Of a stretch of DNA of 64,000 nt, positions 1 to 64,000 are shown one piece after another (within the stretch, counting starts at the first letter, position 1; every line of letters starts with the position of its first letter). The stretch comes from Deltaproteobacteria bacterium (GTDB taxonomy: Bacteria; Myxococcota_A; Polyangia; HGW-17), in the NCBI GenBank assembly GCA_016937155.1, contig JAFGWM010000040.1, positions 62,001 through 126,000 on the forward strand. Direction: 5' to 3'. The translations under genes and the position numbers were made by a program. The notes beneath the pieces were generated by a model. It was given only the letters and a program-made list of their open reading frames with translations, searched no databases and had not been told where the DNA came from.

Positions 1-524
1 TGAGATGCTTTTCCTGGATCAGGTTTTTTGAAAGAAACAGTATCCGGCCATTTTCCGGTTTCAATGAAAGACTGAATTACAAGTGCCCTGCCAAGGGAAA
101 TCATTCCAGCTTTATGATATTTATCCACATTATTTTTCGTTGCTTTTTTGTTTAAATCTATATTTGAGGGGATTTTTTCAGACGCTGATTTTATAAGCTC
201 GCTGGTTTTATATGGTACTACACAGGAAAAGAATGTCAGAGATAAAATATCAGGAAGTTTACATTCAGATTTTTTCGAAGTGGTAACCGGTCCTTTGTTT
301 TTCAGAACTTTTTTAGCAACTGAATTGCTGACAGATTCCTTATTTTTTGAAACAGTATCAACTTTTTTATCTTCAGGAATAAATGCAGGTTTTCTATAAT
401 TTTTTAAACTGGACTTCATTAATAAAAATGAAACCAGTGAGAAGGAGAAAACGAGTCCAAGCCATACAGCACGACTGATAATAACTGATTTTATACTGAA
501 TGACCTGTAACGGCTAGGATTCAT
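1..524 (-). CDS. Hypothetical membrane-anchored protein (C-terminal part outside window)
   Basis: An open frame starts with ATG at 524 and runs off the left edge without a stop, giving at least 174 residues. A hydrophobic segment at about residues 12-36 (around AVWLGLVFSFSLVSFLLM) looks like one membrane anchor or an uncleaved signal. It is followed by a Lys/Ser-rich linker and then a more globular part containing KYHKAGMISLGRALVIQS. I recognise no family. The gene lies downstream of the hybrid histidine kinase on the same strand, about 96 bases from its stop, so co-transcription is possible. The Shine-Dalgarno match is weak. The open reading frame on the opposite strand at 148-399 has no support and is a shadow of this one. 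Confidence 0.6.
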   Translation of the reverse strand, partial: MNPSRYRSFSIKSVIISRAVWLGLVFSFSLVSFLLMKSSLKNYRKPAFIPEDKKVDTVSKNKESVSNSVAKKVLKNKGPVTTSKKSECKLPDILSLTFFSCVVPYKTSELIKSASEKIPSNIDLNKKATKNNVDKYHKAGMISLGRALVIQSFIETGKWPDTVSFKKPDPGKAS

Positions 525-540
525 TGAAAACTTTTTCTTC

Positions 541-561
541 CCTAAGGTAAAACACCTTTGG
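541..561 (-). other. Imperfect hairpin in the leader of the partial gene
   Basis: An inverted repeat (CCTAAGGT, 5-base loop, ACCTTTGG, one T-T mismatch) sits between the histidine kinase stop and the start of the partial membrane-protein gene. No T-run follows on either strand, so it is not a classical terminator. It could be a processing or regulatory hairpin, or chance. Confidence 0.25.
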
Positions 562-620
562 CTAGAATCTACAGATTTTATTTAGAAATTCAAGCTGACA
601 AGTTTATGATAAAATTTGTT

Positions 621-3119
621 TCATACTTCTTCTTTATCGAGACAGGATCTCACTGTGGATAGAAGAACATCTGTAACATAAGGTTTTTTTAACAAAATTT
701 CTGAATCATCATGTGAAATTCCAGAATTTTTTACAAAATCCGCTCCATAACCAGTAGTAAATATAATTTTCATTTGAGGATTATCTTCTTTAATTATTCT
801 GGCAAGTTCATAGCCGTTCATCATTGGCATTATGATATCAGTGATTACCAGAGAAATTTTTCCTCTCATTTTGTGATAGATTTCCAGAGCAGATATTCCA
901 TTTTCAGCTTCAAGTATGGCATAACCATGCTTTGAGAGTATTTTTCGATTGATTCGTCTCACAATTTCTTCATCTTCCACGATTAGGATAACTTCATTTC
1001 CCTTCTGCCCGATATTGACAGTATCCAATTCTCTTGAAGGTGAAAATACATCACCAGCCAGTTTGAAATACAGCATAAACTCTGTTTTTATTTTCGGCAC
1101 GCTATTTACTGTTAATCCAGCATTGTGTATTTTCATTATCTGAAGTGTTGAACTCAAACCTATCCCGGTTCCTGCACCGGAGGGTTTTGTAGTAAAGTAG
1201 GGATCAAAAATATTTTCCATTATATTTTCTTTGATTCCTTCTCCATCATCAATAACTCCAACTGTTGCATATCGTCCCGGATCAAGATCCCCGGATACTG
1301 TGGAAAAAACCCTGTCCAATATCACTGAACTGATTTCAATCTCAATATTTCCGGAATTTTTAATAGCATCACGAGCGTTGATTAGCATGTTAAGTAAAAT
1401 CTGATCAATCTGCACAGGATCACACTCTATAATTAGAGCCTCCTGCGGAAAAAATGTTTTTACACTGATATGTTCACCTAAAATACTATTTATATTTGAT
1501 AGGGAGTCCTTAACTACTTCTACAATATTAACATGGTAGGGTTTAAACTCATGTCTCCTTGTGAGGTTTGTGAGTTTATATGCAAGTGCTTTGGCTTTAT
1601 ATGTTGCACTTCTTATTTCGGATAAACTTTCCTGAATTGGATGCCCTGGTTCAATATCCATTTCGGAAATATCAATATTGCCATTAATTACAGTAATTAA
1701 GTTGTTAAAATCATGGGCAATGCCAGCAGCAATATTGCCAATTAACTCAAATTTCTGCTTTTCGGGATAATCATTGTGCCCGGAGTTTAAATTACTTTCA
1801 TTGTTATCCTTATCCAAAAGAATCAAAACAGAATTTGGATTTTGTTCTGTACTTACACTATAGATTTGAAGTAACAACGGTATCTGTGCCAATCCTGGTT
1901 TTTTAAAAGGTACTGCAATTCTGTATGAAGCTGTATTTTCAAAACATTTTGTGATTATTCCAGCAAGTTTTTCCTGAATAAAGGATTGTATATTTAAATC
2001 ATTGATAGAATCTGTTTTTAATATTTTCAGAAGTTTTTCATTATAATCGAAGATCTGAAAATTACGGTCTATCATTAGAAATCCAAATCGGGGTGAATTT
2101 ATTATCTTTTGAGTTGTGTGGCGATTATCTGATTTTTCTTCCGGATTTGAAGTAAAACAATACTTACTGTAATAATATTCTCCGTGAAGATTACACAACT
2201 GTTCAAGAAAAAGTTTTTCCAGATAACCCGGCTTGTTGTTTTTTCTGCAAAAATATATACCTGATCTGCCTTCAGTATGTTTTAAATGATATATCTCCTC
2301 GAACTCCTGAGTTTTCAGGATTGGTGGTAAATCTATTTCCTGCATAGAGTATGTATTTGTGAAAGAACCAGATTTTTCATTCAGGTATCTTGATAGATTG
2401 GATATCTGGTCTTTATTGAATTCTGCCTCTGGTAATGTATTTGATATTCTAAAGTAATATTTGTCAGTATTATCAGTCCAGTAAACTACAAAAAAATCCG
2501 GAGAAAGAAAATCCTGTATTTCTTTCAGAATATAATCAGATAAATCTTCCATGGAATGACAGCTTACAGCTTTTAATGCTATCTTCTGGTGGTGTTTTAC
2601 TGAATCCATGTGCCATCTCAACTGTGTTTCCAGTTCGCGTTTTCCTGTTGTCTCCCTGATAACTGTTATGATCCGGTTTTCGGAAAGATTATTGATATAC
2701 CTTGATGTTACAGTGAAATGTTTATTGAGTTTTCTGTTGAATATTTCGTGAGAATAAATATCACTTTCTTTTCTGAACCGGTAATTTCTTTTTGAAGTTC
2801 CTGATATATCGTTGTTTTCTTCAAGCAGTAGATTAAATGCCGCATCAGGATTATTAGAAAAAACTGTATTACCATCTGAATCCTGAATAAGGAGAATATC
2901 TCCGGTGATGGTACAAAGTTCATTATAGTGTTTTTCCAGATCATCATTGTATCCGAGAGTTTTATGGGAAAAGTGCTGTTTCGTAAGTGTTTCTACTTTT
3001 GAAATTATTTCCTTAATAATTTCATTATTTGACATTTTGTTTTCTGTATATGTTTGTATAACAGAATCAATATAATCAGTAAACTCGTCAGGAAAAATAA
3101 CCACCAATTTTTTGTTCAT
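621..3119 (-). CDS. Cytosolic hybrid sensor histidine kinase with C-terminal receiver
   Basis: The 832-residue protein has an H-box with HDFNN (His about residue 469), an N-box (LLNMLINARDAI), and G-boxes (DDGEGI, then GTGIGLSS), so it is an NtrB-like PAS histidine kinase of the HDFNN class. The C-terminus is a receiver with the acidic pair VEDEE, phospho-acceptor Asp about 761 in VITDIIMP, and the conserved Lys in LLKKPY. The first 450 residues look like two PAS-type sensor regions with a GAF-like stretch between them. No membrane segment is visible, so the signal is probably intracellular. An SD (GGAG) precedes the ATG. It is divergent from the small heat-shock genes, so a shared stress context is possible but unproven. 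It lacks a DNA-binding output; its receiver may act as a phospho-relay or an off-switch. Confidence 0.93.
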   Translation of the reverse strand: MNKKLVVIFPDEFTDYIDSVIQTYTENKMSNNEIIKEIISKVETLTKQHFSHKTLGYNDDLEKHYNELCTITGDILLIQDSDGNTVFSNNPDAAFNLLLEENNDISGTSKRNYRFRKESDIYSHEIFNRKLNKHFTVTSRYINNLSENRIITVIRETTGKRELETQLRWHMDSVKHHQKIALKAVSCHSMEDLSDYILKEIQDFLSPDFFVVYWTDNTDKYYFRISNTLPEAEFNKDQISNLSRYLNEKSGSFTNTYSMQEIDLPPILKTQEFEEIYHLKHTEGRSGIYFCRKNNKPGYLEKLFLEQLCNLHGEYYYSKYCFTSNPEEKSDNRHTTQKIINSPRFGFLMIDRNFQIFDYNEKLLKILKTDSINDLNIQSFIQEKLAGIITKCFENTASYRIAVPFKKPGLAQIPLLLQIYSVSTEQNPNSVLILLDKDNNESNLNSGHNDYPEKQKFELIGNIAAGIAHDFNNLITVINGNIDISEMDIEPGHPIQESLSEIRSATYKAKALAYKLTNLTRRHEFKPYHVNIVEVVKDSLSNINSILGEHISVKTFFPQEALIIECDPVQIDQILLNMLINARDAIKNSGNIEIEISSVILDRVFSTVSGDLDPGRYATVGVIDDGEGIKENIMENIFDPYFTTKPSGAGTGIGLSSTLQIMKIHNAGLTVNSVPKIKTEFMLYFKLAGDVFSPSRELDTVNIGQKGNEVILIVEDEEIVRRINRKILSKHGYAILEAENGISALEIYHKMRGKISLVITDIIMPMMNGYELARIIKEDNPQMKIIFTTGYGADFVKNSGISHDDSEILLKKPYVTDVLLSTVRSCLDKEEV

Positions 3120-3196
3120 AAAATACTCCGTGTGTTTCAGGCTAATCGTTTCAAAATCGATTACAATAAAAAAATAAAAAAATTTTTTTGAGGGTC

Positions 3197-3224
3197 TTGA
3201 CGTGAAAAATCTTATGCTTAATTT
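3197..3224 (+). promoter_or_regulatory. Candidate promoter of the hsp20 pair
   Basis: TTGACG, a 16-base spacer and TAATTT lie about 70 bases upstream of the first small heat-shock gene, after an A/T-run. A TAACTAGTTA palindrome (3240-3249) lies just downstream of the predicted start of transcription. No CIRCE element is present. Confidence 0.35.
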
Positions 3225-3292
3225 ATTAGTCAGGACGCGATAACTAGTTATATATATTTGTTATTTTAAAATTATAAGCAGGAGGTATATTT

Positions 3293-3706
3293 ATGTTTAC
3301 ACCAGTTTTTTATCGTCATGCAAATTTAATGGATCAACTTAGAAGAATGTTTGAAGAATCTTCAGAAAACTATGAAATCAGTTCATGGCCTCTTACAAAT
3401 GTATTTGATAATGGTGAAAGTCTGATTCTTATGGCTGAAATTCCTGGGGTGAAAAAAGATGAACTTGATATTGAAATTGTGAAGGATGTATTAACCTTAA
3501 AAGGTGAACGCAGGATTGAATATCCGGAAAATGTTCATCTGCATCGTAGAGAACGTTCAAGTATTCGTTTTCACAGATCATATAATTTACCATACCGAGT
3601 GGACGGATCAAAGATTATCGCAGAACTTGAAAATGGTGTTTTGAAACTGGTTATGCCCAAACATCCTGAAGAGCAGGCCAAAAAAATTCAGATTACATCC
3701 AGATAA
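3293..3706 (+). CDS. Small heat-shock protein (Hsp20/alpha-crystallin)
   Basis: This ATP-independent holdase chaperone has 137 residues, a normal size for the family. The alpha-crystallin domain spans roughly residues 35-130: it begins at FDNGESLILMAEIPGV, contains LKGER, and ends with the conserved A-x-x-x-x-G-V-L motif (AELENGVLKLVMPK) near residue 108. The C-terminal extension carries KKIQITSR, in which IQI corresponds to the I-x-I oligomerisation motif. An excellent SD (GGAGGT) lies 6 bases before the ATG. It is followed after 19 bases by a second Hsp20 gene, so the two probably form a co-transcribed pair that may co-assemble. Confidence 0.95.
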   Translation: MFTPVFYRHANLMDQLRRMFEESSENYEISSWPLTNVFDNGESLILMAEIPGVKKDELDIEIVKDVLTLKGERRIEYPENVHLHRRERSSIRFHRSYNLPYRVDGSKIIAELENGVLKLVMPKHPEEQAKKIQITSR

Positions 3707-3725
3707 TTATGAAAGGAAGATGATC

Positions 3726-4097
3726 ATGAGTGACCTAATTACCAATACTGAAAAAGAAAATGAAATACAGAAAGCAAAAAAAATAATGCCGGCAGTTGAT
3801 ATTTATGAAGGTTCTGATTCTATAGTTATGGTTCTTGATATGCCCGGAGTAGAAGAAAAAAATATTGATCTTCAATTCGAAAAGCGGGAAATACATATTT
3901 ATGGAAAGGTTTCACTTCCTGATGAAAGATGGAAATACCAGATGAATGAATACGGATACCCGGATTATGAGAGATCCTTCAGATTACCCGGGGGTCTTGA
4001 AGTAAGTAAAACATCAGCTCATTTTGAAGATGGTGTTTTATCCATCACGATTCCAAAACATCCTGAAGAAAAACCATTCAAAATTTCAATACAGTAA
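3726..4097 (+). CDS. Small heat-shock protein (Hsp20/alpha-crystallin), second copy
   Basis: This second alpha-crystallin protein has about 123 residues. The core runs from PAVDIYEGSDSIVMVLDMPGV to the conserved AHFEDGVLSITIPKHPEE, and ends with FKISIQ, an I-x-I-like tail. The motif KHPEE near the C-terminus is shared with the upstream paralogue, suggesting tandem duplication. Two ATG codons (3720, 3726) are possible; 3726 is preferred because AGGAAG sits 6 bases before it but touches the first one. It converges with the giant activase gene, whose stop is only 4 bases away, with no visible terminator between them. Confidence 0.93.
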   Translation: MSDLITNTEKENEIQKAKKIMPAVDIYEGSDSIVMVLDMPGVEEKNIDLQFEKREIHIYGKVSLPDERWKYQMNEYGYPDYERSFRLPGGLEVSKTSAHFEDGVLSITIPKHPEEKPFKISIQ

Positions 4098-4100
4098 AGA

Positions 4101-7100
4101 CTATGCTCTGAAATTCGCCTCACTGGATGTTTTTAACTTTCTGTTTTCCCATGATCTTTTGACTTCATAAACAAAATTCTCAAGAGTTGCCACATCAAGG
4201 GGTTCACCGTTGAGACTGAATGTTACTGAGGGAATAGAGGTCATTTCTTTTGCCGGATAGTACATGGCTTCCGAAATTTTATTGGGCATACATTCCAGTG
4301 GACCAACACTTACAACTCCATCAATTTCTCCGTGATTGAATTCATACACTGGACCACCGAATGTCAGAATAGCTTCTCCTACAAGTTTTTTCCTCAACCA
4401 AGGTTGAGCTCCTTCAAATGCATTTTCCGGTTTAAGTCGCGGGCCCCAGCCCATTTTGTAGGCGATGGATTCATACAGTCTGTTCTGAACGGTTCTCTGT
4501 ATAAATCCTGATATGGTTCGTACAACCGGACCGTCAAAATCAGTGAATCTACCTCTTGTTATCTCTTCATTATTAATTTTATCAGTATACTCGAGCCATT
4601 CCTGAAGTGGAGCCAGTTTCGGTCTGATTCCTAATTCTTCAAGGCGTTTGATTATAAAATCATTGGAAAATGGATCAAGACGTACATAAATTTCTCCAAC
4701 CACAGCAACTGTTGGAACATTTCTATCAGATTTTAACTGATTGAATTCCTCAGCTGCATCACTGAGCAGTTTTCTGAGTCCGAAAAGTGATCCCATCACT
4801 TCGTAAAGTGCCTGTGTCAATCCGGTGGGTGGTGCGGAAGAAATAGCCAGTAGTTTTTTTCTATATTTTGAATAAATTTTATCAGCAGAACCAGGAATTT
4901 TTTCAATAACTCTGGTGTGTAAAAGAGCATCATAAAGAAGATCACTTGTGACAAATGCTGCAAGTATCCTTAATGCGAGTCCTTTGGGAACACCGGTAAA
5001 ATAATCACTATCGGGTTGGGATATTACCTTGACTCTTTCAGCATAACCGAGATTTGAAAGAACCATTTTATGAAAAGTATTATACATCCCGAATCTGCAT
5101 GGTCCATTTGCAGTGGGCATAAAAAATGCGAATGTTTCTTCTGGTTGTGCTTTTTCAATGCGTTTGAGTAAACTTCCAAGAGTCACTGTAGCAGGAAGAC
5201 ATTCCTTGCCGCTGGAATGTTTTCTCCCGCATTCAAGAGTCATCTGATCTGGCATATCAAGAGTCTCCGTTTTTAGTCCTCCAGCAAGGAGTGAAGCAGC
5301 AGCAACCTCGGCAGCTTCTCCCATTCTTGGAATAAGAATAATGTCATTTCTTTTTTTTGCATCACTAAGATCAGGAGAATCCAGTTCGAGGTATTTGAAC
5401 TGTTTTTTTTGTGTTTTTGTAGAACGTGAGTTTTTAAGATCATTTTGAACAGTATGTAAAAATGCTTCGAGGCGTGTTTTTGTTCCGGCATCTCCACTGT
5501 GACCGTCAGTTTCAATGGTTGCATGAGGCTTACCCTGAAGGATAAAATCTGCAAAGTGAAGGTTGAAACTGTCCGGGCCACAGCTGTAATTACTACAAAA
5601 AACACTATAAATACCTTCGGTTTTTCTAATTTGATGAGCAGCTCTGAGATTAATCTGTGAATATCCCCAGTATACTATATTGTAAACAGGATTTTCATCT
5701 TCAATGTGATATCCATCAACAGGAATTGCAACAGCTCCAAGTTGACGCAGTATTCCAGGCACATTTGAATTGAGGATATCATTGTGTATAGTATAGGCTC
5801 TTCCCAGAACAACAACGGGAATAATGTTGTTTTTTTCTGCCCATTGAATTGTTTCACTGCAGTATTTTTTAAAATCGGAATTAAATTCGAGCTGTTTATT
5901 AAAAGCTTTCAGGTAAGATTCTTCGATTTTTTCAGAATCTGAAACACCAAAGCTTAAGGCGATTTCAGTAATGCTTTTCATAAATAGATCAGAAGTGAGA
6001 TTCCCCTGACCCATATCTATTACATCAGTAATAAATTTGGTGTTTTTATGGAAAGGCCCGAAAAGTGATTGATATATATCAGCACTGGCCTGACTGAGTG
6101 GGCAAACCGTGCTGTGGGGCTCACTTCCACTTTTTTCAATATCTCGAATCATTGGTAGGAAAATAATATCCGGGTTTTCATCCAGCATCGAGGCTGTAAT
6201 TCCACCATAAAGCTGCATGGGGGCGCAATATGGAACACTGTTTTCTTCGATACCTCTTTTGAGATGTTCTCTTGTTCCTTTTTCAGGTGTAACAATATTA
6301 AAACCAAGTTGATTAATAAAAGTCGAGAAAAAAGGATATAAACCTTTTAGTGCAAACTCATCTGTGACAGCTACCAGCGGGGCATTTTTATGCTGAGTAA
6401 GACTTTCCTTAAGTTTAGTAAGCAAATTTACACGATATTTAAAAGGATCAGGTGAGAGATCAGGAAGAGAACTTCCCCCATGTCCACCCTTGTCATAAAG
6501 GGAACACTGTCCTCCCCATATAAATGTTTTTTCCTGATTATTGACGCTTATCTTTAGACGATCAATTCTGCATTTATTACCTGTTCCCCCACAACCTTTA
6601 GTACTTTTACATACAAATGTATCTCTGGAAACGAGTTTTGAATTAATGAACGCATCAACACTATTGATTGTAGAATCGACCTTCAGATGTTCCATTGCCA
6701 GAAGACCAATACCTATTGCACCTGTAAGTCCTGGATAGGGAGGTATTACAATTCTCCTGCCGGTCTTTGCAGCTGTTGCTGCAGCCAGTGCCGGGCTGGA
6801 GTAAGGCATACCCTGACAAAAAATTTTATTTCCAATTGTTCTGGATCCTTTAACTCTGTTAAGATAGTTACTTACAACACTGTCATAAATACCTGCGATG
6901 ACATTATTCTGATCCACATTTGCACCAAGTGCCTGGTCTATTACTTCAGCCATGAATACACTGCAATGCTGGCCAAGACTTATTGGTGCATCACTTTTCA
7001 GAGCAATTTCACCCATATGAGTGATGTCATTGATTCCTTCAAAGCGTTGTCCCTGTTCTTCTATAAAACTTCCGGTTCCGGCACTGCAGGCCTCATTCAT

Positions 7101-8420
7101 AGCACTGTCAATAACTTCACCATCACTAAGTCTTATATATTTTGCATCCTGTCCACCAATTTCAAATATGGTATCCACTGTTGGATCGAAATATACGGCC
7201 CCTTTCGCATGGGCAGCAATCTCGTTCATTATGTACACACGATCAGGTTCAAAGGCAGTTTTCAACATGCTTCCCGCAATTTCCCGTCCACTTCCTGTGA
7301 CACCAAAACCAGTTATCTGAAATTTTCCGTTAAAATGTTCTTTGAATTTTTTAATAATGTTTCGTGCGGCTAGGGCAGGATTCCCTGAAGTTCTGGTGTA
7401 ATGTTCAAAAATAAGATTTTTAGTCGCAGCATTTATCGCTACTCCTTTTGATCCTGTGCTTCCTATATCCAGTCCTATGAGAAGTTTTGTATCACCTTCA
7501 ATTGATTCAAAATCAACTGGTTTCATGAAGTTAACCATGTGAAGGTAATTTGAAAGAGAACTGGATTTTTTGAACTTGTCGCTTTCAGGGGAAGAAAAAA
7601 TAGTTTCGTAGGTAACCATTGAGATTTCATTACGCTGATGGAGTCTCATTGCTTCAAGTGCTGCTCCAACGCTTTCATAAAACATGAATGTGTCATCACT
7701 ATCTATGTGAAGACTGATATTTTTTGAATTACAGAAATTTTCAATATGTTTTCTGATTCGGAATGACTTCGAAACTCCTCCACTCAGCCAGATATCTCCG
7801 GGAATAACCGCAGGCTTTATGAGAACCTCCACATTTTCAGCTACGGCATCGAAAAGTCCGGCAAGTATTTGATTTTTTGACTCACCACGATTTGCAAGAT
7901 GTGTCATATCTGTTTTAAGAATTACAGGACATCGGCCACTTAATGGAGAAGGCCTGGTTTCGGAATTGCAAAGTTCATCAGCCTGTTCAACCTCCAGATC
8001 GAATCGTCTGGTAAGCTGCTTCAGAAAATTACCGGTACCCTGACTGCATCTGCCATTTTCTCTGTAGATGTGGTTATCAGGACCGCGCATTTCAAGAACT
8101 GAAAATCCATGACCCCCAATATTCACCAGAGCACCATGGGTTATGTCCGGATTGAAGAAAGTAAAACCAGCAGCCATAGCTTTTGGGATAGGAATAGATG
8201 AAGTATCAAGAAGAGATGATAGTCTACCCGTGGTACAAATACCATCAAAGGAAGAAGGATTGACTTCCTTTAGGTATTTTTTAAGAACTCTTTCAGGATT
8301 TTTATCATGATCAAAATGTGTACGACTAGTACAGTATACTTCCATACCATCATTAATAATTATAGCCGTTTTTATTGTTTCTGCCCCAATATCTATACCT
8401 AAATATTTGTTTTTATACAT
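4101..8420 (-). CDS. Giant acyl-CoA dehydratase activase-like Fe-S protein (two ASKHA domains plus DUF2229 and HgdB-like regions)
   Basis: The 1439-residue protein has two BadF/BadG/BcrA/BcrD-type ATPase domains in tandem: residues about 5-265 (GIDIGAETIKTA; GRCSQGTGNF) and about 315-580 (LDIGSTGSKG; CSAGTGSF near 445). Then comes a DUF2229-like region with PYCAPMQLYGG (about 731), SNYSCGPDSF (about 945), GKECLPATVTLG (about 1068), GPCRFGMYN (about 1107) and GPLECMPN (about 1375). These spaced Cys residues suggest Fe-S ligands. Family knowledge: such activases use ATP to drive low-potential electron transfer to 2-hydroxyacyl-CoA dehydratases, benzoyl-CoA reductases or double-cubane proteins. 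No separate dehydratase gene is next to it, so the C-terminal region may itself be the acceptor; the substrate is unknown. SD-like AGAGG precedes the ATG. It is probably oxygen-sensitive. Confidence 0.9.
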   Translation of the reverse strand: MYKNKYLGIDIGAETIKTAIIINDGMEVYCTSRTHFDHDKNPERVLKKYLKEVNPSSFDGICTTGRLSSLLDTSSIPIPKAMAAGFTFFNPDITHGALVNIGGHGFSVLEMRGPDNHIYRENGRCSQGTGNFLKQLTRRFDLEVEQADELCNSETRPSPLSGRCPVILKTDMTHLANRGESKNQILAGLFDAVAENVEVLIKPAVIPGDIWLSGGVSKSFRIRKHIENFCNSKNISLHIDSDDTFMFYESVGAALEAMRLHQRNEISMVTYETIFSSPESDKFKKSSSLSNYLHMVNFMKPVDFESIEGDTKLLIGLDIGSTGSKGVAINAATKNLIFEHYTRTSGNPALAARNIIKKFKEHFNGKFQITGFGVTGSGREIAGSMLKTAFEPDRVYIMNEIAAHAKGAVYFDPTVDTIFEIGGQDAKYIRLSDGEVIDSAMNEACSAGTGSFIEEQGQRFEGINDITHMGEIALKSDAPISLGQHCSVFMAEVIDQALGANVDQNNVIAGIYDSVVSNYLNRVKGSRTIGNKIFCQGMPYSSPALAAATAAKTGRRIVIPPYPGLTGAIGIGLLAMEHLKVDSTINSVDAFINSKLVSRDTFVCKSTKGCGGTGNKCRIDRLKISVNNQEKTFIWGGQCSLYDKGGHGGSSLPDLSPDPFKYRVNLLTKLKESLTQHKNAPLVAVTDEFALKGLYPFFSTFINQLGFNIVTPEKGTREHLKRGIEENSVPYCAPMQLYGGITASMLDENPDIIFLPMIRDIEKSGSEPHSTVCPLSQASADIYQSLFGPFHKNTKFITDVIDMGQGNLTSDLFMKSITEIALSFGVSDSEKIEESYLKAFNKQLEFNSDFKKYCSETIQWAEKNNIIPVVVLGRAYTIHNDILNSNVPGILRQLGAVAIPVDGYHIEDENPVYNIVYWGYSQINLRAAHQIRKTEGIYSVFCSNYSCGPDSFNLHFADFILQGKPHATIETDGHSGDAGTKTRLEAFLHTVQNDLKNSRSTKTQKKQFKYLELDSPDLSDAKKRNDIILIPRMGEAAEVAAASLLAGGLKTETLDMPDQMTLECGRKHSSGKECLPATVTLGSLLKRIEKAQPEETFAFFMPTANGPCRFGMYNTFHKMVLSNLGYAERVKVISQPDSDYFTGVPKGLALRILAAFVTSDLLYDALLHTRVIEKIPGSADKIYSKYRKKLLAISSAPPTGLTQALYEVMGSLFGLRKLLSDAAEEFNQLKSDRNVPTVAVVGEIYVRLDPFSNDFIIKRLEELGIRPKLAPLQEWLEYTDKINNEEITRGRFTDFDGPVVRTISGFIQRTVQNRLYESIAYKMGWGPRLKPENAFEGAQPWLRKKLVGEAILTFGGPVYEFNHGEIDGVVSVGPLECMPNKISEAMYYPAKEMTSIPSVTFSLNGEPLDVATLENFVYEVKRSWENRKLKTSSEANFRA

Positions 8421-8467
8421 TTTTAAACCTCTAAAACAGTCCTGTGTTCTATCTGACAGTTGACTAG

Positions 8468-8501
8468 ACTGATATATCAGTTTATTAGTGACTTATGTCA
8501 A
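8468..8501 (-). promoter_or_regulatory. Promoter with palindromic operator for the activase-like gene
   Basis: On the minus strand TTGACA (8496-8501), a 16-base spacer and TGATAT (8474-8479) form a good sigma-70-type promoter about 50 bases before the start codon. The -10 box lies entirely inside a perfect 14-base palindrome, ACTGATATATCAGT (8468-8481). A dimeric repressor bound there would block the promoter. No regulator gene is adjacent, so the protein that would bind is unknown. Confidence 0.5.
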
Positions 8502-8537
8502 TAAAAAAGAAGATTTGCCGAGAATAAAAATGTCAGC

Positions 8538-8565
8538 TTGACATGAGAATTTTGGGTATTATGTT
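8538..8565 (+). promoter_or_regulatory. Promoter of trxA
   Basis: TTGACA (8538-8543), a 16-base spacer and TATGTT (8560-8565) predict transcription starting near 8572, just before the leader hairpin. Confidence 0.5.
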
Positions 8566-8579
8566 AATCCCATCAATTG

Positions 8580-8640
8580 CCGACGGATTTTTATTTCATG
8601 GTAAAAGGTAAAATCATGTGGTGTTTCCGTCGGTTTTTTT
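8580..8640 (+). promoter_or_regulatory. Terminator-like leader hairpin upstream of trxA, with a mini-ORF inside
   Basis: CCGACGGA (8580-8587) pairs perfectly with TCCGTCGG (8626-8633), closing a 38-base loop, and is followed at once by seven T residues and then the trxA SD. The gene to the left points the other way, so this is not the end of an upstream transcript: it lies between the trxA promoter and its start codon. On the opposite strand no T-run follows. The loop holds an ATG at 8598 opening a 14-codon frame (MVKGKIMWCFRRFF) that ends with TAA at 8640-8642, inside the U-tract. The SD for that peptide is poor (ACGGA). This reads as a possible attenuator; whether the peptide is made is speculative. 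Confidence 0.45.
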
Positions 8641-8655
8641 AATGGAGGCTTTAAA

Positions 8656-8973
8656 ATGGCAAATAATGTAACTGATTCCACTTTTGATAAAGAAGTTCTT
8701 AAATCTGATCTTCCAGTTCTTGTTGATTTCTGGGCACCATGGTGTGGTCCCTGTAGAATAGTGGGTCCAACAATTGAAACTCTGGGTAAAGAGTATTCCG
8801 GTAAGGTAAAAGTAGTAAAGGTTGATGTTCAGGATAATCAGGGGATAGCCATGAAATTTGGAATCAGGAGTATTCCTACAGTTACCTTGTTTAAGGGTGG
8901 ACGTGCTATGGGTTCACTGATTGGAGCCAGAGCCAAGGGTGACTATGAAAAACTGATCAAAAAAGCCTTCTGA
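8656..8973 (+). CDS. trxA: Thioredoxin
   Basis: This 105-residue thioredoxin, a standard length, has the redox motif WCGPC (in FWAPWCGPCR, about residues 30-34), the buried Asp in VLVDFW, and the cis-proline loop SIPT. It reduces cytosolic disulfides, including those of peroxiredoxins such as the Bcp homologue at 47.1 kb. A strong SD (TGGAGG) precedes the ATG. It has its own promoter and a terminator-like leader. No thioredoxin reductase gene is in the window. The T3SS gene sctL follows after about 95 bases on the same strand, so read-through is possible. Confidence 0.97.
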   Translation: MANNVTDSTFDKEVLKSDLPVLVDFWAPWCGPCRIVGPTIETLGKEYSGKVKVVKVDVQDNQGIAMKFGIRSIPTVTLFKGGRAMGSLIGARAKGDYEKLIKKAF

Positions 8974-9067
8974 TTAAAAATTTATCCTGTTGATTCTTGT
9001 CATCACATTATTCATCTGATAAAAATCTGTTTAAACAACTATAGACACTGTCAATCTGGTGGTTTAA

Positions 9068-9646
9068 ATGGAAAAAATCAAATCTACTAATGCAGTTTTG
9101 AGGCCCTGGCCCAATGTTCTCAGTTCAAGTGATGCAAGGTTTTATGAAAATGTCAAGAATCTGCAAAATAAGTTAAATGAAGAAAAACAGAAATTAGTTC
9201 AACTTGAAGAAGAATCAAGAGTCAGGGGATTTCAGGAAGGCTACCAGGATGGTTCAAGGAAAGCTTTTGAGTTATATTCTGAAATCATAAAAAATTCCGG
9301 AGCCGATTTTGTTGAGAATCTAAAAAAAGAGCTTCCGTATGTAATTTTAAAATTGATTGAAAAAATTATTTCAATTGAAATAAAAAATAATCCCAGACAA
9401 ATGGAAAATATAATAAATCATATCGCCAGTGATATCCCGGATATGATTCCTGTCCGAATTAGACTGAATTCTCTACACGAGGGAAATATTGATCACATAT
9501 GGCTGAAAGAAAAATTTCCCGGGGGAGTATCTGTCGTTTTTGAGGAATCTTTTCCGGTCACTGATGTATCTGTATTTTTTGCAGGAAAACATGCTGATTT
9601 TTCAGTAGAATCCGTTCTAAAATCAGTAGAGAAGTTTTTAAAATGA
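9068..9646 (+). CDS. sctL: Type III secretion stator protein SctL (FliH/HrpE/YscL family)
   Basis: The 192-residue protein has the usual FliH/YscL order: a short N-terminal tail, a charged coiled coil (about residues 28-60) running into a Gly-spaced segment (GFQEGYQDGSRKA), and a C-terminal V-ATPase-E-like domain that in the family binds the export ATPase. Family members control ATPase activity and link it to the sorting platform. Its stop overlaps the start of sctN by 4 bases (ATGA), so the two are translationally coupled. The pair looks non-flagellar because sctJ in this window is of the short lipoprotein type and no flagellar gene is present. A flagellar FliH is the alternative. Confidence 0.8.
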   Translation: MEKIKSTNAVLRPWPNVLSSSDARFYENVKNLQNKLNEEKQKLVQLEEESRVRGFQEGYQDGSRKAFELYSEIIKNSGADFVENLKKELPYVILKLIEKIISIEIKNNPRQMENIINHIASDIPDMIPVRIRLNSLHEGNIDHIWLKEKFPGGVSVVFEESFPVTDVSVFFAGKHADFSVESVLKSVEKFLK

Positions 9647-10941
9647 AAAAATCAATAAACTCTATTCTTGAAAAAATCGAGAGCATAGATGGAATAACTA
9701 TCAGTGGAGCAGTTACTGGTGTTAGTTATCCATTGATTAAAGGCATCTGTGATGAAGCCGGTCTTGGTGAGATTGTTATTATTACAGATGGAATCAGAGA
9801 AATATTGGGTGAGGTTACAGGCTTCTCCGGTGAAACAATTCTTGTTTTCCCATGGGATAATATTGAAGGTATTAATTCCAGTTGGAAATTGATACCCACA
9901 GGAAAAAAATTCACAGTTAAAGTATCTCCAAATATGACTGGCAGAATTTTTGATGGCTTAGGAAATCCTATTGATGACAAGGGCGATATTGATATGGGAA
10001 GTCAAATGGCCGTTGATACACAAGTTATATCTCCTCTTTCGAGGAAACGTATTAATGAACCTCTGTTTACTCACATTCCTGCTATTGATGGATTGCTAAC
10101 CATTGGTAAGGGACAGAGAGTTGGTATTTTTGCCGGTAGTGGAGTTGGTAAATCCACACTTTTAGGTAATCTAATAAGAGAATCGGCCAGTGATATTAAT
10201 GTTGTGTGCCTTGTGGGTGAAAGAGGACGGGAAGTAAGGGACTTTATAGAAGATGTTTTAGGTGAAGATGGAATGGCTAGAACCGTTATGGTGGTTTCCA
10301 CATCAGATACTCCTTCCATAATACGATGGAAAGCTCCACTAACTGCAACAGCTATTGCTGAATATTTCAGAAGACAGGGAAAAGACGTACTTTTACTTAT
10401 GGATTCTCTTACCAGATTCGCAAGAGCCGGAAGAGAGCTTGGTTTAAGTATGGGGGAAATACCTCTTAGAAGGGGTTATCCGGCAAGTGTTTTTGCAATG
10501 ATGCCTAAGCTTCTGGAACGTGCTGGAGTCACAAGCCATGGAAGTATTACAGGAATTTACACCGTTCTTGTAGAAGGTGGTGATATGGAAGAACCTGTTG
10601 CTGATGAAGTTCGTGGTATTCTGGATGGACATATTGTTATGGATAGAACTCTTGCCTCAGAAGGCCTTTTTCCTGCGATTGATATTTCATCCAGTGTTTC
10701 AAGAATCATGAATGATATAGTAACAGATGAACATAAATCAATTTCAATTGAAATAAGAAAAAGAATTGCCAATTACTACCAGAACCGGGATCTTGTGAAA
10801 GTTGGAGCGTATGTTCCAGGAAATGATCCTGATGTTGATATTGCACTTGGAACTATAAAACAGATTCAGGCATTTGTTCATAACAATGAGTCTCTTGACT
10901 ATGAATCAGTTATTAGAAAAATGAGAGAAATTGTTTCCTAG
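9643..10941 (+). CDS. sctN: Type III secretion export ATPase SctN (FliI/YscN family)
   Basis: The 432-residue F1-beta-like hexameric ATPase has Walker A GSGVGKST (about residues 165-172), Walker B VLLLMDSLTRFA, and the strongly conserved stretch PLRRGYPASVFAMMPKLLERAG. The segment MEEPVADEVRGILDGH resembles non-flagellar SctN/YscN more than FliI. It unfolds and releases substrates from chaperones at the base of the export apparatus. Upstream partner sctL overlaps its start. It converges with the pseudokinase operon 17 bases away. Length and motifs are complete, so the enzyme should be active. No other export-apparatus gene (sctV, R, S, T, U, Q) is nearby: the system is dispersed in this genome. 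Confidence 0.9.
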   Translation: MKKSINSILEKIESIDGITISGAVTGVSYPLIKGICDEAGLGEIVIITDGIREILGEVTGFSGETILVFPWDNIEGINSSWKLIPTGKKFTVKVSPNMTGRIFDGLGNPIDDKGDIDMGSQMAVDTQVISPLSRKRINEPLFTHIPAIDGLLTIGKGQRVGIFAGSGVGKSTLLGNLIRESASDINVVCLVGERGREVRDFIEDVLGEDGMARTVMVVSTSDTPSIIRWKAPLTATAIAEYFRRQGKDVLLLMDSLTRFARAGRELGLSMGEIPLRRGYPASVFAMMPKLLERAGVTSHGSITGIYTVLVEGGDMEEPVADEVRGILDGHIVMDRTLASEGLFPAIDISSSVSRIMNDIVTDEHKSISIEIRKRIANYYQNRDLVKVGAYVPGNDPDVDIALGTIKQIQAFVHNNESLDYESVIRKMREIVS

Positions 10942-10958
10942 GAAGACAATAATAACTT

Positions 10959-12491
10959 TTATGAACATTCTGTTTTGACTTGAATTTCCAGATTTACATC
11001 TGTATTTGTGGTCTCAATAAAATATTTTTCTTTTTTCAGGAAAGTTTCGAGATATGGTCTTGCATTTTCCACACAACTTTTTGCATCAAATTCAGTGGAA
11101 AAACGAATAGTGAGTTTTATCCGGAGAATATCGTTAAGGAAATATCCTCTGGCGGCAATTAGAACAGGTTGAATACCACCAAAGACAGCATTAAAAATAG
11201 AATTTCTTGGTGGAACAGCTGAAGGTAAGGTAGCAAAAAGAAGAAACAACTCAGTACTGTGATCTTCAGGATTATATTTAAGATTATTCAACAGTTGAAG
11301 ATGAACGCCATATGGAGGGTTATAAAGTTCCTTATTAATAAACTTAGAAATTCGAGCAGTGGTGGACTTCCATGGATCGGTTTCATTCAGTTGAAAAAAG
11401 TTTTTCTTTATTATTGTTTTCCATGTTCTGTTTGAGAAGGATCCCGATACAAAACAACCGAAAACATCAGGAGAGCAGTATTTATATTCATTGTTAAAAA
11501 ACTGTTTCATAAGGAGTTGAAAAACCCCTTGATAGCAGTGTTCTTTTTGCATGTTGAAAAACAGGTAAACATCATCTGTCAAATCAATATAATTGAAAGG
11601 AAAACTTTTATCCCATCTGGTATTTGCAGGTGACACTTTAACTTCATTTATTTCGGGGGGCTGTTTCAGTATTTTTTCAGATTTAGCTTCAACTTGAGGC
11701 GGTTTGTCTGAGTTATCAGAAAACAGCCAGGATACGGTCAGGGAAAGAATGAACATTATAGGAATCAGATAAATCAGCCAGTTTTTAAAATTCACTTTTT
11801 TGTAGATATATTTTTTTTCTGTTTCTTCTATAGAGTTTAAACGAGTGTGTGAGGTGATTAGTTCAATGGATTTTTCAAAAGAATTTTCGATTATAAATGT
11901 CAAAAGAAAATTCAGTTTATCTGCGTATCTGTCTTCAGCCCAGTTATCAAAGAAGGATAAACATATTCTGGCAAACTCCTTAAGGTTTGATTCATTTGTT
12001 TGAGAAAAATCACCTGATGAAAATTCAGGTTGAAAAAGAAGTGGTGTTTCTCCTTCAGGAATAAAATGATTCAGAACAAGAATATTATTAATATTAAGCT
12101 TTTGCCACTGTAACTCCTTCAGATTCAATTCATTCAAATGGGAAACAGCGGTTTTTATCATACTGAAAAGAAACTCTCCATTTACAACATGATGTTTAAG
12201 GAGCCATGCACTGAGAGGAATAAAGTTTTTCCTTCTTTCAGTAATGCTTATATGGAGTGAATCCATATGCATTATTTTGTCAATGCACGTTATTTTGTGA
12301 ATTGTATTTTCGGGAAATTTCTGGAGTTTTTCGAAAAAATTATTTGAAAAGACTGTGTAGTAACATTCATTAACTGAATCCTTAAAAAGACATCCCGGTC
12401 CATCTTCACCAATGAACTCCGGATTATTTCCAAAGGAAATTACATGTTTTTTGTTTTCCAGAATCAACGAGCAGACGGGACAATGTTTCAT
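10959..12491 (-). CDS. Membrane pseudokinase-like protein with N-terminal zinc-knuckle motif
   Basis: I use the ATG at 12491 (510 residues), which overlaps the upstream stop as ATGA; an ATG 27 bases further up has no such support. The N-terminus has one CPVC motif. Residues about 40-230 look like a decayed Ser/Thr kinase: HLNELNLKELQWQKLNINNILVLN occupies the place of the HxxxxxHRDLKPxNIL loop but lacks the catalytic HRD, no DFG follows, and no Gly-rich loop is visible. One membrane helix follows (about 240-260, WLIYLIPIMFILSLTVSWLF), then about 250 residues of unknown type, probably outside the cytosol. The last gene of a PP2C / FGE-fold / pseudokinase operon, it may be a signalling scaffold. 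The kinase assignment is an inference from pattern. Confidence 0.55.
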   Translation of the reverse strand: MKHCPVCSLILENKKHVISFGNNPEFIGEDGPGCLFKDSVNECYYTVFSNNFFEKLQKFPENTIHKITCIDKIMHMDSLHISITERRKNFIPLSAWLLKHHVVNGEFLFSMIKTAVSHLNELNLKELQWQKLNINNILVLNHFIPEGETPLLFQPEFSSGDFSQTNESNLKEFARICLSFFDNWAEDRYADKLNFLLTFIIENSFEKSIELITSHTRLNSIEETEKKYIYKKVNFKNWLIYLIPIMFILSLTVSWLFSDNSDKPPQVEAKSEKILKQPPEINEVKVSPANTRWDKSFPFNYIDLTDDVYLFFNMQKEHCYQGVFQLLMKQFFNNEYKYCSPDVFGCFVSGSFSNRTWKTIIKKNFFQLNETDPWKSTTARISKFINKELYNPPYGVHLQLLNNLKYNPEDHSTELFLLFATLPSAVPPRNSIFNAVFGGIQPVLIAARGYFLNDILRIKLTIRFSTEFDAKSCVENARPYLETFLKKEKYFIETTNTDVNLEIQVKTECS

Positions 12492-13390
12492 GGTTTGGAA
12501 ACTACAGGGAAAACACACCTAAAACCTATATCCCGTGAAGTATGATCTGATAAAGCAAGATATCTGTTTGCTACAAGGTTGTAAAACCAGTGACTTTTAG
12601 TAGTTCCACCTTTGAAAATGACTTTTCCTGAAGGAACACCTCTTGATGCTGTTGGTTTAACCCATTCACTAAGGCTGCTGCTTAAATTCCATACACCCCA
12701 GATACTTACATCAATTTTCTCTTTGGAAGTACAACCGGTCATTTTACCAAAACAGTCGGTGGGAATTGATTCTCCCCAGCTCCATGGGCGGTAGTACTCT
12801 CCTCCTCTGGCAGCAGTTTCAAATTGAAGCTCATCTGGAAGATCTCCTCCCAGTTTTTTACAGAAATTTCTGGCTGCAGTGTAAGTTATGCCTGATACGC
12901 TTTTTCCGGAAATTCCAAGTTTTCCGGATTTATATTCTTTTATGGATACTTCTCTGGTCATTATCAGAAATGAATCAAGTTTTTCCCATCTGGAAAAAAT
13001 AAAATCCTTTTGTGAAATGGTGGTTCCGGCTGAAGAAGCGAGTTTTTTTGCAAGTCTGCGAAGGTTTGGAATATATCCCAGATGATAGTATCCGGATGGA
13101 ATAGTAGCAAAATAGTCCTTTGAAATACGGTATCCTTTAAACATGGTAAAAAAAGATAATGAGCCTGATTTTTTTTGTGGAGGTCTGAACTGAACAGGAA
13201 AAACAGTTTTGATACAGCTGGTTACAAAGGAAATATTTTTTTCAGTGAATTTATATCCGGTTTTTTTAAGTCTTCCATAATAAAAAAGTGTAAGGGGACA
13301 ATTATTGGAGTTTAAACCACTGTTAAATCCCTGAGCCAGATGATCAGGAACAGCAGAAGTAATCAAAGAAAACAGAATAAAAAAAATCAT
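12488..13390 (-). CDS. Exported FGE-sulfatase (SUMF1/PvdO-like) domain protein
   Basis: The 300-residue protein starts with a signal-like hydrophobic segment (MIFFILFSLITSAVPDHLAQG). The rest resembles the formylglycine-generating-enzyme fold: an early motif MTREVSIKEY (typical MxxxEVTxxxY), ITYTAARNFCKKLGGDLPDELQFETAARGG (typical V-W--A--YC--G--LPTEAEWE-AARGG), WGVWNLSSSLSEWV, FKGGTTKSHW, and the C-terminal DIGFRCV. The active-site Cys pair of true FGE is not evident, so this is likely one of the non-catalytic or ligand-binding relatives found with Ser/Thr kinases. Start and stop both overlap neighbours by 4 bases. Its predicted location is the periplasm, facing the pseudokinase's outer domain. 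Confidence 0.75.
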   Translation of the reverse strand: MIFFILFSLITSAVPDHLAQGFNSGLNSNNCPLTLFYYGRLKKTGYKFTEKNISFVTSCIKTVFPVQFRPPQKKSGSLSFFTMFKGYRISKDYFATIPSGYYHLGYIPNLRRLAKKLASSAGTTISQKDFIFSRWEKLDSFLIMTREVSIKEYKSGKLGISGKSVSGITYTAARNFCKKLGGDLPDELQFETAARGGEYYRPWSWGESIPTDCFGKMTGCTSKEKIDVSIWGVWNLSSSLSEWVKPTASRGVPSGKVIFKGGTTKSHWFYNLVANRYLALSDHTSRDIGFRCVFPVVSKP

Positions 13391-14370
13391 TTTTCCGGAT
13401 TTGTATTAGCATTAATTAGATTAAATGAACCAAAAACCTGAGTTGTATCAGGGCTATCTTCAATAGGTGGTCTTACCATAAGAAGATGTGTGGACAGATG
13501 ATTTCTGGAAACTTCTATGTAAGGAACATCCATATTTTTATCCAGTACACCAAAAGAATTTCCTGTGAATCTGACAAAAATCACAGTTACATTATCGTTC
13601 GCTCCTGCTTTACATGCAGTATCCGTAAGATTTTTACAGATAGTGAGTGGATCAGTGCTTTCAGAGGAAAGAACTGTTGAGAGGATCTCTTCAGGAGTTA
13701 GGGCATCCACAAGGCCATCACTGCACAGTAAAAGACAATCATCTTCTGCCAGTTCCACAGCACTTACAACGGGATCTACTTTTTCTTTAACTCCCAGAGC
13801 CTGCAGAATAACGTGATTATGCTCAAACTGACCTGCTGTCTCAGGGGTAAGTTGACCAATTTCAAGAAGTTTATTCAGTAAAGTCTGATCTTTGGTAACC
13901 TGATACATTCGATCTTTTCTGATAATATAGCCTCTTGAGTCACCCACCTGAGCAAGAACAAGAATATCATCAATAAGGCTAGCTGCGGTACATGTTGTTC
14001 CCATGCCTGTCCGTTCACGGTTTTCACGGGCACTCTGGAGTATAACATCATTTGCATGCCGTATAGAGTCAACCAGATTAGCAGCAAGATTACTGCGGTT
14101 TGGAGAGTCATGATAACTGATCATGTTCTTATATATAGCTTCCACTGCCAGTGAACTGGCAATTTCGCCGGCAGCAGCTCCTCCCATACCGTCACATACA
14201 AGAAAAAGAGATCCCATGCTACCCAGAACATGATTTCTGATGTCAGGTTTTAATGATTTCTCACCAGTGGAGAGATTAGCCACGAGAAAGTTATCCTCAT
14301 TGTGATCTCTAACGGTTCCAACATCAGTTCTTCCAAAAACTTCTATATTTATGTAATGGTCTGAAGCCAT
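13387..14370 (-). CDS. PP2C-family Ser/Thr protein phosphatase
   Basis: The 327-residue protein holds the full PPM/PP2C signature: GTVRDHNEDNFLV, CDGMGGAAAGEIAS (metal-binding Asp and Gly), GMGTTCTAASL, QVGDSRGYI, LLCSDGLVDAL, and GANDNVTVIFV at the end of the domain (about residue 267). A tail of about 60 residues follows. It removes phosphate from Ser/Thr in a metal-dependent way and would oppose kinases such as the one at 47.6 kb. It is the first gene of an operon with the FGE-fold protein and the pseudokinase, each overlapping by 4 bases. No membrane segment is seen, so it is cytosolic. Confidence 0.95.
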   Translation of the reverse strand: MASDHYINIEVFGRTDVGTVRDHNEDNFLVANLSTGEKSLKPDIRNHVLGSMGSLFLVCDGMGGAAAGEIASSLAVEAIYKNMISYHDSPNRSNLAANLVDSIRHANDVILQSARENRERTGMGTTCTAASLIDDILVLAQVGDSRGYIIRKDRMYQVTKDQTLLNKLLEIGQLTPETAGQFEHNHVILQALGVKEKVDPVVSAVELAEDDCLLLCSDGLVDALTPEEILSTVLSSESTDPLTICKNLTDTACKAGANDNVTVIFVRFTGNSFGVLDKNMDVPYIEVSRNHLSTHLLMVRPPIEDSPDTTQVFGSFNLINANTNPEK

Positions 14371-14428
14371 ACTAACCAGTTCCTATAATCCTGTTTTAAA
14401 TTAGAAACACCAAGCGTTTAATCAATTG

Positions 14429-14457
14429 ATACTACTCTCGAGTAAATTTTTTTTCAA
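14429..14457 (-). promoter_or_regulatory. Promoter of the PP2C operon
   Basis: On the minus strand TTGAAA, a 17-base spacer and TAGTAT lie about 60 bases upstream of the phosphatase start. The spacer carries a short inverted repeat (TACTC-GA-GAGTA) that reaches the -10 box. The rest of the 277-base divergent gap to 14648 is AT-rich and shows no further clear element. Confidence 0.5.
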
Positions 14458-14647
14458 CAGATAAAGCAACATCTGAACTTCCGGGTTTAACTATTAGAAT
14501 CCTAAAAAAAAATTAATGTTTCAGAAAAACATAAATTAGTATGAATACAATCTGGGTAAGGTATCTATTGGTTTGTTTTATTTAGAAAAATAAAAAAAAC
14601 TATATTTCACATGAAAAAGTTTCCTTTTTTGTTGATAATTTAAACTC

Positions 14648-15568
14648 ATGTCTACTATATACCTGCAGATGAACTATTTTTTTCTCTCAATTCTCATAAA
14701 TTTTTTACCACCTGGACCATTTTTGTGTAGAGATTCTCTAAATCAAAATGCACCAATGCTGATGAGTTCATCCATTCTTGACGCCATGCTTTTTGGAAAA
14801 AAATCTGATTCACTTGAGGGAAGGATAAACTTCTGGTCAAATTTTTTTATGAATGTTCATTACCAGGCAGATCCAATGGGGGAAGGAACGGGAATTGATA
14901 GTGATCCATCCTGGAATCCTTGTGCCATGGATTGTGAAACATACGTGGAAACTGTTGTGGCCTTAAGTTTTTCACATAACAGTAAAGAAGTTATGAACTG
15001 GGTGGATAAAACGAGATATTATGAAGGTATAAGAAAGAATTCACACAGGTTTTTTACTATGAATTTAAGCTGGATACCTGAAAATGTTAAACTGGGATAT
15101 TTAAAGAATGTAAACAAAAAAATTACAAATATTCAGGGAAAAATTGGACATATAGTGGTTCCAGAAGCGCACTGGAGCAAAGAATGGAAGGAACGATTTG
15201 TTCATATGGGCAAATATGCTCCCAGAGGATTGAGTATGGTTAAATATATTCCTCTAAGTGAACTTATTGGCGTTTTTAAAAAAATACCTGTTCCAAGTGT
15301 TGCTTTTCTTGTTGGCTCAACACAGAGCACAAACCCTTTTCTTATCACTCACATGGGTTTTATTCTCAAAAATCCCGAAGGAAAAATAGTTTTTCGGCAT
15401 GCCAGCGGAACACCTGGAAGATTGAGAGTTGAAGAAAGAGATTTACTGGAATATCTTAAAATGCTGAAAAGTTACTTTGGAAGGAAAAACAGACGTTTTA
15501 TATTGGGAATGGATATATATCAGATAATTCCACCTGAAAATTTGAAATCTTCTGAAAACTTAAGTTGA
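14648..15568 (+). CDS. DUF1460 family (NlpC/P60-like amidase) exported protein
   Basis: The 306-residue protein resembles DUF1460, papain-like amidases with the N-acetylmuramoyl-alanine amidase fold. The catalytic Cys is likely in MDCETYVETVVALS (near residue 98) and the catalytic His in THMGFIL (near 237), followed by FRHASG. The N-terminus is hydrophobic (MNYFFLSILINFLPPGPFLC), suggesting export. Neither the ATG at 14648 nor that at 14669 has a clear SD; the second would place the signal at the very N-terminus. It heads a plus-strand run (DUF3857 protein, outer-membrane protein, tmk) with gaps of 10-25 bases. The role is probably cell-wall peptide cleavage or recycling; the substrate is unproven. 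Confidence 0.75.
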   Translation: MSTIYLQMNYFFLSILINFLPPGPFLCRDSLNQNAPMLMSSSILDAMLFGKKSDSLEGRINFWSNFFMNVHYQADPMGEGTGIDSDPSWNPCAMDCETYVETVVALSFSHNSKEVMNWVDKTRYYEGIRKNSHRFFTMNLSWIPENVKLGYLKNVNKKITNIQGKIGHIVVPEAHWSKEWKERFVHMGKYAPRGLSMVKYIPLSELIGVFKKIPVPSVAFLVGSTQSTNPFLITHMGFILKNPEGKIVFRHASGTPGRLRVEERDLLEYLKMLKSYFGRKNRRFILGMDIYQIIPPENLKSSENLS

Positions 15569-15591
15569 TATTTGAGGATTACACCTGAATC

Positions 15592-18500
15592 ATGTTCACT
15601 ATTTTACTATCGTTTATTCTGAGTACAGTGAATCTTTCTCAGGAAGATAAACTTGTAAGGAAATTGATAAGGGGAAAAGATGATCTTAAAAATAGAATCT
15701 GTCTGATAAAAAAACTTTCTCCCTGGACAGGGTGGGAAACAGAAAAAAACCTTATTTCCATAGTAAGAGATAAAAAGAAATATATATATTTTTACAGTGA
15801 ATTAAAATCTTTTATTGATTTTAGAAAACTGCAGAAAATCTGGAATCTTAAACCCCTATATTGGGATACTGGCAGCAGTGGAGTGATACACACAAAAAAT
15901 GATGGTTCTGTTGATAACTTTTTAAAAAATGAAAGAGAGTCGACTGTTCTTACAAAATCATTTTTTTTGAAGAAAAAAGGGAAAATAGTTCTTTATATTT
16001 TTCCTGAGGTGTCAGTAAAGCTTGAAATTAATGATAAAAAACCAGTTGCGATAACAGTGCCTTCTAAAGTAATTATAGAAAGTACCAGTGGTTCTTTAAA
16101 TTTAAAACTTTCAACACCAAAAAAAAATACAGAGATAACAGCATTATTTTCTTCTGAAAAAAACTTAATTACTGATTTCAAGAGTAAAAAAAGAAAATCT
16201 GGTTTTGTCAGGCAGGTCAGACTAATAAAGAGTCCCTTTCATACAGATAAAAATCTTAACTGTGAAAACAAAAACTGGAGTTTTTATTCAAAATATTTAG
16301 GAAAATGGAAATCATTTGAAGAAAACTATACCCTAAATATTAGGGTAAAAAATATATTCACAGAATATTTTGGGATTATATCTCTTCAGGATTATTCGGT
16401 AAAATATCCATTTCTAACTCAGTGGAAACCTGTAAAAACACCGAAAAATGGTGTTATTCAAAAAATTCAAAAAATCTCAGAATTAGAAGGAATGGGACTT
16501 TGTCTTTCAGCTGTAAAACAAATCAGCCTGATAAAAAAACGGTTCGGTCCTCTTTTGGGTATTCTGGAGTATGAAATTGCTCTAAGAGCAGCGTGCAGAC
16601 TGGATAACTATATTACCATAAAAGAGCTTATTAATAGCAGACCCTGGGACAGCAGAGTATATTCTTATCTTGACACGTCTGTTCAGATACAAAAAATTTC
16701 AGAAATAAAAAGTATATTGAATCATGGATTTAATACAACAGGCAGTTTTTCAATTTTAAAGCAGATTTATGGTATTACCGGTATTCTGGGAGGAAAACTG
16801 GCTGAACAGTATCCTGAAATATGGAAAAAATTTATAAAGTCAGAAACTAAGTACAGTTTTAAGGGTGGGAAATGCAACAGTTCCCAATGCAATATTACTG
16901 ATGAAATATTCAATATAAATCTGGGAAAAACAAAAATTGAAAAATCAAGTTCAGATAAGAATATTGTTATAAATGATGAACAGGTTATTGTTATCAGAAA
17001 GGACAATACTGCATCGTTTATGCAGTATAAACTTGTGTATATTGGTAAGCCTGAAAAACATGCACCGTACAGTTACCAGAACATTCGATTTTCTCCAATG
17101 TCCCAGTATGTAACAGTTATCAGAAACAGGATTATTAAAAAAAATGGCAGAGTGCTGGAAAATATTGCAAGGCAAAAAGTATGGGAAGTAAACGATCCAG
17201 CATCAAAAATGTTTTATGATATTAAAGAACTTCAACTTGAATTTAATCCACTTGAAAAAGGGGATATGTATGAAGTGGTATGGCGTATTGATGGATTGCC
17301 CGCTGCAAACAGTCTGGGTGGTTTGTTTTTCGGATCAGTATTTCTTTTTCAGGATGAAATTCCAAGAAAAAAAGCTGTCATCACAGTATATAGAGAAGGT
17401 TCAAATGTGGTGGCGGTTCCTTCAGTAAAAACTACTGTAAGTACAGGTAAATTTAAAAATTTCTCATTTAAGCGTTTTGTATTGAATGATGTAAAAGGTA
17501 TTCAGGTGGAACCCGGTATGCCAGGCTGGGGGGAGACAATGTCCCATCTTCAAACCGGTCTTGGCAATTCATGGAGAAAAGTTGGAAAGAATTATTATGA
17601 TTTTATATCATCGAGGTATGTTATTAATTCTGAAATATTGAATTTACAGAAAAAAATTACTCAGGGAGCAGTAACTAGGAAAGAAAAAATAAGAAAGATT
17701 CATTCATGGATTCAGAAAAATATAAGGTATGTCAGTCTGATGTTTGGTATGCACAGTTATCTTCCTTATTCCTTTGATGAAATATATAACCGGAAATTTG
17801 GTGACTGTAAGGATATTACTCTGATGATGATTCTTATGTTACGAAGTGCAGGAATAAAAGCCTGGCCTGCAGCGGTAAGGACAAGAACTCTTGGAAAAAT
17901 CTCATATACAGTTCCATCTCTTGCACATTTTGACCATAGCATTATTTATCTTCCGGAGACAGATGAATGGATTGATACTACTGTCAGAGGACTGTTATAT
18001 CCTAGAACGCCTGCTTATATTCAGGGTTCAAAGGGTTTGGTTTTTACTTCAGAAGGTGGAGTGTTAAAAACTATTCCCATGGACTCCTGGAAAGATAATG
18101 AAGGTTTTTCCCATATTCAACTTGATGTTGACGATAAGGGAAATGCCAAATTTTCAGTAAAGAATAAAATAAGGGGTCAGGGGGAGATATTTTCCCGATA
18201 TCTGGTTTCAGGGAAGAAGATTCATCAGTTGTGGAAAAAAAATTTCATTAAATTCAAATTTTCCAAGTTTAATGATGGTAATAGTGATTTGGTATCTCCA
18301 TATAAATATTCATTTACTGGTAAATCTGTAATGTTCATAAAAAATCCACACAGTAAAAATCCATACATAAATGCCGGTTTTCTCGATGACTTGATGGTCT
18401 CTAATCTTTCCACAGGGGTATCAAGAGAACATGATCTTTTGCTTAGATTTCCAGGAATATTAAAAAGAAAAATTAAAATTTCACTTAAAGGAAAACTGTG

Positions 18501-18741
18501 TTTTAAGAATTATTCCGGAAATATGAGAATTTCCACTAAAAATCTTTTCTGGGAAAGTAAATCATTTATCCAGAAACAGAAACTTATTATATCCAGAGAG
18601 ATAATTCTGAAAAAAAATCGGATAGCAAAAGAATCATATGGGGAATTTCACAATTCAGTGAAAAAAATTATCCAGTTACTGAATAATAAGGTAGAACTGG
18701 AAAAGTGCAGGAAAATTTGCACAAAATGTAAGCACAGGTAG
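15592..18741 (+). CDS. DUF3857 / transglutaminase-like exported protein
   Basis: The 1049-residue protein has a short signal-like start (MFTILLSFILSTVNLS), about 430 residues of unrecognised sequence, a DUF3857 region (about 460-620, around QYKLVYIGKPEKH and LEKGDMYEVVWRI), a transglutaminase-like core (about 690-800) and a beta-rich C-terminal part. The catalytic triad candidates are Cys in RKFGDCKDITLMM, His in AHFDHSIIYLP and Asp in EWIDTT. DUF3857/transglutaminase proteins are envelope proteins of largely unknown function; they may be peptidases or cross-linking enzymes. An operon with the upstream DUF1460 amidase (23-base gap) suggests a joint role in envelope peptide handling. It is Lys-rich, like its neighbours, with no sign of transfer. 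Confidence 0.85.
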   Translation: MFTILLSFILSTVNLSQEDKLVRKLIRGKDDLKNRICLIKKLSPWTGWETEKNLISIVRDKKKYIYFYSELKSFIDFRKLQKIWNLKPLYWDTGSSGVIHTKNDGSVDNFLKNERESTVLTKSFFLKKKGKIVLYIFPEVSVKLEINDKKPVAITVPSKVIIESTSGSLNLKLSTPKKNTEITALFSSEKNLITDFKSKKRKSGFVRQVRLIKSPFHTDKNLNCENKNWSFYSKYLGKWKSFEENYTLNIRVKNIFTEYFGIISLQDYSVKYPFLTQWKPVKTPKNGVIQKIQKISELEGMGLCLSAVKQISLIKKRFGPLLGILEYEIALRAACRLDNYITIKELINSRPWDSRVYSYLDTSVQIQKISEIKSILNHGFNTTGSFSILKQIYGITGILGGKLAEQYPEIWKKFIKSETKYSFKGGKCNSSQCNITDEIFNINLGKTKIEKSSSDKNIVINDEQVIVIRKDNTASFMQYKLVYIGKPEKHAPYSYQNIRFSPMSQYVTVIRNRIIKKNGRVLENIARQKVWEVNDPASKMFYDIKELQLEFNPLEKGDMYEVVWRIDGLPAANSLGGLFFGSVFLFQDEIPRKKAVITVYREGSNVVAVPSVKTTVSTGKFKNFSFKRFVLNDVKGIQVEPGMPGWGETMSHLQTGLGNSWRKVGKNYYDFISSRYVINSEILNLQKKITQGAVTRKEKIRKIHSWIQKNIRYVSLMFGMHSYLPYSFDEIYNRKFGDCKDITLMMILMLRSAGIKAWPAAVRTRTLGKISYTVPSLAHFDHSIIYLPETDEWIDTTVRGLLYPRTPAYIQGSKGLVFTSEGGVLKTIPMDSWKDNEGFSHIQLDVDDKGNAKFSVKNKIRGQGEIFSRYLVSGKKIHQLWKKNFIKFKFSKFNDGNSDLVSPYKYSFTGKSVMFIKNPHSKNPYINAGFLDDLMVSNLSTGVSREHDLLLRFPGILKRKIKISLKGKLCFKNYSGNMRISTKNLFWESKSFIQKQKLIISREIILKKNRIAKESYGEFHNSVKKIIQLLNNKVELEKCRKICTKCKHR

Positions 18742-18763
18742 AATGCCACAGGGTTAGTTTTAT

Positions 18764-19630
18764 ATGAAAAAAATTTTTTTACTCTTTGTTTTCTTTACGT
18801 TGAATCTGTATTCCACTGTATCCCATGGTCAAAAACTGTGGAGTAACTCTCTTGGTGCGAGGGGTCTTGCCACCGGAGATGGTCTTATAGCTACTCCCAC
18901 TGGAAGTGATGCTATAGCGTCAAATCCTGCCGGTATGAGCCTTATAAAAAGCTATATCTGGGAGAATTATTATATGTATAATTCATCAACCAATACCCAT
19001 ACCGCACAGACAGCATTTGTTGATTCATTTTTGAATCCACGTCTGGCAGCAGGTGCGTATTATATTCACCAGTATGGAGAGAGAGAATTTTATTCACAGG
19101 GTACTGAAGTAACCAGGAAAGAAAACCTCATGAAAGGTGGGCTTGCAATCAGTGTTAAGTTTACCGATTTTCTGGTTATCGGCGTTAATGGTTATTATTA
19201 TGACTGGGAATATGGTGATGCTGCTGAAGACGGAATTAGTATGGATACCGGAATGGTTATTGCCGTAGGGCAGAATTTCTTTGTTGGGGTTACAGGTTAT
19301 GATCTTATAGGAGATCATAATGATAACAATCCATGGACTATGGGGACAGGTGCCGCATTGAAGCTGCTTCAGGGGAGATTGATTTTTGAGATTGATCTGG
19401 TAGCTGAAGAAAAGGAGCTGTGGTACAGAGGTGGTGGGGAGTTCTTTTTTTCACAGGGAATTGCCATCAGAGGGGGAGGCGGATATCGTGAGCGCACAGA
19501 AGAAAAATATTTTACACTTGGTCTGGGGTATATCACTAAAAAATCCAGTATTGAAATGGGTGTAAGAAAAGATATAGCAGGCTCAGATGCAGTATATTTT
19601 GGTATTGATATCAGGTTGTTTATAAGATAA
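18764..19630 (+). CDS. Predicted outer-membrane beta-barrel protein
   Basis: The 288-residue protein has a classical signal peptide (MKKIFLLFVFFTLNLYSTVSHG) and then LGARGLATGDGLIATPTGSDAIASNP, the N-terminal pattern of the PorV/PorQ/UPF0164-like barrels related to FadL (conserved G-A-R, N-P-A-G). Alternating aromatic strands fill the remainder (NGYYYDWEYG, FTLGLGYITKKSSIEMGV) and the protein ends with an aromatic-polar strand (YFGIDIRLFIR) typical of barrels. Its ligand is unknown. It lies 22 bases after the transglutaminase-like gene and 10 bases before tmk, so it belongs to the same transcript. Confidence 0.75.
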   Translation: MKKIFLLFVFFTLNLYSTVSHGQKLWSNSLGARGLATGDGLIATPTGSDAIASNPAGMSLIKSYIWENYYMYNSSTNTHTAQTAFVDSFLNPRLAAGAYYIHQYGEREFYSQGTEVTRKENLMKGGLAISVKFTDFLVIGVNGYYYDWEYGDAAEDGISMDTGMVIAVGQNFFVGVTGYDLIGDHNDNNPWTMGTGAALKLLQGRLIFEIDLVAEEKELWYRGGGEFFFSQGIAIRGGGGYRERTEEKYFTLGLGYITKKSSIEMGVRKDIAGSDAVYFGIDIRLFIR

Positions 19631-19640
19631 CAGGAATAAA

Positions 19641-20231
19641 ATGAGGGGATTATTTATTGCAGTAGAGGGAATAGATGGAAGTGGTACCACAACATTCATT
19701 AAAAATGTTGCCCAATTCCTTAGAAATAATAATTTCAATGTTCATGTGACAACAGAACCTTCTTCACATACTGTTGGTAGATACATAAGGGAAAGGCTTG
19801 GCAGTGGAAAAGGTGATAATACAATACTTGGCCTTTTATTTGCCGCAGATCGTGTAATTCATTTCAGGGAAGAAATAAATCCTCTTCTTGAAAAGGGGTA
19901 TATTGTAATATCAGATAGGTATATTCTTTCTTCACTTGCCTATCAGGGTGTTGATGAAGAGTTGTCCTGGCTTGAACAGATTAATTCCAGAGCTCAGAAT
20001 CCAGACCTGACAATATTTATTGAAGTGGATGAATTAGAAGGGGAAAAGCGGATATCAAAACGTGGTTCAAAGCGAGATGTTACTGAAAAACTGGATTTTC
20101 AGAAGAAGGTTGTACAGAACTACAATATTCTTAAAAATCAAATGGATGTCATCCTTGATGGATTTTTATCCCCGGAGAAGCTTTCTGAACTGGGTGTTAT
20201 TGAAATTCTGAAAAAAATCAGGTCCACATAA
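19641..20231 (+). CDS. tmk: Thymidylate kinase with non-canonical P-loop
   Basis: The 196-residue protein phosphorylates dTMP to dTDP. It starts with FIAVEGIDGSG and shows the DRY-type motif ISDRYILSSLAYQG and the DR motif AADRVIHF. The P-loop reads GIDGSGTTTF: the Lys of GxxxxGK[ST] is replaced by Thr. The LID region (KRISKRGSKRDVTE) is Lys/Arg rich and may supply the missing charge. With ThyX at 37.4 kb it makes dTTP. The last 14 bases overlap the convergent atpK gene. The function is confident from family motifs; the altered P-loop is visible directly. Confidence 0.9.
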   Translation: MRGLFIAVEGIDGSGTTTFIKNVAQFLRNNNFNVHVTTEPSSHTVGRYIRERLGSGKGDNTILGLLFAADRVIHFREEINPLLEKGYIVISDRYILSSLAYQGVDEELSWLEQINSRAQNPDLTIFIEVDELEGEKRISKRGSKRDVTEKLDFQKKVVQNYNILKNQMDVILDGFLSPEKLSELGVIEILKKIRST

Positions 20232-20736
20232 AAGCAAGAGCAAAGGCGAGGATTGCGTAGAATTCTGGAAGAACTGCCAAAAGGAGAGCATTACCGACAC
20301 TCATTTTATCCTGATTGATTGCTTTGATTCCACTTGCGCAAACCACTCCCTGCCACCATCCGGACATAAGACATGCAATACCGGTGACCATGCTTGCAGC
20401 AAAAACCTTAAGGAATACTTCAGGAGGAACTTTAGCGAAATCCTTCAGTTTTCCCATGAGAATAAAACCAACTGCAAAACTGTAGAGTCCCTGTGTTCCC
20501 GGGAGAACACTGACCACAAGAGCAAGTCCTCTTTTTTCTTCTCTTACACCTGCAACTGCACTTCCTGCAATGGCAAGACCAATTGCACTTCCACTGAGTC
20601 CAAGACCCAGCATTCCAAGACCGAGAAACGCAAGAAAATGATTCCAGTTGATCTGCAGGCCTTCAATTGGGGATGCAGCGATTGTGGTGGATACGAAATC
20701 CATAACTGTACTTAGTACTGGTTGTAAAACTGTCAC
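20218..20736 (-). CDS. atpK: V-type ATPase subunit K (proteolipid ring), probably Na+-binding
   Basis: The 172-residue protein has four membrane helices, as two hairpins, like Enterococcus NtpK. Hairpin 1 carries LPGTQGLYSF (Leu78, Thr81, Gln82); hairpin 2 carries SGWWQG (Gln129) and the ion carboxylate in LPEFYAIL (Glu158). These match the five Na+ ligands known in NtpK (Leu61, Thr64, Gln65, Gln110, Glu139) with nearly the same spacing. It forms the rotor ring that carries ions across the membrane. It starts with GTG preceded by AGGAGA. The last gene of the V-ATPase operon, it has a 3' end overlapping tmk by 14 bases. Confidence 0.93.
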   Translation of the reverse strand: MTVLQPVLSTVMDFVSTTIAASPIEGLQINWNHFLAFLGLGMLGLGLSGSAIGLAIAGSAVAGVREEKRGLALVVSVLPGTQGLYSFAVGFILMGKLKDFAKVPPEVFLKVFAASMVTGIACLMSGWWQGVVCASGIKAINQDKMSVGNALLLAVLPEFYAILAFALAFMWT

Positions 20737-20754
20737 GATATATTCTCCTTTTCT

Positions 20755-22575
20755 TTACTGGTTTGTTTTTTCTCTATTAATTAAAGGTGTATAAGGTTTT
20801 CCGCCGCCATCAAAAAATTTTCCATAATACTCAAGGAAATTAAGCCTTGCACTGTGTACCAGTGATCCCATAATGGCCATAGCGAAATTGAAAAGATGAC
20901 CTACTACCAGAAGTATGAACGCAAATACTGCTCCAATAACAGGGGCGGAATGGAAAATATCCACAGCCATATTATTTACAACCATGGCTATGATTCCACT
21001 GGAAAGGCCAAGACCGAAAATACGTGCATAACTGATAATATCTCCAAGGAGACCACTGACTCCATAAAGTGCCCATAATCCTGCACCGAATCTCTTAAAG
21101 AAGTTCTTGTCAGGAAAACTGAAGAAAAGAATCAGAAAAACACTAATTCCTGCAATAGAAAGTACGGGAACTGAATTCTTCATCCCATCTTCAAACAGTA
21201 AAAACCATCCAAGAGGCAGTAGTAAAAATAACCCTATTGTCGAAAGAAGGATCTGGTATTCCTTTCTTTGAAGGGATATCATCATTTTTATGATAAAAGC
21301 AACACCCAGTTGAATTAAACCAAGTTTAATGGAAAAATAAAACAACTGCATGGGATCTGTAGCAAGATTTGCTATAAAAAATACATCCTTCACTGGCTTT
21401 GCCCATGAAACCGTTATCAGATTTACTCCGAAAAACTGTCCCATCACTGCTCCAATAACGAATGTGGAAACACCAAGAATCTGAAGCAATCTGAAGAAAG
21501 GAACTGCATCCGGACTTTTCTTGCCAAATTTCCATGCCAGAAGTGATCCCAGACCCAAAAGACCCAAACCATATGCCGCATCACCGAAACAGAATGCGAA
21601 GAACACAGCCATAAAAGGGGCCACCAGAATAGTGGGATCAGGTTCCCGATATGTTGGAAGATTGAACATTTTTATAAGTGGTTCAAAATATCTGATTACA
21701 GGGCCGTTTTTCAGTTTAATTGGAACATCATCTTCATCAGAAGGATCCTCTGCGGTTACAACCACCGGCAGCTTTTTAAAATGACGAATCAGTGTATCAA
21801 CATGTACACTTGGAGCAAATCCCCCGATACTGAACAAAGGACCATCCTCAAGAGTTCCGGAACGAACTTTTGCACGATCATACGCACTCTGGTTTCTGTT
21901 AAAAAAGTTTTCAAATATTTTTTTGTGGGCACAGAGACCAGTCAATTTATTATCTAGATCCTCAAGCACTGCTGTTTTTTCTTTTAACTGTTGTTCAACA
22001 GTATGAAGAGAAATATCCGGGAGTTGTTGATGCTCCATATCAGATTCCGGAGCTTCACCAGAATATCCAAGTATGAAGCCTATATTACGGGGGCCTTTTA
22101 ATTCTATTTTTTTGAGATAGAAAGCTTTTGAGAAAACATCTGAATCAACAGCTTTTAACTCTTTTGATGTTGTGGATACAAAATAAAAACTGATATTGTG
22201 ATTTTTAAGTATTGAAAGATCATCAGGGCTAAAATCACCCCATGGTTTGAGAACTCTCAACTCTTTCTCAAGTGTGGAAATTTCCTGTTCGAGTGCGGAT
22301 TTTTCCGACATTATATTTTCATAATTATCAATGAGTTGTTGTTCATCAATATTTACATCTGACGGTTCAATACCGGATTTTTTCGAAAGTTTGGTGATGT
22401 GATCCAGTATTCTTCTGGATCTTGCCAGTTCAAAAGCCACTTCCTGCGCTGGCTCTGTGTGATTACCAAGATCCTTGATGTGTAGAACGCCAGCATTTTG
22501 GCAAACCAAAACGGCTTCATCCCTGACCCTCAGGGGACCAGTCAGGTATATTTTTTTCATTCTGACAATTCCCAT
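20755..22575 (-). CDS. atpI: V-type ATPase subunit I (membrane stator)
   Basis: The 606-residue protein has a cytosolic, coiled-coil-rich half (about 1-300, beginning MKKIYLTGPLRVRD) and a membrane half with about seven helices, including GDAAYGLGLLGLGSLLAW, SYARIFGLGLSSGIIA and LVVGHLFNFAMAIMGSLVHSARLNFLEYYGKF. The Arg in SYARIF is the place where family members hold the channel Arg. It forms the ion half-channels against the K ring and anchors the peripheral stalk (E and partner). SD GGAG is 6 bases before the ATG at 22575. It lies between atpD and atpK with gaps of 9 and 18 bases. Confidence 0.95.
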   Translation of the reverse strand: MGIVRMKKIYLTGPLRVRDEAVLVCQNAGVLHIKDLGNHTEPAQEVAFELARSRRILDHITKLSKKSGIEPSDVNIDEQQLIDNYENIMSEKSALEQEISTLEKELRVLKPWGDFSPDDLSILKNHNISFYFVSTTSKELKAVDSDVFSKAFYLKKIELKGPRNIGFILGYSGEAPESDMEHQQLPDISLHTVEQQLKEKTAVLEDLDNKLTGLCAHKKIFENFFNRNQSAYDRAKVRSGTLEDGPLFSIGGFAPSVHVDTLIRHFKKLPVVVTAEDPSDEDDVPIKLKNGPVIRYFEPLIKMFNLPTYREPDPTILVAPFMAVFFAFCFGDAAYGLGLLGLGSLLAWKFGKKSPDAVPFFRLLQILGVSTFVIGAVMGQFFGVNLITVSWAKPVKDVFFIANLATDPMQLFYFSIKLGLIQLGVAFIIKMMISLQRKEYQILLSTIGLFLLLPLGWFLLFEDGMKNSVPVLSIAGISVFLILFFSFPDKNFFKRFGAGLWALYGVSGLLGDIISYARIFGLGLSSGIIAMVVNNMAVDIFHSAPVIGAVFAFILLVVGHLFNFAMAIMGSLVHSARLNFLEYYGKFFDGGGKPYTPLINREKTNQ

Positions 22576-22584
22576 GGGTACTCC

Positions 22585-23193
22585 TTAATCTGCAGTTCTT
22601 TTCAAAATTTTATTCTTGGCTATTTTTGCTCTACAAACTGCAGCAGTTTGCTGGTCACCAAGATAGACTTTTATTTTTCTGATGTTTTCACGGGTCTGGG
22701 GGATTAACACTTTTTCATAAAGATTGATTCGCTGTGTTGTTTTTGTTAATTCCTTATCAAGGAGAGCAAATTTTTCTTTAAGAATCAGTATCTGTTCCCT
22801 CTTTCCGATGGCTGTTTCCATGAATTTGACAGCACTATCGAATATCCATGGGGTCGCCACAAGCGAATATGGTGATCTATTAAATGAAACCTTTCTGAAC
22901 TGAGGTACTTTAACACCGGCAACATTAATTATCTCTCTGTGAACTTTCTCTATACTTACGGTATCCTTAAGTTCCTGAAGCATACCGCTAATTCTTCCAG
23001 CAAATGATTCAGCACTTTTCAGAATAACATCAAGTTCCTGAGCAGCTGCCGTTATTTCATTTCTGGAGGCTCCAACCTCACTTTGTAGTTGCTGTTTTCT
23101 CAGCTCAAGTGTAGGGAGAAATTCCAGATACAGTTTCAGGTTTATATTCTGTTCCCGAAGACTGTTCTTGTTGAGTTTTACCTTATCAGCCAT
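22585..23193 (-). CDS. atpD: V-type ATPase subunit D (central stalk)
   Basis: The 202-residue, mostly helical protein has the family N-terminus (KVKLNKNSLREQNINLKLYLEFLPTLELRKQQL, cited here only in outline) and the C-terminal half RINLYEKVLIPQTRENIRKI followed by a short tail. It forms the rotating shaft inside the A3B3 head that drives the K ring. No subunit F gene is in the operon, as in chlamydial and spirochaetal operons of this type. Confidence 0.92.
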   Translation of the reverse strand: MADKVKLNKNSLREQNINLKLYLEFLPTLELRKQQLQSEVGASRNEITAAAQELDVILKSAESFAGRISGMLQELKDTVSIEKVHREIINVAGVKVPQFRKVSFNRSPYSLVATPWIFDSAVKFMETAIGKREQILILKEKFALLDKELTKTTQRINLYEKVLIPQTRENIRKIKVYLGDQQTAAVCRAKIAKNKILKRTAD

Positions 23194-23218
23194 ATCAGCC
23201 TCAAAACTTCAGTGATTA

Positions 23219-24520
23219 TTATTTCGGCCAGTAAGCGTCAATAATATCCTTTTTAATACCAACTTCGCTTTGTTTGAAACACTCAGCCATGGTTTTCCAG
23301 CCAAGATCAAGGGCATCATTTAAAGGAATATCCATTTTCAAATCCATAAATCTTGACTCAAACAATTCGGCATATCTGAGGTATTTTTCATCGGTTTCAG
23401 TTTTTTCAAAACCCATTGAGATCTTTTTCTTCGACTCAAGTGCCTTAGCATATAAACGGATCATGGAATTCATAACAGGTCCATGATCCTTACGGGTGAC
23501 TTTACCGACAACAAGCTGCTTCAACCGACTAAGTGAACCAAAAGGATTAATTACACCCTCATTAAGGTAGTACTGACCTTCAGTTATATAGCCTGTGTTA
23601 TCAGGTACAGGATGTGTAACGTCTCCACCAGGCATAGTGGTAACGGCGAGAATTGTGATAGAACCGGCACCCTCGAAATCAACAGCCTTTTCATATCTGG
23701 ATGCCAAATCGCTGTAAAGAGAACCTGGATATCCTAGATTCGAAGGAACCTGTTCCATGGCAACACTGATTTCTTTTAGTGCATCAGCGAAAGCAGTCAT
23801 ATCAGTAAGAAGAACAAGAACACGCTTTCCTTCAATACCAAACTGTTCTGCAACGGCAAGAGCCATATCAGGAACAAGAAGTCGTTCCACTACAGGATCT
23901 GCAGCAGTATGAACAAACATGACAGTTCGATCCATAACGCCACCTTCCTCAAATTTCCTGCGGAATCCAATATACTCATCGAATTTGAGTCCAATACCAC
24001 CAAGAATAACTACATCTGCATGAGCCTGAAGAGCAATTCTTGCAAGTAGATCATTGTATGGTTCCCCTGGAGTGGAGAAAATGGGTAATTTCTGACTCTC
24101 CACCAGAGGATTGAATATATCAATCATGGGAATTCTGGTTTCAATAAAGTTTCTTGGAACAATACGTTTAATCGGATTAACGCTTGGACCACCGATTTCA
24201 TTCTCCTGAGCTCCCTCAATTGGAGGCTTTCCATCAATAGGTTCGCCACTACCGGAGAAAATTCTACCGAGTATGTCCTGAGAATATGGTACCTGCATAG
24301 GATGTCCAAGAAATCTGACACTTGCCCTGTTGGACATTCCTTTTGCACCTGCAAATACCTGCAGAGAAACTTTATCTTCTTCAATTTTGATGACCTGAGC
24401 CAGTGAAGTGTCACCATTGGAATTGGTGATAGCCGCAAGCTCACGATAAGAGACACCCTGAGCCTCAAGTTCGATAATGTCACCGATAATATTGTTGATC
24501 CTGGTGTATTCCTTAAACAA
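23219..24520 (-). CDS. atpB: V-type ATPase subunit B (non-catalytic)
   Basis: The 433-residue protein alternates with A subunits in the hexameric head. Diagnostic stretches are [52 protein letters not shown], and [17 protein letters not shown]. The classical Walker A is absent, as expected for B. It starts with TTG, supported by GGAGGT 7 bases before it, and overlaps the end of atpA by 8 bases, so its translation is coupled to atpA. Confidence 0.95.
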
Positions 24521-26291
24521 GGTGACTACCTCCGCTTGCTAGAGATTCTTCAATTTCACCTACCAGTTTTGAAAATTCACTGGAATCGGTGGTATAATAA
24601 TTTTTCTGATAAAACTTATCCTGAAGAGCGGTGAAGAAAGTTCGCGCATCAGGTTTTGTTTCAAATGAGAAGTCACTTGTCAGAGCTCTGAAAAGCAGTT
24701 TGAAATCGGAAACCTGACGTTCAACATCTGCTGCACAATCAATATCATCAAAAGCGTTCTGTTGCAGATAAGTGAAATCCAAAAGTTCACTTTTCAGGTA
24801 AAGAATAAGATCATCAAGACTGATTCCTTCTTCACCAACAACAGTCATCATTTTACCTACTTCACTACCTATTTTAAGAATATCTCTGGCCCGGTTGATC
24901 ATACTGGTCCAGTCCTTATCCAGGTCTCTGTTAAGAGAATCCTCCATCTGATTGATATACAGACTGTAAGAATCAAGAGGATCAATTGCAGGAAATTTTC
25001 TTTCGTCACTTCTTTTTCTGGATAAACCAAGAAAAGCGCCAACAACCTTGAGTGTGGCCTGAGTAACAGGCTCTTCAAAGTTACCACCAGCTGGAGAAAC
25101 TGTTCCAATAAGCGTAACAGCACCTTTTTCGCCGTTATGTAAAGTAACAAGACCAGCTCTTTCATAAAGACCGGCTATTCTACTTTCCAGATACGCCGGG
25201 AAAGCTTCTTCTCCTGGAATTTCTTCAAGACGTCCACTCATTTCACGCATTGCCTGAGCCCAGCGGCTTGTGGAGTCTGCTAAAACAAGAACATCAAGTC
25301 CCATCTGACGATAATATTCGGCAAGGGCAATACCTGTATAAACACTTGCTTCACGAGCAGCAACCGGCATTGATGAAGTATTGCAGATGATGATAGTTCT
25401 ATCCATAAGGGAACCGCCGGTTTTTGGATCTTTTATTTCCGGAAATTCATGGATAAGCTCCACAACCTCACCAGCTCTTTCACCACATGCGACTACAATT
25501 ACTATGTCAACACTGGAATATTTTGAGAGCAGATGCTGAAGAACTGTTTTTCCTGCACCAAAAGGTCCTGGAATACAAGCTGTACCGCCACGCGCAACGG
25601 GGAACATGGAGTCAACGATTCTCTGTTTTGTAATGAGAAGCTCTTCAGGATAAATTCTTTCCCGATAGGCTTTCATTGCTTTCTTAACAGGCCATTCCTG
25701 AAACATTGTTAAAGGAACTATTTTTCCGTTGATTTCAATTTTTGCTATGATATCAGTTATCTTATAGTCGCCTTCAGGTACTATTTCCTTAACTGTAGCT
25801 CTGCCATGCATTCCTAAAGGTGCCAGAATACGGTGGGTGATAAAGTTTTCCTCAACTTCACCAAGCCACTCACCTGCATTTAATTTATCTCCAACTTTGG
25901 CAACAGGCATAAACTTCCATATTTTTTCCCTTGAAAGAGCATCCTTGTACTGGCCTCTTTGCAGAAAAAATCCCTGTTTGTTTTCAAGGAGACCAAGTGG
26001 ATTCTGAAGACCGTCATAAATCCCACCAAGGAGACCCGGACCGATTTCAACAGCAAGCATATTTCCGGTAAAATTAACCTTCATGCCAACACTGATTCCG
26101 GTGGTGTCTTCAAAAACCTGAAGATAACAGCGTTTTCCAACTACCTTGATAACCTCTGATTTAAGATTCATATCGTCAACGGTGACGAATGCAACCTCAT
26201 TCTGTACGACACTACCTTCATCTATTTCTACGATGATCATATTGCCGTTTATTCCTACGACATGTCCTATGGTGGAAGAAGAATCGATCAA
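24513..26291 (-). CDS. atpA: V-type ATPase catalytic subunit A
   Basis: I set the start at TTG 26291 (592 residues): GGAGGT lies 6 bases before it and the TTG overlaps the stop of the upstream gene as TTGA. An ATG at 26342 would overlap that gene by 55 bases and adds residues the family lacks. Motifs are Walker [13 protein letters not shown], Walker [38 protein letters not shown], and the A-type non-homologous insert before the P-loop. It hydrolyses or makes ATP in the A3B3 head. All catalytic motifs are intact. Confidence 0.96.
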
Positions 26292-27001
26292 GCGAACACC
26301 TCCAGTAAATTCTTTGGATCGGTTTCGGTGCCACGGCTCCATGAATCTATGAGCAGTGCACCAGCAATATATGCCAAAAGAGCATCAATGGAAAATCCAT
26401 CAATACCTTCAAGTTCCCTGTAAAGGGAAAGTCTTTCATTATCTATGACAAGCTCCCGTTTCATTGGGTCTTCAGCTTCACTGGCTTTCATGACAAGTCC
26501 ATGGAACAGAGAAGCATTTTCTCCGGAAGCAACCTGTGCAGCTTCTGAATCCAGTCCCAGCGTTTCAGCTCGCTGTTTGGCAACAGCGTTTCTAATTCCT
26601 ACTTCAAATTCAGAAAAGTTTCTTAAAAATGCTGAACCTTTTTCAGATGCTGTTTCGAGAAGATACTGAAAATAACCCTCCCAGAGATTTTTAACGATCT
26701 GATCATGTCCGGAACCATCATCAGAAGACATTATCTCCTGAATGAAAGGTGGAAGATTAAATATTGTGTCAAAATCTTCTCTTGAGCATACACCTCTCTC
26801 ATCGAAAGAATCATGACCCAGAATTATATGCTGGGCATTTGCGGTATCAACTATAAACAGAACCGCGAGAACCAGTTCTTCGTGGGAAGTCCCTCCCGTC
26901 TCCTCCAGAACCTGTTCAACAATACTCCTGAAAGGAACCGGAAGTGGTGCCACATTATCGGGGAGAGGTGGAAGTGCTGTCATAAGACGATAATATTTCA
27001 A
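26288..27001 (-). CDS. V-ATPase-associated DUF2764 protein
   Basis: The 237-residue protein begins YYRLMTALPPLPDNVAPLPVPFRSIVEQ. Position between E and A identifies it as the DUF2764 protein that occupies this slot in chlamydial, spirochaetal and Bacteroidetes V-ATPase operons; it is thought to stand in for subunit C. It is acidic and mostly helical, with no membrane segment. It starts with TTG (27001), preceded by GGAGAT. Its stop overlaps the atpA start by 4 bases. Confidence 0.85.
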   Translation of the reverse strand: MKYYRLMTALPPLPDNVAPLPVPFRSIVEQVLEETGGTSHEELVLAVLFIVDTANAQHIILGHDSFDERGVCSREDFDTIFNLPPFIQEIMSSDDGSGHDQIVKNLWEGYFQYLLETASEKGSAFLRNFSEFEVGIRNAVAKQRAETLGLDSEAAQVASGENASLFHGLVMKASEAEDPMKRELVIDNERLSLYRELEGIDGFSIDALLAYIAGALLIDSWSRGTETDPKNLLEVFA

Positions 27002-27013
27002 GGTAAAATCTCC

Positions 27014-27631
27014 TTATGACTGGAAAAAGGATTTAAATTTTGGAGAAATGAACTGAGTAAATATTTCTTTCATTCCTTCATCTGAAAGGTCATATACAAA
27101 TCCTTTTTCAGCTGGACCTATTTTTAAACCGAAACTGATGCGGTCATCAAATTCAACATTGATGTTTCCGCCACCAGCCATCATTTTTATTTTTGCATTA
27201 AATGCATTTCCCAGTTTTTCCCTTACATCTTCAGGAAGAATAATATTGAGGTCGCTTGACTTGAAGCCATTCTGAGCAAAACCTTTTATCATTTCCACAA
27301 CCATTTTTTCGATGAATTGTGGTTGAGACAAAACAGATGCAAGTGCCTCGTCGATTGCGGGGACTATAAAGGCTTTTTCCACACTTGATTTGAAAGTGGA
27401 CAGAGCAGCTTTTGATGCTCTCTCCAGCTCTGTGTTCAACTGTTCTTTCATTTTTTTGGATTCATTTTCCGCCTTATCCAGAACAGTCTTTGCTTTCATT
27501 TCAGCATTGATATGGATATCTTCAACTTCAGCTTCAGCCTTCTGTTTGATTTTTTCAACTTCAGCTTCACCAGCTGCAATACCTTCTTTTTTCAGTTTTT
27601 CAATTACTTCTTTGAGGGAATCATTCGACAT
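27014..27631 (-). CDS. atpE: V-type ATPase subunit E (peripheral stalk)
   Basis: I set the start at the ATG at 27631 (205 residues, MSNDSLKEVIEKLKKEG), with GGAGG 4 bases upstream; an earlier start 39 bases away adds an unrelated tail. The N-terminal half is a long charged helix (Glu/Lys/Ala rich, about residues 5-90), the C-terminal half a small alpha/beta domain. It holds the A3B3 head to subunit I. First gene of the seven-gene operon; the promoter should lie in the AT-rich 27.64-27.80 kb stretch, but I cannot pick one out with confidence. Confidence 0.92.
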   Translation of the reverse strand: MSNDSLKEVIEKLKKEGIAAGEAEVEKIKQKAEAEVEDIHINAEMKAKTVLDKAENESKKMKEQLNTELERASKAALSTFKSSVEKAFIVPAIDEALASVLSQPQFIEKMVVEMIKGFAQNGFKSSDLNIILPEDVREKLGNAFNAKIKMMAGGGNINVEFDDRISFGLKIGPAEKGFVYDLSDEGMKEIFTQFISPKFKSFFQS

Positions 27632-27807
27632 GGTGCCTCCGGTTTTGGTTGGGACAAAGACTACCACCATGAAAAACAGTGTTCAAGCATAAAGTTAAAA
27701 AAACTATCAATTGTGAAAAAAAGAAAGAATATGCTATTTTATTGTTTATAATATATATTTATAAAATAAAAGTGTCATTTATAAAAAAATAAATTGAAAA
27801 AAATGGG

Positions 27808-27828
27808 AAAAAACTCCCCATGAGTTTT
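27808..27828 (-). terminator. Possible terminator after the rhomboid gene
   Basis: On the minus strand AAAACTC, a 5-base loop (ATGGG) and GAGTTTT followed by further T residues form a weak hairpin-plus-T structure 50 bases after the rhomboid stop. An alternative pairing, CCCAT with ATGGG, overlaps it. Confidence 0.35.
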
Positions 27829-27878
27829 CGATGGGATGAGAGTGTTTATGGAATGAGCAATGAAGAATTCTGGGTAAA

Positions 27879-29942
27879 TCAATTACCGGGTTTAACAGAA
27901 AGTACAATTTTTTCCATATGAGGTGCCACCCATTTTCGGCATTCAGGAGGAATATAAAAAAGTAGACCGATTGGATATTTACCGAAAGATCTGTAGAAAT
28001 AAAATCCTTTGAATTTGTTTTCTTTTATTTCAGATTTTTTCCATCCATTCCAATCAGATGTACTTACCAGATTGGGTGACTGTTTAATTTCCTGTTGGTG
28101 GAGGATTGATGTGGTTGAATCAATAACTGTAAGATTATGAAATTTTTGACAGAAAATACTTTTAAATATGGAGATATTCTCACTTGAGCCATCCTGAGTT
28201 TCCATGGATACGGATTTTTCAACCCAACTAGAGGGTACTGAAATGGAGAAGTGGCCCGCTGTTTTTTTCACCCATCTTATTTTGTTGAAAGAACTGGATA
28301 CACTCCAGAGAGACCATCCGGCTATAATTATAATCATTATAAGAGCAGGTATTCTGATTAACCAGCGCCATAACCGATTATCCTCGTATTTTCCCACCAG
28401 AATTCCAGCGATAATACCACCTGCAAAGCCACCAAAATGAGCTGCGTTATCAACCATATCAACCATGAAACCGAAAATAATCTGTATAATCAAAAGAAAA
28501 ACAAGCATATTCAAGAGTCTTTTGCGTAATTGTGGGTGCCACCGGTTTTTCCATACAATCAGCATGGTTCCCACAGCACCTAGAATTCCAAAAACAGCTC
28601 CGCTTGCACCTATTGAAACACCATATGCATTGTAGAGACTGCTCACAATGCTTCCAGTTACTCCACTGATAACAATTATAATCGCAAGACCGATTTTGCC
28701 GTAGTGCACTTCAGCCATTTTTCCAAATGTCCACGCAACAAACATGTTGAAGAAGAAATGAATGAAATTAGCATGAAGAAAAATAGATGTGAAGGCGCGC
28801 CAGCTTTCCCCCCCAAGAGTCAAATCTCTGAAGTTTGCACCAAACCGGAACAGATTCTGGAGATCTGTTATATTTCCCTTATACATCTGAAAAAGAAAAA
28901 CCAGAGAATTCAGCGCGATAAATATCACTGTGGATAGAGGAAAAAGGTTTCTGTTAAATCCTTCAGCCGCGAGTTTTAAAAGTGATATTTCCATTGTTTT
29001 CAAAGATAGTTTTTTAACAGTATCAACTTCCTTGGGAATGGGAATACCAGTGTCCAGGTGATTTTTTGCAGAAGCAGCTAGAACAGGGGTGGATTTTCTG
29101 GTTGCCACTTTTTCAAGATATTTTTCAGCTTTTTCGGTTTTTCCAGAAACAAGACATGCAAATCCCATCCAGTAGTGTTTTGTGACCCATGGAAAAACAG
29201 CATGATCTGATTTCATGGGATTAAAGATTTTTTTAATGGAACTGGTTTTTCCATATGCCGCAAGAATCATAACCTGACTTGATATGAGTGTGGTTGCAAT
29301 AACCGGATCACTGGCCTCCATTTCCTTCAGAGAAAAGTACAGTGACCATAAAAGATCATGATTTCCTTCTTCCACACATGCTCTTATTAGTGCCATATAG
29401 AGTGTTGGCTTAATAATTCTGTTTTTAGCTTTTATTCTGCTTTCATAGAGATGGAGAGCGTTTGAATAATGTCCTGAAAAAACATTCAGTTCTATAAGTG
29501 TTTCATTGAGAAACTGTTTTTGAACAGGATTACCGACCTGTTGAAGTTCAGATTCGATTTCCCTGGAAATGATATCAATATCTCCTCTTGAAGCATCAGC
29601 CAATCTTGAAAATTGTCTCAGTTGAGAATTAATTTCTTTAACAGGTTTAAGAAAACTCAAAATATAAAGAAAAAATTTTCCTGTTTTCCACCATGATTTT
29701 CTGACGCTTGTGGCAATTAACTTCTCTAAAAATATCGGGCAGAAAACAGCAGCTGCAAAGATGCCGATGGCCAGATAACTTTCGAGAGAATCAGGTCTGT
29801 TAACTGAAAGGGCATAAAGTGCCACAGCTAGATTTATACCAAGAATTCCATAATAGAGAGGTTCATTCGGGATTTCTCTGTATCTGGCGAAAAAAATCAG
29901 AGCCAGATTGAAAACAACAACATATAAAAGAAGTTCAGTCAC
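27879..29942 (-). CDS. Rhomboid-family intramembrane serine protease with long N-terminal region
   Basis: The 687-residue protein has two or three N-terminal membrane segments, a helical repeat-like region of about 230 residues (GMHxxx-type TPR-like helices such as LYMALIRACVEEGNHDLLWS), then a rhomboid domain (about 330-560). It shows RAFTSIFLHANFIHFFFNM, the nucleophile Ser447 in GASGAVFG, and the partner His502 in AAHFGGFAGG. A further membrane helix and about 110 soluble residues close it. It cuts membrane helices of other proteins; the substrate is unknown. GTG start overlaps the sctJ stop by 4 bases (GTGA), so it is coupled to a T3SS gene. Confidence 0.93.
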   Translation of the reverse strand: MTELLLYVVVFNLALIFFARYREIPNEPLYYGILGINLAVALYALSVNRPDSLESYLAIGIFAAAVFCPIFLEKLIATSVRKSWWKTGKFFLYILSFLKPVKEINSQLRQFSRLADASRGDIDIISREIESELQQVGNPVQKQFLNETLIELNVFSGHYSNALHLYESRIKAKNRIIKPTLYMALIRACVEEGNHDLLWSLYFSLKEMEASDPVIATTLISSQVMILAAYGKTSSIKKIFNPMKSDHAVFPWVTKHYWMGFACLVSGKTEKAEKYLEKVATRKSTPVLAASAKNHLDTGIPIPKEVDTVKKLSLKTMEISLLKLAAEGFNRNLFPLSTVIFIALNSLVFLFQMYKGNITDLQNLFRFGANFRDLTLGGESWRAFTSIFLHANFIHFFFNMFVAWTFGKMAEVHYGKIGLAIIIVISGVTGSIVSSLYNAYGVSIGASGAVFGILGAVGTMLIVWKNRWHPQLRKRLLNMLVFLLIIQIIFGFMVDMVDNAAHFGGFAGGIIAGILVGKYEDNRLWRWLIRIPALIMIIIIAGWSLWSVSSSFNKIRWVKKTAGHFSISVPSSWVEKSVSMETQDGSSENISIFKSIFCQKFHNLTVIDSTTSILHQQEIKQSPNLVSTSDWNGWKKSEIKENKFKGFYFYRSFGKYPIGLLFYIPPECRKWVAPHMEKIVLSVKPGN

Positions 29943-30706
29943 TGTAAATCTTCCGTAAGATCATCAATCAATTGCTCATTACGTTTTCGCAGTCTGATGA
30001 CAAATACAAGGGACACAGTAAGTGCTATTATGATGGTTAAAAAAACAAAAAAGATTAGTACAAGCCATTTGTGAGATGAAGGTGAAACTCTGAATGGACC
30101 GAAGGAACTCATTTCGGGAAGAGATACCCTATCTGTATCTGTGATTTGAATGATTACTGCAACATTTTCAGGCTGAAGCTCTGGAAGCGAGCCCGCAATC
30201 ATTGATTGAATGTCAGAACCCTTCAGTTGGAACTCTTTGTTTTCAACTTTTAGAACCACACTGGCTTTTTTTACTGATGTTTTCCGGTTGGAAAAATCAT
30301 TATGCCCTGCGTCAATAGCAAAGTGAACCCTGGCAAATTGTATTCCTGGAAGACTTTCAAGAGTTTTTGACAGTTCTCCTCCCAGAGCGATAAAGTATTT
30401 AACAGTTTTATCTTCAACTGAAGGAATAAGAGAATTATTTTCCAGAAGAGAATTAAAGCCTCTGTGTTTAACTTTTGGTAAATCTTTACTACTTAAAATA
30501 GAAATAGCCTTCGATGCATCATGTTCAGGGACTTCAATTCCGAATTTACCCTTGCGTTTGTCAGTTACAAATTTTGAGGCCTCTATGCCCTGTGATTCAA
30601 GAGTTTTAATAATTAAATTTGCTTCTCTTTCATCAAGTGTACGAAAAAGCTCAACTTTGCAGGAAACCAGTGTAAAAAAGCAGAGGCTGAAAATCAGGAA
30701 TTTCAT
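29939..30706 (-). CDS. sctJ: Type III secretion inner-ring lipoprotein SctJ (YscJ/PrgK/HrcJ family)
   Basis: The 255-residue protein has a lipoprotein signal ending in LVSC (Cys about residue 16), the family N-terminus VELFRTLDEREANLIIKTLESQGI, and the second ring-building motif region (FARVHFAIDAG, SVVLKVE). A single membrane helix lies near the C-terminus (WLVLIFFVFLTIIIALTVSLVFVI), followed by a short basic tail. The length and lipobox are those of non-flagellar SctJ, not the roughly 550-residue FliF, so this settles that an injectisome-type T3SS exists here. It sits more than 19 kb from sctL/sctN, between a HicB-like gene and a rhomboid protease. Confidence 0.92.
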   Translation of the reverse strand: MKFLIFSLCFFTLVSCKVELFRTLDEREANLIIKTLESQGIEASKFVTDKRKGKFGIEVPEHDASKAISILSSKDLPKVKHRGFNSLLENNSLIPSVEDKTVKYFIALGGELSKTLESLPGIQFARVHFAIDAGHNDFSNRKTSVKKASVVLKVENKEFQLKGSDIQSMIAGSLPELQPENVAVIIQITDTDRVSLPEMSSFGPFRVSPSSHKWLVLIFFVFLTIIIALTVSLVFVIRLRKRNEQLIDDLTEDLQ

Positions 30707-30723
30707 TCTAATGGTGATGTCCT

Positions 30724-31230
30724 CTATCGTCTTCCCTTATTCGAACCACCCGATTGCTCAAGATTTCTTACATATTCAAGGAAATGAGCTTTATCTTCCA
30801 TTATATTGTGATACTGCTCCCGGCTGTAATTGTTATTCCGATCTCCTTTGGATCTGCCCTGTTTTCTGTAATTGCTTCCTGCTCTGTAATAGCGGTTTCC
30901 ACCATATCTGCGGCCCATGCCTTCACTGATTAATTCCATTGCAAGAGCTTCGGGTTCTATTTCATCATGTTTTGCCAGAAACAGCAGTTCCCGGTAGAGA
31001 GATTTGGACATTTCCAGTGATAACTTACCATCCAGATCTCCTGCATCTATGGGGGTCGGCGGATATTCAAGGTTTTCAAGGCGTTTATTAACTTCTTCTT
31101 CGAGGAGAGATGTTACTTCTTCCCAGTTTTCACCCTTCACGGTGCAATCCTGAAATTCTGGTACACTTCCTATAAAAAGTTGTTCTTCATTGTCAAAATT
31201 AATAACTATTCTGTAATGTCTGGGATTCAT
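30724..31230 (-). CDS. HicB-like protein with Arg/Gly/Asn/Tyr-rich tail
   Basis: The 168-residue protein begins with a HicB-type partial RNase H fold (YRIVINFDNEEQLFIGSVPEF, then WEEVTSLLEEEVNKRLE). A ribbon-helix-helix-like segment follows (KLSLEMSKSLYRELLFLAKHDEIEPEALAMELISEGM, described in outline), then a basic tail (about residues 107-168) rich in Arg, Gly, Asn and Tyr. The classical HicB partner HicA is absent on both sides. The RHH part suggests DNA binding, possibly self-regulation of the sctJ operon. The RGG-like tail suggests RNA binding (inference). The SD is strong (GGAGG) with a promoter just upstream. Confidence 0.7.
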   Translation of the reverse strand: MNPRHYRIVINFDNEEQLFIGSVPEFQDCTVKGENWEEVTSLLEEEVNKRLENLEYPPTPIDAGDLDGKLSLEMSKSLYRELLFLAKHDEIEPEALAMELISEGMGRRYGGNRYYRAGSNYRKQGRSKGDRNNNYSREQYHNIMEDKAHFLEYVRNLEQSGGSNKGRR

Positions 31231-31248
31231 GCAATAACCTCCGATAGT

Positions 31249-31277
31249 CCAATATACACACTTTTTTTCAAAGTCAA
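31249..31277 (-). promoter_or_regulatory. Promoter of the hicB-like/sctJ/rhomboid operon
   Basis: On the minus strand TTGACT (31272-31277) is followed by TATATT after 15 bases or TATTGG after 17 bases. The start codon is about 20 bases further on, giving a very short leader with GGAGG. Confidence 0.4.
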
Positions 31278-31398
31278 TGAAATAACTAATTCCATCAGGG
31301 ATAAATATATAAATAAAAAGGGAATTTTTACTGATATTTTTTTTTGACTTAATATAAAACAGGAAAAAATGTACGTAATGCTCACACTTGTAGACATA

Positions 31399-31416
31399 AA
31401 CTGCATCCCTGCAGTT
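31399..31416. other. Perfect inverted repeat in the 344-base gap before efp
   Basis: AACTGCA, a 4-base loop and TGCAGTT form a perfect 7-base stem; a second small repeat (GTTATT-GA-AATAAC) follows at once. No T-run follows, so it is more like a binding site or hairpin than a terminator. The remainder of the gap 31231-31574 contains the two promoters listed and otherwise AT-rich DNA with no gene that I can support. Confidence 0.3.
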
Positions 31417-31464
31417 ATTGAAATAACAGTTAATTAGTATGAATTTTTAAGTTAAGGTTAATTG

Positions 31465-31494
31465 TTGACAACGAGCCTGAAATTCATATATGTA
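31465..31494 (+). promoter_or_regulatory. Promoter of the efp operon
   Basis: A perfect TTGACA (31465-31470) is followed by TATATG after 16 bases, or TATGTA after 18. It lies about 80 bases before the EF-P start and has no competitor in the gap. Confidence 0.6.
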
Positions 31495-31574
31495 AAACGG
31501 TTCAATTCGGGTTTATTTAACTTAGGTTTTCAGGATATATTTTACTCAGCCAACCCGAAAAAGGCAGGTATTAA

Positions 31575-32138
31575 ATGGCTCAAATGTCTGATCTCAAGAA
31601 AAATCTGAAAATTATTATTGATGGTGATCCGTACACAGTGGTTGAAGCAAATTTTGTCAAACCCGGTAAGGGAACAGCTTTTACCAAATGCAGGATAAAG
31701 AATCTGATCACAGGAAGTGTTTTGGAAAGAACCTGGAGAAGTGGTGAGAGCGTGGAACTTGCCAGTACTGAAGTGAGACGAATGCAGTATCTTTATCAGG
31801 ATGGTTCGCATCTGGTATTCATGGATAACCAGACTTATGAGCAGATACTTCTTGAAGAGGATGTTATTGGGGATGGCGTAAAATTTCTGATCGATAACCT
31901 TGAGTGTGAGATTTTATTTTTCAATGACAAACCTGTTGGATGTGAGATTCCAACATTTGTTGAGCTTGAGATAACTACCTGTGAACCTGGTGTTAAGGGT
32001 GATACTGCTCAGGGAGCCACCAAACCGGCTACACTCAGTACCGGCGCTGTTGTCAACGTTCCTCTCTTTGTAAACGAGGGAGACTGGTTGAAAATAGATA
32101 CCAGAACCGGTCAGTACGTTGAGCGAGTTAAGAAATAA
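31575..32138 (+). CDS. efp: Elongation factor P
   Basis: The 187-residue protein is of normal length. EF-P binds beside the ribosomal E and P sites and rescues ribosomes stalled at polyproline. The loop that reaches the peptidyl-transferase centre reads KPGKGTAF with Lys32 at the tip, the lysine that EpmA modifies. The KOW-like first domain (SDLKKNLKIIIDGDPYTVVE) and the C-terminal signature (TTCEPGVKGDTAQGATKPATL) are both clear. It is followed after 50 bases by an EpmA-like gene, so the modification enzyme is in the same operon. SD-like AGGCAGG... precedes the ATG. Confidence 0.97.
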   Translation: MAQMSDLKKNLKIIIDGDPYTVVEANFVKPGKGTAFTKCRIKNLITGSVLERTWRSGESVELASTEVRRMQYLYQDGSHLVFMDNQTYEQILLEEDVIGDGVKFLIDNLECEILFFNDKPVGCEIPTFVELEITTCEPGVKGDTAQGATKPATLSTGAVVNVPLFVNEGDWLKIDTRTGQYVERVKK

Positions 32139-32188
32139 GTTTTCATTTTTAATAAATTTCCCTGAAAACGAACTGGAGTGTTTCGGAT

Positions 32189-33352
32189 ATGTCTGAGTAT
32201 ATCTATGCCCGTGTTGTAAGTATCGCTCCCATGTTTGCGAGTGATGGAAAAAAGACCTATGAGGTAGTAGAGCTTCCTGATGATATATCTGAAGGTGACT
32301 GGTGTAAATTCACAAAGAATGATGGAATAATCAGGTATCATGAAAAAGATACACCAAGTGATACTCCATTTCCCGGTAGAGAATGGCGGAAATTTCAGAC
32401 ACCTGGTACAGATGGAAGAACCAGAATGGATGCTCTGAAATTCAGAAGTGAAGTTCTGTCAGGGACCAGAAAGTTTTTTACTGATTCTGGATACTTCGAG
32501 GTTGAAACACCTCTGGTGGTTTCATCTCCCGGTGTTGAGACGCATTTAAATGCTGTGAATGTTTCCGGTAATAAATTTTTATCACCATCTCCTGAATTTC
32601 AAATGAAACGTCTCCTTGCCGGAGGAAGTGGAAGTATATTCCAGATAACAAAATGTTTTCGTCAGGATGAAACCGGAAAACACCACAATCCTGAGTTTAC
32701 AATGATTGAATGGTATCATGTAGGTGCTGATGCGGAAACACTCAGATGTGATGTTGAAGATCTTGTTGATTTCCTCATAGAATATACAGGTAATCCTGGA
32801 AAAATTAAGAAACCTCCCTACAAACGTATGACAATGAAAGAGGCTTTTTTAGAATATGCCAGCGTGGATGATTATAATAGATCACCGAAGGAACTTTTTA
32901 AAATGGCTGGGATAAACAGTTCTCCACCTGAAAAATGGGAGGATGCATTTTTTCAGGTGTTTGTTGAAAAAGTTGAACCACATCTTAGTGATAATGGCCC
33001 ATGTTTTCTTACTCACTGGCCTAAAGAATTTGCATCTCTTTCGAGACTTGATGAAAACGACTCTGAGGTAGCTGAACGTTTTGAGTTTTTTTCAAATGGT
33101 CTGGAGATAGCTAATGGTTTTCATGAATTGACAGACTATAAGATTCAGACATCAAGATCTCTTGGAGAGCTGGAGGAAAGAAAAATTTCAGGAAAGCCAT
33201 TGTATCCATTGGATAATTTGTTTCTTGAATCATTAAAGGAAGGAATGCCTGATACTGCTGGTATTGCACTTGGTATGGATCGTCTGGTGATGCTTTTATG
33301 GGGAACAGATGATATTTCCAATGTACTTTCTTTTAATGCTGATGAACTGTAA
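32189..33352 (+). CDS. epmA: EF-P lysyltransferase EpmA (GenX/PoxA), with N-terminal extension
   Basis: The protein resembles the catalytic core of class II lysyl-tRNA synthetase: motif 2 (FQITKCFRQDETGKHHNPEFTMIEWY, outlined) and motif 3 (GIALGMDRLVMLLWG). It lacks the anticodon-binding domain and so fits EpmA, which attaches beta-lysine to EF-P. It is 387 residues, about 60 longer than classical EpmA (about 325). The extra N-terminal 80 residues form a small beta-rich domain beginning YIYARVVSIAPMFASDG. Adjacency to efp supports the assignment. EpmB, which makes beta-lysine, is not in the window. Confidence 0.9.
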   Translation: MSEYIYARVVSIAPMFASDGKKTYEVVELPDDISEGDWCKFTKNDGIIRYHEKDTPSDTPFPGREWRKFQTPGTDGRTRMDALKFRSEVLSGTRKFFTDSGYFEVETPLVVSSPGVETHLNAVNVSGNKFLSPSPEFQMKRLLAGGSGSIFQITKCFRQDETGKHHNPEFTMIEWYHVGADAETLRCDVEDLVDFLIEYTGNPGKIKKPPYKRMTMKEAFLEYASVDDYNRSPKELFKMAGINSSPPEKWEDAFFQVFVEKVEPHLSDNGPCFLTHWPKEFASLSRLDENDSEVAERFEFFSNGLEIANGFHELTDYKIQTSRSLGELEERKISGKPLYPLDNLFLESLKEGMPDTAGIALGMDRLVMLLWGTDDISNVLSFNADEL

Positions 33353-33380
33353 TTTAGATGCAGGAAGAAACGAGAAAACC

Positions 33381-34142
33381 ATGAAACTGACTTTTGCCGG
33401 ACACAGTACTGTTATCTGTGAAACACCCTTGTCGGTTGTTATTTCTGATCCACTCATCACAAATCGAGTTATGGGACTTAAACTGAAAGTTCCTGTCTGT
33501 ATCCCATCCGATATTCCTGAAAGAGTATCAGTTGTTCTTATAAGTCATGCTCACAACGATCATCTCCATATTCCCAGTCTTAAAAAAATCAATTCTGAGG
33601 CATTGGTAATAACACCTCCTGAATGCTCAAAGTATATTCGTAAAGCCGGATTAAGAAATGTTGTGGAACTTAATTGGTATGAAAGTCATTCATCCGGTGA
33701 TGTTGAAATAACATCGGTACCTGTCAATCATGTAAAAGGAAGGTATTTTTCATGTGGAAAAAGTGGAGTGGCAGGTTATATCATCTCCAGTGGCGGGAAA
33801 AATGTTATGTTAAGTGGAGATATTGATGTTGGTCCTGTAAAATATATTGAGGAAATATCCCAAAAATTTTCACTGGATGTAATATTTCTTCCCATTGGAG
33901 GAATGAAAAGCGTCGAGTGGTATGAAAAAAGAAACAATAAAAAAGGAGTTCATATTGCTCCTGGACAGGCGTATGAAATTTTCAAAAAATCAGGTTCTAA
34001 AATACTGGTTCCTCTCCACTGGGGTTCCCTCAGTGTCAGTTCTGAAAATTTTGATGCAGCTCCCAAAAGATTGCTTGAAATTGCTGCCGATGAAAGAGTA
34101 AAGATTCTCTATCAGGGTGAAGTTATGGAGTTAGAACACTAA
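33381..34142 (+). CDS. UlaG-like metallo-beta-lactamase-fold hydrolase
   Basis: Starting from the ATG at 33381 (253 residues, MKLTFAGHSTV) avoids a long overlap with epmA. The fold signature is clear: LTFAGHSTV, the metal motif SHAHNDHLH (HxHxDH), VNHVKG, LSGDID (the Asp ligand) and the C-terminal PLHWG. UlaG and NAPE-PLD-like enzymes hydrolyse phosphodiester, lactone or phospholipid substrates. Its place directly before the first CDP-alcohol phosphatidyltransferase (no gap) suggests a phospholipid or head-group phosphodiesterase. That is inference; the substrate is open. Confidence 0.85.
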   Translation: MKLTFAGHSTVICETPLSVVISDPLITNRVMGLKLKVPVCIPSDIPERVSVVLISHAHNDHLHIPSLKKINSEALVITPPECSKYIRKAGLRNVVELNWYESHSSGDVEITSVPVNHVKGRYFSCGKSGVAGYIISSGGKNVMLSGDIDVGPVKYIEEISQKFSLDVIFLPIGGMKSVEWYEKRNNKKGVHIAPGQAYEIFKKSGSKILVPLHWGSLSVSSENFDAAPKRLLEIAADERVKILYQGEVMELEH

Positions 34143-34676
34143 ATGGCGTCAATACTGAATATCGCAAATGTTTTTACCGGAACAAGAATTGCTGTTTTAC
34201 CCCTTATTTTTTACGCAGGTTATAAAGATATTCCCATGCTGGGGGTTACCATTATTGCGTACAGTGGTATAGTGGACAGTCTCGATGGGATTGTAGCCAG
34301 AAAATTTAATTGTGCCACAAAGTTTGGTGAAATGCTGGATGCCATAAGTGATGCATCCATGTTTGTTGTGGCTCTATTAACCGCAATGATTTTCGGATAC
34401 GCGGGGATTGCGCCTTCAATTACTCTTTTAGCTCTTGGAGTTGTAAATGCCGGAGGTCGGATAATTTTTATAAAAAGAACAGGAGTAATCACAAATTTTA
34501 GAAGCTATGCATCAGAAGTACTTGGAGGTGTAACTTTCTGGGTGTTGGTTTGCACGTTTCTTGATTACTATATTGATACTGCGCTCTGGTTACTGTGTTT
34601 ATTCTCTGTCATCATTATAATTCACGATTACTGGAGAATACTAACCTATCCTATTGAGGAGGTGGCCAGTGAATAA
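34143..34676 (+). CDS. CDP-alcohol phosphatidyltransferase (1 of 3)
   Basis: The 177-residue protein has the full family motif D-x2-DG-x2-AR-x8-G-x3-D-x3-D (DSLDGIVARKFNCATKFGEMLDAISDA, outlined) and about six membrane helices. Such enzymes transfer a phosphatidyl-like group from a CDP-linked lipid to an alcohol, as in PgsA and PssA. I cannot tell the acceptor. It starts at the base after the stop of the UlaG-like gene and is followed, with 8 bases of overlap, by a small membrane protein. Confidence 0.88.
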   Translation: MASILNIANVFTGTRIAVLPLIFYAGYKDIPMLGVTIIAYSGIVDSLDGIVARKFNCATKFGEMLDAISDASMFVVALLTAMIFGYAGIAPSITLLALGVVNAGGRIIFIKRTGVITNFRSYASEVLGGVTFWVLVCTFLDYYIDTALWLLCLFSVIIIIHDYWRILTYPIEEVASE

Positions 34677-34941
34677 TCTTTTTGTATTACACTCCTATCA
34701 TGGAATGAGTGACGGGAAAACCATGCTTTTCTCGGTTCTATTGATAATTATCTTTTCAATTTTTTTTCCTCTTTTTACCTGGAGATTTATCAGAGATATA
34801 AAAAATCTTAAGTTATTTAATTCTTCAGTGGATGATATCAGGAAAAAAATTGATTTACAGGACCGTGTTTTTGGCTGGTTTGTGGCCATGTCAATGCTTT
34901 CATTTGTTTTGGTTGCAGCACTGTCTGTAGTTATTAAATAA
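34669..34941 (+). CDS. Small two-helix membrane protein
   Basis: I use the GTG at 34669, preceded by GGAGG with 6 bases spacing (90 residues). An upstream TTG at 34654 would overlap that SD. Two membrane helices are visible: about residues 18-37 (TMLFSVLLIIIFSIFFPLF) and about 68-88 (FGWFVAMSMLSFVLVAALS), with a charged loop between them. No family is recognised. Because it is embedded between two CDP-alcohol transferases, it may be a partner subunit. Confidence 0.7.
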   Translation: MNNLFVLHSYHGMSDGKTMLFSVLLIIIFSIFFPLFTWRFIRDIKNLKLFNSSVDDIRKKIDLQDRVFGWFVAMSMLSFVLVAALSVVIK

Positions 34942-34957
34942 TCGGAAAATTAAAGAG

Positions 34958-35602
34958 ATGCTTCATAAATTAAGGCCACTGAAAGAAAAACTTCTTACCC
35001 CAGCAGGAAATTCTTTGGAATCGGTTAGTCCCAATACAATAACCGTTATTTCTCTTTTTCCAGGTCTGCTGGCTGGAGTTGCATGGTATATAGGTGGATT
35101 CTGGGGACTTGCTGCAGCAAGTATTCTGACACTGACCAATGGTGCTTTGGATCTTCTGGATGGTCATATTGCCAGAAGATATAAAAAAGCTTCACCGCTG
35201 GGTGACTTTCTTGATTGTGTTGTGGACAGATACACAGATGTTGCAATTCTTACAGGTATTGCCTTTAGTATTTATGCAAACTCCACTCTTTCTCATGTTG
35301 CAATTGTTGCGGTTCTTTTAGTCAGTTTTTTGGGAACTCAAAGTCAGGCAAGTGGTGGAGTGAGAGTTGAAAGTGGTGTTCTGGGAAGAGCAGAGAGACA
35401 TTTTCTTCTCATTATTATTCCATGGGTTCAGATAATAAGTATCAGAGCCGGATATTTTACCTGGTGGAAATTCACCCCTGTGGAGTGGGTTATACTGGTT
35501 CTTGCAGTATTTGGGCATTTTACAGCATTTGGTCGAATTCTGGAGGGCATAAAAATTCTTTCCAGACTTCAAAACAGAGGGGATGAATCCGATGAGGAAT
35601 AA
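34958..35602 (+). CDS. CDP-alcohol phosphatidyltransferase (2 of 3)
   Basis: The 214-residue protein has the intact motif DLLDGHIARRY...GDFLDCVVD and about six helices. After the motif it has GGVRVESGVLGRAERHFLLI, a pattern seen in archaetidylinositol-phosphate/phosphatidylinositol-phosphate synthase-like members with the ER-H segment. This makes an inositol-phosphate acceptor possible, but only by resemblance. A charged C-terminal tail ends in DESDEE. The stop overlaps the next gene by 11 bases. Confidence 0.87.
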   Translation: MLHKLRPLKEKLLTPAGNSLESVSPNTITVISLFPGLLAGVAWYIGGFWGLAAASILTLTNGALDLLDGHIARRYKKASPLGDFLDCVVDRYTDVAILTGIAFSIYANSTLSHVAIVAVLLVSFLGTQSQASGGVRVESGVLGRAERHFLLIIIPWVQIISIRAGYFTWWKFTPVEWVILVLAVFGHFTAFGRILEGIKILSRLQNRGDESDEE

Positions 35603-36902
35603 AACCGCAATTATATACGTAAATGACAAGGCTATTGAGTTTTCAGATCTCATGGTAGGTGGTTTGACACTTATTGAGAGGCATGTTCTGGCTCTTTACT
35701 ATCATGGAATCAGAGAAATTTTAATAACTGCACCAAAATCCGAATGGTCTAAATTTCAAATCAGAAGAAGTTTTGAGGATCTCAATCTTATCTACACTGA
35801 AAAACCCGAAAGTTTTTCTGATTCCTATTTCATACGTGGAGATACAGTTTTTCATAAGGGTTTTATTGCGGATCTGGATGCTTTTCTTGATGGTACTGAA
35901 TATACTGATGCAGTAATGACTGGAAAAGCTCTCAACGGTTCCACCTGGTTTAGTCATAGTGATGGATTTTCTCTTGATGGGTTTCTAAATTTATATATAG
36001 GTATTTCATGGTTCAGTGCTGAATCACTTGAAAAAATATTTAATTCTCATGATGAGGAACGAGACCCTGATATAGGATTTCTTGAGGACAATTTTTCTAA
36101 TCCATTGTTAGGAACAGCTATAGGAAAAGAACTGTTTTTTAGAAAAATCGATTCTGTTACAGATGCTAAAACAGCAGAAACTCTGCTTTTTCATTCTTTG
36201 AGAAAACCACAGGATGGGATAATTTCAAGACTTTTCAACAGAACACTTTCTTTACCTGTTTCCCGTATTCTTGTGAAAACATCTCTGACACCTAACCAGT
36301 TGAGTGTTATAAATGCCGGATTTGCCATAATAAGCGGTTTTATGCTTTTTTTCGGGAATAACCTTCTTGGTTTGAGTTTTTATATTTCAGGTTTTTTGGG
36401 TGGGTTGTTCATGCAAATGTGCAGTATATACGATGGGTGCGATGGTGAAGTAGCCCGGGTTAAATTTCAGTATACCCACACCGGAGACTGGCTTGACACA
36501 ATAATAGATGATATCACGAATAGTATTTTCTTTGCTGGTGTCGCAGCATGGTCATGGTTTTCCACAGGTCAGGAACGATTTATTTATATGGGAGTTGCTG
36601 CTTTTGTTGGACAATGGATTGCAAATTATTCCATGTACTACTATCTTATTAAAATTGCTGGAACCGGAAATAATCAGGACTATAAAGTCACCACCGGTAA
36701 GAGTAAGCTTTTTGATATGTTTTTGAACAATATCAAATATCTTACTAAGAGAGATTTTCACCTTTTTGCTTTTTTTGTAATGGGTATTGCCGGAAGACTT
36801 GATATTGGTGCATACATAATATGCGCTTTTGCTGTGGGTGCCGGACTTATTTTAGGAATTCAACATATTATTTTGCTAATTACCGGAGTAAAAAAAGCAT
36901 GA
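35592..36902 (+). CDS. Two-domain CDP-alcohol phosphatidyltransferase (3 of 3) with degenerate nucleotidyltransferase domain
   Basis: I use the ATG at 35592 (436 residues), whose spacing from GAGGGG is better than that of ATG 35583. The C-terminal half (about residues 220-435) is a CDP-alcohol transferase with an intact motif (YDGCDGEVARVK...GDWLDTIIDD). The N-terminal half resembles the cytidylyltransferase domain of IPCT/DIPPS (VGGLTLIERHVLALYYHGI corresponds to the V-G-G-x-P-L-I-x-R segment). The NTP-binding signature LAAGxGxR is missing and replaced by IIYVNDKAIEFSD. The N-domain may be non-catalytic or altered. In Archaeoglobus/Thermotoga such fusions make di-myo-inositol phosphate; in this organism the product is unknown. 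Confidence 0.82.
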   Translation: MRNKTAIIYVNDKAIEFSDLMVGGLTLIERHVLALYYHGIREILITAPKSEWSKFQIRRSFEDLNLIYTEKPESFSDSYFIRGDTVFHKGFIADLDAFLDGTEYTDAVMTGKALNGSTWFSHSDGFSLDGFLNLYIGISWFSAESLEKIFNSHDEERDPDIGFLEDNFSNPLLGTAIGKELFFRKIDSVTDAKTAETLLFHSLRKPQDGIISRLFNRTLSLPVSRILVKTSLTPNQLSVINAGFAIISGFMLFFGNNLLGLSFYISGFLGGLFMQMCSIYDGCDGEVARVKFQYTHTGDWLDTIIDDITNSIFFAGVAAWSWFSTGQERFIYMGVAAFVGQWIANYSMYYYLIKIAGTGNNQDYKVTTGKSKLFDMFLNNIKYLTKRDFHLFAFFVMGIAGRLDIGAYIICAFAVGAGLILGIQHIILLITGVKKA

Positions 36903-37363
36903 TTTTGCCTCTGCTGATAATAATTTTTTCCACAGGATGTGGTCATACATCAACGGGAATGGCATCCTGGTATGGAAAAAAGGGAGAGAAAACTGCAAGT
37001 GGAGAGAGAGTTAATCCATCTGCAATGACGGCAGCTCATCGAAAACTTCCGTTTAACAGTATTGTAAGGGTAACTGAAGTTAAAACAGGAAAATATGTTG
37101 ATGTCAGAATTACAGATAGAGGTCCCTATATAAAAGGAAGAATTATAGATCTTACGAGGGGTGCCTTTAAGAAAATAGCACCTCTCAATAAGGGTGTAGT
37201 GAAAGTAAAAATAAGAGTTTTAAAAATGGGTCCCTCCAGAAAACGGAAAAAAAAAACAGACAGGAAACATCCTAAAGTTATCAGGGGTCCTTTCGGTGAG
37301 AATCATCCGGTATTTGAAGATATGAATTTAATAGATTTTTTCAGTGGAGTTTCAAGTTTATGA
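36899..37363 (+). CDS. rlpA: RlpA-like lipoprotein (septal-ring lytic transglycosylase fold)
   Basis: The ATG at 36899 overlaps the previous stop as ATGA, giving 154 residues with a lipoprotein signal ending FSTGC (Cys about 14). The double-psi beta-barrel follows: MASWYGKKGEKTASGE, then AAHRKLPFNSIVRVTE with the conserved His, and ITDRGPYIKGRIIDL with the catalytic-type Asp. In the family, RlpA binds or cleaves peptidoglycan stripped of stem peptides at the septum. A basic C-terminal tail (RKRKKKTDRKHPK) is unusual; no SPOR domain is present, so it is a short form. Confidence 0.9.
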   Translation: MILPLLIIIFSTGCGHTSTGMASWYGKKGEKTASGERVNPSAMTAAHRKLPFNSIVRVTEVKTGKYVDVRITDRGPYIKGRIIDLTRGAFKKIAPLNKGVVKVKIRVLKMGPSRKRKKKTDRKHPKVIRGPFGENHPVFEDMNLIDFFSGVSSL

Positions 37364-38724
37364 AAGTTACCGTTGCAGGATACAATATTGATACAGAAAC
37401 TCTGGATGAAATGCGCAGACACTGTTCTTCTGATGTTATGACTCCTGAAACACTGAGTGCTGCCTATGCAAGAATTTCCAGATCTCCTGACACAGCAGAG
37501 GTTTTAAGACAGGCTGCCAGAAAAAATGTTGAAAAAGCAAGAAAATCAAACAATAATATAGTTTTTGAAATGGGTCATTCTTCCATTGCAGAACATGCTG
37601 TATTTAATATGGATATTGAAAATGTATCCCGTTATCTGCTAGAGGAAATTCAACGACACAGGCTTGCCAGTTATACAGAAAAAAGTCAGCGTTATGTGAA
37701 AGTTGGTAAGGATTTTTATTTTCCTCAGGAATGGGAAGAATTTCGTGAAAAACTTAGTGAGCTTCATACTCTTTCCAGTCTACTGTACCATGAACTTGTT
37801 GATAGCGGTATTCCAACAGAGGATGCTCGATACTATCTTCCTTTGACTGTCACTACCCAGCTTGGAATGACTTTAAATGCCCGAAGTGCAGAACACATGA
37901 TACTTACTTTGGGAGCGTCTCCCCTTGCTGAAGCCAGAGAACTTTCTTCATTGCTGCATGAAAAAATTAAAAGTATTACCCCGTCACTGATTCGATATGT
38001 CAAACCGGATGAATATCACAGGAGAACCTGGGGACGGGGGCTTTTGAGACCTTCATCTTTTTCAGGACAGGATTACAGGGAACAAACATTCATTGGGAGT
38101 ATTCGGAAGGTTTATTCCACTCCTGATATGGATAGTATGATTCTTGGGGCTTGCTTATCAAGAATTTCGGGAGAGTCTATTTTTAAATCACTTGATATTA
38201 TTAAAAATTATACTGATGAAAAAAAGAAACAGTTTTTCAGTGAAATCATTGAAGGTGCTGATTTACACGATAAAATGCCACACGAGTTTGAACATGGTGT
38301 TTTTACATGGGAGTTAGTGTTAAGTGCTGCAGCCTTCGCTCAACTTAAAAGACATAGAATTTCTACTGTATCTCATGTTTTTCTAGATCCTTCATTGGGT
38401 TTTACCCATCCTGTCACAGTTACCGGAAAACTTTTGGAGAAGGCAAAAAATACTGTTATCGAATCTGAAAAACTATTTTCAGAATTTCTTGAAAGATATC
38501 CTGAAAGTGCCCCGGCGAGTTATGCACTGCTTTCAGGAAACAGAAGAAGAGTATTATGGACTCTTAATTTAAGAGAGTATTATCATTTTTCGAGACTTCG
38601 TGAGGATGAACATGCTCAGTGGGATATCAGACAGATAGCTAAATTAATGACCGAAGAAGTTCGTAAGACTGCACCTGTCTGCAGTGGATTTTTAGGTGGA
38701 AAATCAGAATTGGCGGAAAAATGA
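37360..38724 (+). CDS. thyX: Tandem-duplicated flavin-dependent thymidylate synthase ThyX
   Basis: The 454-residue protein is about twice as long as ThyX (220-250) and holds two ThyX-fold halves. Half 1 has the full signature RHR-x7-S (R99, H100, R101, S109, then QRY) and the NAR-S-EH region, but its C-terminal dUMP motif is degraded (SPLAEARELS). Half 2 has RHR at 331-333 without the downstream Ser, but keeps R-x4-AQWDIR (R414, A419-R424). So each half keeps what the other lost. It makes dTMP from dUMP using FAD, NADPH and methylene-tetrahydrofolate. It overlaps rlpA and the DUF4911 gene by 4 bases each. No ThyA is in the window. Confidence 0.9.
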   Translation: MKVTVAGYNIDTETLDEMRRHCSSDVMTPETLSAAYARISRSPDTAEVLRQAARKNVEKARKSNNNIVFEMGHSSIAEHAVFNMDIENVSRYLLEEIQRHRLASYTEKSQRYVKVGKDFYFPQEWEEFREKLSELHTLSSLLYHELVDSGIPTEDARYYLPLTVTTQLGMTLNARSAEHMILTLGASPLAEARELSSLLHEKIKSITPSLIRYVKPDEYHRRTWGRGLLRPSSFSGQDYREQTFIGSIRKVYSTPDMDSMILGACLSRISGESIFKSLDIIKNYTDEKKKQFFSEIIEGADLHDKMPHEFEHGVFTWELVLSAAAFAQLKRHRISTVSHVFLDPSLGFTHPVTVTGKLLEKAKNTVIESEKLFSEFLERYPESAPASYALLSGNRRRVLWTLNLREYYHFSRLREDEHAQWDIRQIAKLMTEEVRKTAPVCSGFLGGKSELAEK

Positions 38725-38954
38725 TTAATATAAAAAAAGTTGGAAATGACATTACAAGAATGGATTTTACTGTTCCACGGGAGAAGATAGGGTACTATCG
38801 TTTTATTCTGGAGAGCTATGAGGGGATGGGGGTTCAGACAACAAAACGAGGAAGCTCAATTGTTTCGTGGAGTGTTCCAAATTCTATGATGAGTGAAGCG
38901 CGAAGTCTTCTTGATGGTCTTATTTCTCATGAAAACCTGAAAAAAAATCCATAA
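38721..38954 (+). CDS. DUF4911 small protein
   Basis: The 77-residue protein resembles DUF4911: MDFTVPREKIGYYRFILESYEG, VQTTKRG, VSWSVPNSMMSEARSLLDGL. DUF4911 is a small alpha/beta domain of unknown function seen in deltaproteobacteria and other anaerobes. Its ATG overlaps the thyX stop (ATGA), so it is translationally coupled to thyX and ends the run of plus-strand genes that starts at efp. Confidence 0.65.
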   Translation: MINIKKVGNDITRMDFTVPREKIGYYRFILESYEGMGVQTTKRGSSIVSWSVPNSMMSEARSLLDGLISHENLKKNP

Positions 38955-39009
38955 ACTTCATTATCAATATTTCAAGTGTATTAGAAAAATTTTAAAAGTG
39001 TAGCCTTAA

Positions 39010-40455
39010 TCAGTCATCAGTTCGTGGTCGTCCCTTTGTTGAAGAGGAATCAAGGTCCAGTCTGTTCATTAGAAGTGATAATCTTCTTCGTGTGATACCA
39101 AGAAGTTTTGACGTTCTGGAAAGATTACCGTTTTCTCTGGCCAGAGCGTATGAAATAATTTTTTTGTATATATCATCCATATAAGAATCAAGTTGAAAAT
39201 TACCCGAAAGATCCGGTAATTGATCTGAAAGATCCTTCCCTTTCTGGTTAGAAGAACTGGTATCAGATTCAGATGATATTATTCTGAAACCTGTAAGATC
39301 TTTTTCCTTAAGTTCAAGTCTGTCTTTAGCAACCGTTATGGCATATTCGATTGCATTTTCAAGTTCTCTTACATTTCCTGGCCATTCATGATTTACAATA
39401 GTCTGAAGAAAGTCAGGAGAAATGGTTTTTACAGGAATTCCTTCACGGCGGCATATTCTTCCTATGAAATGCTGAACTAGACTTGGAATTTCATTTTTTC
39501 GTTCCGTCAACGGAGGAACAAGAATTGGAAAAACATTGATTCTATAATAAAGATCTTGTCTGAATTTTCCTTCTGATACAAGATTTCTGAGATCCTGAAC
39601 AGTTGCTGCCACAATACGTACATCAACTTCAACCGGTTTTGTGCTTCCCACAGGATAAAACATTCTGTCCTGAATAACCTGAAGAAGTTTTACCTGAATA
39701 TTTTTTGGAATCTCCCCAATTTCATCAAGAAATATTGTTCCACCATCAGCACTCAGGAAAAATCCTTCAGTTTCTTTCGTTGCACCGGTAAATGCACCCT
39801 TGGTATGTCCGAAAAGTTGACTTTCCAGTACTCCCTCATTCATGGTGGTCATATTGACCTCAACAAAAGCACCATCCTTACGTGAACTCATTTGATGGAG
39901 CATTCTTGCCAGCCTGCTTTTTCCAACTCCACTGGGTCCTAGCAGAAGTACTGTGGTCTGCATGGGGGCGACAGCACCAAGGCGGTTCATCACATCCTGA
40001 AGGGATTTGCTTTTTACGATAAAACTTCCCAGTCCAAGACTCTCCCCTAATGTACTTTCCAGTCTAAGACGATTTACTTCATTCGCAAGCCTTGAAGCAT
40101 CAATGGCTCTTGTTATGGTTACTTTTAATTTTTCAATATTTACGGGTTTTGATAGAAAATCGTATGCTCCTCCTTTTACGGCTTGGGCTGCGACACTCAT
40201 ATCAAATCTTCCTGTTATAACCACAATGGGTATATTGGAATTAATTCCCTTGAGTTCACCAAGGAGATCCAATCCACTTCCATCAGGTAAAACAACATCC
40301 AGAAGAACCATATCCGGTTCTTTCTCTCTGAATAACTTTACTCCCTGAGAATATGTAAATGCCTGATAAACTGTATTATTTTTCAGCAGTTTTACCCAGG
40401 CTCTCTGAAGATGGGTATCATCATCTATTATCAGAACACTTGAACCGTCATTCAT
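39010..40455 (-). CDS. NtrC-family sigma-54-dependent response regulator
   Basis: The 481-residue protein has three domains. The receiver (about 1-120) has the acidic triad DDD, phospho-acceptor Asp in [10 protein letters not shown] and Lys in LSKPVN. The AAA+ sigma-54 activation domain (about 140-375) has Walker [10 protein letters not shown], the GAFTGA loop intact, Walker [12 protein letters not shown] and the arginine-finger region. The Fis-like HTH (about 425-470) reads [23 protein letters not shown]. It activates sigma-54 promoters when phosphorylated. Its partner kinase is not adjacent; the hybrid kinase at 0.6 kb is a candidate only by class. Its start overlaps the upstream lipoprotein stop by 8 bases. 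Confidence 0.96.
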
Positions 40456-41002
40456 TTTTTTTACCGGCTGTATCTATTGATAATGTCTGTGGTGTGCATA
40501 TTACATCACCAAGAACCAGTACCTTTTTTTCTATTTCTACAATATCATTAATTTCAATTAATATAGAATTTCCATTTTTATCCGCAAGATTCAGAACATA
40601 TTTTTTACATCCTGCCTGTGCTGAACATGTTTTATCTGCTGAAATTTTCCAGTCAGGTGAACAGTTGATAAGTTGTTTTTTTCTGAGAACAAGTGACTTG
40701 TTATCAATCAAGGTAGTGCATTTTTCAAAATCCGGAACTTTCCGACTAAGTAGGCAATGATTAAACTCTGTTGATTTTCCCTTTAAAAGTGTTGTTGCTT
40801 TACTCCAGACTGATCTTTTTATTGATTTCAAAAACCGTATCTGAAATTTCATAAGATTTCCCCGCTGGAAATTTTTTACTTTTTCAGTAGACTTCACACC
40901 CTGATGGTTGCTGTCAGATGACTTTTTTCCTGAAGATTCTCCGCAGGAAATGAGAAAAAAGGGAACCATCAGTTGAATTATTAACATTTTATGTAAAAGC
41001 AC
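40448..41002 (-). CDS. Hypothetical lipoprotein
   Basis: The GTG at 41000-41002 is preceded by GGAG with 8 bases spacing. The 184-residue protein has a lipoprotein signal ending FLISC (Cys about residue 20), then a Ser/Lys-rich linker and a globular part with several Cys (CTTLIDNKS, NCSPDWKISADKTCSAQAGCKKYVLNL, VICTPQ, in short). The Cys pairs may form disulfides in the periplasm. It is co-transcribed with the sigma-54 regulator, and could be a sensor input for it (inference). No family recognised. Confidence 0.75.
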   Translation of the reverse strand: MLLHKMLIIQLMVPFFLISCGESSGKKSSDSNHQGVKSTEKVKNFQRGNLMKFQIRFLKSIKRSVWSKATTLLKGKSTEFNHCLLSRKVPDFEKCTTLIDNKSLVLRKKQLINCSPDWKISADKTCSAQAGCKKYVLNLADKNGNSILIEINDIVEIEKKVLVLGDVICTPQTLSIDTAGKKNE

Positions 41003-41014
41003 GCGGTTAACTCC

Positions 41015-42340
41015 ATGAATAAAAAAAAATCAGATGAAGAAGTTTACAATGAAAAAGAAAAGTTTTCCATCAGGACTTTTGGTTGTCAGATGAATGTATA
41101 TGATTCTGACAGAATATCAGAAATACTTTCAGAAAACGGATATGAAAAATCTGATAATGCTGAAAATGCAGATGTTCTTGTGATCAATACTTGTTCGGTG
41201 AGAGAAAAACCAAGGAATCGGGTAATTAGTGTTATTGAAAATGTGAGATCTAAAAATCCCGGTGTGAAAGTTGTTGTCACTGGTTGTGTAGCTCAACTGG
41301 AAGGTGAATCACTTTTTGAAAATGGAGCGGATTTTGTAGTTGGTCCTGATTGGTATGAATCCATTCCAGTGCTATTGTCAGGAGCCGGAAATTCTGGTTC
41401 TCAGGCATCCATGCTTGAACAGGGTGATGAAAACTTCCTGACAGCAAGAGGGCCTAGTGCTGGTGTAAGTGCATTTGTTCCTATTCAGAAGGGATGTGAT
41501 AATTTTTGTGCATACTGTGTTGTTCCTGCTGCAAGAGGACCGGAAAGATCCCGTAGTGAACACGATATTCTGAGAGAAGTGCATCACTTTATAGAATGTG
41601 GTGCCAGGGAAATATATCTTCTTGGTCAGAATGTGAATTCGTGGAAAGGAAATGGTGGTTTTGCAGCACTCCTTAAAAAAATCTGTCTCATACCGGAATT
41701 AAAACGACTGAGATTTACCACCAGCCATCCTGCTGATATATCTGATGAACTGATAGATGCATTTGGGAGTATTCCACAGCTTATGCCATGGTTTCATCTC
41801 CCGATGCAGTCGGGGAGTAACAGAATTCTGGATTTGATGGGTAGAAAATACGATTTGGAACACTATTTTTCGATGGTAAAAAAGCTTCGTGATTCCAGAA
41901 GTGATATTGTTTTTACTACAGATATAATTGTAGGGTTTCCCGGGGAAACTGAAGAGGATTTTATTCAAACGGTTGATGCAGTAGAAAAAGTGGGTTTTGA
42001 AGGTATGTTTTCTTTTATGTACAGTGTCAGGCCTGATACCAGAGCAGAAAAAATGCCGGATCATATTTCCCATGAAATAAAGGCTGAACGATTGAAAAGA
42101 TTACAAAATTCTTTCGAAGAAACACTCCCTGAAAGGCTTGGAAAATATACTGGAACAGTTCAGGAGGTTTTAGTGGAAGGTGAATCTCTGAGGGATTCAA
42201 GTGCAGCAAAAGGGCGTATTCCTCATAATCATGTTGTAAATTTCACATTATCCAAACCGGTAAATTCACTTATTGGAAAGATAGTAAATGTAAAGATTAA
42301 CGAGGTCAGAACCCATACACTCTACGGGGAAATGATTTAG
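41015..42340 (+). CDS. miaB: tRNA methylthiotransferase MiaB
   Basis: The 441-residue radical SAM enzyme adds a methylthio group to i6A37 of tRNAs. The N-terminal UPF0004 domain has the three auxiliary-cluster Cys (FGCQMN, NTCSVRE, VTGCVAQ). The radical SAM motif is CDNFCAYCVVP (CxxxCxxC), with the MiaB-type RSRS stretch (RGPERSRS) after it. The C-terminal TRAM domain covers about 380-441. It matches MiaB rather than RimO or MtaB by FGCQMNxYDS. Its start is only 12 bases from the divergent lipoprotein start, so its promoter lies inside that gene. No good SD. Confidence 0.95.
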   Translation: MNKKKSDEEVYNEKEKFSIRTFGCQMNVYDSDRISEILSENGYEKSDNAENADVLVINTCSVREKPRNRVISVIENVRSKNPGVKVVVTGCVAQLEGESLFENGADFVVGPDWYESIPVLLSGAGNSGSQASMLEQGDENFLTARGPSAGVSAFVPIQKGCDNFCAYCVVPAARGPERSRSEHDILREVHHFIECGAREIYLLGQNVNSWKGNGGFAALLKKICLIPELKRLRFTTSHPADISDELIDAFGSIPQLMPWFHLPMQSGSNRILDLMGRKYDLEHYFSMVKKLRDSRSDIVFTTDIIVGFPGETEEDFIQTVDAVEKVGFEGMFSFMYSVRPDTRAEKMPDHISHEIKAERLKRLQNSFEETLPERLGKYTGTVQEVLVEGESLRDSSAAKGRIPHNHVVNFTLSKPVNSLIGKIVNVKINEVRTHTLYGEMI

Positions 42341-43209
42341 TGAAAATGCAACAGGAAATAAAAAGGGAGAGTTGTGTTGCAATTTCACTTTTTTTCCCTT
42401 CACTTCTGATTGCATATATGATGCTTATGCATTTTTTATCTGTGGTGAGTTTTTTTTATGACTTAAATTTACCTGTTGGTAAGTATTTTTTCCTGATCGT
42501 TTTAGGTATTCCTCTTGTTGCAGCCACGCTGTATACGGTGTTATCTGTTTCCGTAAAAAACAAATCTTCAGATTGTGGTTTCAGAGAACTTTTTCCTTTT
42601 ATTACAGGTTTTGTGGGTTTGATTCTATGGTCATCAGGTTATTATTTTATCGGATTGATGCAAAGCCCATCCAGAATGCACTCTCTGGCAACTTTTTTTG
42701 ATGGAAGGATCTCAATAATTCCATCAACAGTATTTATTTATCTGACTGTTTATACAATCTTTCTGCTGAGTTTTTTTACATGTTCTGAAAATTCCAGAAG
42801 TATCAAAATCCTTATCACTTTTATTTCGATGCTAATATTGAATTATTTATTGATGTACATCTATCCTGTTTCAATGGAGCGTGTTATTCCGGAAGGTTCA
42901 ACAACTGCTGATATGGTATTGCGGTTGGTTCAGTCCTCTGATGTCCCTCATAACTGTTTTCCTTCATCCCACTGCAGTGTTGCCCTTTTAAGTGCGCTGA
43001 TAATCCAGGAACACAAAAATAAATCACTGAAAATATTTTCATGGGTTAGTGCCATTGGAATTTCATTGACTACGGTTACAACAAAGCAACATTTTTTTCT
43101 TGATATTATTGGTGGCTGGATACTGGCGATAGTATTATGGTATTTTATATACAATAATGAAAAAATAGGGAATTTTTCAGAGTATTTACGTGTTAAGTTG
43201 AACGTATAA
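42340..43209 (+). CDS. PAP2-family membrane phosphatase
   Basis: The 289-residue protein starts with GTG overlapping the miaB stop, with GGGG 9 bases before. It has about six membrane helices. The PAP2 motifs are NCFPSSHCSVAL (SGH-type motif with His) and KQHFFLDIIGGW (the second His with Asp). These enzymes dephosphorylate lipid phosphates such as phosphatidic acid or undecaprenyl pyrophosphate. The first K-x6-RP motif is not evident, so the activity needs proof. Given the lipid-transferase cluster upstream, a phospholipid role is possible. Confidence 0.8.
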   Translation: MKMQQEIKRESCVAISLFFPSLLIAYMMLMHFLSVVSFFYDLNLPVGKYFFLIVLGIPLVAATLYTVLSVSVKNKSSDCGFRELFPFITGFVGLILWSSGYYFIGLMQSPSRMHSLATFFDGRISIIPSTVFIYLTVYTIFLLSFFTCSENSRSIKILITFISMLILNYLLMYIYPVSMERVIPEGSTTADMVLRLVQSSDVPHNCFPSSHCSVALLSALIIQEHKNKSLKIFSWVSAIGISLTTVTTKQHFFLDIIGGWILAIVLWYFIYNNEKIGNFSEYLRVKLNV

Positions 43210-43244
43210 TTGGTTGACGCAGAGTATAAATATAAAAAAATCAA

Positions 43245-43273
43245 TTGATTAAAGGGTTCACTTATCCTAAAAT
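43245..43273 (+). promoter_or_regulatory. Promoter of carD
   Basis: TTGATT, a 17-base spacer and TAAAAT lie about 50 bases before the CarD start. An upstream TTGACG (43214) has no well-placed -10 box. Confidence 0.4.
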
Positions 43274-43323
43274 AATTGCCCGGTGGGTTTTTGCAGTGTT
43301 TTGCGGAATGGCAGGAGTGATAC

Positions 43324-43839
43324 ATGGTAGAGAGTAAGTTTCAAGTCGGCGGTATGGTGGCTTATCCCGGTCAGGGAGTGGCTGAAATATCGGATATTTC
43401 AAAAAAATCTCTTGGCGGACAGATAATTACCTTTTATGAGCTGAGAATGCTTGAGACTGACATTAAAATAATGGTGCCAGTTCATAAGGCTGAAGCTGTT
43501 GGCTTAAGAAGCCTTATAATGAAGGATGAGGTCAATGTCTTAATGGACATTTTAAAAACAAGAGATGTGATATTTGATAAACAAACCTGGAACAGGCGAT
43601 ACCGGGGGTTTGTGGAAAAAATAAAGACCGGTTCTCTTTACGATGTAGCTGAAGTTTACAGAGATCTTTCACTTCTTAAATATAAGAAAACACTTAGTTT
43701 TGGTGAAAAAAGAATGCTTGAGACAGCAAAAGCGCTTATTGTTAGAGAGCTTGGAGTAGTAAAGGAGCTTTCGGAAGAAAAAGTTGAAGAAGAACTTGAG
43801 GCTCTATTTGAAGATGCTGCTGCCGAAACAACAGAATAG
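43324..43839 (+). CDS. carD: CarD/CdnL-type RNA polymerase-binding regulator
   Basis: The 171-residue protein begins with the CarD/TRCF-type RNAP-interacting domain (FQVGGMVAYPGQGVAEISDI ...; MVPVHKAEAVGLR), followed by the helical C-terminal domain with the conserved Trp in QTWNRRYRGFVEKIKTG and the core LSFGEKRMLETAKALIVRELG. CdnL/CarD proteins bind the RNAP beta subunit and stabilise the open complex at rRNA and other promoters; they occur in actinobacteria, myxobacteria, spirochaetes and others. An acidic tail of about 20 residues (EEELEALFEDAAAETTE) closes it. It has its own promoter. Confidence 0.93.
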   Translation: MVESKFQVGGMVAYPGQGVAEISDISKKSLGGQIITFYELRMLETDIKIMVPVHKAEAVGLRSLIMKDEVNVLMDILKTRDVIFDKQTWNRRYRGFVEKIKTGSLYDVAEVYRDLSLLKYKKTLSFGEKRMLETAKALIVRELGVVKELSEEKVEEELEALFEDAAAETTE

Positions 43840-43871
43840 ACCCATCTGAATAAAAGTTCCACAGGTTTGAT

Positions 43872-44054
43872 ATGATCTTTGCTGGAGTTTTTATCTGTGT
43901 TGTATCAATATGGATAATCACTTTTACCTTTAAAAAAATGTTTACAAAAATTCCTGTCAGGGGACGGATTTTAATGATGCTGGCATCAATATTTGGCATA
44001 ATTCTAATGCTGTTTGGTCTGATGACAATTTTGAAACCGGAGTTTTTGTTTTGA
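43872..44054 (+). CDS. Small two-helix membrane protein
   Basis: The 60-residue protein consists of two membrane helices (about 2-20 and 31-55) joined by a basic loop (FKKMFTKIPVRGR). No family is recognised. The SD is weak. Its stop overlaps the TTG start of the methyltransferase (TTGA), which supports it as a real, translated gene. Confidence 0.6.
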   Translation: MIFAGVFICVVSIWIITFTFKKMFTKIPVRGRILMMLASIFGIILMLFGLMTILKPEFLF

Positions 44055-45028
44055 AACCTGTAATAACTATACACTGGGAGGATTGTCCACAAAAAACCGG
44101 CATGAATACCGGTAATTTTGAAATACTCGATCATCAATTGTCTGCTGGTACAAAAGGTCTGCTTTTCAATGGAGATGCAGTTAAAACGATAGAATATCTT
44201 AAAGAAAATGATATAAGACTTGATTTTGTTTATATGGATCCTCCTTTTGGTAAAAATAAAAAATTCACAGGCAGAAACAGGGAAATGGAGTATACAGATA
44301 AGTCACCAGATGAAATTTTATCACTTCTGTATATGGTATTTTCGGGACTTAAAGGGATTATGAATCCGAAAGGTTCGATAGTTGTTCATCTGGATAATGT
44401 TTTGGGTGCATCAGTCAGGCTACTGATGGATTATATTTTTTCTCCTGAAAATTTTCGGAACCAGATAATATGGTCATATAAATCAGGGGGAAGAGCAACA
44501 AGAAGTTATCCAAAAAAATATGATATTCTTCTATGGTATTCAATGAATAAAAGGGAATGGTTTTTCAACTCTGAAGAAAGTGTTACTGAAAGTACTAAGT
44601 GTTTAGAATGTGGTCAAAAATTAGGTAGAAATCATATGAAAACAGTTGCTTTGGATAATAATAAAAAAGTCAGAGTAATTAAATCAGCCGGTAAAACCTA
44701 CTATTATGATGCGGAAAAACACCCTTTGTTGACAGATGTGTGGAATGATATAAGTCATCTTCATCAACTTGATCCTGAACGGACAGGATATCCTACACAA
44801 AAACCATATAACTTATTAAAAAGATTGCTTAAAATACATGTTCCACCCGGAGGGGCTGTGGGGGATTTTTTCTGTGGAAGCGGAACATCCCTTGTTGCAG
44901 CTTCGGAATCCGGATTCAGATGGATTGGGGCGGATATTAATCCTGATGCATGTGATGTTGCCTGGAAAAGGATTTTAAAAATTGAAGGTGAATCCGTATC
45001 TGAAGTTGATAGATTCATTTTACGGTAA
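44051..45028 (+). CDS. Orphan site-specific DNA methyltransferase (beta-class, N4/N6)
   Basis: The 325-residue protein starts with TTG, supported by GGAG 8 bases upstream. The order of motifs is that of beta-class enzymes: motif IV DPPF near residue 63, the target region in the middle (with one CxxC, CLECGQKL), and motif X/I near the C-terminus (TQKPYNLLKRLL, then FFCGSGTSLVAA and the acidic WIGADINPD). It transfers methyl from SAM to adenine N6 or cytosine N4 in DNA. No restriction gene is adjacent, so it is probably an orphan with a regulatory or protective role. Neighbours are carD and a membrane protein, and base usage is like theirs. Confidence 0.88.
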   Translation: MKPVITIHWEDCPQKTGMNTGNFEILDHQLSAGTKGLLFNGDAVKTIEYLKENDIRLDFVYMDPPFGKNKKFTGRNREMEYTDKSPDEILSLLYMVFSGLKGIMNPKGSIVVHLDNVLGASVRLLMDYIFSPENFRNQIIWSYKSGGRATRSYPKKYDILLWYSMNKREWFFNSEESVTESTKCLECGQKLGRNHMKTVALDNNKKVRVIKSAGKTYYYDAEKHPLLTDVWNDISHLHQLDPERTGYPTQKPYNLLKRLLKIHVPPGGAVGDFFCGSGTSLVAASESGFRWIGADINPDACDVAWKRILKIEGESVSEVDRFILR

Positions 45029-45148
45029 TTGTATATTTTTATCAATAATCCTGTTAAATCTGCACCTGAAGATTAAGGTTAACTTTTGAAACAGGAAAAA
45101 ATGTTTCTTTGGAATAAATATTATATAAATTAGTGAGTTGAGTAGTAA

Positions 45149-47092
45149 ATGATGATGCAGGAACGTAGAAATATTATTAGAAGATATATAACAGGGGGTT
45201 TAGCCATTGGGGCTGTCAGTGGTTTATTTATCTCAATTCCGGATTCATTACTGGCACTTTACAATGGTGATAAGGGGTATGGAATTTCAATTATTTTTGC
45301 ATTTCATTTGTTTACGGGGATATGTTGGGGTGGAATTTCTGGGTTTTTAGCAGGATTTATTAAATTTGCTGTAGAAAAAGTTGGAGTTGATAATAAAGAA
45401 AAAGATAATTATTACAGGTGGATTTGGACTATTCTGGTTGCTTTTACAGTTCAGTACCCAATTGCTGTTTCAAAAATGCCATTGATTTATAAAATAATTT
45501 TTGGAATTGGTTTGACTTTGTCAGCTTACACAGCAGGCAATTATCTGGTGAAAAATGTCAGGCGAATATTCAGTGGTTATACCACATTGATAAAAATGAG
45601 TCTGATTTTGATTGTATTTATGCTTCTTTCCATGGTTTTTGCGAGTAGCCTTGCAGGATACAGATTAATCAAATCAACGATTTTTTGGGAAATACTATCT
45701 GTATCATGTTCAATGATATCCATCTGGTTGTTTGTTCTTATAAAATCAAGAATAAACAGAAAGAGATCTTTCAGAAAACGGCAGGGCTCTTTTATATATC
45801 TTGCAAAACCTGCAGGAGCGGTGTTTTTACTCGTTGGGGCTCTGGGTGGTATTACGTGGGTTTCATGGAACATTAAAAAGCATTCTGATATTGCTTTAAA
45901 ATACTGTGAACGCTGTAATTTTATAATGAAAAATAGCGAATCATCTGCTATGGATGTATCTGTTGAATCCAGACGTATCGTCGGGAAAAGACCACATCTT
46001 AGAATTCGGCGAAACCAGAGTTTTTTAGTGATTACCGATGTGACGGGTACTTTATCAGCTGCAGATGTACCCCACTGGAGTTTTTCTGACGTTTTACTTG
46101 TATCTGAAGATACCACACTTAATCTTGCATCAATATTTTCAGGAAATCATTATGGACTTAGAAGCATCATAGCTCCATGGATTGGTATTAATAGTGAGAA
46201 TATTCCTATGAAATTGACGAGTTCTCATGGATATAACAGTTATTTTTTTACAGATTCTCCATTCCAGGTAAGTGATTATATTAGACAGATGCCGTATCTG
46301 GGATTCAGAAGACCTGTAATTTCAAAATACTTAATGGATATATTTTCTGTGGAAGATCTCATGAAACCCCCCTTTATTTCCTGGGTGCATATTACAAAGA
46401 AATTAACTGATAATCTCAATGATCTTGTTAAATACATGATGAAAAAAGATGTTGCTGTAATTACAGTATCATGGCATGAGAAAGTAGAACACAGCTCCAG
46501 AGTCAGAATTTATCTTCCTTCTGAAAAAACAGCCGGTGTAATGAACACAAGACTTTCTATTGCCACTTTGATTGCAGGACTTACAGGTGGGCGTTTTTCC
46601 AGAAAATCAGATTTAAATGCAGCTTATTTTCCTTCCGGGAAAAAGGAGGCAGTTTTTGCTGATTTTATTGAAATTAAAAAAAATAAATCTCTCAATAACA
46701 GTTCCAGAAAACTGGTCAGAAAGATAAATGGCATTCTTAAGGCCAGCAAACTGAATGTAAGAAATATTTCTCCATATAAAGAAAAGCAAAAGCAGTTTCT
46801 TGCTCTCGAACGGTTGATATGCAGAGGATATATCACCCAAAAGGATGTTAAATTTATCAGCGAATATTCCAGATTTCCTTCAACAGATCCTGATGTATTT
46901 AAAAGGCTTGAACTGCTGGAACTTAGGCTCGGCAGAAAGGAATATCCTTTATGGTTTACAACTGTAATTCTGGACTTTTTCAGGGGAAGAATATCAGATA
47001 TATATCTTGCTTCATGGGTTTTACACATAACGGGAATTTCAAAAAATAACAGTGTTCTCCGTAACTCCTGTCCTGGAATTATTTTTCAGTGA
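45149..47092 (+). CDS. Multi-helix membrane protein with degenerate sulfatase-like domain
   Basis: The 647-residue protein has about seven membrane helices in its first 245 residues and a large soluble domain. Parts of the soluble domain recall the sulfatase/alkaline-phosphatase-fold proteins: FVITDVTGTLSAADV (outlined) in place of the metal-binding D-x-x-R, SSHGYNSYFFTDSPFQ, FISWVHITKKLTDNLNDLVKYMMKKDVAVITVSWHE (outlined) in place of LVVFTSDHG. The nucleophile Ser/Cys and most metal ligands are not visible, so if this is the fold it is inactive. I hold the assignment loosely. Its 3' end overlaps the convergent bcp gene by 7 bases. Confidence 0.45.
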   Translation: MMMQERRNIIRRYITGGLAIGAVSGLFISIPDSLLALYNGDKGYGISIIFAFHLFTGICWGGISGFLAGFIKFAVEKVGVDNKEKDNYYRWIWTILVAFTVQYPIAVSKMPLIYKIIFGIGLTLSAYTAGNYLVKNVRRIFSGYTTLIKMSLILIVFMLLSMVFASSLAGYRLIKSTIFWEILSVSCSMISIWLFVLIKSRINRKRSFRKRQGSFIYLAKPAGAVFLLVGALGGITWVSWNIKKHSDIALKYCERCNFIMKNSESSAMDVSVESRRIVGKRPHLRIRRNQSFLVITDVTGTLSAADVPHWSFSDVLLVSEDTTLNLASIFSGNHYGLRSIIAPWIGINSENIPMKLTSSHGYNSYFFTDSPFQVSDYIRQMPYLGFRRPVISKYLMDIFSVEDLMKPPFISWVHITKKLTDNLNDLVKYMMKKDVAVITVSWHEKVEHSSRVRIYLPSEKTAGVMNTRLSIATLIAGLTGGRFSRKSDLNAAYFPSGKKEAVFADFIEIKKNKSLNNSSRKLVRKINGILKASKLNVRNISPYKEKQKQFLALERLICRGYITQKDVKFISEYSRFPSTDPDVFKRLELLELRLGRKEYPLWFTTVILDFFRGRISDIYLASWVLHITGISKNNSVLRNSCPGIIFQ

Positions 47093-47538
47093 AGACTATT
47101 TATGAGTTTTTCCACATGACCTTTGGCTTTTATATTAATATATTTTTCCACAAGAGTTCCTGTTTCATCAAAAACAAATGTAGATCTTATAACTCCCATA
47201 GTTTCTTTGCCGTATGATTTTTTGAGTCCCCAGGTTCCGAATGATTTATGTGCAATAAGATCAGGATCGCTTAGCAGGATGAAATTCAGTGAATGTTTTT
47301 CAATAAATTTAAGGTGAGAACCAATAGAGTCTCTGCTTATGCCAATAATGGTATATCCACTTTCATCAAAAATATTTTTGTGATCTCTGAAATCACATGC
47401 TTCGGTGGTACAACCCGATGTGTTATCTCTAGGATAAAAATAAATAATTACTTTTTGTCCGATAAAAGAAGATAGATTTGATTTTTCGTTTTTAATATTA
47501 AGAAGTTCTATTGAAGGTATTTTATCTCCAGTTTCCAT
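47086..47538 (-). CDS. bcp: Thioredoxin-dependent peroxiredoxin (Bcp/PrxQ)
   Basis: The ATG at 47538, preceded by AGGAGA, gives 150 residues, the normal Bcp size. The peroxidatic Cys lies in the family motif SGCTTEACDFRD with the resolving Cys five residues later in the same helix. Pro, Thr and Arg of the active site are also present (FYPRDNTSG; GVIRSTFVFD). It reduces peroxides and lipid hydroperoxides with electrons from thioredoxin (trxA, 8.7 kb). An upstream start 54 bases away adds an unconserved tail. Confidence 0.95.
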   Translation of the reverse strand: METGDKIPSIELLNIKNEKSNLSSFIGQKVIIYFYPRDNTSGCTTEACDFRDHKNIFDESGYTIIGISRDSIGSHLKFIEKHSLNFILLSDPDLIAHKSFGTWGLKKSYGKETMGVIRSTFVFDETGTLVEKYINIKAKGHVEKLINSLH

Positions 47539-47625
47539 ATTGTCAGTTCTCCTATGTAAAAAGTTGGATTGTTCATGATAATAATGTAACAATCAGTTCA
47601 TGTGAAACCAGTATTAACTTTGATA

Positions 47626-47643
47626 AACTAAAAGTTTTTAGTT
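47626..47643. promoter_or_regulatory. Inverted repeat at the start of the Ser/Thr kinase gene
   Basis: AACTAAAA, GT, TTTTAGTT is a perfect 8+2+8 inverted repeat that reaches the first possible start codon (TTG 47642). A two-base centre suits an operator better than an RNA hairpin. It may also show that the real start is further downstream. Confidence 0.3.
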
Positions 47644-49864
47644 GATGGAGTTAAAAATATTAGTAAAACTGAAGACAGTTGTATTTAAATACTGGTATTT
47701 GGAACCCGGTTTTTCTGGAACAGGTGTAAAGATTAGCCTTAGAATTTCATATCCGGCCAGATTTGGCAAATACCTCCTGCTTGAAAGGATAAGCACAGGA
47801 GGAATGGCAGAAGTTTTTCTTGCCAAAAGCTTTGGTGTAGAAGGTTTCCAGAAAACTGTTGCTATCAAAAAAATTCTTCCCCATATAAGTGAAGATGAGA
47901 GCTTTGTCACTATGTTTATTGACGAAGCTAAAATAGTAAGTGGTCTTCAGCACGCAAATATATGTCAAATGTATGATTTTGGTCGTATTGGAGATGATTT
48001 CTATCAGGTGATGGAATATATCTCGGGACTGAGTATTAAATATCTTGAACGTACAATGTGGGAAAGTAAAAGACCTCTGCCTGTGGGGGCAGCCCTTCAT
48101 ATGGTTGCTAAAGTATGTGATGGTATGGATTATGCCCATTCCATGAGGGATAGAAATGGTGACCCTCTTAATATCGTTCATAGAGATGTAACTCCTGCAA
48201 ACATTCTTGTTTCATTTGAGGGCGCTGTTAAACTGATTGATTTTGGTATAGCAAAAGCAACCCAGAGAGCTACTAAAACACAGGCTGGTATTGTTAAGGG
48301 TAAATTCGGCTATATGACTCCTGAGCAGCTTCAGGGCAAGGAAATTGATAACAGATCTGATATCTTTTCATTGGGCGTTGTTATGTGGGAACTGCTTGCG
48401 GGACGATTGTTGTTTAATGAAGCCAATGATATGGACAACCTTAGAAGAATAATTCAGGGGGACTGGCCAAGTATTGGTGATGTGAGATCTGATCTTCCGC
48501 CTGATCTTGTGAAAATAGTTATGAAAGCATTGGCTTTTGACAGAGATGAGAGATATTCCACAGCGGAAGAACTTGGAAGTGATTTAAATCATATTGCTTA
48601 TCGTATGGGAGATTTATGGAGTACTTCAAAACTTCAGAAATTTATTCTGGAGAATTTTAAGGAGGATGCTCAGGAAACTTGGGATAAAAGGAAAAAATAT
48701 TCAAATATTTCCAGTGAAGATTTCAAAAGCTATCCCTCTGTTGGAATGTCAGAAGAGGATGAAGATGAAGTTGAAGTTCTCGAAATGGATGATCTTCTGA
48801 TTGAGGATGTCGAAATTATTGAAGAGGATAATGGAAATAAGACTGATATTTATTCTCTATCCGATATGGAAAAGGATAGAATTCCCCAAAAAGAATCTTC
48901 CCGACAGTCCAGAGATTCCAAATCCACCAGGGATATGAAAAGTGCTCCTTCAAATAATGTTCAGGTAAGTGGGAGTCTTGACCGGGAAGCTATGATAGAC
49001 TTTCAGAAAAAAGGTTCTCAGAGTCGTGAAATAAAAATAATGTTTGATGAATCTCAGGGAGAACTGTTATCAGAGTCGCCTGATATTCTTAAAGATTATA
49101 ATGCATATGATCCTAGATATAATTCAGTCTATGACAACGATTATGGTGACAGCAACTATCTTGACCAGAATTCTTTTCTGGCTGACGGGAATTCACAAAT
49201 TGATGGATATAATGCCGGGAACAATTATGGCTATGGCCAGGATCAATACTACCCACACAGTGGGGAATGGTATTCTTACGATCAACAGGCTCAGGGATAT
49301 TATGGTGAGGATGGTCAGTGGTATCCATATGAGAACAGTAATCCTGGAGGATATTATGGTGAGGATGGTCAGTGGTACACGTATGATGTATCCAAACAAA
49401 ATGCTCAGCAGACACTAAGCGAAGGCTACAGTAACAATCAGTCAGGTGTGTATCAGTCTCAGGGTACCTATGGTAGAAATCAGTCAGGTAGTTACAGTGG
49501 ACAGGGAAATGGATATCAAAATTCTCCCAGTGGTAACTATGGTAGTAACAGTTATCCTGGAACAGGTTCATATCAGGGGTATTATGGTGAGGATGGCCAG
49601 TGGTATTCTTATGATGCTCAGCATCAGGGGTATTATGGTGAGGATGGAAAATGGTATTCCTATGATCAGCAGACTCAGGGGTACTATGGTGAGGATGGTC
49701 AATGGTATCCTGGTGTTTCAAAGCAGGATTACAGCAACTACTACAACAATGGTGAAAATACAAGTACCGGTGATAATAATTACTATGCTCAGGGATATTA
49801 TGATGAGTTTGGAAATTACCACCCTTATCCTACAGGAAATGATCCCGGTTCCGGGAAAAAGTAA
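47642..49864 (+). CDS. Ser/Thr protein kinase with C-terminal aromatic repeat tail
   Basis: The 740-residue protein has a complete Hanks kinase domain (about 41-320): Gly loop ISTGGMAEV, VAIKKIL (Lys), HRDVTPANILV (catalytic loop in the myxobacterial style), IDFGIAK (DFG), YMTPEQLQG (APE-like) and the terminal helices. An acidic linker (EEDEDEVEVLEMDDLLIEDVE, outlined) and a Ser-rich stretch follow. The tail (about 490-740) is full of Gly, Tyr, Gln, Asn and Ser and includes repeats of GYYGEDGQWY. There is no membrane helix, so the tail is cytosolic. The start is uncertain: neither TTG 47642 nor ATG 47645 has an SD, and relatives often start close to the kinase domain. Confidence 0.93.
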   Translation: MMELKILVKLKTVVFKYWYLEPGFSGTGVKISLRISYPARFGKYLLLERISTGGMAEVFLAKSFGVEGFQKTVAIKKILPHISEDESFVTMFIDEAKIVSGLQHANICQMYDFGRIGDDFYQVMEYISGLSIKYLERTMWESKRPLPVGAALHMVAKVCDGMDYAHSMRDRNGDPLNIVHRDVTPANILVSFEGAVKLIDFGIAKATQRATKTQAGIVKGKFGYMTPEQLQGKEIDNRSDIFSLGVVMWELLAGRLLFNEANDMDNLRRIIQGDWPSIGDVRSDLPPDLVKIVMKALAFDRDERYSTAEELGSDLNHIAYRMGDLWSTSKLQKFILENFKEDAQETWDKRKKYSNISSEDFKSYPSVGMSEEDEDEVEVLEMDDLLIEDVEIIEEDNGNKTDIYSLSDMEKDRIPQKESSRQSRDSKSTRDMKSAPSNNVQVSGSLDREAMIDFQKKGSQSREIKIMFDESQGELLSESPDILKDYNAYDPRYNSVYDNDYGDSNYLDQNSFLADGNSQIDGYNAGNNYGYGQDQYYPHSGEWYSYDQQAQGYYGEDGQWYPYENSNPGGYYGEDGQWYTYDVSKQNAQQTLSEGYSNNQSGVYQSQGTYGRNQSGSYSGQGNGYQNSPSGNYGSNSYPGTGSYQGYYGEDGQWYSYDAQHQGYYGEDGKWYSYDQQTQGYYGEDGQWYPGVSKQDYSNYYNNGENTSTGDNNYYAQGYYDEFGNYHPYPTGNDPGSGKK
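49298..49831 (+). repeat. Tandem coding repeat YYGEDGQWY in the kinase tail
   Basis: Five near-identical copies of YYGEDG(Q/K)WY begin at 49298, 49352, 49580, 49631 and 49682; a diverged sixth (YYDEFGNYHPY) begins near 49799. Spacing is 51 or 54 bases inside clusters. Between the clusters lies a Gly/Ser/Gln/Tyr-rich stretch. The DNA copies are also very alike, so recent duplication or slippage is likely. Confidence 0.85.
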
Positions 49865-49883
49865 AGTCCTCCGTAAATTTTAT

Positions 49884-49911
49884 TTGAAAACGAAATTTAT
49901 TACACTATTAT
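49884..49911 (+). promoter_or_regulatory. Promoter of the small Cys-rich gene
   Basis: TTGAAA (49884-49889), 16 bases, TATTAT (49906-49911), about 43 bases before the start codon of the 38-residue protein and after the kinase stop. Confidence 0.45.
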
Positions 49912-49953
49912 TAGGGTGTTGATAAAAACTAAACCCGAAAGGAGAAAAGGGAA

Positions 49954-50070
49954 ATGGCAAGGAAGTGCTCATACTGTAGACACACTGAATGTAAAAAATG
50001 TTTGGCAGAACAGAAAAAAGGCAAGAAAGGCTATTGCTGCCAGTGTCATAGAACCAACGTTATGAAATAA
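49954..50070 (+). CDS. 38-residue Cys-rich basic protein (putative zinc ribbon)
   Basis: The frame starts with ATG at 49954 behind a strong SD (AAAGGAGA) and ends with TAA at 50068-50070. The 38 residues include seven Cys (5, 8, 13, 16, 28, 29, 31) and two His (10, 32): CSYC, CKKC and YCCQCH motifs. About 11 residues are Lys or Arg and the C-terminus is basic. The CxxC-x4-CxxC spacing with a third Cys cluster suggests one or two zinc sites. It has its own promoter. I recognise no family; it is shorter than ribosomal L36 (about 37-38 residues), with a different Cys layout. It converges with the ABC transporter 10 bases away. Confidence 0.65.
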   Translation: MARKCSYCRHTECKKCLAEQKKGKKGYCCQCHRTNVMK

Positions 50071-50080
50071 TAATTTTCTT

Positions 50081-51967
50081 CTAGTTTTCTTTATCCAGAA
50101 TCTGGATGTTCCAAAATTTTTTATATAAGCCCTCATTATTAACCAGGGACTCGTGGTTTCCCTTTTGCTTTATTTCCCCATTTTCCATAACATAAATCAG
50201 ATCAGATTTTTTAGCTGTACTCATCTGATGAGTAATCAGTATTGTTATTCTGTTTTCTTTTTCTTTTCTGAGAAGGTTGATAATTTTTGCTTCATGTTCG
50301 CTATCCAGCTGGTTTGTTCCTTCATCAAGGATTAATATGGGCCTTTTTTGTAGTATTGCTCTTGCAATAACCACCAACTGATATTGTCCTCCACTCAATG
50401 AAACATCATTTCCCAAAATAGAATCAAGACCATTGGGCAGGGAATCCACCAGATTTTTAATGCCCAGATTATGAAGAGTAGTGTTGATTTCATCATCAGA
50501 TGTTTCACCACAGCCCAAAAGGATATTATCCCGCAAAGAAAATGCTTCCAGAATGAAAGGAGTCTGAGGAACAAAAGTCACCATCGATTTTATCTGATCA
50601 ATGGATAGTGATTTTACGGGAGTACCTCCGGCGGTGATAAAACCGGAATCGGGATCGTATGATCTATTCAGAAGTCTCATAAGAGTGGTTTTTCCACAAC
50701 CATTTGGTCCTACAATGGCAGATATTTCACCTCTTTTAAAAGTTAGACTAATATTTTTGATAACTTCAGGATTTTTTATTTGGCTTTCTTCAAGAAGTCT
50801 TCGCCACTCATTTATCAGTTCGTGATCTGAAGACCAGCTCTCATTTTTTGTAACAGATACTTTTAACTGCCCGATAAGATGATTCAAGTACTGAATTTCA
50901 TTATCCATTAATCCCGGATATGTAAATCTTATGCTGTTGACACTCAATAGGTTTATATTAGAAATATCAATTTCTTGTGGTTTATCAGGAATGGAAATTC
51001 TTGGTTCCATATTAAGGAAAAAACCCAACTGGGAAAAAACAGATTTTATCCGGTACCATTCTCCTGCATTGGAATTTAGTTCAGTGATTCCTGTAAGTAA
51101 CTGAACGCTGAACATGATTATCATGGAATATGTACCTATGGACATTTCTGATGACAGTACTTTTTTCCCAAGTATAAGGGTTATTGCTCCAATTACTATT
51201 GCATCAAGAAAAAGCAGCATTGCATCCCAGAAAGAACTGATTTTCTCATGTTTAACTTCAAGTTCAAGTGCTGCTCTTCTGTTTTCCCAGTATTTGGGAA
51301 AAGTCTGACTTTCTCCATTTGTCTCAGCCAGCTCATGATAGTTGTACCTGTAAAGCCAGATTAATTCTGAAATTGCAGCCAGTTGTTTTTCTTTATGCAG
51401 CCTGAAACTGTTTTCCCGTTTTAACCTGATTTTAAAAATAAAAATTTGAATAATACCTGTCAGAACAATCAATGATGAAGAAAAAAAGCTGGAAAGGGCA
51501 ATAAGGGGTAAAACAGCAAAAAAAGAAATAATAGATTTTATGTTGAGTTTCAGAAAAGACAAAACGCTGTGTGGTAACTGTCCTATTTCAAAAAAAACAT
51601 AAATGAGTTTTCTGTTTCTGGGGTTTGAAAGAAATCCACTGTCAAGAGATGCAAGTTTTTTATAAAGTTCTTTATCCATATCCATCGATAGAGATTCCTG
51701 AAGATATGTATCATAGATTTTTGAGACAGCACGAATCAAAGAAAGAGTGATTGAGATGAGGATTCCAATCACTGTAAATACGAAAAACAAATCCAGTAAA
51801 TTTTTTTCCGGATAGAATTTTTTTTCAAGAATTTCCAGTTGATACTTTGCTATAACAGGAACACCAATAAGAATCATTGCCTCTAAAAGAGCTGCTGTAA
51901 GTGTTATAAGAATGAATTTTTTGTTGTTAAGGATGATGGAAAATACAGTTTTATATTCTTTTTGCAT
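50081..51967 (-). CDS. ABC transporter, fused membrane and ATPase domains
   Basis: The 628-residue half-transporter has an N-terminal type-I exporter membrane domain (about five to six helices, residues 18-300) and a nucleotide-binding domain (about 335-620). Walker A is GPNGCGKTT, the Q-loop lies in VTFVPQTPF, the signature is LSGGQYQLVVIARAIL, Walker B is ILILDEGTNQLD, and the switch His is in ITHQMS. Between the beta-strand and the Walker A the NBD carries an unusual insert of about 70 residues (LNHLIGQLKVSVTKNESW...). It works as a dimer. Substrate unknown. The stop is 10 bases from the convergent Cys-rich gene. Confidence 0.92.
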   Translation of the reverse strand: MQKEYKTVFSIILNNKKFILITLTAALLEAMILIGVPVIAKYQLEILEKKFYPEKNLLDLFFVFTVIGILISITLSLIRAVSKIYDTYLQESLSMDMDKELYKKLASLDSGFLSNPRNRKLIYVFFEIGQLPHSVLSFLKLNIKSIISFFAVLPLIALSSFFSSSLIVLTGIIQIFIFKIRLKRENSFRLHKEKQLAAISELIWLYRYNYHELAETNGESQTFPKYWENRRAALELEVKHEKISSFWDAMLLFLDAIVIGAITLILGKKVLSSEMSIGTYSMIIMFSVQLLTGITELNSNAGEWYRIKSVFSQLGFFLNMEPRISIPDKPQEIDISNINLLSVNSIRFTYPGLMDNEIQYLNHLIGQLKVSVTKNESWSSDHELINEWRRLLEESQIKNPEVIKNISLTFKRGEISAIVGPNGCGKTTLMRLLNRSYDPDSGFITAGGTPVKSLSIDQIKSMVTFVPQTPFILEAFSLRDNILLGCGETSDDEINTTLHNLGIKNLVDSLPNGLDSILGNDVSLSGGQYQLVVIARAILQKRPILILDEGTNQLDSEHEAKIINLLRKEKENRITILITHQMSTAKKSDLIYVMENGEIKQKGNHESLVNNEGLYKKFWNIQILDKEN

Positions 51968-52002
51968 CTTTTATCGGATTCTTCCTACCTAATATTCAAC
52001 AA

Positions 52003-53703
52003 TCAGAAATCAATTTCCATAATCTTCTCTTTTAACACCAGAAAATCTACACTAAACCATGTTTCTTCTGGTTTGTTTTCCAGCAACCTGATGGCGGATT
52101 CCTTTTCACCTGTTGAAAAAAGTGAAAGAAAGTAATTTTCTATAAAAACAGTGTATAATGGATTTTCGTTGTAGCTTTCGATGCTTTCATCAAATGCTTC
52201 CTGAATATATTCCTTCCATCCATCCTGATTAAGTTTTTTCATACAAATTGCGATACCGATAAGATTTGATGGAAAATCATTACCCATTTCCAGAGCTTTA
52301 AGCATATTTTTCAGAGCTTTTTCGTATTCAGATGCTGCGAGATTTGCGATACCTAGAAGATATAGCACACCTTCATCATCAGGATACATCTCAACCATTT
52401 TAAGTCTGATCTCAAGGGCCTCTTTGTAATCCTCCATCATTAAGAGGACATCAGATTTAAGAAGAAGAAATTCATAGTTATTTTCTTCAGAAATATGGTC
52501 TATTAATTTGATATATTTATAACTTTTTTCAAATTCTTCTGTATCATGACAATATCTTGCACAAAGCATGCGCCCATCATTATCATGGATGTTATCCAGT
52601 TGAGAAAACCACTTTTTTAATGGTTTCATTATCTGCCAGGCAAGACAAACACGAAAAAGGTTTCTCAGTGAACTTTCATCACCGTTTTGTATACCTGGTT
52701 CAAGAAAATTGATTGTCTCTCTATAAGAATCCATGGCACTGAAGCATCTGGCAATATTTTCAGTGCTTTTAGAGTTGTTATGAAAACTCCATGATTTTAG
52801 GGCAAGTGATAAAGCCAGTACATGATTATCAGAGTCCAGTTCCTCAATAATTTGATCAGTGGTTCTATCCTGGTCTTCCAGTGTATGTTCAGATTTATCA
52901 GTTTTAAGGAGTATGTCAGATATCTGTTTCATGACATCCAGATATTTTTCATTTAACGGATTAATATTAAATTCAATCAGTGTATTAAAAGCTGGAATGT
53001 AGTTTTCTCGCTCAGGTACTTCTCCGTTTTTTACAGAAAAACCATAGTGCTCTATATCCTCAGGAAATAGTAATTCTGACGGGAGTGGTGATGTTGAAAT
53101 ATCAACAGACACATCATTGTGTAGAATTTTATCCGGAAGAATTTTAACATGACTTGACTGAAAATCTCTAAAAGCTGAAAATGGGATATCCATTCCTGTT
53201 ATCACCAAGTTTCTTCTCATATCGAGACCTGGAAAATGATCTTTTCTAGAAAGAATTAAATCTTTAGGGGGGTGATTGTTTAAAATCTTTTCGGTATTTT
53301 CGAGACTCTCTTTAAATGAAAAAAAATCAGGGTTGGGTATTATATCCTTGGAAACAACGGCAGTAACATAGCACTCTGAACTGTTTAATTCTGATAATAC
53401 CCACTCAAGTGAGGCAGTATAATTTACTTCCACTATGGCGATGGAAAACAGTCCACTTTCCGCCACAGCGCTAAGAATTCCTGATAATCCAATTGAATGA
53501 TCAGAACTGTCTGTATATCTGTAAGGAAATGGAATAGATATTGTCTTTTTTGCAAACTTTAATGAATCAACCCAGTATAAATTATTTTCCTGTCTTAGAT
53601 AAACTGTGCGATCCCAGCCATTTATTTCACCAATCTTCTCAGCGATTTCAGATTTTCCAGATGATTCAGGACCGGCAATCAGAATAACATTAGTTTGTTT
53701 CAT
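52003..53703 (-). CDS. P-loop NTPase-like protein with TPR region
   Basis: The 566-residue protein has Walker A GPESSGKSE near residue 11 and a putative Walker B strand (FSIAIVEVNY) near 85-95. The middle is unrecognised. The C-terminal half (about 290-560) is made of helical hairpins like TPRs, the clearest at EGVLYLLGIANLAASEYEKALKNMLKALEMG (outlined). No membrane helix. SD AGGAG is in place before the ATG. Possibly a regulatory GTPase/ATPase scaffold. It is divergent from a 129-residue membrane protein and the AglZ/FrzS-like gene, and could share their process (inference). Confidence 0.6.
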   Translation of the reverse strand: MKQTNVILIAGPESSGKSEIAEKIGEINGWDRTVYLRQENNLYWVDSLKFAKKTISIPFPYRYTDSSDHSIGLSGILSAVAESGLFSIAIVEVNYTASLEWVLSELNSSECYVTAVVSKDIIPNPDFFSFKESLENTEKILNNHPPKDLILSRKDHFPGLDMRRNLVITGMDIPFSAFRDFQSSHVKILPDKILHNDVSVDISTSPLPSELLFPEDIEHYGFSVKNGEVPERENYIPAFNTLIEFNINPLNEKYLDVMKQISDILLKTDKSEHTLEDQDRTTDQIIEELDSDNHVLALSLALKSWSFHNNSKSTENIARCFSAMDSYRETINFLEPGIQNGDESSLRNLFRVCLAWQIMKPLKKWFSQLDNIHDNDGRMLCARYCHDTEEFEKSYKYIKLIDHISEENNYEFLLLKSDVLLMMEDYKEALEIRLKMVEMYPDDEGVLYLLGIANLAASEYEKALKNMLKALEMGNDFPSNLIGIAICMKKLNQDGWKEYIQEAFDESIESYNENPLYTVFIENYFLSLFSTGEKESAIRLLENKPEETWFSVDFLVLKEKIMEIDF

Positions 53704-53780
53704 TGATATCTCCTTGTGTAATCAATTGAAAAATAATATATTTATCGATCCTTTCCCAGTTATTTTTCGGGAGTTTCAAT

Positions 53781-54170
53781 ATGGATAGAAAATTTACCAA
53801 AAATCTAATTTCGAGACTGGCTTTTGGTATGCTGATGATAGGAGTTGTATTTTTGATATCAAGATTCCATCAGAAGGATGTGCCTAAATCCACAACAATA
53901 ATTCATTCAATTAAAGGTAGTCCCAATAGCACGATGTACAACCTGAATGGAAAAATAACGGATTCATCGGGTGAGGAAATATGGTTTGGAGAATTCAAAA
54001 TTAAAGGAAAATCTTATAAACATTCAGTAAAACTTCCCGATGGAGAATACAGAATAGACTTTATGCTCAGTGGGAAAAATGTATCTAAAGAGGTTTCACG
54101 TAATTTTTCAGGAGGAAGAAAAAAACTTCTGATAGAATATAATTTGTCAGACCATGTTATAGAACATTGA
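53781..54170 (+). CDS. Hypothetical membrane-anchored beta-rich protein
   Basis: The 129-residue protein has one N-terminal hydrophobic helix (about 10-27, LISRLAFGMLMIGVVFLI) and a predicted periplasmic beta-sandwich-like domain (YNLNGKITDSSGEEIWFGEF; LPDGEYRIDFML) that resembles carboxypeptidase-regulatory or PEGA-like small domains. SD GGGAG precedes the ATG. It lies 80 bases before the AglZ/FrzS-like gene, whose -35 box overlaps its stop codon. Confidence 0.65.
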   Translation: MDRKFTKNLISRLAFGMLMIGVVFLISRFHQKDVPKSTTIIHSIKGSPNSTMYNLNGKITDSSGEEIWFGEFKIKGKSYKHSVKLPDGEYRIDFMLSGKNVSKEVSRNFSGGRKKLLIEYNLSDHVIEH

Positions 54171-54196
54171 CACAAGTCCCTTTAAAAGGATATTCT
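54167..54196 (+). promoter_or_regulatory. Promoter of the AglZ/FrzS-like gene
   Basis: A perfect TTGACA (54167-54172), overlapping the upstream stop codon, is followed by TATTCT (54191-54196) after 18 bases. A small inverted repeat (CCTTT-A-AAAGG) fills the spacer. Confidence 0.5.
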
Positions 54197-54256
54197 TACT
54201 ATTATATAATTCTTCGTTCCTTTGATGGAAAAAATTTTTACTCCCAAGGAGGCCAC

Positions 54257-56863
54257 ATGGCAAACGGAACCGTTCTGGTAATTGACAATGAAAATTCTTT
54301 CATTAATGAAATCAAAACAGCTCTGGAACAAAATGATTATTCAGTAGAAATTCAGGAAGATGGTGTTTCCGGACTTCAGGCTGTTAAGGATCTTTCTCCA
54401 GTTGCAATTATACTCAGTGCGGAAGTTCCAAAGATGAGTGGTTATGCTGTATGTAACAGAATAAAGAAGAATCCTGAATTACAGGGTATTCCAGTTATGA
54501 TAACCTCTTCAGAAGCGACCGAAGAAAACTTTAAAAAACACAGTGAGTTGAAAAACAGAGCTGAAGCATACTTTTTTAAGACAGATCTTGATGTGAATAA
54601 TTTTATTTCAGTATTCAATGAAATGATAGGTGGTGGATCTTCTGAAGAAACACCTTTTTCCGGAGATTTTGGAGATTTTGCTGATTTCAATGATATTATT
54701 GAAGACATTGATAAGGAAACAAGTGCTGCCCTTGACGACATGATTGACGGAGCATTTGGAGAGATCGGAGATGGTGAGTCAGAAGATCTTTCATCTGAAA
54801 TACAGTATTTACCCAGTGGTGAAATAGAGGTTGTTACAGAAGAATCCCCGGATGAGTCATCCGAAGAGCCGGAGATTGCAACATTCACAACAGATGAACC
54901 TTCACCGGTTTCTATTTCCGGTGAGCATGAATCAATGGTGGATGATGATGAAAACGCAGAAATACCAGTTGAAGAATCAGTTGAAGAATCAGTTGTAGAG
55001 AATGAACCCCAGGAAGTTGAAGAGTCAGTTGAAGAGTCTGAACCGGAAGGTGTTATGGAAAATGTTCCGGGAACTGTTGATCAGGAAATGTCTGAAGAAC
55101 TAAATCTGGATTCCTCAATTCCTGAAGAAACATCTGAATCAGCAGTTGAAGAGCCTGTGTCTATTGAAGGAAACACTGAAGACAGTCTTTCTCTCAGCGA
55201 AAGTCTGGGGCTTGATGAACTGGTGGAGGAATCATCAAATCTTGATGGTGATGTTCTGGTTCAACTTGAAGAACTTAAAAGGGAAAAGGAAAAATTATCC
55301 AGGGAAATTACTCAATTGAAATCCGGCGGAAGTTCAACTCAGTTTTCAAAAGAACGTGAATTTCTTAATCTCCGTGAAGCAATAAATAGGAAAGAACGTG
55401 AAATAATTGATCTCAGAGGTGAGCTTGATGAGAAGGATGAGATGATCCTTCAGAAAAAAAATAAAATTAGAGAGCTTGAGAGGTCTAAGGCTGATCTTGA
55501 AGATTCCATCCTGAATCATGAAAGAAATGAAGTTGAGCTGCAGGAAAGTCTTTCCGGTTCCAAGTCTGAAAATTCTGAATTAACAGAGATAAATTCAAAA
55601 CTTTCAAGTGATCTCTCCGAGTCAAAATCGGAAATAGATAGGCTTAATAGTGAATTAGTTGAAGCAAAACAGTTAATTGACCAGCGTACTCAGGAAAATG
55701 CTGCTCAGATAGAAAAGCTTAACAACCAGCATGTTGGTGAAGTTGCAAATCTTAAAAGTAAGCATGAATCTGAAATTTCTGAACTGAGTCAGAGTCATGA
55801 AAATGAGAAAACTGAGATTTCCAGACTTCATGAAGAAAAAGTGACAAATTTGCAATCTGAGCATGATGAACTGGTAAGTGGATTGAAGACACAGCATCAG
55901 ACTCTTAGTGATGAACTTATTGAAAAATATGAAACAACGATAAAGGATAAGGATGCTGCTCATCAGTCTGAAGTTGAAAGGCTAACCAATGAGCATACGG
56001 GAATGGTGATCAATCTCAAAAACACTCATAGTGAGGAAATATCTTCACTGAAGACCACTCATGAGGAAACAGTAAATGAATTAAATTTATCTCATTCAGT
56101 TTTACTAGAAGAGAAGGAGACAGAATACAGAAATTCACTGGAAAACCTCAGAACAGAAAATTCCCGCAGAATTGAGGAATCCAATAATGAACACACCTCA
56201 GAAATTAACTCTTTAAACGAGAAATATTCCACTGAAATTGAGACACTGAAAACTGCACATGCAGAAGCGGTTTCGGCCCTCAAGGCTGAACATGAACAGA
56301 TTCTGGGTAACCTGAAAACTGAACATGAAAATCAGATACTGGAAATAGATAATGCTAATGAAGCAAGAATTTCTCAGTTAAGAGAAGAACATTCAGGGGT
56401 TATTTCTGAGCTTAAAAATGAACATGCCGCCGTTGTTGCAGATTTAAATGCCAGCCATGCCGAATCACAGGAAAAACTTGTTAATGAGTATACAGGTGAA
56501 GTGATCAATCTTAAAAACAGACACTCTCAGGAGATTGAAGAGTTAAATGGGGAGCATGCCGGCGTTGTTGCAGATCTTAATCTTCAGCATGAAACACTCA
56601 AGGGTCAACTGGAAGGAAATATCAGTGCTCTTGAAACTGAAAAAGAAGAGTTGAATTCTAGGATTTTTGAGCTTGAGCAGGCAAAATTCAGGAATGAAAC
56701 TGAAATAGAGGAATTAAAGGAAAACATAACTGAGCTTGAACAGAGTTTGAATAATGCTGTTTCATCGAGTGAAAAGGATCATGAAATTGCAGTATCCACT
56801 ATTAGTGCACTTTCGGATGCTCTGGTAGCGCTGAAGGATCGTTTTTCATCTGCTAATGACTGA
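54257..56863 (+). CDS. AglZ/FrzS-like pseudo-receiver plus long coiled-coil protein
   Basis: The ATG at 54257 has AAGGAGGC in place and begins MANGTVLVIDNE, the start of a receiver domain (868 residues in all). The receiver (about 1-125) lacks the phospho-acceptor Asp: the position holds Ser54 (IILSAEVPKMSGY), as in Myxococcus FrzS and AglZ pseudo-receivers, which it resembles over VCNRIKKNPELQGIPVMIT. An acidic Glu/Ser-rich linker (about 125-330) and a long coiled coil follow. Residues 492-778 are 26 unbroken 11-residue repeats. In myxobacteria such proteins sit at cell poles and drive gliding or polarity. The function here is inferred from architecture. Confidence 0.82.
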   Translation: MANGTVLVIDNENSFINEIKTALEQNDYSVEIQEDGVSGLQAVKDLSPVAIILSAEVPKMSGYAVCNRIKKNPELQGIPVMITSSEATEENFKKHSELKNRAEAYFFKTDLDVNNFISVFNEMIGGGSSEETPFSGDFGDFADFNDIIEDIDKETSAALDDMIDGAFGEIGDGESEDLSSEIQYLPSGEIEVVTEESPDESSEEPEIATFTTDEPSPVSISGEHESMVDDDENAEIPVEESVEESVVENEPQEVEESVEESEPEGVMENVPGTVDQEMSEELNLDSSIPEETSESAVEEPVSIEGNTEDSLSLSESLGLDELVEESSNLDGDVLVQLEELKREKEKLSREITQLKSGGSSTQFSKEREFLNLREAINRKEREIIDLRGELDEKDEMILQKKNKIRELERSKADLEDSILNHERNEVELQESLSGSKSENSELTEINSKLSSDLSESKSEIDRLNSELVEAKQLIDQRTQENAAQIEKLNNQHVGEVANLKSKHESEISELSQSHENEKTEISRLHEEKVTNLQSEHDELVSGLKTQHQTLSDELIEKYETTIKDKDAAHQSEVERLTNEHTGMVINLKNTHSEEISSLKTTHEETVNELNLSHSVLLEEKETEYRNSLENLRTENSRRIEESNNEHTSEINSLNEKYSTEIETLKTAHAEAVSALKAEHEQILGNLKTEHENQILEIDNANEARISQLREEHSGVISELKNEHAAVVADLNASHAESQEKLVNEYTGEVINLKNRHSQEIEELNGEHAGVVADLNLQHETLKGQLEGNISALETEKEELNSRIFELEQAKFRNETEIEELKENITELEQSLNNAVSSSEKDHEIAVSTISALSDALVALKDRFSSAND
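55730..56590 (+). repeat. 26 uninterrupted hendecad (11-residue) repeats
   Basis: From His492 to His778 every 11th residue is His (21 of 27), Tyr (4) or Asn (2), with no gap. Within a unit position 5 is mostly Val/Ile/Leu and position 8 mostly Leu. The DNA has an exact 33-base period. Hydrophobic spacing 4-3-4 is that of a hendecad coiled coil. Confidence 0.9.
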
Positions 56864-56899
56864 TAATATTTTGTAAACATTCAGAAAAGGGGTCGGAAT

Positions 56900-58213
56900 A
56901 TGAAAACAGGCTTTTCCTGGGGTGCTCTTTTTAACCAGATGAGAACAGGGGATCAAAGTGTTGTTGATAACAGAAGTGCTTTCCAGAGAGATTATGATCG
57001 AATTATCTTCAGTAGTCCTTTTAGACGGTTACAAAGTAAAACACAGGTTTTTCCACTACCTGAAGCTGATTTTATTCATACAAGAATGATGCATAGTCTT
57101 GAAGTTGGAAGTATTGGTAGATCAATGGGTTTTCTGGTACGTGAGAAACTGGATGCACTGGTTCCTGAATTGAATGAAAAAAACATTACACATTCAGATT
57201 TTGAGGGTGTATGTGCGGCGGCTTGTTTATGCCATGATATTGGAAATCCTCCTTTTGGACACAGTGGTGAAACTGCTATTGCTCATTATTTTAAGACACA
57301 TCCGGATCATTTAGAGGATTTGGATGATGACAAAAAGCATGATTTTTACACATTTGATGGAAATGCCATGGGTTTCAGACTCCTCACACATACACTGGAG
57401 GGCAGGTCTCTAAGAATGGGTGGTCTGGGGCTTACCAGAGCTTCCTTAGGAGCATTCATTAAGTATCCATGGACCAGTAAAAATGCCACATCAAAAGGTA
57501 AATATAACTGTTTCTCGGGTGATAATGATGTGTTTGATGACATCATGTCATCCCTTGGATTGAAAAGTGGAACCGGAAAATACTTCAGACATCCTCTTTC
57601 TTTTCTGGTGGAAGCCTCAGATGATATATGCTATCGGGTTATGGATCTGGAGGATGGTTACAGGCTGGGCATTGTAGGATTTTCCGAGATTGAGAATCTT
57701 TTTCGGAAAGTCATTGGTGAATCCTTTGACATAAAGAAATACTCCCTGATTCTGGAAGAGAAAGAGAAAATTGCCTGGCTGAGAGCTAAAACAATAAATA
57801 TCCTGATAGAAAGCATTTCTGATTCTTTTGTGAAAAATTATAATTTGATTATGACCGGAAATTTTTCAGCATCTCTTATTGAAATTATTAAGGAAAATAA
57901 AGAATTAGAGGATATTTTAAAAATAGAGAAAGAAAAGGTTTATTCCTACCGAAAAGTCATTGAGATTGAAACTGCGGGATTTGAAATAATTTCAGGTCTA
58001 ATTGATGCTTTTATTAAAGCTGTCCTAAGTAATGACAGTCATAGTAAAAAGATTTTGCAGCTTCTTCCGAAAACCTATATTTATTCTAAGGATTTGCATG
58101 ATTATAAGTATAACAGTATTATGAATATTGTTCAGTATATTGCTGGTATGACTGATACTTTTGCAGTAAATACATATAAAACGATCAAAGGAATAGAGTT
58201 GCCGAAATATTAA
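56900..58213 (+). CDS. dgt: Deoxyguanosinetriphosphate triphosphohydrolase (dGTPase)
   Basis: The 437-residue HD-domain protein cleaves dGTP to deoxyguanosine and triphosphate. Signatures: RDYDRIIFSSPFRRLQSKTQVF, HTRMMHSLEVGSIGR (His ligand), CHDIGNPPFGHSGE (the HD pair), and LVEASDDICYRVMDLEDG (the second Asp ligand). SD AAGGGG precedes the ATG. It ends 4 bases inside the convergent aroC gene. It probably balances dNTP pools together with ThyX and Tmk. Confidence 0.95.
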   Translation: MKTGFSWGALFNQMRTGDQSVVDNRSAFQRDYDRIIFSSPFRRLQSKTQVFPLPEADFIHTRMMHSLEVGSIGRSMGFLVREKLDALVPELNEKNITHSDFEGVCAAACLCHDIGNPPFGHSGETAIAHYFKTHPDHLEDLDDDKKHDFYTFDGNAMGFRLLTHTLEGRSLRMGGLGLTRASLGAFIKYPWTSKNATSKGKYNCFSGDNDVFDDIMSSLGLKSGTGKYFRHPLSFLVEASDDICYRVMDLEDGYRLGIVGFSEIENLFRKVIGESFDIKKYSLILEEKEKIAWLRAKTINILIESISDSFVKNYNLIMTGNFSASLIEIIKENKELEDILKIEKEKVYSYRKVIEIETAGFEIISGLIDAFIKAVLSNDSHSKKILQLLPKTYIYSKDLHDYKYNSIMNIVQYIAGMTDTFAVNTYKTIKGIELPKY

Positions 58214-59508
58214 AATAGAGAATTCTGTTTTTCTACACTCATTTTTATAATAATATCAAATATTTTTTTTAATTCAGATTTGTCAAGATCACTTCTTTCG
58301 ATTTCTGAAAGCCAGAAATTCCATAACTCTTCTTCTCTGGAGGGATCTTTTACCGGTATTCCTGACAGTTTTTTTAGATCAGCAATTTTCTCAACAGTGT
58401 TCATTCGTTCCTGAAGAATACTTATGAGTTCTAAATCCAGTCTGGAAATATCTGTTCGTAAATCACCAATGGTTTTTTCAGACTTCAGTTTATTCTGGAT
58501 ATAAATTGCATCAAGAAGGGTTATTGATATCATGGAGCGGACAACTTCACTTATTTTTGGAGCAATGCAGAAATCATGTCGTCCACCTGAGATATATTCA
58601 ACTTCTTCACCGTTAAAATTTTTTCCAGTGACTTTTTTTCCGACAGTTGGAACAGGCTTAACCGCCACTTTTATGTTGATATCATTTCCATCAGATATTC
58701 CCCCTGTAATTCCCCCGTCATTTTCAACATTTTCAAGATATTTAGTTCCTTTTATTTCTGTGGAATTAAAACCCATACCAAAGGATATACCTTTTACTCC
58801 TCCTATGCTCATTATAGAAGCAGCAAGAAGAGAATCCAGTTTCATTGCCACAGGATCGCCTATACCTGGATTTATTTTGCATATTCTAGCAGATACTGTA
58901 CCCCCTACACTGTCTTCAGAATCAATTAGGGTTTTTGAAAACTGTTCGAGTATGGGTATTTTTTCGGGATCTGGAATTCTGTATGGATTTTTATAAATAA
59001 ACTCCGGATCTTTTAATTCAAAATTCAATTCGCCGATTGAAGAAACCCATGATGTAATGGATATTCCCATTTCATTGAGAATTCTGCCGGCAAAATATCC
59101 ACCAATTGATCTACTGGCAGTTTCGCGCCCTGAAAGTCGCCCTCCACCCCTGTAATCATAATTTCCAAACTTTTTAAACCAAGCATAATCACCATGTCCA
59201 TTACGAAAAATATTTTTAAGATGCAGATAATCATCAGAACTATGATTAGAGTTTTTCAACAGTATACAAACTGGAGAACCGGTAGTTTTACCATTAAAAA
59301 TGCCTGAAATAATTATGGGAAAATCCTTCTCTTTTCTTCTGGAACTCAGTTCTCCTCCGGGGTGTCTTAGATTCAAAAACTCAGATAGATGGGTTTCTGA
59401 AAAATCAAGGTTACCAGGTATACCATCAATAACGGCTCCGATATAATCACCATGAGATTCACCGAAGGTTGTTACTGAAAAAAGATCTCCAAACGTGTTG
59501 AACCACAT
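58210..59508 (-). CDS. aroC: Chorismate synthase fused to chorismate mutase
   Basis: The ATG at 59508 has AGGAGG 6 bases before it and gives 432 residues starting MWFNTFGDLFSVTTFGESHG. Residues about 1-340 are chorismate synthase (FGESHG; RHPGGELSSRR; YRGGGRLSGRETASR; GRHDFCIAPK), which makes chorismate from EPSP with reduced FMN. Residues about 345-432 are an AroQ-type chorismate mutase: LRTDISRLD, LQERMNTVEKIADLKK, KDPSREEEL and the C-terminal Gln in SVEKQ; these cover the Arg, Lys, Asp, Arg, Glu and Gln active-site positions. So the product could be prephenate. The start lies 50 bases inside the aroK gene, so translation is coupled. Confidence 0.93.
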   Translation of the reverse strand: MWFNTFGDLFSVTTFGESHGDYIGAVIDGIPGNLDFSETHLSEFLNLRHPGGELSSRRKEKDFPIIISGIFNGKTTGSPVCILLKNSNHSSDDYLHLKNIFRNGHGDYAWFKKFGNYDYRGGGRLSGRETASRSIGGYFAGRILNEMGISITSWVSSIGELNFELKDPEFIYKNPYRIPDPEKIPILEQFSKTLIDSEDSVGGTVSARICKINPGIGDPVAMKLDSLLAASIMSIGGVKGISFGMGFNSTEIKGTKYLENVENDGGITGGISDGNDINIKVAVKPVPTVGKKVTGKNFNGEEVEYISGGRHDFCIAPKISEVVRSMISITLLDAIYIQNKLKSEKTIGDLRTDISRLDLELISILQERMNTVEKIADLKKLSGIPVKDPSREEELWNFWLSEIERSDLDKSELKKIFDIIIKMSVEKQNSLF

Positions 59509-59977
59509 GAACCACCTCCTCAGTTGTAAGAATACCGGTATCAACTGATAACAGGGAAGAATCTGAGTACCTTAAAATGCGTCTTGAAAGTAAATTTTTA
59601 ATCTGATCCTCAATATCATCGTCCATATTGTAAACAGGTCTTGGAGTTGATAGTATCCTTGATGTCAAAATCTCAGTTGAGGTTTTGAGCCATATAGTAA
59701 AATTATGTTTTAAAATTTCCATTGAATTGGGATTTTCTATGATACCACCACCACAACTGATTATATTTCCACCAGTTGACAGCTTTTTCAGGAGTTGATA
59801 TTCAATCTCTCTGAATTCGCTCTGCCTGTTTTTAATCCAGTTTTCAATAGTAAATCCATAATGAGATTCAATAATTGAATCCGTATCATGAAGTTCCAGA
59901 TCAAGATATTTTGCCAACTCCATTCCAACGGTGGTTTTTCCACTTCCTGGCATTCCTATTAATATTATTGATTTCAT
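59459..59977 (-). CDS. aroK: Shikimate kinase
   Basis: The 172-residue kinase phosphorylates shikimate at O3. It has Walker A GMPGSGKTT, the shikimate-binding HDTDSIIE (DxD), the Arg in FREIE, the GGG motif ISCGGGII, and the LID Arg in TPRPVY. Length and motifs are normal. It overlaps the end of aroA-side neighbour (59974) by 4 bases and its last 50 bases overlap the aroC start. Confidence 0.95.
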   Translation of the reverse strand: MKSIILIGMPGSGKTTVGMELAKYLDLELHDTDSIIESHYGFTIENWIKNRQSEFREIEYQLLKKLSTGGNIISCGGGIIENPNSMEILKHNFTIWLKTSTEILTSRILSTPRPVYNMDDDIEDQIKNLLSRRILRYSDSSLLSVDTGILTTEEVVHVVQHVWRSFFSNNLR

Positions 59978-61164
59978 TTTAATTTATCCAGTTCTTTCCA
60001 GAAATCAGGAAAACTCTTATTGACACAAGTTGTTGATTTAACGGATATTCGTGGATTCGCAAGTGAAATAATACCGAAAGTCATGGCCATTCTATGATCA
60101 AAAAAGGAATCAAGAATAACAGTCTTTAAATCCAATTTGGGATGAACTGTAAGTGTGCCCTTATTGTAATATATTTTCATGCCGGTTTTTCTTAGTTCAT
60201 TAACCAGAACGAGTGGTCTTGCACTTTCCTTGTAAATGGTTTTATCAACACCGTGAAGATACAGAATTCTATTGCCGGCAACTGCAAGAGATGTCATGGG
60301 TGCTATTAGATCCGGATAATCAGTGAGATTGAAATGGTTTGAAATATTATTTATATAATCATGTGAATACTGGAAAAAAACTTTATCCCCCTGGGAGAAG
60401 TTATGAGTATTTCGGTTTATAATTTTATTATTGTAACCCGTTAGTACGATACTTTTCCCGGTAATATATTGTGCAGCGTGAAAAAAAGCCGCAGCACTTA
60501 AATCCGGTTCAATAGAATATTTATCAATTTTAATCTTCGAGCTATTCTCAAAACTGTATGAACGCATGCTTTTTTTTATGGAAATTCCAAATTCAGATAT
60601 AATATTTTCGGTCATTTCCACATACGGACGACTCACAACTTCCTTTGTATATTTGATTTTTGTATTTACTGCTCTGAAGGGAGAAACCAGCATAAGGGCG
60701 CTGAGATATTGAGAGGTATGGGTTGTATCAACAAATATCTTTCGATTGTAGAATCTTCTTTGAAGTTCAACAAAATACCTGTCAGAATCAGAAACAGCGA
60801 CTCCAGATGTTCTAAGAGCTTTAAACATACCACTTATGGGTCTCAATTTCATCCTTTCATCACAATCTAATTTGAGTTGTCCTTTTCCAACCAGAGAAAG
60901 TGCAGATAAAAACCGAATAGTTGTTCCTCCATCTCCTGTATATATAATTTGATTCGGAAAAACGATTTTATCCGGAAAAATCATTAACCGGTAATTGTTC
61001 TGTATTTCAAATTTTACTCCACATAATTCCAGTGCTTTTTTGAGAAAAACAGAGTCGCTTGAATCTGAGTAATTTTCAAGTAGTACAGGATGATCTGAGA
61101 GTGAAGCAAGAATAAGTGCTCTCTGAGTCAGGGATTTTGATGAAGGGATGTTAATATAAATCAA
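59974..61164 (-). CDS. aroA: EPSP synthase (3-phosphoshikimate 1-carboxyvinyltransferase)
   Basis: The protein joins shikimate-3-phosphate and PEP. It shows PSSKSLTQRAL (Lys of the S3P site), GDGGTTIRFLSAL (typical N-A-G-T-A/T-x-R with Gly-Gly for Asn-Ala), and DERMKLRPI (R-P). Near the C-terminus SFFDHRMAMTFGI carries the DHR motif. Start: I use the TTG at 61164, 6 bases after GAGG (396 residues); another TTG at 61176 is possible. Both overlap the upstream aroDE end by more than 10 bases. It is on the short side for the family and somewhat diverged, but the key residues are present. Confidence 0.92.
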   Translation of the reverse strand: MIYINIPSSKSLTQRALILASLSDHPVLLENYSDSSDSVFLKKALELCGVKFEIQNNYRLMIFPDKIVFPNQIIYTGDGGTTIRFLSALSLVGKGQLKLDCDERMKLRPISGMFKALRTSGVAVSDSDRYFVELQRRFYNRKIFVDTTHTSQYLSALMLVSPFRAVNTKIKYTKEVVSRPYVEMTENIISEFGISIKKSMRSYSFENSSKIKIDKYSIEPDLSAAAFFHAAQYITGKSIVLTGYNNKIINRNTHNFSQGDKVFFQYSHDYINNISNHFNLTDYPDLIAPMTSLAVAGNRILYLHGVDKTIYKESARPLVLVNELRKTGMKIYYNKGTLTVHPKLDLKTVILDSFFDHRMAMTFGIISLANPRISVKSTTCVNKSFPDFWKELDKLK

Positions 61165-62479
61165 AATCCGCCTCAATATCTTCCATGCTGATACTCTGTC
61201 CTGTAATCAGAAATATCTGGGGGATTCCCTGAAGTCTCCAGAAATAATCACCAGGGATGATTGTATCAAAAACAGAATAAAAATTTCGATTCCAGACAGG
61301 GAGATCCAGTAGTATTGAGCTTTTAATTCTGCGGTTGGTAATATCAAATGGATGTGAAGAAGAGTTAACTTCTAAGGGAAGTGTATTTATGAAAAGTGTA
61401 TCAGAAAAAACTTTCTCCGTTAGCTTCGAGTTTCTTGGTAATAAAGTTATTTTTCCGCTAAATCCTAATTCTTTGAGTGCCCCAACAGCAGTTTTTGAAG
61501 TCGCACCATTGCCAGCGATTACAACATTTTTAAACGAATTCTCTTTGAATATCTGAGTGAAAGCCAGGAAATCGGTATTGAAGCCTGATAATTTATTATT
61601 TCTGAGGATTACAGTATTTACAGAACTAGAAATTTCACTGGTTTTATCAATGTTATCACACTGTTTCATTAAATCAGTTTTTAACGGCATTGTAATACTG
61701 CAGCCGGGAGAATTGGTAATTGTCAGAAATCTTTTTAAATCAGGAATGTCTTCACATGATTGATTTATATAACAAAAAGGAAAAGAATTTTTTTTGAATA
61801 TTCTGTTATATACTCTCATTCCAGGACTGCTGAACACGTTTTGTCCCCCAAGAAGAAATACAGGATTAAGATTATTTTCCAGTATTCTGCTGGCAATTGC
61901 TTTTTCATAGGGAATTTGACCGCTATCAGTGATGCTTTCACTGTTGAGACTAAGAAAAGTCAGATAACTTCCAAAATCCTGATACCTCAGCCTTGTGTAA
62001 AGTCCATTTTGCCCGGTAGCAATGACAATTGAACCAGGGAATTCTTCTATCGAGGCTTTTAAATATTTCAACTGATCAACTGATTTTATTTTAACTGCGA
62101 ATTTATACCTATAATCCGGTAATTGCCTGAAAATTTTAAGAGCGTCTAAAAATAAATCTGCATCACCATGCCAGGATATCAATAAATTATCTTTTGAGAT
62201 ACTGTTCAGATATTCGGAGCTGGAAAGATATTTATCCAGTTCGATATCCACCAAAAAGAAATTTTCAGATATAAACGGTGAAAGTAAATTAATGGATTTT
62301 GAAAAATTCCGATGCCGATGGGTTATTATAACTTTTGATTTCCACGGTGACAGGATTTTTATAATATCAGATGGGATATCCGAGAGGAAATCCAAACGGA
62401 TTTCATTTAATCCAGAAAAATTTGTTAATCTGGAGATTATTTTTTTAGGTTCAGTCTCATTTCCTGTAAGGCAGATCAT
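61151..62479 (-). CDS. aroDE: Bifunctional 3-dehydroquinate dehydratase / shikimate dehydrogenase (AroD-AroE)
   Basis: The 442-residue fusion has a type I dehydroquinase (about 1-205) with EIRLDFLSD, the His in ISWHGDAD and the Schiff-base Lys in YKFAVKIKS, followed by shikimate dehydrogenase (about 205-442). The second half shows SSPGMRVYNRIF (shikimate site), SITMPLKTD (catalytic Lys), GFNTDFLAF (catalytic Asp) and the NADP loop AGNGATSKTA. It turns dehydroquinate into shikimate. Similar AroD-AroE fusions are known in plants and Chlamydiae. Its ATG overlaps the aroB stop by 4 bases. Confidence 0.93.
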   Translation of the reverse strand: MICLTGNETEPKKIISRLTNFSGLNEIRLDFLSDIPSDIIKILSPWKSKVIITHRHRNFSKSINLLSPFISENFFLVDIELDKYLSSSEYLNSISKDNLLISWHGDADLFLDALKIFRQLPDYRYKFAVKIKSVDQLKYLKASIEEFPGSIVIATGQNGLYTRLRYQDFGSYLTFLSLNSESITDSGQIPYEKAIASRILENNLNPVFLLGGQNVFSSPGMRVYNRIFKKNSFPFCYINQSCEDIPDLKRFLTITNSPGCSITMPLKTDLMKQCDNIDKTSEISSSVNTVILRNNKLSGFNTDFLAFTQIFKENSFKNVVIAGNGATSKTAVGALKELGFSGKITLLPRNSKLTEKVFSDTLFINTLPLEVNSSSHPFDITNRRIKSSILLDLPVWNRNFYSVFDTIIPGDYFWRLQGIPQIFLITGQSISMEDIEADFDLY

Positions 62480-63555
62480 ATATTTTTTGTTTTCAACTTT
62501 TTATTATAACGGACAACTGAATCAAAAAAAAGTTCCTTGTCACATTCCACAGTATAATTAGCACTATCTGTGAATGATGGACAGCTTATCATTATTTTTT
62601 TATTTACAGCTTTTTTATCTTTAAGAGCTATTTCATAAAGCAAATTATCAAGGGATACACTGTTTAAATTTTTAAAAAATTTAAATAATGGTTCAGTAAA
62701 ATGAGAGTAGTCAGCAGAAAAGATTTTCTCGAGTATAAACAATTCAATAATCAATCCTGAAGCTACAGCTCTGGAATGAGGAAGTTTCATTTCAGATTGA
62801 GTTTCCAGTGCATGTCCAACAGTATGTCCAAGATTGAGGATTTTTCTTATACCGTTTTCAAATGGATCAATGGCTACTATTTCTTGTTTGTATGTATATG
62901 AATCAACAGCAATCTCATTAAAACCTGCTGATTCTGAAGGTAATAAATTACCGGTTGTAATATCACTCCACTCCTTTGAAAAGATGAAATTTTCAAGTTT
63001 GGTAAAAAAAACTGATCCTGATAAAACAGCATGTTTGACAGTTTCTGTGATACCATCTTCAATTTCAGATGAACTGAGAGTGTCAAGAAAATTGAAATTT
63101 ATATAGATACTGTCAGGAAAATAATATGAACCACAGACATTTTTAATTCCAGAATTATTAATTGCAGTTTTTCCACCTTGTGAAGCATCAGTAATAGCTG
63201 TGACTGTTGTCGGAATGTAGGCAGATTTAATTCCTCTATGAAATATTGAAGCTGCAAATCCTCCAATATCTGTTGTTACGCCACCGCCCACACTTAATAA
63301 TACATCATTCCTGTTGAGACCGAGTTCAGATAATCTTTTGAGTATAGAAAATAATCTTGAGGAATCTTTTTCTTTCTCCCCGTGAATAATGAGGTGATTG
63401 TTTTTGTGAAAAATTTCGGGATAAAGTCTGAAAACATTGTGATCCACAATGACAAGAGGTGCAGCCTCACATATAATCGAAATTTCATTCATGTTGGGAA
63501 ATTCAATAACAGTATTTTGGGGGTTATGATTTTTTTTAGACAATTTTTTTCCCAA
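62476..63555 (-). CDS. aroB: 3-dehydroquinate synthase
   Basis: The protein (up to 359 residues) makes dehydroquinate from DAHP with NAD+ and Zn. Motifs: LLSVGGGVTTDIGGFAASIFHRG, the phosphate and NAD region IPTTVTAITDASQGGKTAIN, Zn ligands Glu in IEDGITETVKHAVL and His in LNLGHTVGHALE, plus LPHSRAVASGL. The start is uncertain: TTG 63555 has no good SD and overlaps the DAHP synthase gene by 20 bases. The first 13 residues are not conserved. Confidence 0.94.
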   Translation of the reverse strand: MGKKLSKKNHNPQNTVIEFPNMNEISIICEAAPLVIVDHNVFRLYPEIFHKNNHLIIHGEKEKDSSRLFSILKRLSELGLNRNDVLLSVGGGVTTDIGGFAASIFHRGIKSAYIPTTVTAITDASQGGKTAINNSGIKNVCGSYYFPDSIYINFNFLDTLSSSEIEDGITETVKHAVLSGSVFFTKLENFIFSKEWSDITTGNLLPSESAGFNEIAVDSYTYKQEIVAIDPFENGIRKILNLGHTVGHALETQSEMKLPHSRAVASGLIIELFILEKIFSADYSHFTEPLFKFFKNLNSVSLDNLLYEIALKDKKAVNKKIMISCPSFTDSANYTVECDKELFFDSVVRYNKKLKTKNI

Positions 63556-64000
63556 AACAGTTCAAATGAAGTTTTATCTGAGAGTGAAGTTTTGTGAACA
63601 TTTCATGTGTCAGACTCTGAGAACCATCACTGAGTGCAGCTTCAGGATTATTGTGTACTTCAATAATAAGTCCATCCGCTCCAGCACCAAGAGCTCCGAG
63701 TGCAAGGGGACTTACCAGATTTCGATCTCCGGCAGCATGTGAAGGGTCCACGATTACCGGCCATGGAGTAGAGTTTTTCAGTCTGATTACTGATGCAAGA
63801 TCAAGAGTAAACCTGCTGGAATCAGAAAAAGTTCTGATTCCTCTTTCACACATCACTATTTTGTTGTTTCCATTATTAGAAATATACTGAGCCGCTCCAA
63901 TCCATTCCTGAACAGTGGAACCGAAACCACGTTTAAGAATTATAACTTTATCCATATTTCCAAGAGCCTTGAGTAAAGAATAATTATGCATGGATCTTGC
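63536..64000 (-). CDS. aroF: DAHP synthase (KDO8P-like class), C-terminal part
   Basis: The frame is open to the right edge, so the N-terminus is missing. The 155 visible residues are the C-terminal half of the class I-beta DAHP synthase, which joins PEP and erythrose-4-phosphate: ARSMHNYSLLKALG, ILKRGFGSTVQEW, MCERGIRTF, VDPSHAAGDRNLV, and GLIIEVHNNPEAALSDGSQSL, with metal-binding His and Glu. It is the first visible gene of the aro operon, whose promoter lies outside the window. The symbol follows common usage for this class. Confidence 0.94.
   Translation of the reverse strand, partial: ARSMHNYSLLKALGNMDKVIILKRGFGSTVQEWIGAAQYISNNGNNKIVMCERGIRTFSDSSRFTLDLASVIRLKNSTPWPVIVDPSHAAGDRNLVSPLALGALGAGADGLIIEVHNNPEAALSDGSQSLTHEMFTKLHSQIKLHLNCFGKKIV

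Follow-up and report, generated by a model that had tools for sequence, protein, structure and literature searches.

In the 64,000-nt stretch of DNA that was analysed (the window), a hairpin followed by a run of T residues lies between a promoter-like site and the Shine-Dalgarno sequence of trxA, which raises the question of whether this hairpin limits the transcription of trxA and whether it does so in response to a signal. The preliminary description had listed a promoter, an 8-base stem with a 38-base loop, seven T residues, a Shine-Dalgarno sequence and a 14-codon frame, and all of these elements are present in the sequence. The features of the leader are as follows:

8538–8565, plus strand: promoter-like site TTGACA-16-TATGTT (promoter scan; start near 8572 inferred)
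8579–8634, plus strand: terminator-like hairpin of eight Watson-Crick pairs and one G-U pair, with a weak inner stem (−21.4 kcal/mol)
8598–8642, plus strand: 14-codon frame, judged a chance frame (sequence, shuffles)
8634–8640, plus strand: seven T directly after the stem (sequence)
8644–8648, plus strand: GGAGG, the trxA Shine-Dalgarno sequence, predicted to be accessible (sequence, folding)
8656–8973, plus strand: trxA, thioredoxin, 105 aa (open reading frame; Pfam PF00085)

The TTGACA box (8538–8543) and the TATGTT box (8560–8565) are separated by a spacer of 16 bases and match the consensus at 10 of 12 positions. The same promoter scan returned five promoter-like sites in 1 kb, where chance predicts 3.8, and taken alone the trxA promoter is therefore no more than chance. 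Support for it comes from the relatives, in which TTGACA also precedes trxA. The "good promoter" of the preliminary description thus gains from this comparison and not from its own score. From its position, transcription would start near 8572. A perfect inverted repeat (ATGTCA-GCT-TGACAT, 8530–8544) overlaps the −35 box; it has a single copy in the genome and occurs at the same frequency as the reversed control, so that no regulon is suggested.

The arms of the stem, CCGACGGA (8580–8587) and TCCGTCGG (8626–8633), pair perfectly across 38 bases, and a G8579–T8634 pair extends the stem. Folding prediction showed that the 38-base loop is not open, since a weak inner stem is possible (−4.5 kcal/mol for 8592–8624 alone). 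The 96-nt leader had a folding z of −3.0, with none of 200 shuffles equally stable, and the 84-nt leader had a z of −2.9, with one of 200 equally stable. As expected for an intrinsic terminator, the stem is stable and G+C-rich and the U-tract stands at once behind it. Efficient intrinsic terminators have short loops; the loop here is far outside the 3–8 nt range, and a scan restricted to loops of that size found no hairpin in 8200–9200. The upstream gene (4101–8420, minus strand), which encodes a BadF/BcrA-type CoA enzyme activase with DUF2229 (Pfam), is divergent. It was correctly noted in the preliminary description that the hairpin cannot end a transcript of this neighbour, and, given a start near 8572, the hairpin would belong to the trxA leader and would have no role for the upstream gene.

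The rarity of the hairpin was assessed in a sample of 464 kb from the 4.1-Mb genome, consisting of the 64-kb window and 20 further stretches (L117–L136). Under a strict rule for the stem and T-run (8 or more Watson-Crick pairs, of which 5 or more are G-C, and 6 or more T in 8), which was fixed only after the hairpin had been seen, the sample held a single site, both strands counted, whereas 30 shuffles of it gave 0.4 on average. Shuffling the window produced a hit in one of 30 cases, and shuffling the leader in 2 of 20,000. Taken together, stem and T-run are probably more than a product of chance. The terminator d-score, calculated after the d'Aubenton Carafa formula, is less decisive than the strict-stem count. 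In an unrestricted scan of the 464-kb sample, the hairpin scored 18.1 and ranked 12th of the 25 sites with d of at least 10, and 12 sites had d of at least 18, where each of five shuffles yielded between 2 and 9. No higher score was reached by any of the 352 gene 3′ regions or the 76 divergent leaders surveyed in the sample; the gene set of this survey came from approximate longest-open-frame calls and excluded genes shorter than 120 aa, trxA among them. With the same approximate calls, 7 of the 352 gene 3′ ends had d above 0, compared with 1.6 in shuffles. Because gene 3′ ends in the sample rarely carry such hairpins, intrinsic termination may be of little weight in this organism. The leader DNA and the stem pattern each have one copy in the genome, indicating that they do not belong to a mobile or repeat family.

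The trxA locus was then compared with those of relatives. TrxA was matched at 1e-25 in 48 of the 59 genomes searched, the own genome included. In the genome of the same genus (G001, locus L006), TrxA is 81% identical, and the gene order of divergent activase, trxA, FliH-position gene and FliI-type gene is kept; the same order is found in a MAG labelled Archangium sp. SZUA-606 (L036), with TrxA 69% identical. In both loci, TTGACA, 16 bases and TAGAAT or TTAGAA precede trxA. Their leaders of about 48 nt (G001) and 35 nt (L036) folded no better than shuffles (z of 0.63 and 0.73, respectively), and the hairpin is absent from both. In two other family members (G004 and G006), trxA has TTGACA before it and a leader that is longer but folds at shuffle level (z of 0.15 and 0.05) and contains neither hairpin nor T-run, and no such hairpin was found in G003, where a thioredoxin-like gene lies directly upstream. 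Searches with the leader DNA in 8 family genomes and in 289 class genomes, the own genome included in each, returned only the leader itself (one match among the 289). The leaders of the window and L006 align poorly upstream of the gene, and we therefore make no claim of base-by-base homology. Before trxA, a promoter is kept in relatives and the hairpin is not; with the stem in none of these relatives, it does not qualify as a conserved cis-regulatory RNA. Conservation of the stem, which the preliminary description had set beforehand as a test, failed in G001, L036, G004 and G006. The comparison of two genomes within the genus is compatible with a gain of the hairpin here and with a loss in G001. 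Since the relatives examined lack it, the trxA hairpin probably serves as a local brake for a single gene, not as a shared switch.

Hairpins with a T-run were also sought within 150 nt before 110 trxA-like loci, which were the TrxA matches with an extracted locus (115, minus the distant thioredoxin-like genes L002–L005 of the own genome and the window duplicate L035); gene starts were set by script at the closest ATG in frame, which may have misplaced some of them. Such hairpins were found at 16 of the 110 loci, whereas 50 shuffles gave 2.2 on average and never more than 6. Eleven of the 16 are cyanobacterial, and the other five (the window, L015, L024, L109 and L110) are at about the shuffle level. 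Rfam identified Yfr1 in all three cyanobacterial loci tested (L039, L060 and L071), which indicates that the scan is able to detect a hairpin that is truly conserved close to trxA. No hairpin shared with the window was found among the 110 loci, and Rfam assigned no family, Yfr1 included, to the window at gathering scores or to the leader at a loose threshold. Among the papers listed by a literature search, none reported attenuation in a trxA leader.

From the arrangement of these elements, we consider it about evenly balanced that the trxA 5′ leader carries a species-specific, promoter-proximal hairpin of the intrinsic-terminator type, which would cause partial termination without regulation. 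RNA polymerase would start near 8572, and the nine-pair stem would form some 7 nt behind the 5′ end of the transcript. After the seven U residues, a fraction of the transcripts would end near 8640, and the remainder would read through into trxA and perhaps into two further genes, the FliH-position gene and the gene for the FliI/EscN-type ATPase. The hairpin would thereby set the level of trxA, and we infer that no signal is sensed. When the leader was folded without the 3′ arm, the folding programs gave −7.4 kcal/mol, compared with −21.4 kcal/mol for the hairpin, and found no comparable antiterminator. A sensor would have little room, with some 7 nt ahead of the stem, a loop of 38 nt and so weak an alternative fold. 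Masking of the Shine-Dalgarno sequence is an unlikely mechanism, because GGAGG is predicted to be accessible (unpaired probability of 0.6 to 0.96), and the U-tract behind a strong stem together with this accessible site fits partial termination better. Leader intrinsic terminators likewise have a G+C-rich stem and then a U-tract between promoter and Shine-Dalgarno sequence, but the trxA leader differs from them in its 38-base loop, in having no strong antiterminator and no conservation, and in a sensor that is only hypothetical. The points against a terminator are the long loop, the 12th rank of the d-score, the shuffles that reach such scores and the missing conservation.

The attenuation layout proposed in the preliminary description is plausible as far as a leader terminator with partial premature termination is concerned, but the switch based on the frame is not supported. 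In such a switch, ribosomes translating the 14-codon frame would open the stem and permit read-through, depending on redox state or tRNA charging. The position of the frame suits this idea, since its stop codon begins with the last T of the run and a ribosome there would cover the 3′ arm. The frame runs from the ATG at 8598 to the TAA at 8640–8642 and translates as MVKGKIMWCFRRFF. ATG frames of at least 14 codons occurred in 6.6% of 2000 leader shuffles, and frames with any start codon in 20%, and the frame is no more than chance. Its ATG is predicted to be paired, no clear Shine-Dalgarno sequence precedes it, and its Trp-Cys and Arg-Arg pairs form no run of regulatory codons. Amino-acid attenuators of the trp and his type work through a leader peptide; the trxA leader resembles them in a short frame overlapping a hairpin and differs from them in having no clear Shine-Dalgarno sequence, no regulatory-codon run, no strong competing helix and a start codon predicted to be paired, so that neither a short frame with a clear Shine-Dalgarno sequence and regulatory codons nor an exclusive antiterminator helix, both expected of leader-peptide attenuators, was found. 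With relatives that do without the stem, a regulated attenuator is decidedly improbable, and the redox- or charging-sensitive switch is not supported by these results. It is more improbable still that a recently gained leader terminator couples the cluster of thioredoxin, FliH-position and FliI-type genes to translation of the short frame, with redox or charging as the input, in a lineage with apparently few other hairpin terminators.

The main alternative, of lower probability than the partial terminator, is a hairpin that does not terminate, either as a neutral feature of the leader or as a 5′ stem that slows decay of the mRNA. Stem-loops at the 5′ end slow the decay of other mRNAs, and this stem would lie close to the inferred 5′ end, some 7 nt away; the long loop, the similar d-scores of shuffles and the relatives that keep the gene order without the stem also agree with this explanation. 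Against it stand a G+C-rich stem and the seven T that follow it immediately, the combination that so few leader shuffles reproduced. It is unlikely that promoter and hairpin produce a small RNA of their own, some 69 nt long and similar to Yfr1. Promoter, hairpin and T-run alone would yield such an RNA, and the scan that returned the window hairpin also detects Yfr1 at cyanobacterial trxA loci. Yfr1 (RF01116) is described as a small RNA between guaB and trxA, and cyanobacterial trxA has its own promoter and starts some 100 bp beyond yfr1, on its downstream side (PMC1242208). Both are short units upstream of trxA with a 3′ hairpin and T-run, but the window leader has no Rfam match, and the 15 nt from the T-run to the trxA ATG leave no space for a promoter of trxA itself, in contrast to the roughly 100 bp and separate promoter given for cyanobacteria (PMC1242208). 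Least probable of all is that the repeat acts as a DNA operator of two 8-base half-sites 46 bases apart, with no RNA structure. A perfect inverted repeat just downstream of a promoter is in keeping with an operator, but it occurs only once in the genome, and the T-run directly behind it would require a separate cause.

If the hairpin does terminate, it would join the other leader hairpins that restrain a housekeeping gene, and it differs between two species of one genus. The main value of the locus is as a caution, as a promoter, a stem, a T-run and a short frame in a row can mimic a switch even where near relatives that share the gene order manage without the hairpin.

The surroundings of trxA gave further observations. 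Downstream, 9068–10941 holds the FliH-position gene, which has no Pfam match, and then the FliI/EscN-type ATPase gene; G001 and L036 show the same arrangement. In the promoter region of the activase gene (8455–8510, minus strand), a TTGAC box and TGATATATC are shared by the three loci of this gene order (the window, L006 and L036), and this pair is a candidate conserved promoter or operator. Three further copies of CTGATATATCAG lie elsewhere in the genome.

Follow-up and report, generated by a model that had tools for sequence, protein, structure and literature searches.

A 27-unit hendecad array with a recurring His/Tyr/Asn position in an AglZ/FrzS-like protein of the Myxococcota

The long rods of AglZ/FrzS-type proteins are treated as generic heptad coiled coils, but the gene described here encodes one with a long, clean hendecad in which the position expected at the axis is polar. 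The gene lies in a window of 64,000 nucleotides (contig JAFGWM010000040.1 of a Deltaproteobacteria bacterium, positions 62,001 to 126,000), where an original prediction, made from the letters alone, had pointed to a histidine returning every 11 residues along the coil. The question is whether this pattern is real, which way the histidines would face, and whether they serve the structure of the rod or something else, such as a response to pH or metal. The gene and the parts of its product are as follows.

54257..56863, plus strand: gene for the AglZ/FrzS-like putative motility scaffold, 868 aa (ORF; ATG start)
54257..54631, plus strand: N-terminal pseudo-receiver, residues 1-125 (Response_reg, 4.5e-12; FrzS 2gkg, 2.2e-10)
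54635..55348, plus strand: acidic linker, predicted disordered, residues 127-364, 238 residues (pLDDT < 50; composition)
55355..55699, plus strand: neck, a heptad-like helix with the motif FSKEREFLNLREAINRKEREIIDL, residues 367-481 (period 3.5; predicted helix)
55730..56620, plus strand: hendecad array of 27 units, residues 492-788 (11-residue rows; periodicity)
56621..56860, plus strand: C-terminal heptad-like helix, residues 789-868 (period 3.5; helix predicted to residue 862)

The ATG at 54257 was picked as the start because both the Pfam receiver domain and the relatives start at this point. By its sequence the 868-residue protein is an AglZ/FrzS-like scaffold, as originally proposed: FrzS is the best PDB match of the receiver domain, and in the alignment His95 and Tyr105 are the equivalents of FrzS His92 and Tyr102, both shown to matter in the FrzS receiver (PMC1974792). 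Ser54 aligns with Ala53 of FrzS and with the phosphorylated Asp of CheY, so the phospho-acceptor Asp is absent. In the AlphaFold monomer model the pseudo-receiver has pLDDT values mostly of 84-90. The linker that follows carries a net charge of -69, and the neck motif FSKEREFLNLREAINRKEREIIDL is kept in the relatives. Beyond the linker the periodicity and the monomer model agree on a long C-terminal coiled coil, with helix predicted at residues 367-642 and 658-862 (~495 residues overall) and one low-confidence interruption near residues 643-657 (window 56183-56227, pLDDT in the high 50s). This break is a possible hinge or a possible artefact of the model. It lies near the weakest units of the array, which have Tyr or Asn at the axis position and a polar residue at position 8.

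The same genome, judged by its relatives a Myxococcota MAG, encodes an MglA-like protein (4e-106 to M. xanthus MglA) whose gene adjoins that of a Roadblock protein, and on the basis of this pair we count both MglA and MglB as present. This mglBA-like operon lies on a different contig (L116, 3441-4521). From the sequence we infer a motility scaffold role for the 868-residue protein. Directly upstream of its gene (window 53781-54170, plus strand) is a gene for a 129-residue protein that has no convincing Pfam family; similar ORFs lie upstream in L003, L007 and L009 (E 3e-18 to 5e-10), and it may be a conserved partner. On the other side, window 58213-59544 on the minus strand encodes a chorismate synthase with a type II chorismate mutase fused at its C-terminus (Pfam 4.5e-97 and 1.8e-17).

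Counted from the ATG, residue 492 is encoded at 55730-55732 and residue 778 at 56588-56590, and between them His (21), Tyr (4) or Asn (2) recurs at every eleventh residue with zero insertions, exactly as claimed. The array is unbroken, as predicted, although the count of 26 units has to be corrected to 27 positions separated by 26 steps. Its last unit (778-788) is weak, and Asn481 would add one unit to the column upstream. Position 5 of the unit, said to be Val or Ile, is Val, Ile or Leu in 23/27 units, and position 8, said to be Leu, is Leu or Ile in 24/27. All 21 histidines of the segment fall in a single phase of 11, while the best of 20,000 shuffles placed 9 there. The proposed 4-3-4 hendecad register is borne out in the same way: the hydrophobic period is 3.667 residues and the register is never broken, with the ILVMF periodogram giving a power of 30.0 at 11/3, 3.1 at 3.6 and 0.6, which is no signal, at 3.5. 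Heptad-like stretches flank the array by periodicity, at residues 331-473 before it and 793-868 after it. In the classic hendecad the a, d and h positions are predominantly hydrophobic (PMC9858780), whereas here the third core position is His, Tyr or Asn in 27/27 units and the three are not all hydrophobic. Judged by this residue pattern, the array would behave as a hendecad, in a variant form with polar x-layers.

Which way the column faces can be estimated from the residues around it. On a helical wheel with 11 residues to 3 turns, position 1 has positions 5 and 8 at ~33 degrees on its two sides, and the hydrophobic moment, calculated with the His column excluded, points 0.9 degrees from that column. 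Because the moment aims at the His column even when His is left out, we place His in the axis-facing x-layer. The same neighbourhood is found across 90 family members, in which Val, Ile, Leu or Met occupies 53% of sites at -7 from a coil His, 46% at -4, 59% at +4 and 45% at +7, against a background of 18%; the values are low at all other offsets and the profile is symmetric about His. The His column thus runs along the middle of the hydrophobic seam, in agreement with the expectation of a polar residue at a core or near-core position, and the side chains probably face the axis.

Dimeric hendecads require a small residue, typically Ala, at the axis-facing position (PMC9858780), and a His column may therefore point to a different packing or to a chain number above two. 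Large polar residues in x-layers, which crowd the axis of hendecads so that small residues or more strands are needed, would have more room in a bundle of three or four strands, or in an antiparallel one, than in a parallel dimer. A crude charge model of two helices as straight rods also does not prefer parallel in-register pairing and scores the best antiparallel offsets higher. The a/d residue preference of parallel dimers is an established rule for heptads, and Val/Ile at position 5 with Leu at position 8 recalls it, which speaks for a parallel dimer without being decisive. Nor is it decisive that DRC4, the nearest PDB match to the repeat profile, has been reported as a dimeric coiled coil (PMC10504270). 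We regard a roomier bundle as a tentative alternative, one that deserves weight but that we would not bet on.

Relatives of the protein were found at 1e-10 in 53/59 genomes (its own included; most of the same class). At the column, the same-genus protein has 22 His, 4 Asn, 3 Tyr and 1 Phe over ~30 units, and a relative from another family of the order has 26 His, 8 Tyr, 1 Ala and 1 Arg over 36 units. When the same-genus protein is aligned with ours, the His column is identical at 18/27 units and the Leu column at 21/27, against 8-13/27 for the other columns, and the changes at the His column are swaps among His, Tyr, Asn and Phe only. Over the 90 family members pooled, there are 323 His-His pairs 11 residues apart compared with 31 by shuffling, a tenfold excess that recurs at lags of 22, 33 and 44; individually, 47/90 exceed shuffling more than threefold at lag 11. 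The original prediction had staked itself on orthologues keeping the 11-residue register and the His. This holds for near relatives, which retain the register and restrict what replaces His, but some of the wider relatives vary the column or lose it. Their axis position can also be Arg, Leu, Ala, Ser or Gln, and His at lag 11 is nearly absent in Minicystis rosea and in an Anaeromyxobacter relative. With units picked by their hydrophobic residues alone, the axis position in the relatives is His in 48%, Arg in 16%, Leu in 8% and Ala in 7%.

By eye, Arg (QRRQGELAQAE, DRDAKVAEVTA) or Trp (KEATWQSTLSE) recurs in the 11-residue repeats of the L006, L082 and L085 rods; choosing units by hydrophobic residues supports Arg at the axis position in L006 and L082. 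A repeat-profile search at E 1e-8 through 113 genomes across the phylum returned this genome alone, so this threshold was too tight; at a relaxed threshold, 45/193 matched in a search of the relatives' genomes. At 25/29 of the other repeat-profile loci in those genomes, the receiver or the neck of the AglZ/FrzS-like family is present.

Rod length differs between relatives mostly by whole 11-residue units. Compared with the same-genus protein, the rod has two gaps, each of exactly 11 residues; compared with L009 the gaps are of 33, 66, 55 and 22 residues; and with L004 and L008 many are multiples of 11 and some are not. The rods of relatives carry DNA tandem repeats of 33, 132, 165 and 231 bases, all multiples of 33, and this raises the question of whether tandem duplication of a single ancestral unit left the His column behind as a side effect, His itself not being selected. 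In the gene described here, TRF detects no DNA tandem repeat in the array segment, which means that the pattern is maintained at the protein level, and the other unit positions have diverged. His runs are also seen in many divergent relatives. The unequal conservation of the columns in the same-genus alignment has already weakened the by-product reading, as far as column counts can tell, and we consider it improbable.

A rival reading of the column is a response to pH or metal, in which protonation, or Zn or Ni at stacked His layers, would shift the stability or assembly of the rod. There are 21 regularly spaced and putatively axis-facing histidines, and His is the commonest axis residue across the relatives. 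No test spoke for the pH response or metal binding raised by the original prediction, and the Tyr, Asn and Phe of the column, which take the place of His while the array stays intact, speak against a ligand site in each layer. Some relatives lack the His column or have Arg, Ala or other residues in its place. Because x-layers are 1.65 nm apart, neighbouring layers are unable to share a metal, and the gene surroundings give no pointer to metal or pH. Given that Tyr, Asn and Phe replace His and that other lineages use other residues, we disfavour this role and think it unlikely. The bolder form of the idea, that a rod with its axis lined by His over ~45 nm has its stiffness or assembly tuned along its length by cytoplasmic pH or a transition metal, we hold to be slightly less likely still. 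The rod also contains no Cys, a further point against the pH or metal role, and a Zn-finger or enzyme reading of the array was set aside on this ground and on that of the predicted helix.

Our preferred reading, to which we give good but not overwhelming odds, is that the protein is an AglZ/FrzS-family scaffold of an MglA-dependent polarity and motility system, with a hendecad rod that winds little, polar or aromatic x-layers that are structural, and a length that changes by units. The acidic disordered linker would tether the pseudo-receiver head to the long helical rod, whose middle 27 units (~45 nm) would form a hendecad coiled coil with little or no winding. Val/Ile at position 5 and Leu at position 8 would flank the seam and the His, Tyr or Asn of position 1 would fill the axis-facing x-layer, once every 1.65 nm along the rod. 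Most likely the x-layer is a structural solution in which planar side chains can form hydrogen bonds or pack together over the axis; these residues would space and specify the association. In-frame gain or loss of 11-residue units would then change the length of the rod. For the oligomeric state and the straightness of the rod we infer what the repeat pattern suggests.

The array provides a test case for large polar residues in hendecad x-layers. Since a hendecad with a polar axis position recurs in the AglZ/FrzS-like family across one order of Myxococcota, its members also form a natural series of rod lengths, in which one may ask whether length or straightness sets the spacing of motility complexes.

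Hendecads as such are already known. In the titles and abstracts of the searchable literature, outside the hendecad survey in J Struct Biol 2023, 215:108007, we found no description of a long His-lined hendecad, which thus appears to be undescribed. The raw repeat gave only weak, unrelated matches in PDB. In PDB the repeat profile matches DRC4/GAS8 best (E 8e-4), a protein of the nexin-dynein regulatory complex with His, Phe and Tyr at 11-residue steps in one stretch, but this protein is eukaryotic and has ~3 such units only, and the match implies no homology. A domain search of the 868-residue protein gave no match to a DivIVA-like domain. FrzS of M. xanthus (2GKG) has the same layout as the protein described here, with an N-terminal pseudo-receiver that lacks the Asp and contains His92 and Tyr102, followed by a long C-terminal coiled coil; its coiled coil has 258 residues (PMC1974792), compared with ~495 here, including the 27-unit hendecad core. 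AglZ, an MglA-binding and filament-forming protein of M. xanthus (PMC3000849, PMC7002697), shares the pseudo-receiver and the long coiled coil, a likeness that we take from its description only. That description is of heptad repeats (PMC3000849), as the original prediction said, in contrast to the hendecad array seen here. FilP and Scy of the Actinobacteria are likewise long bacterial coiled coils of cytoskeletal type with extended hendecads, but their core is Ala-rich (PMC9858780), whereas His, Tyr or Asn occupies the axis position in the rod described here.
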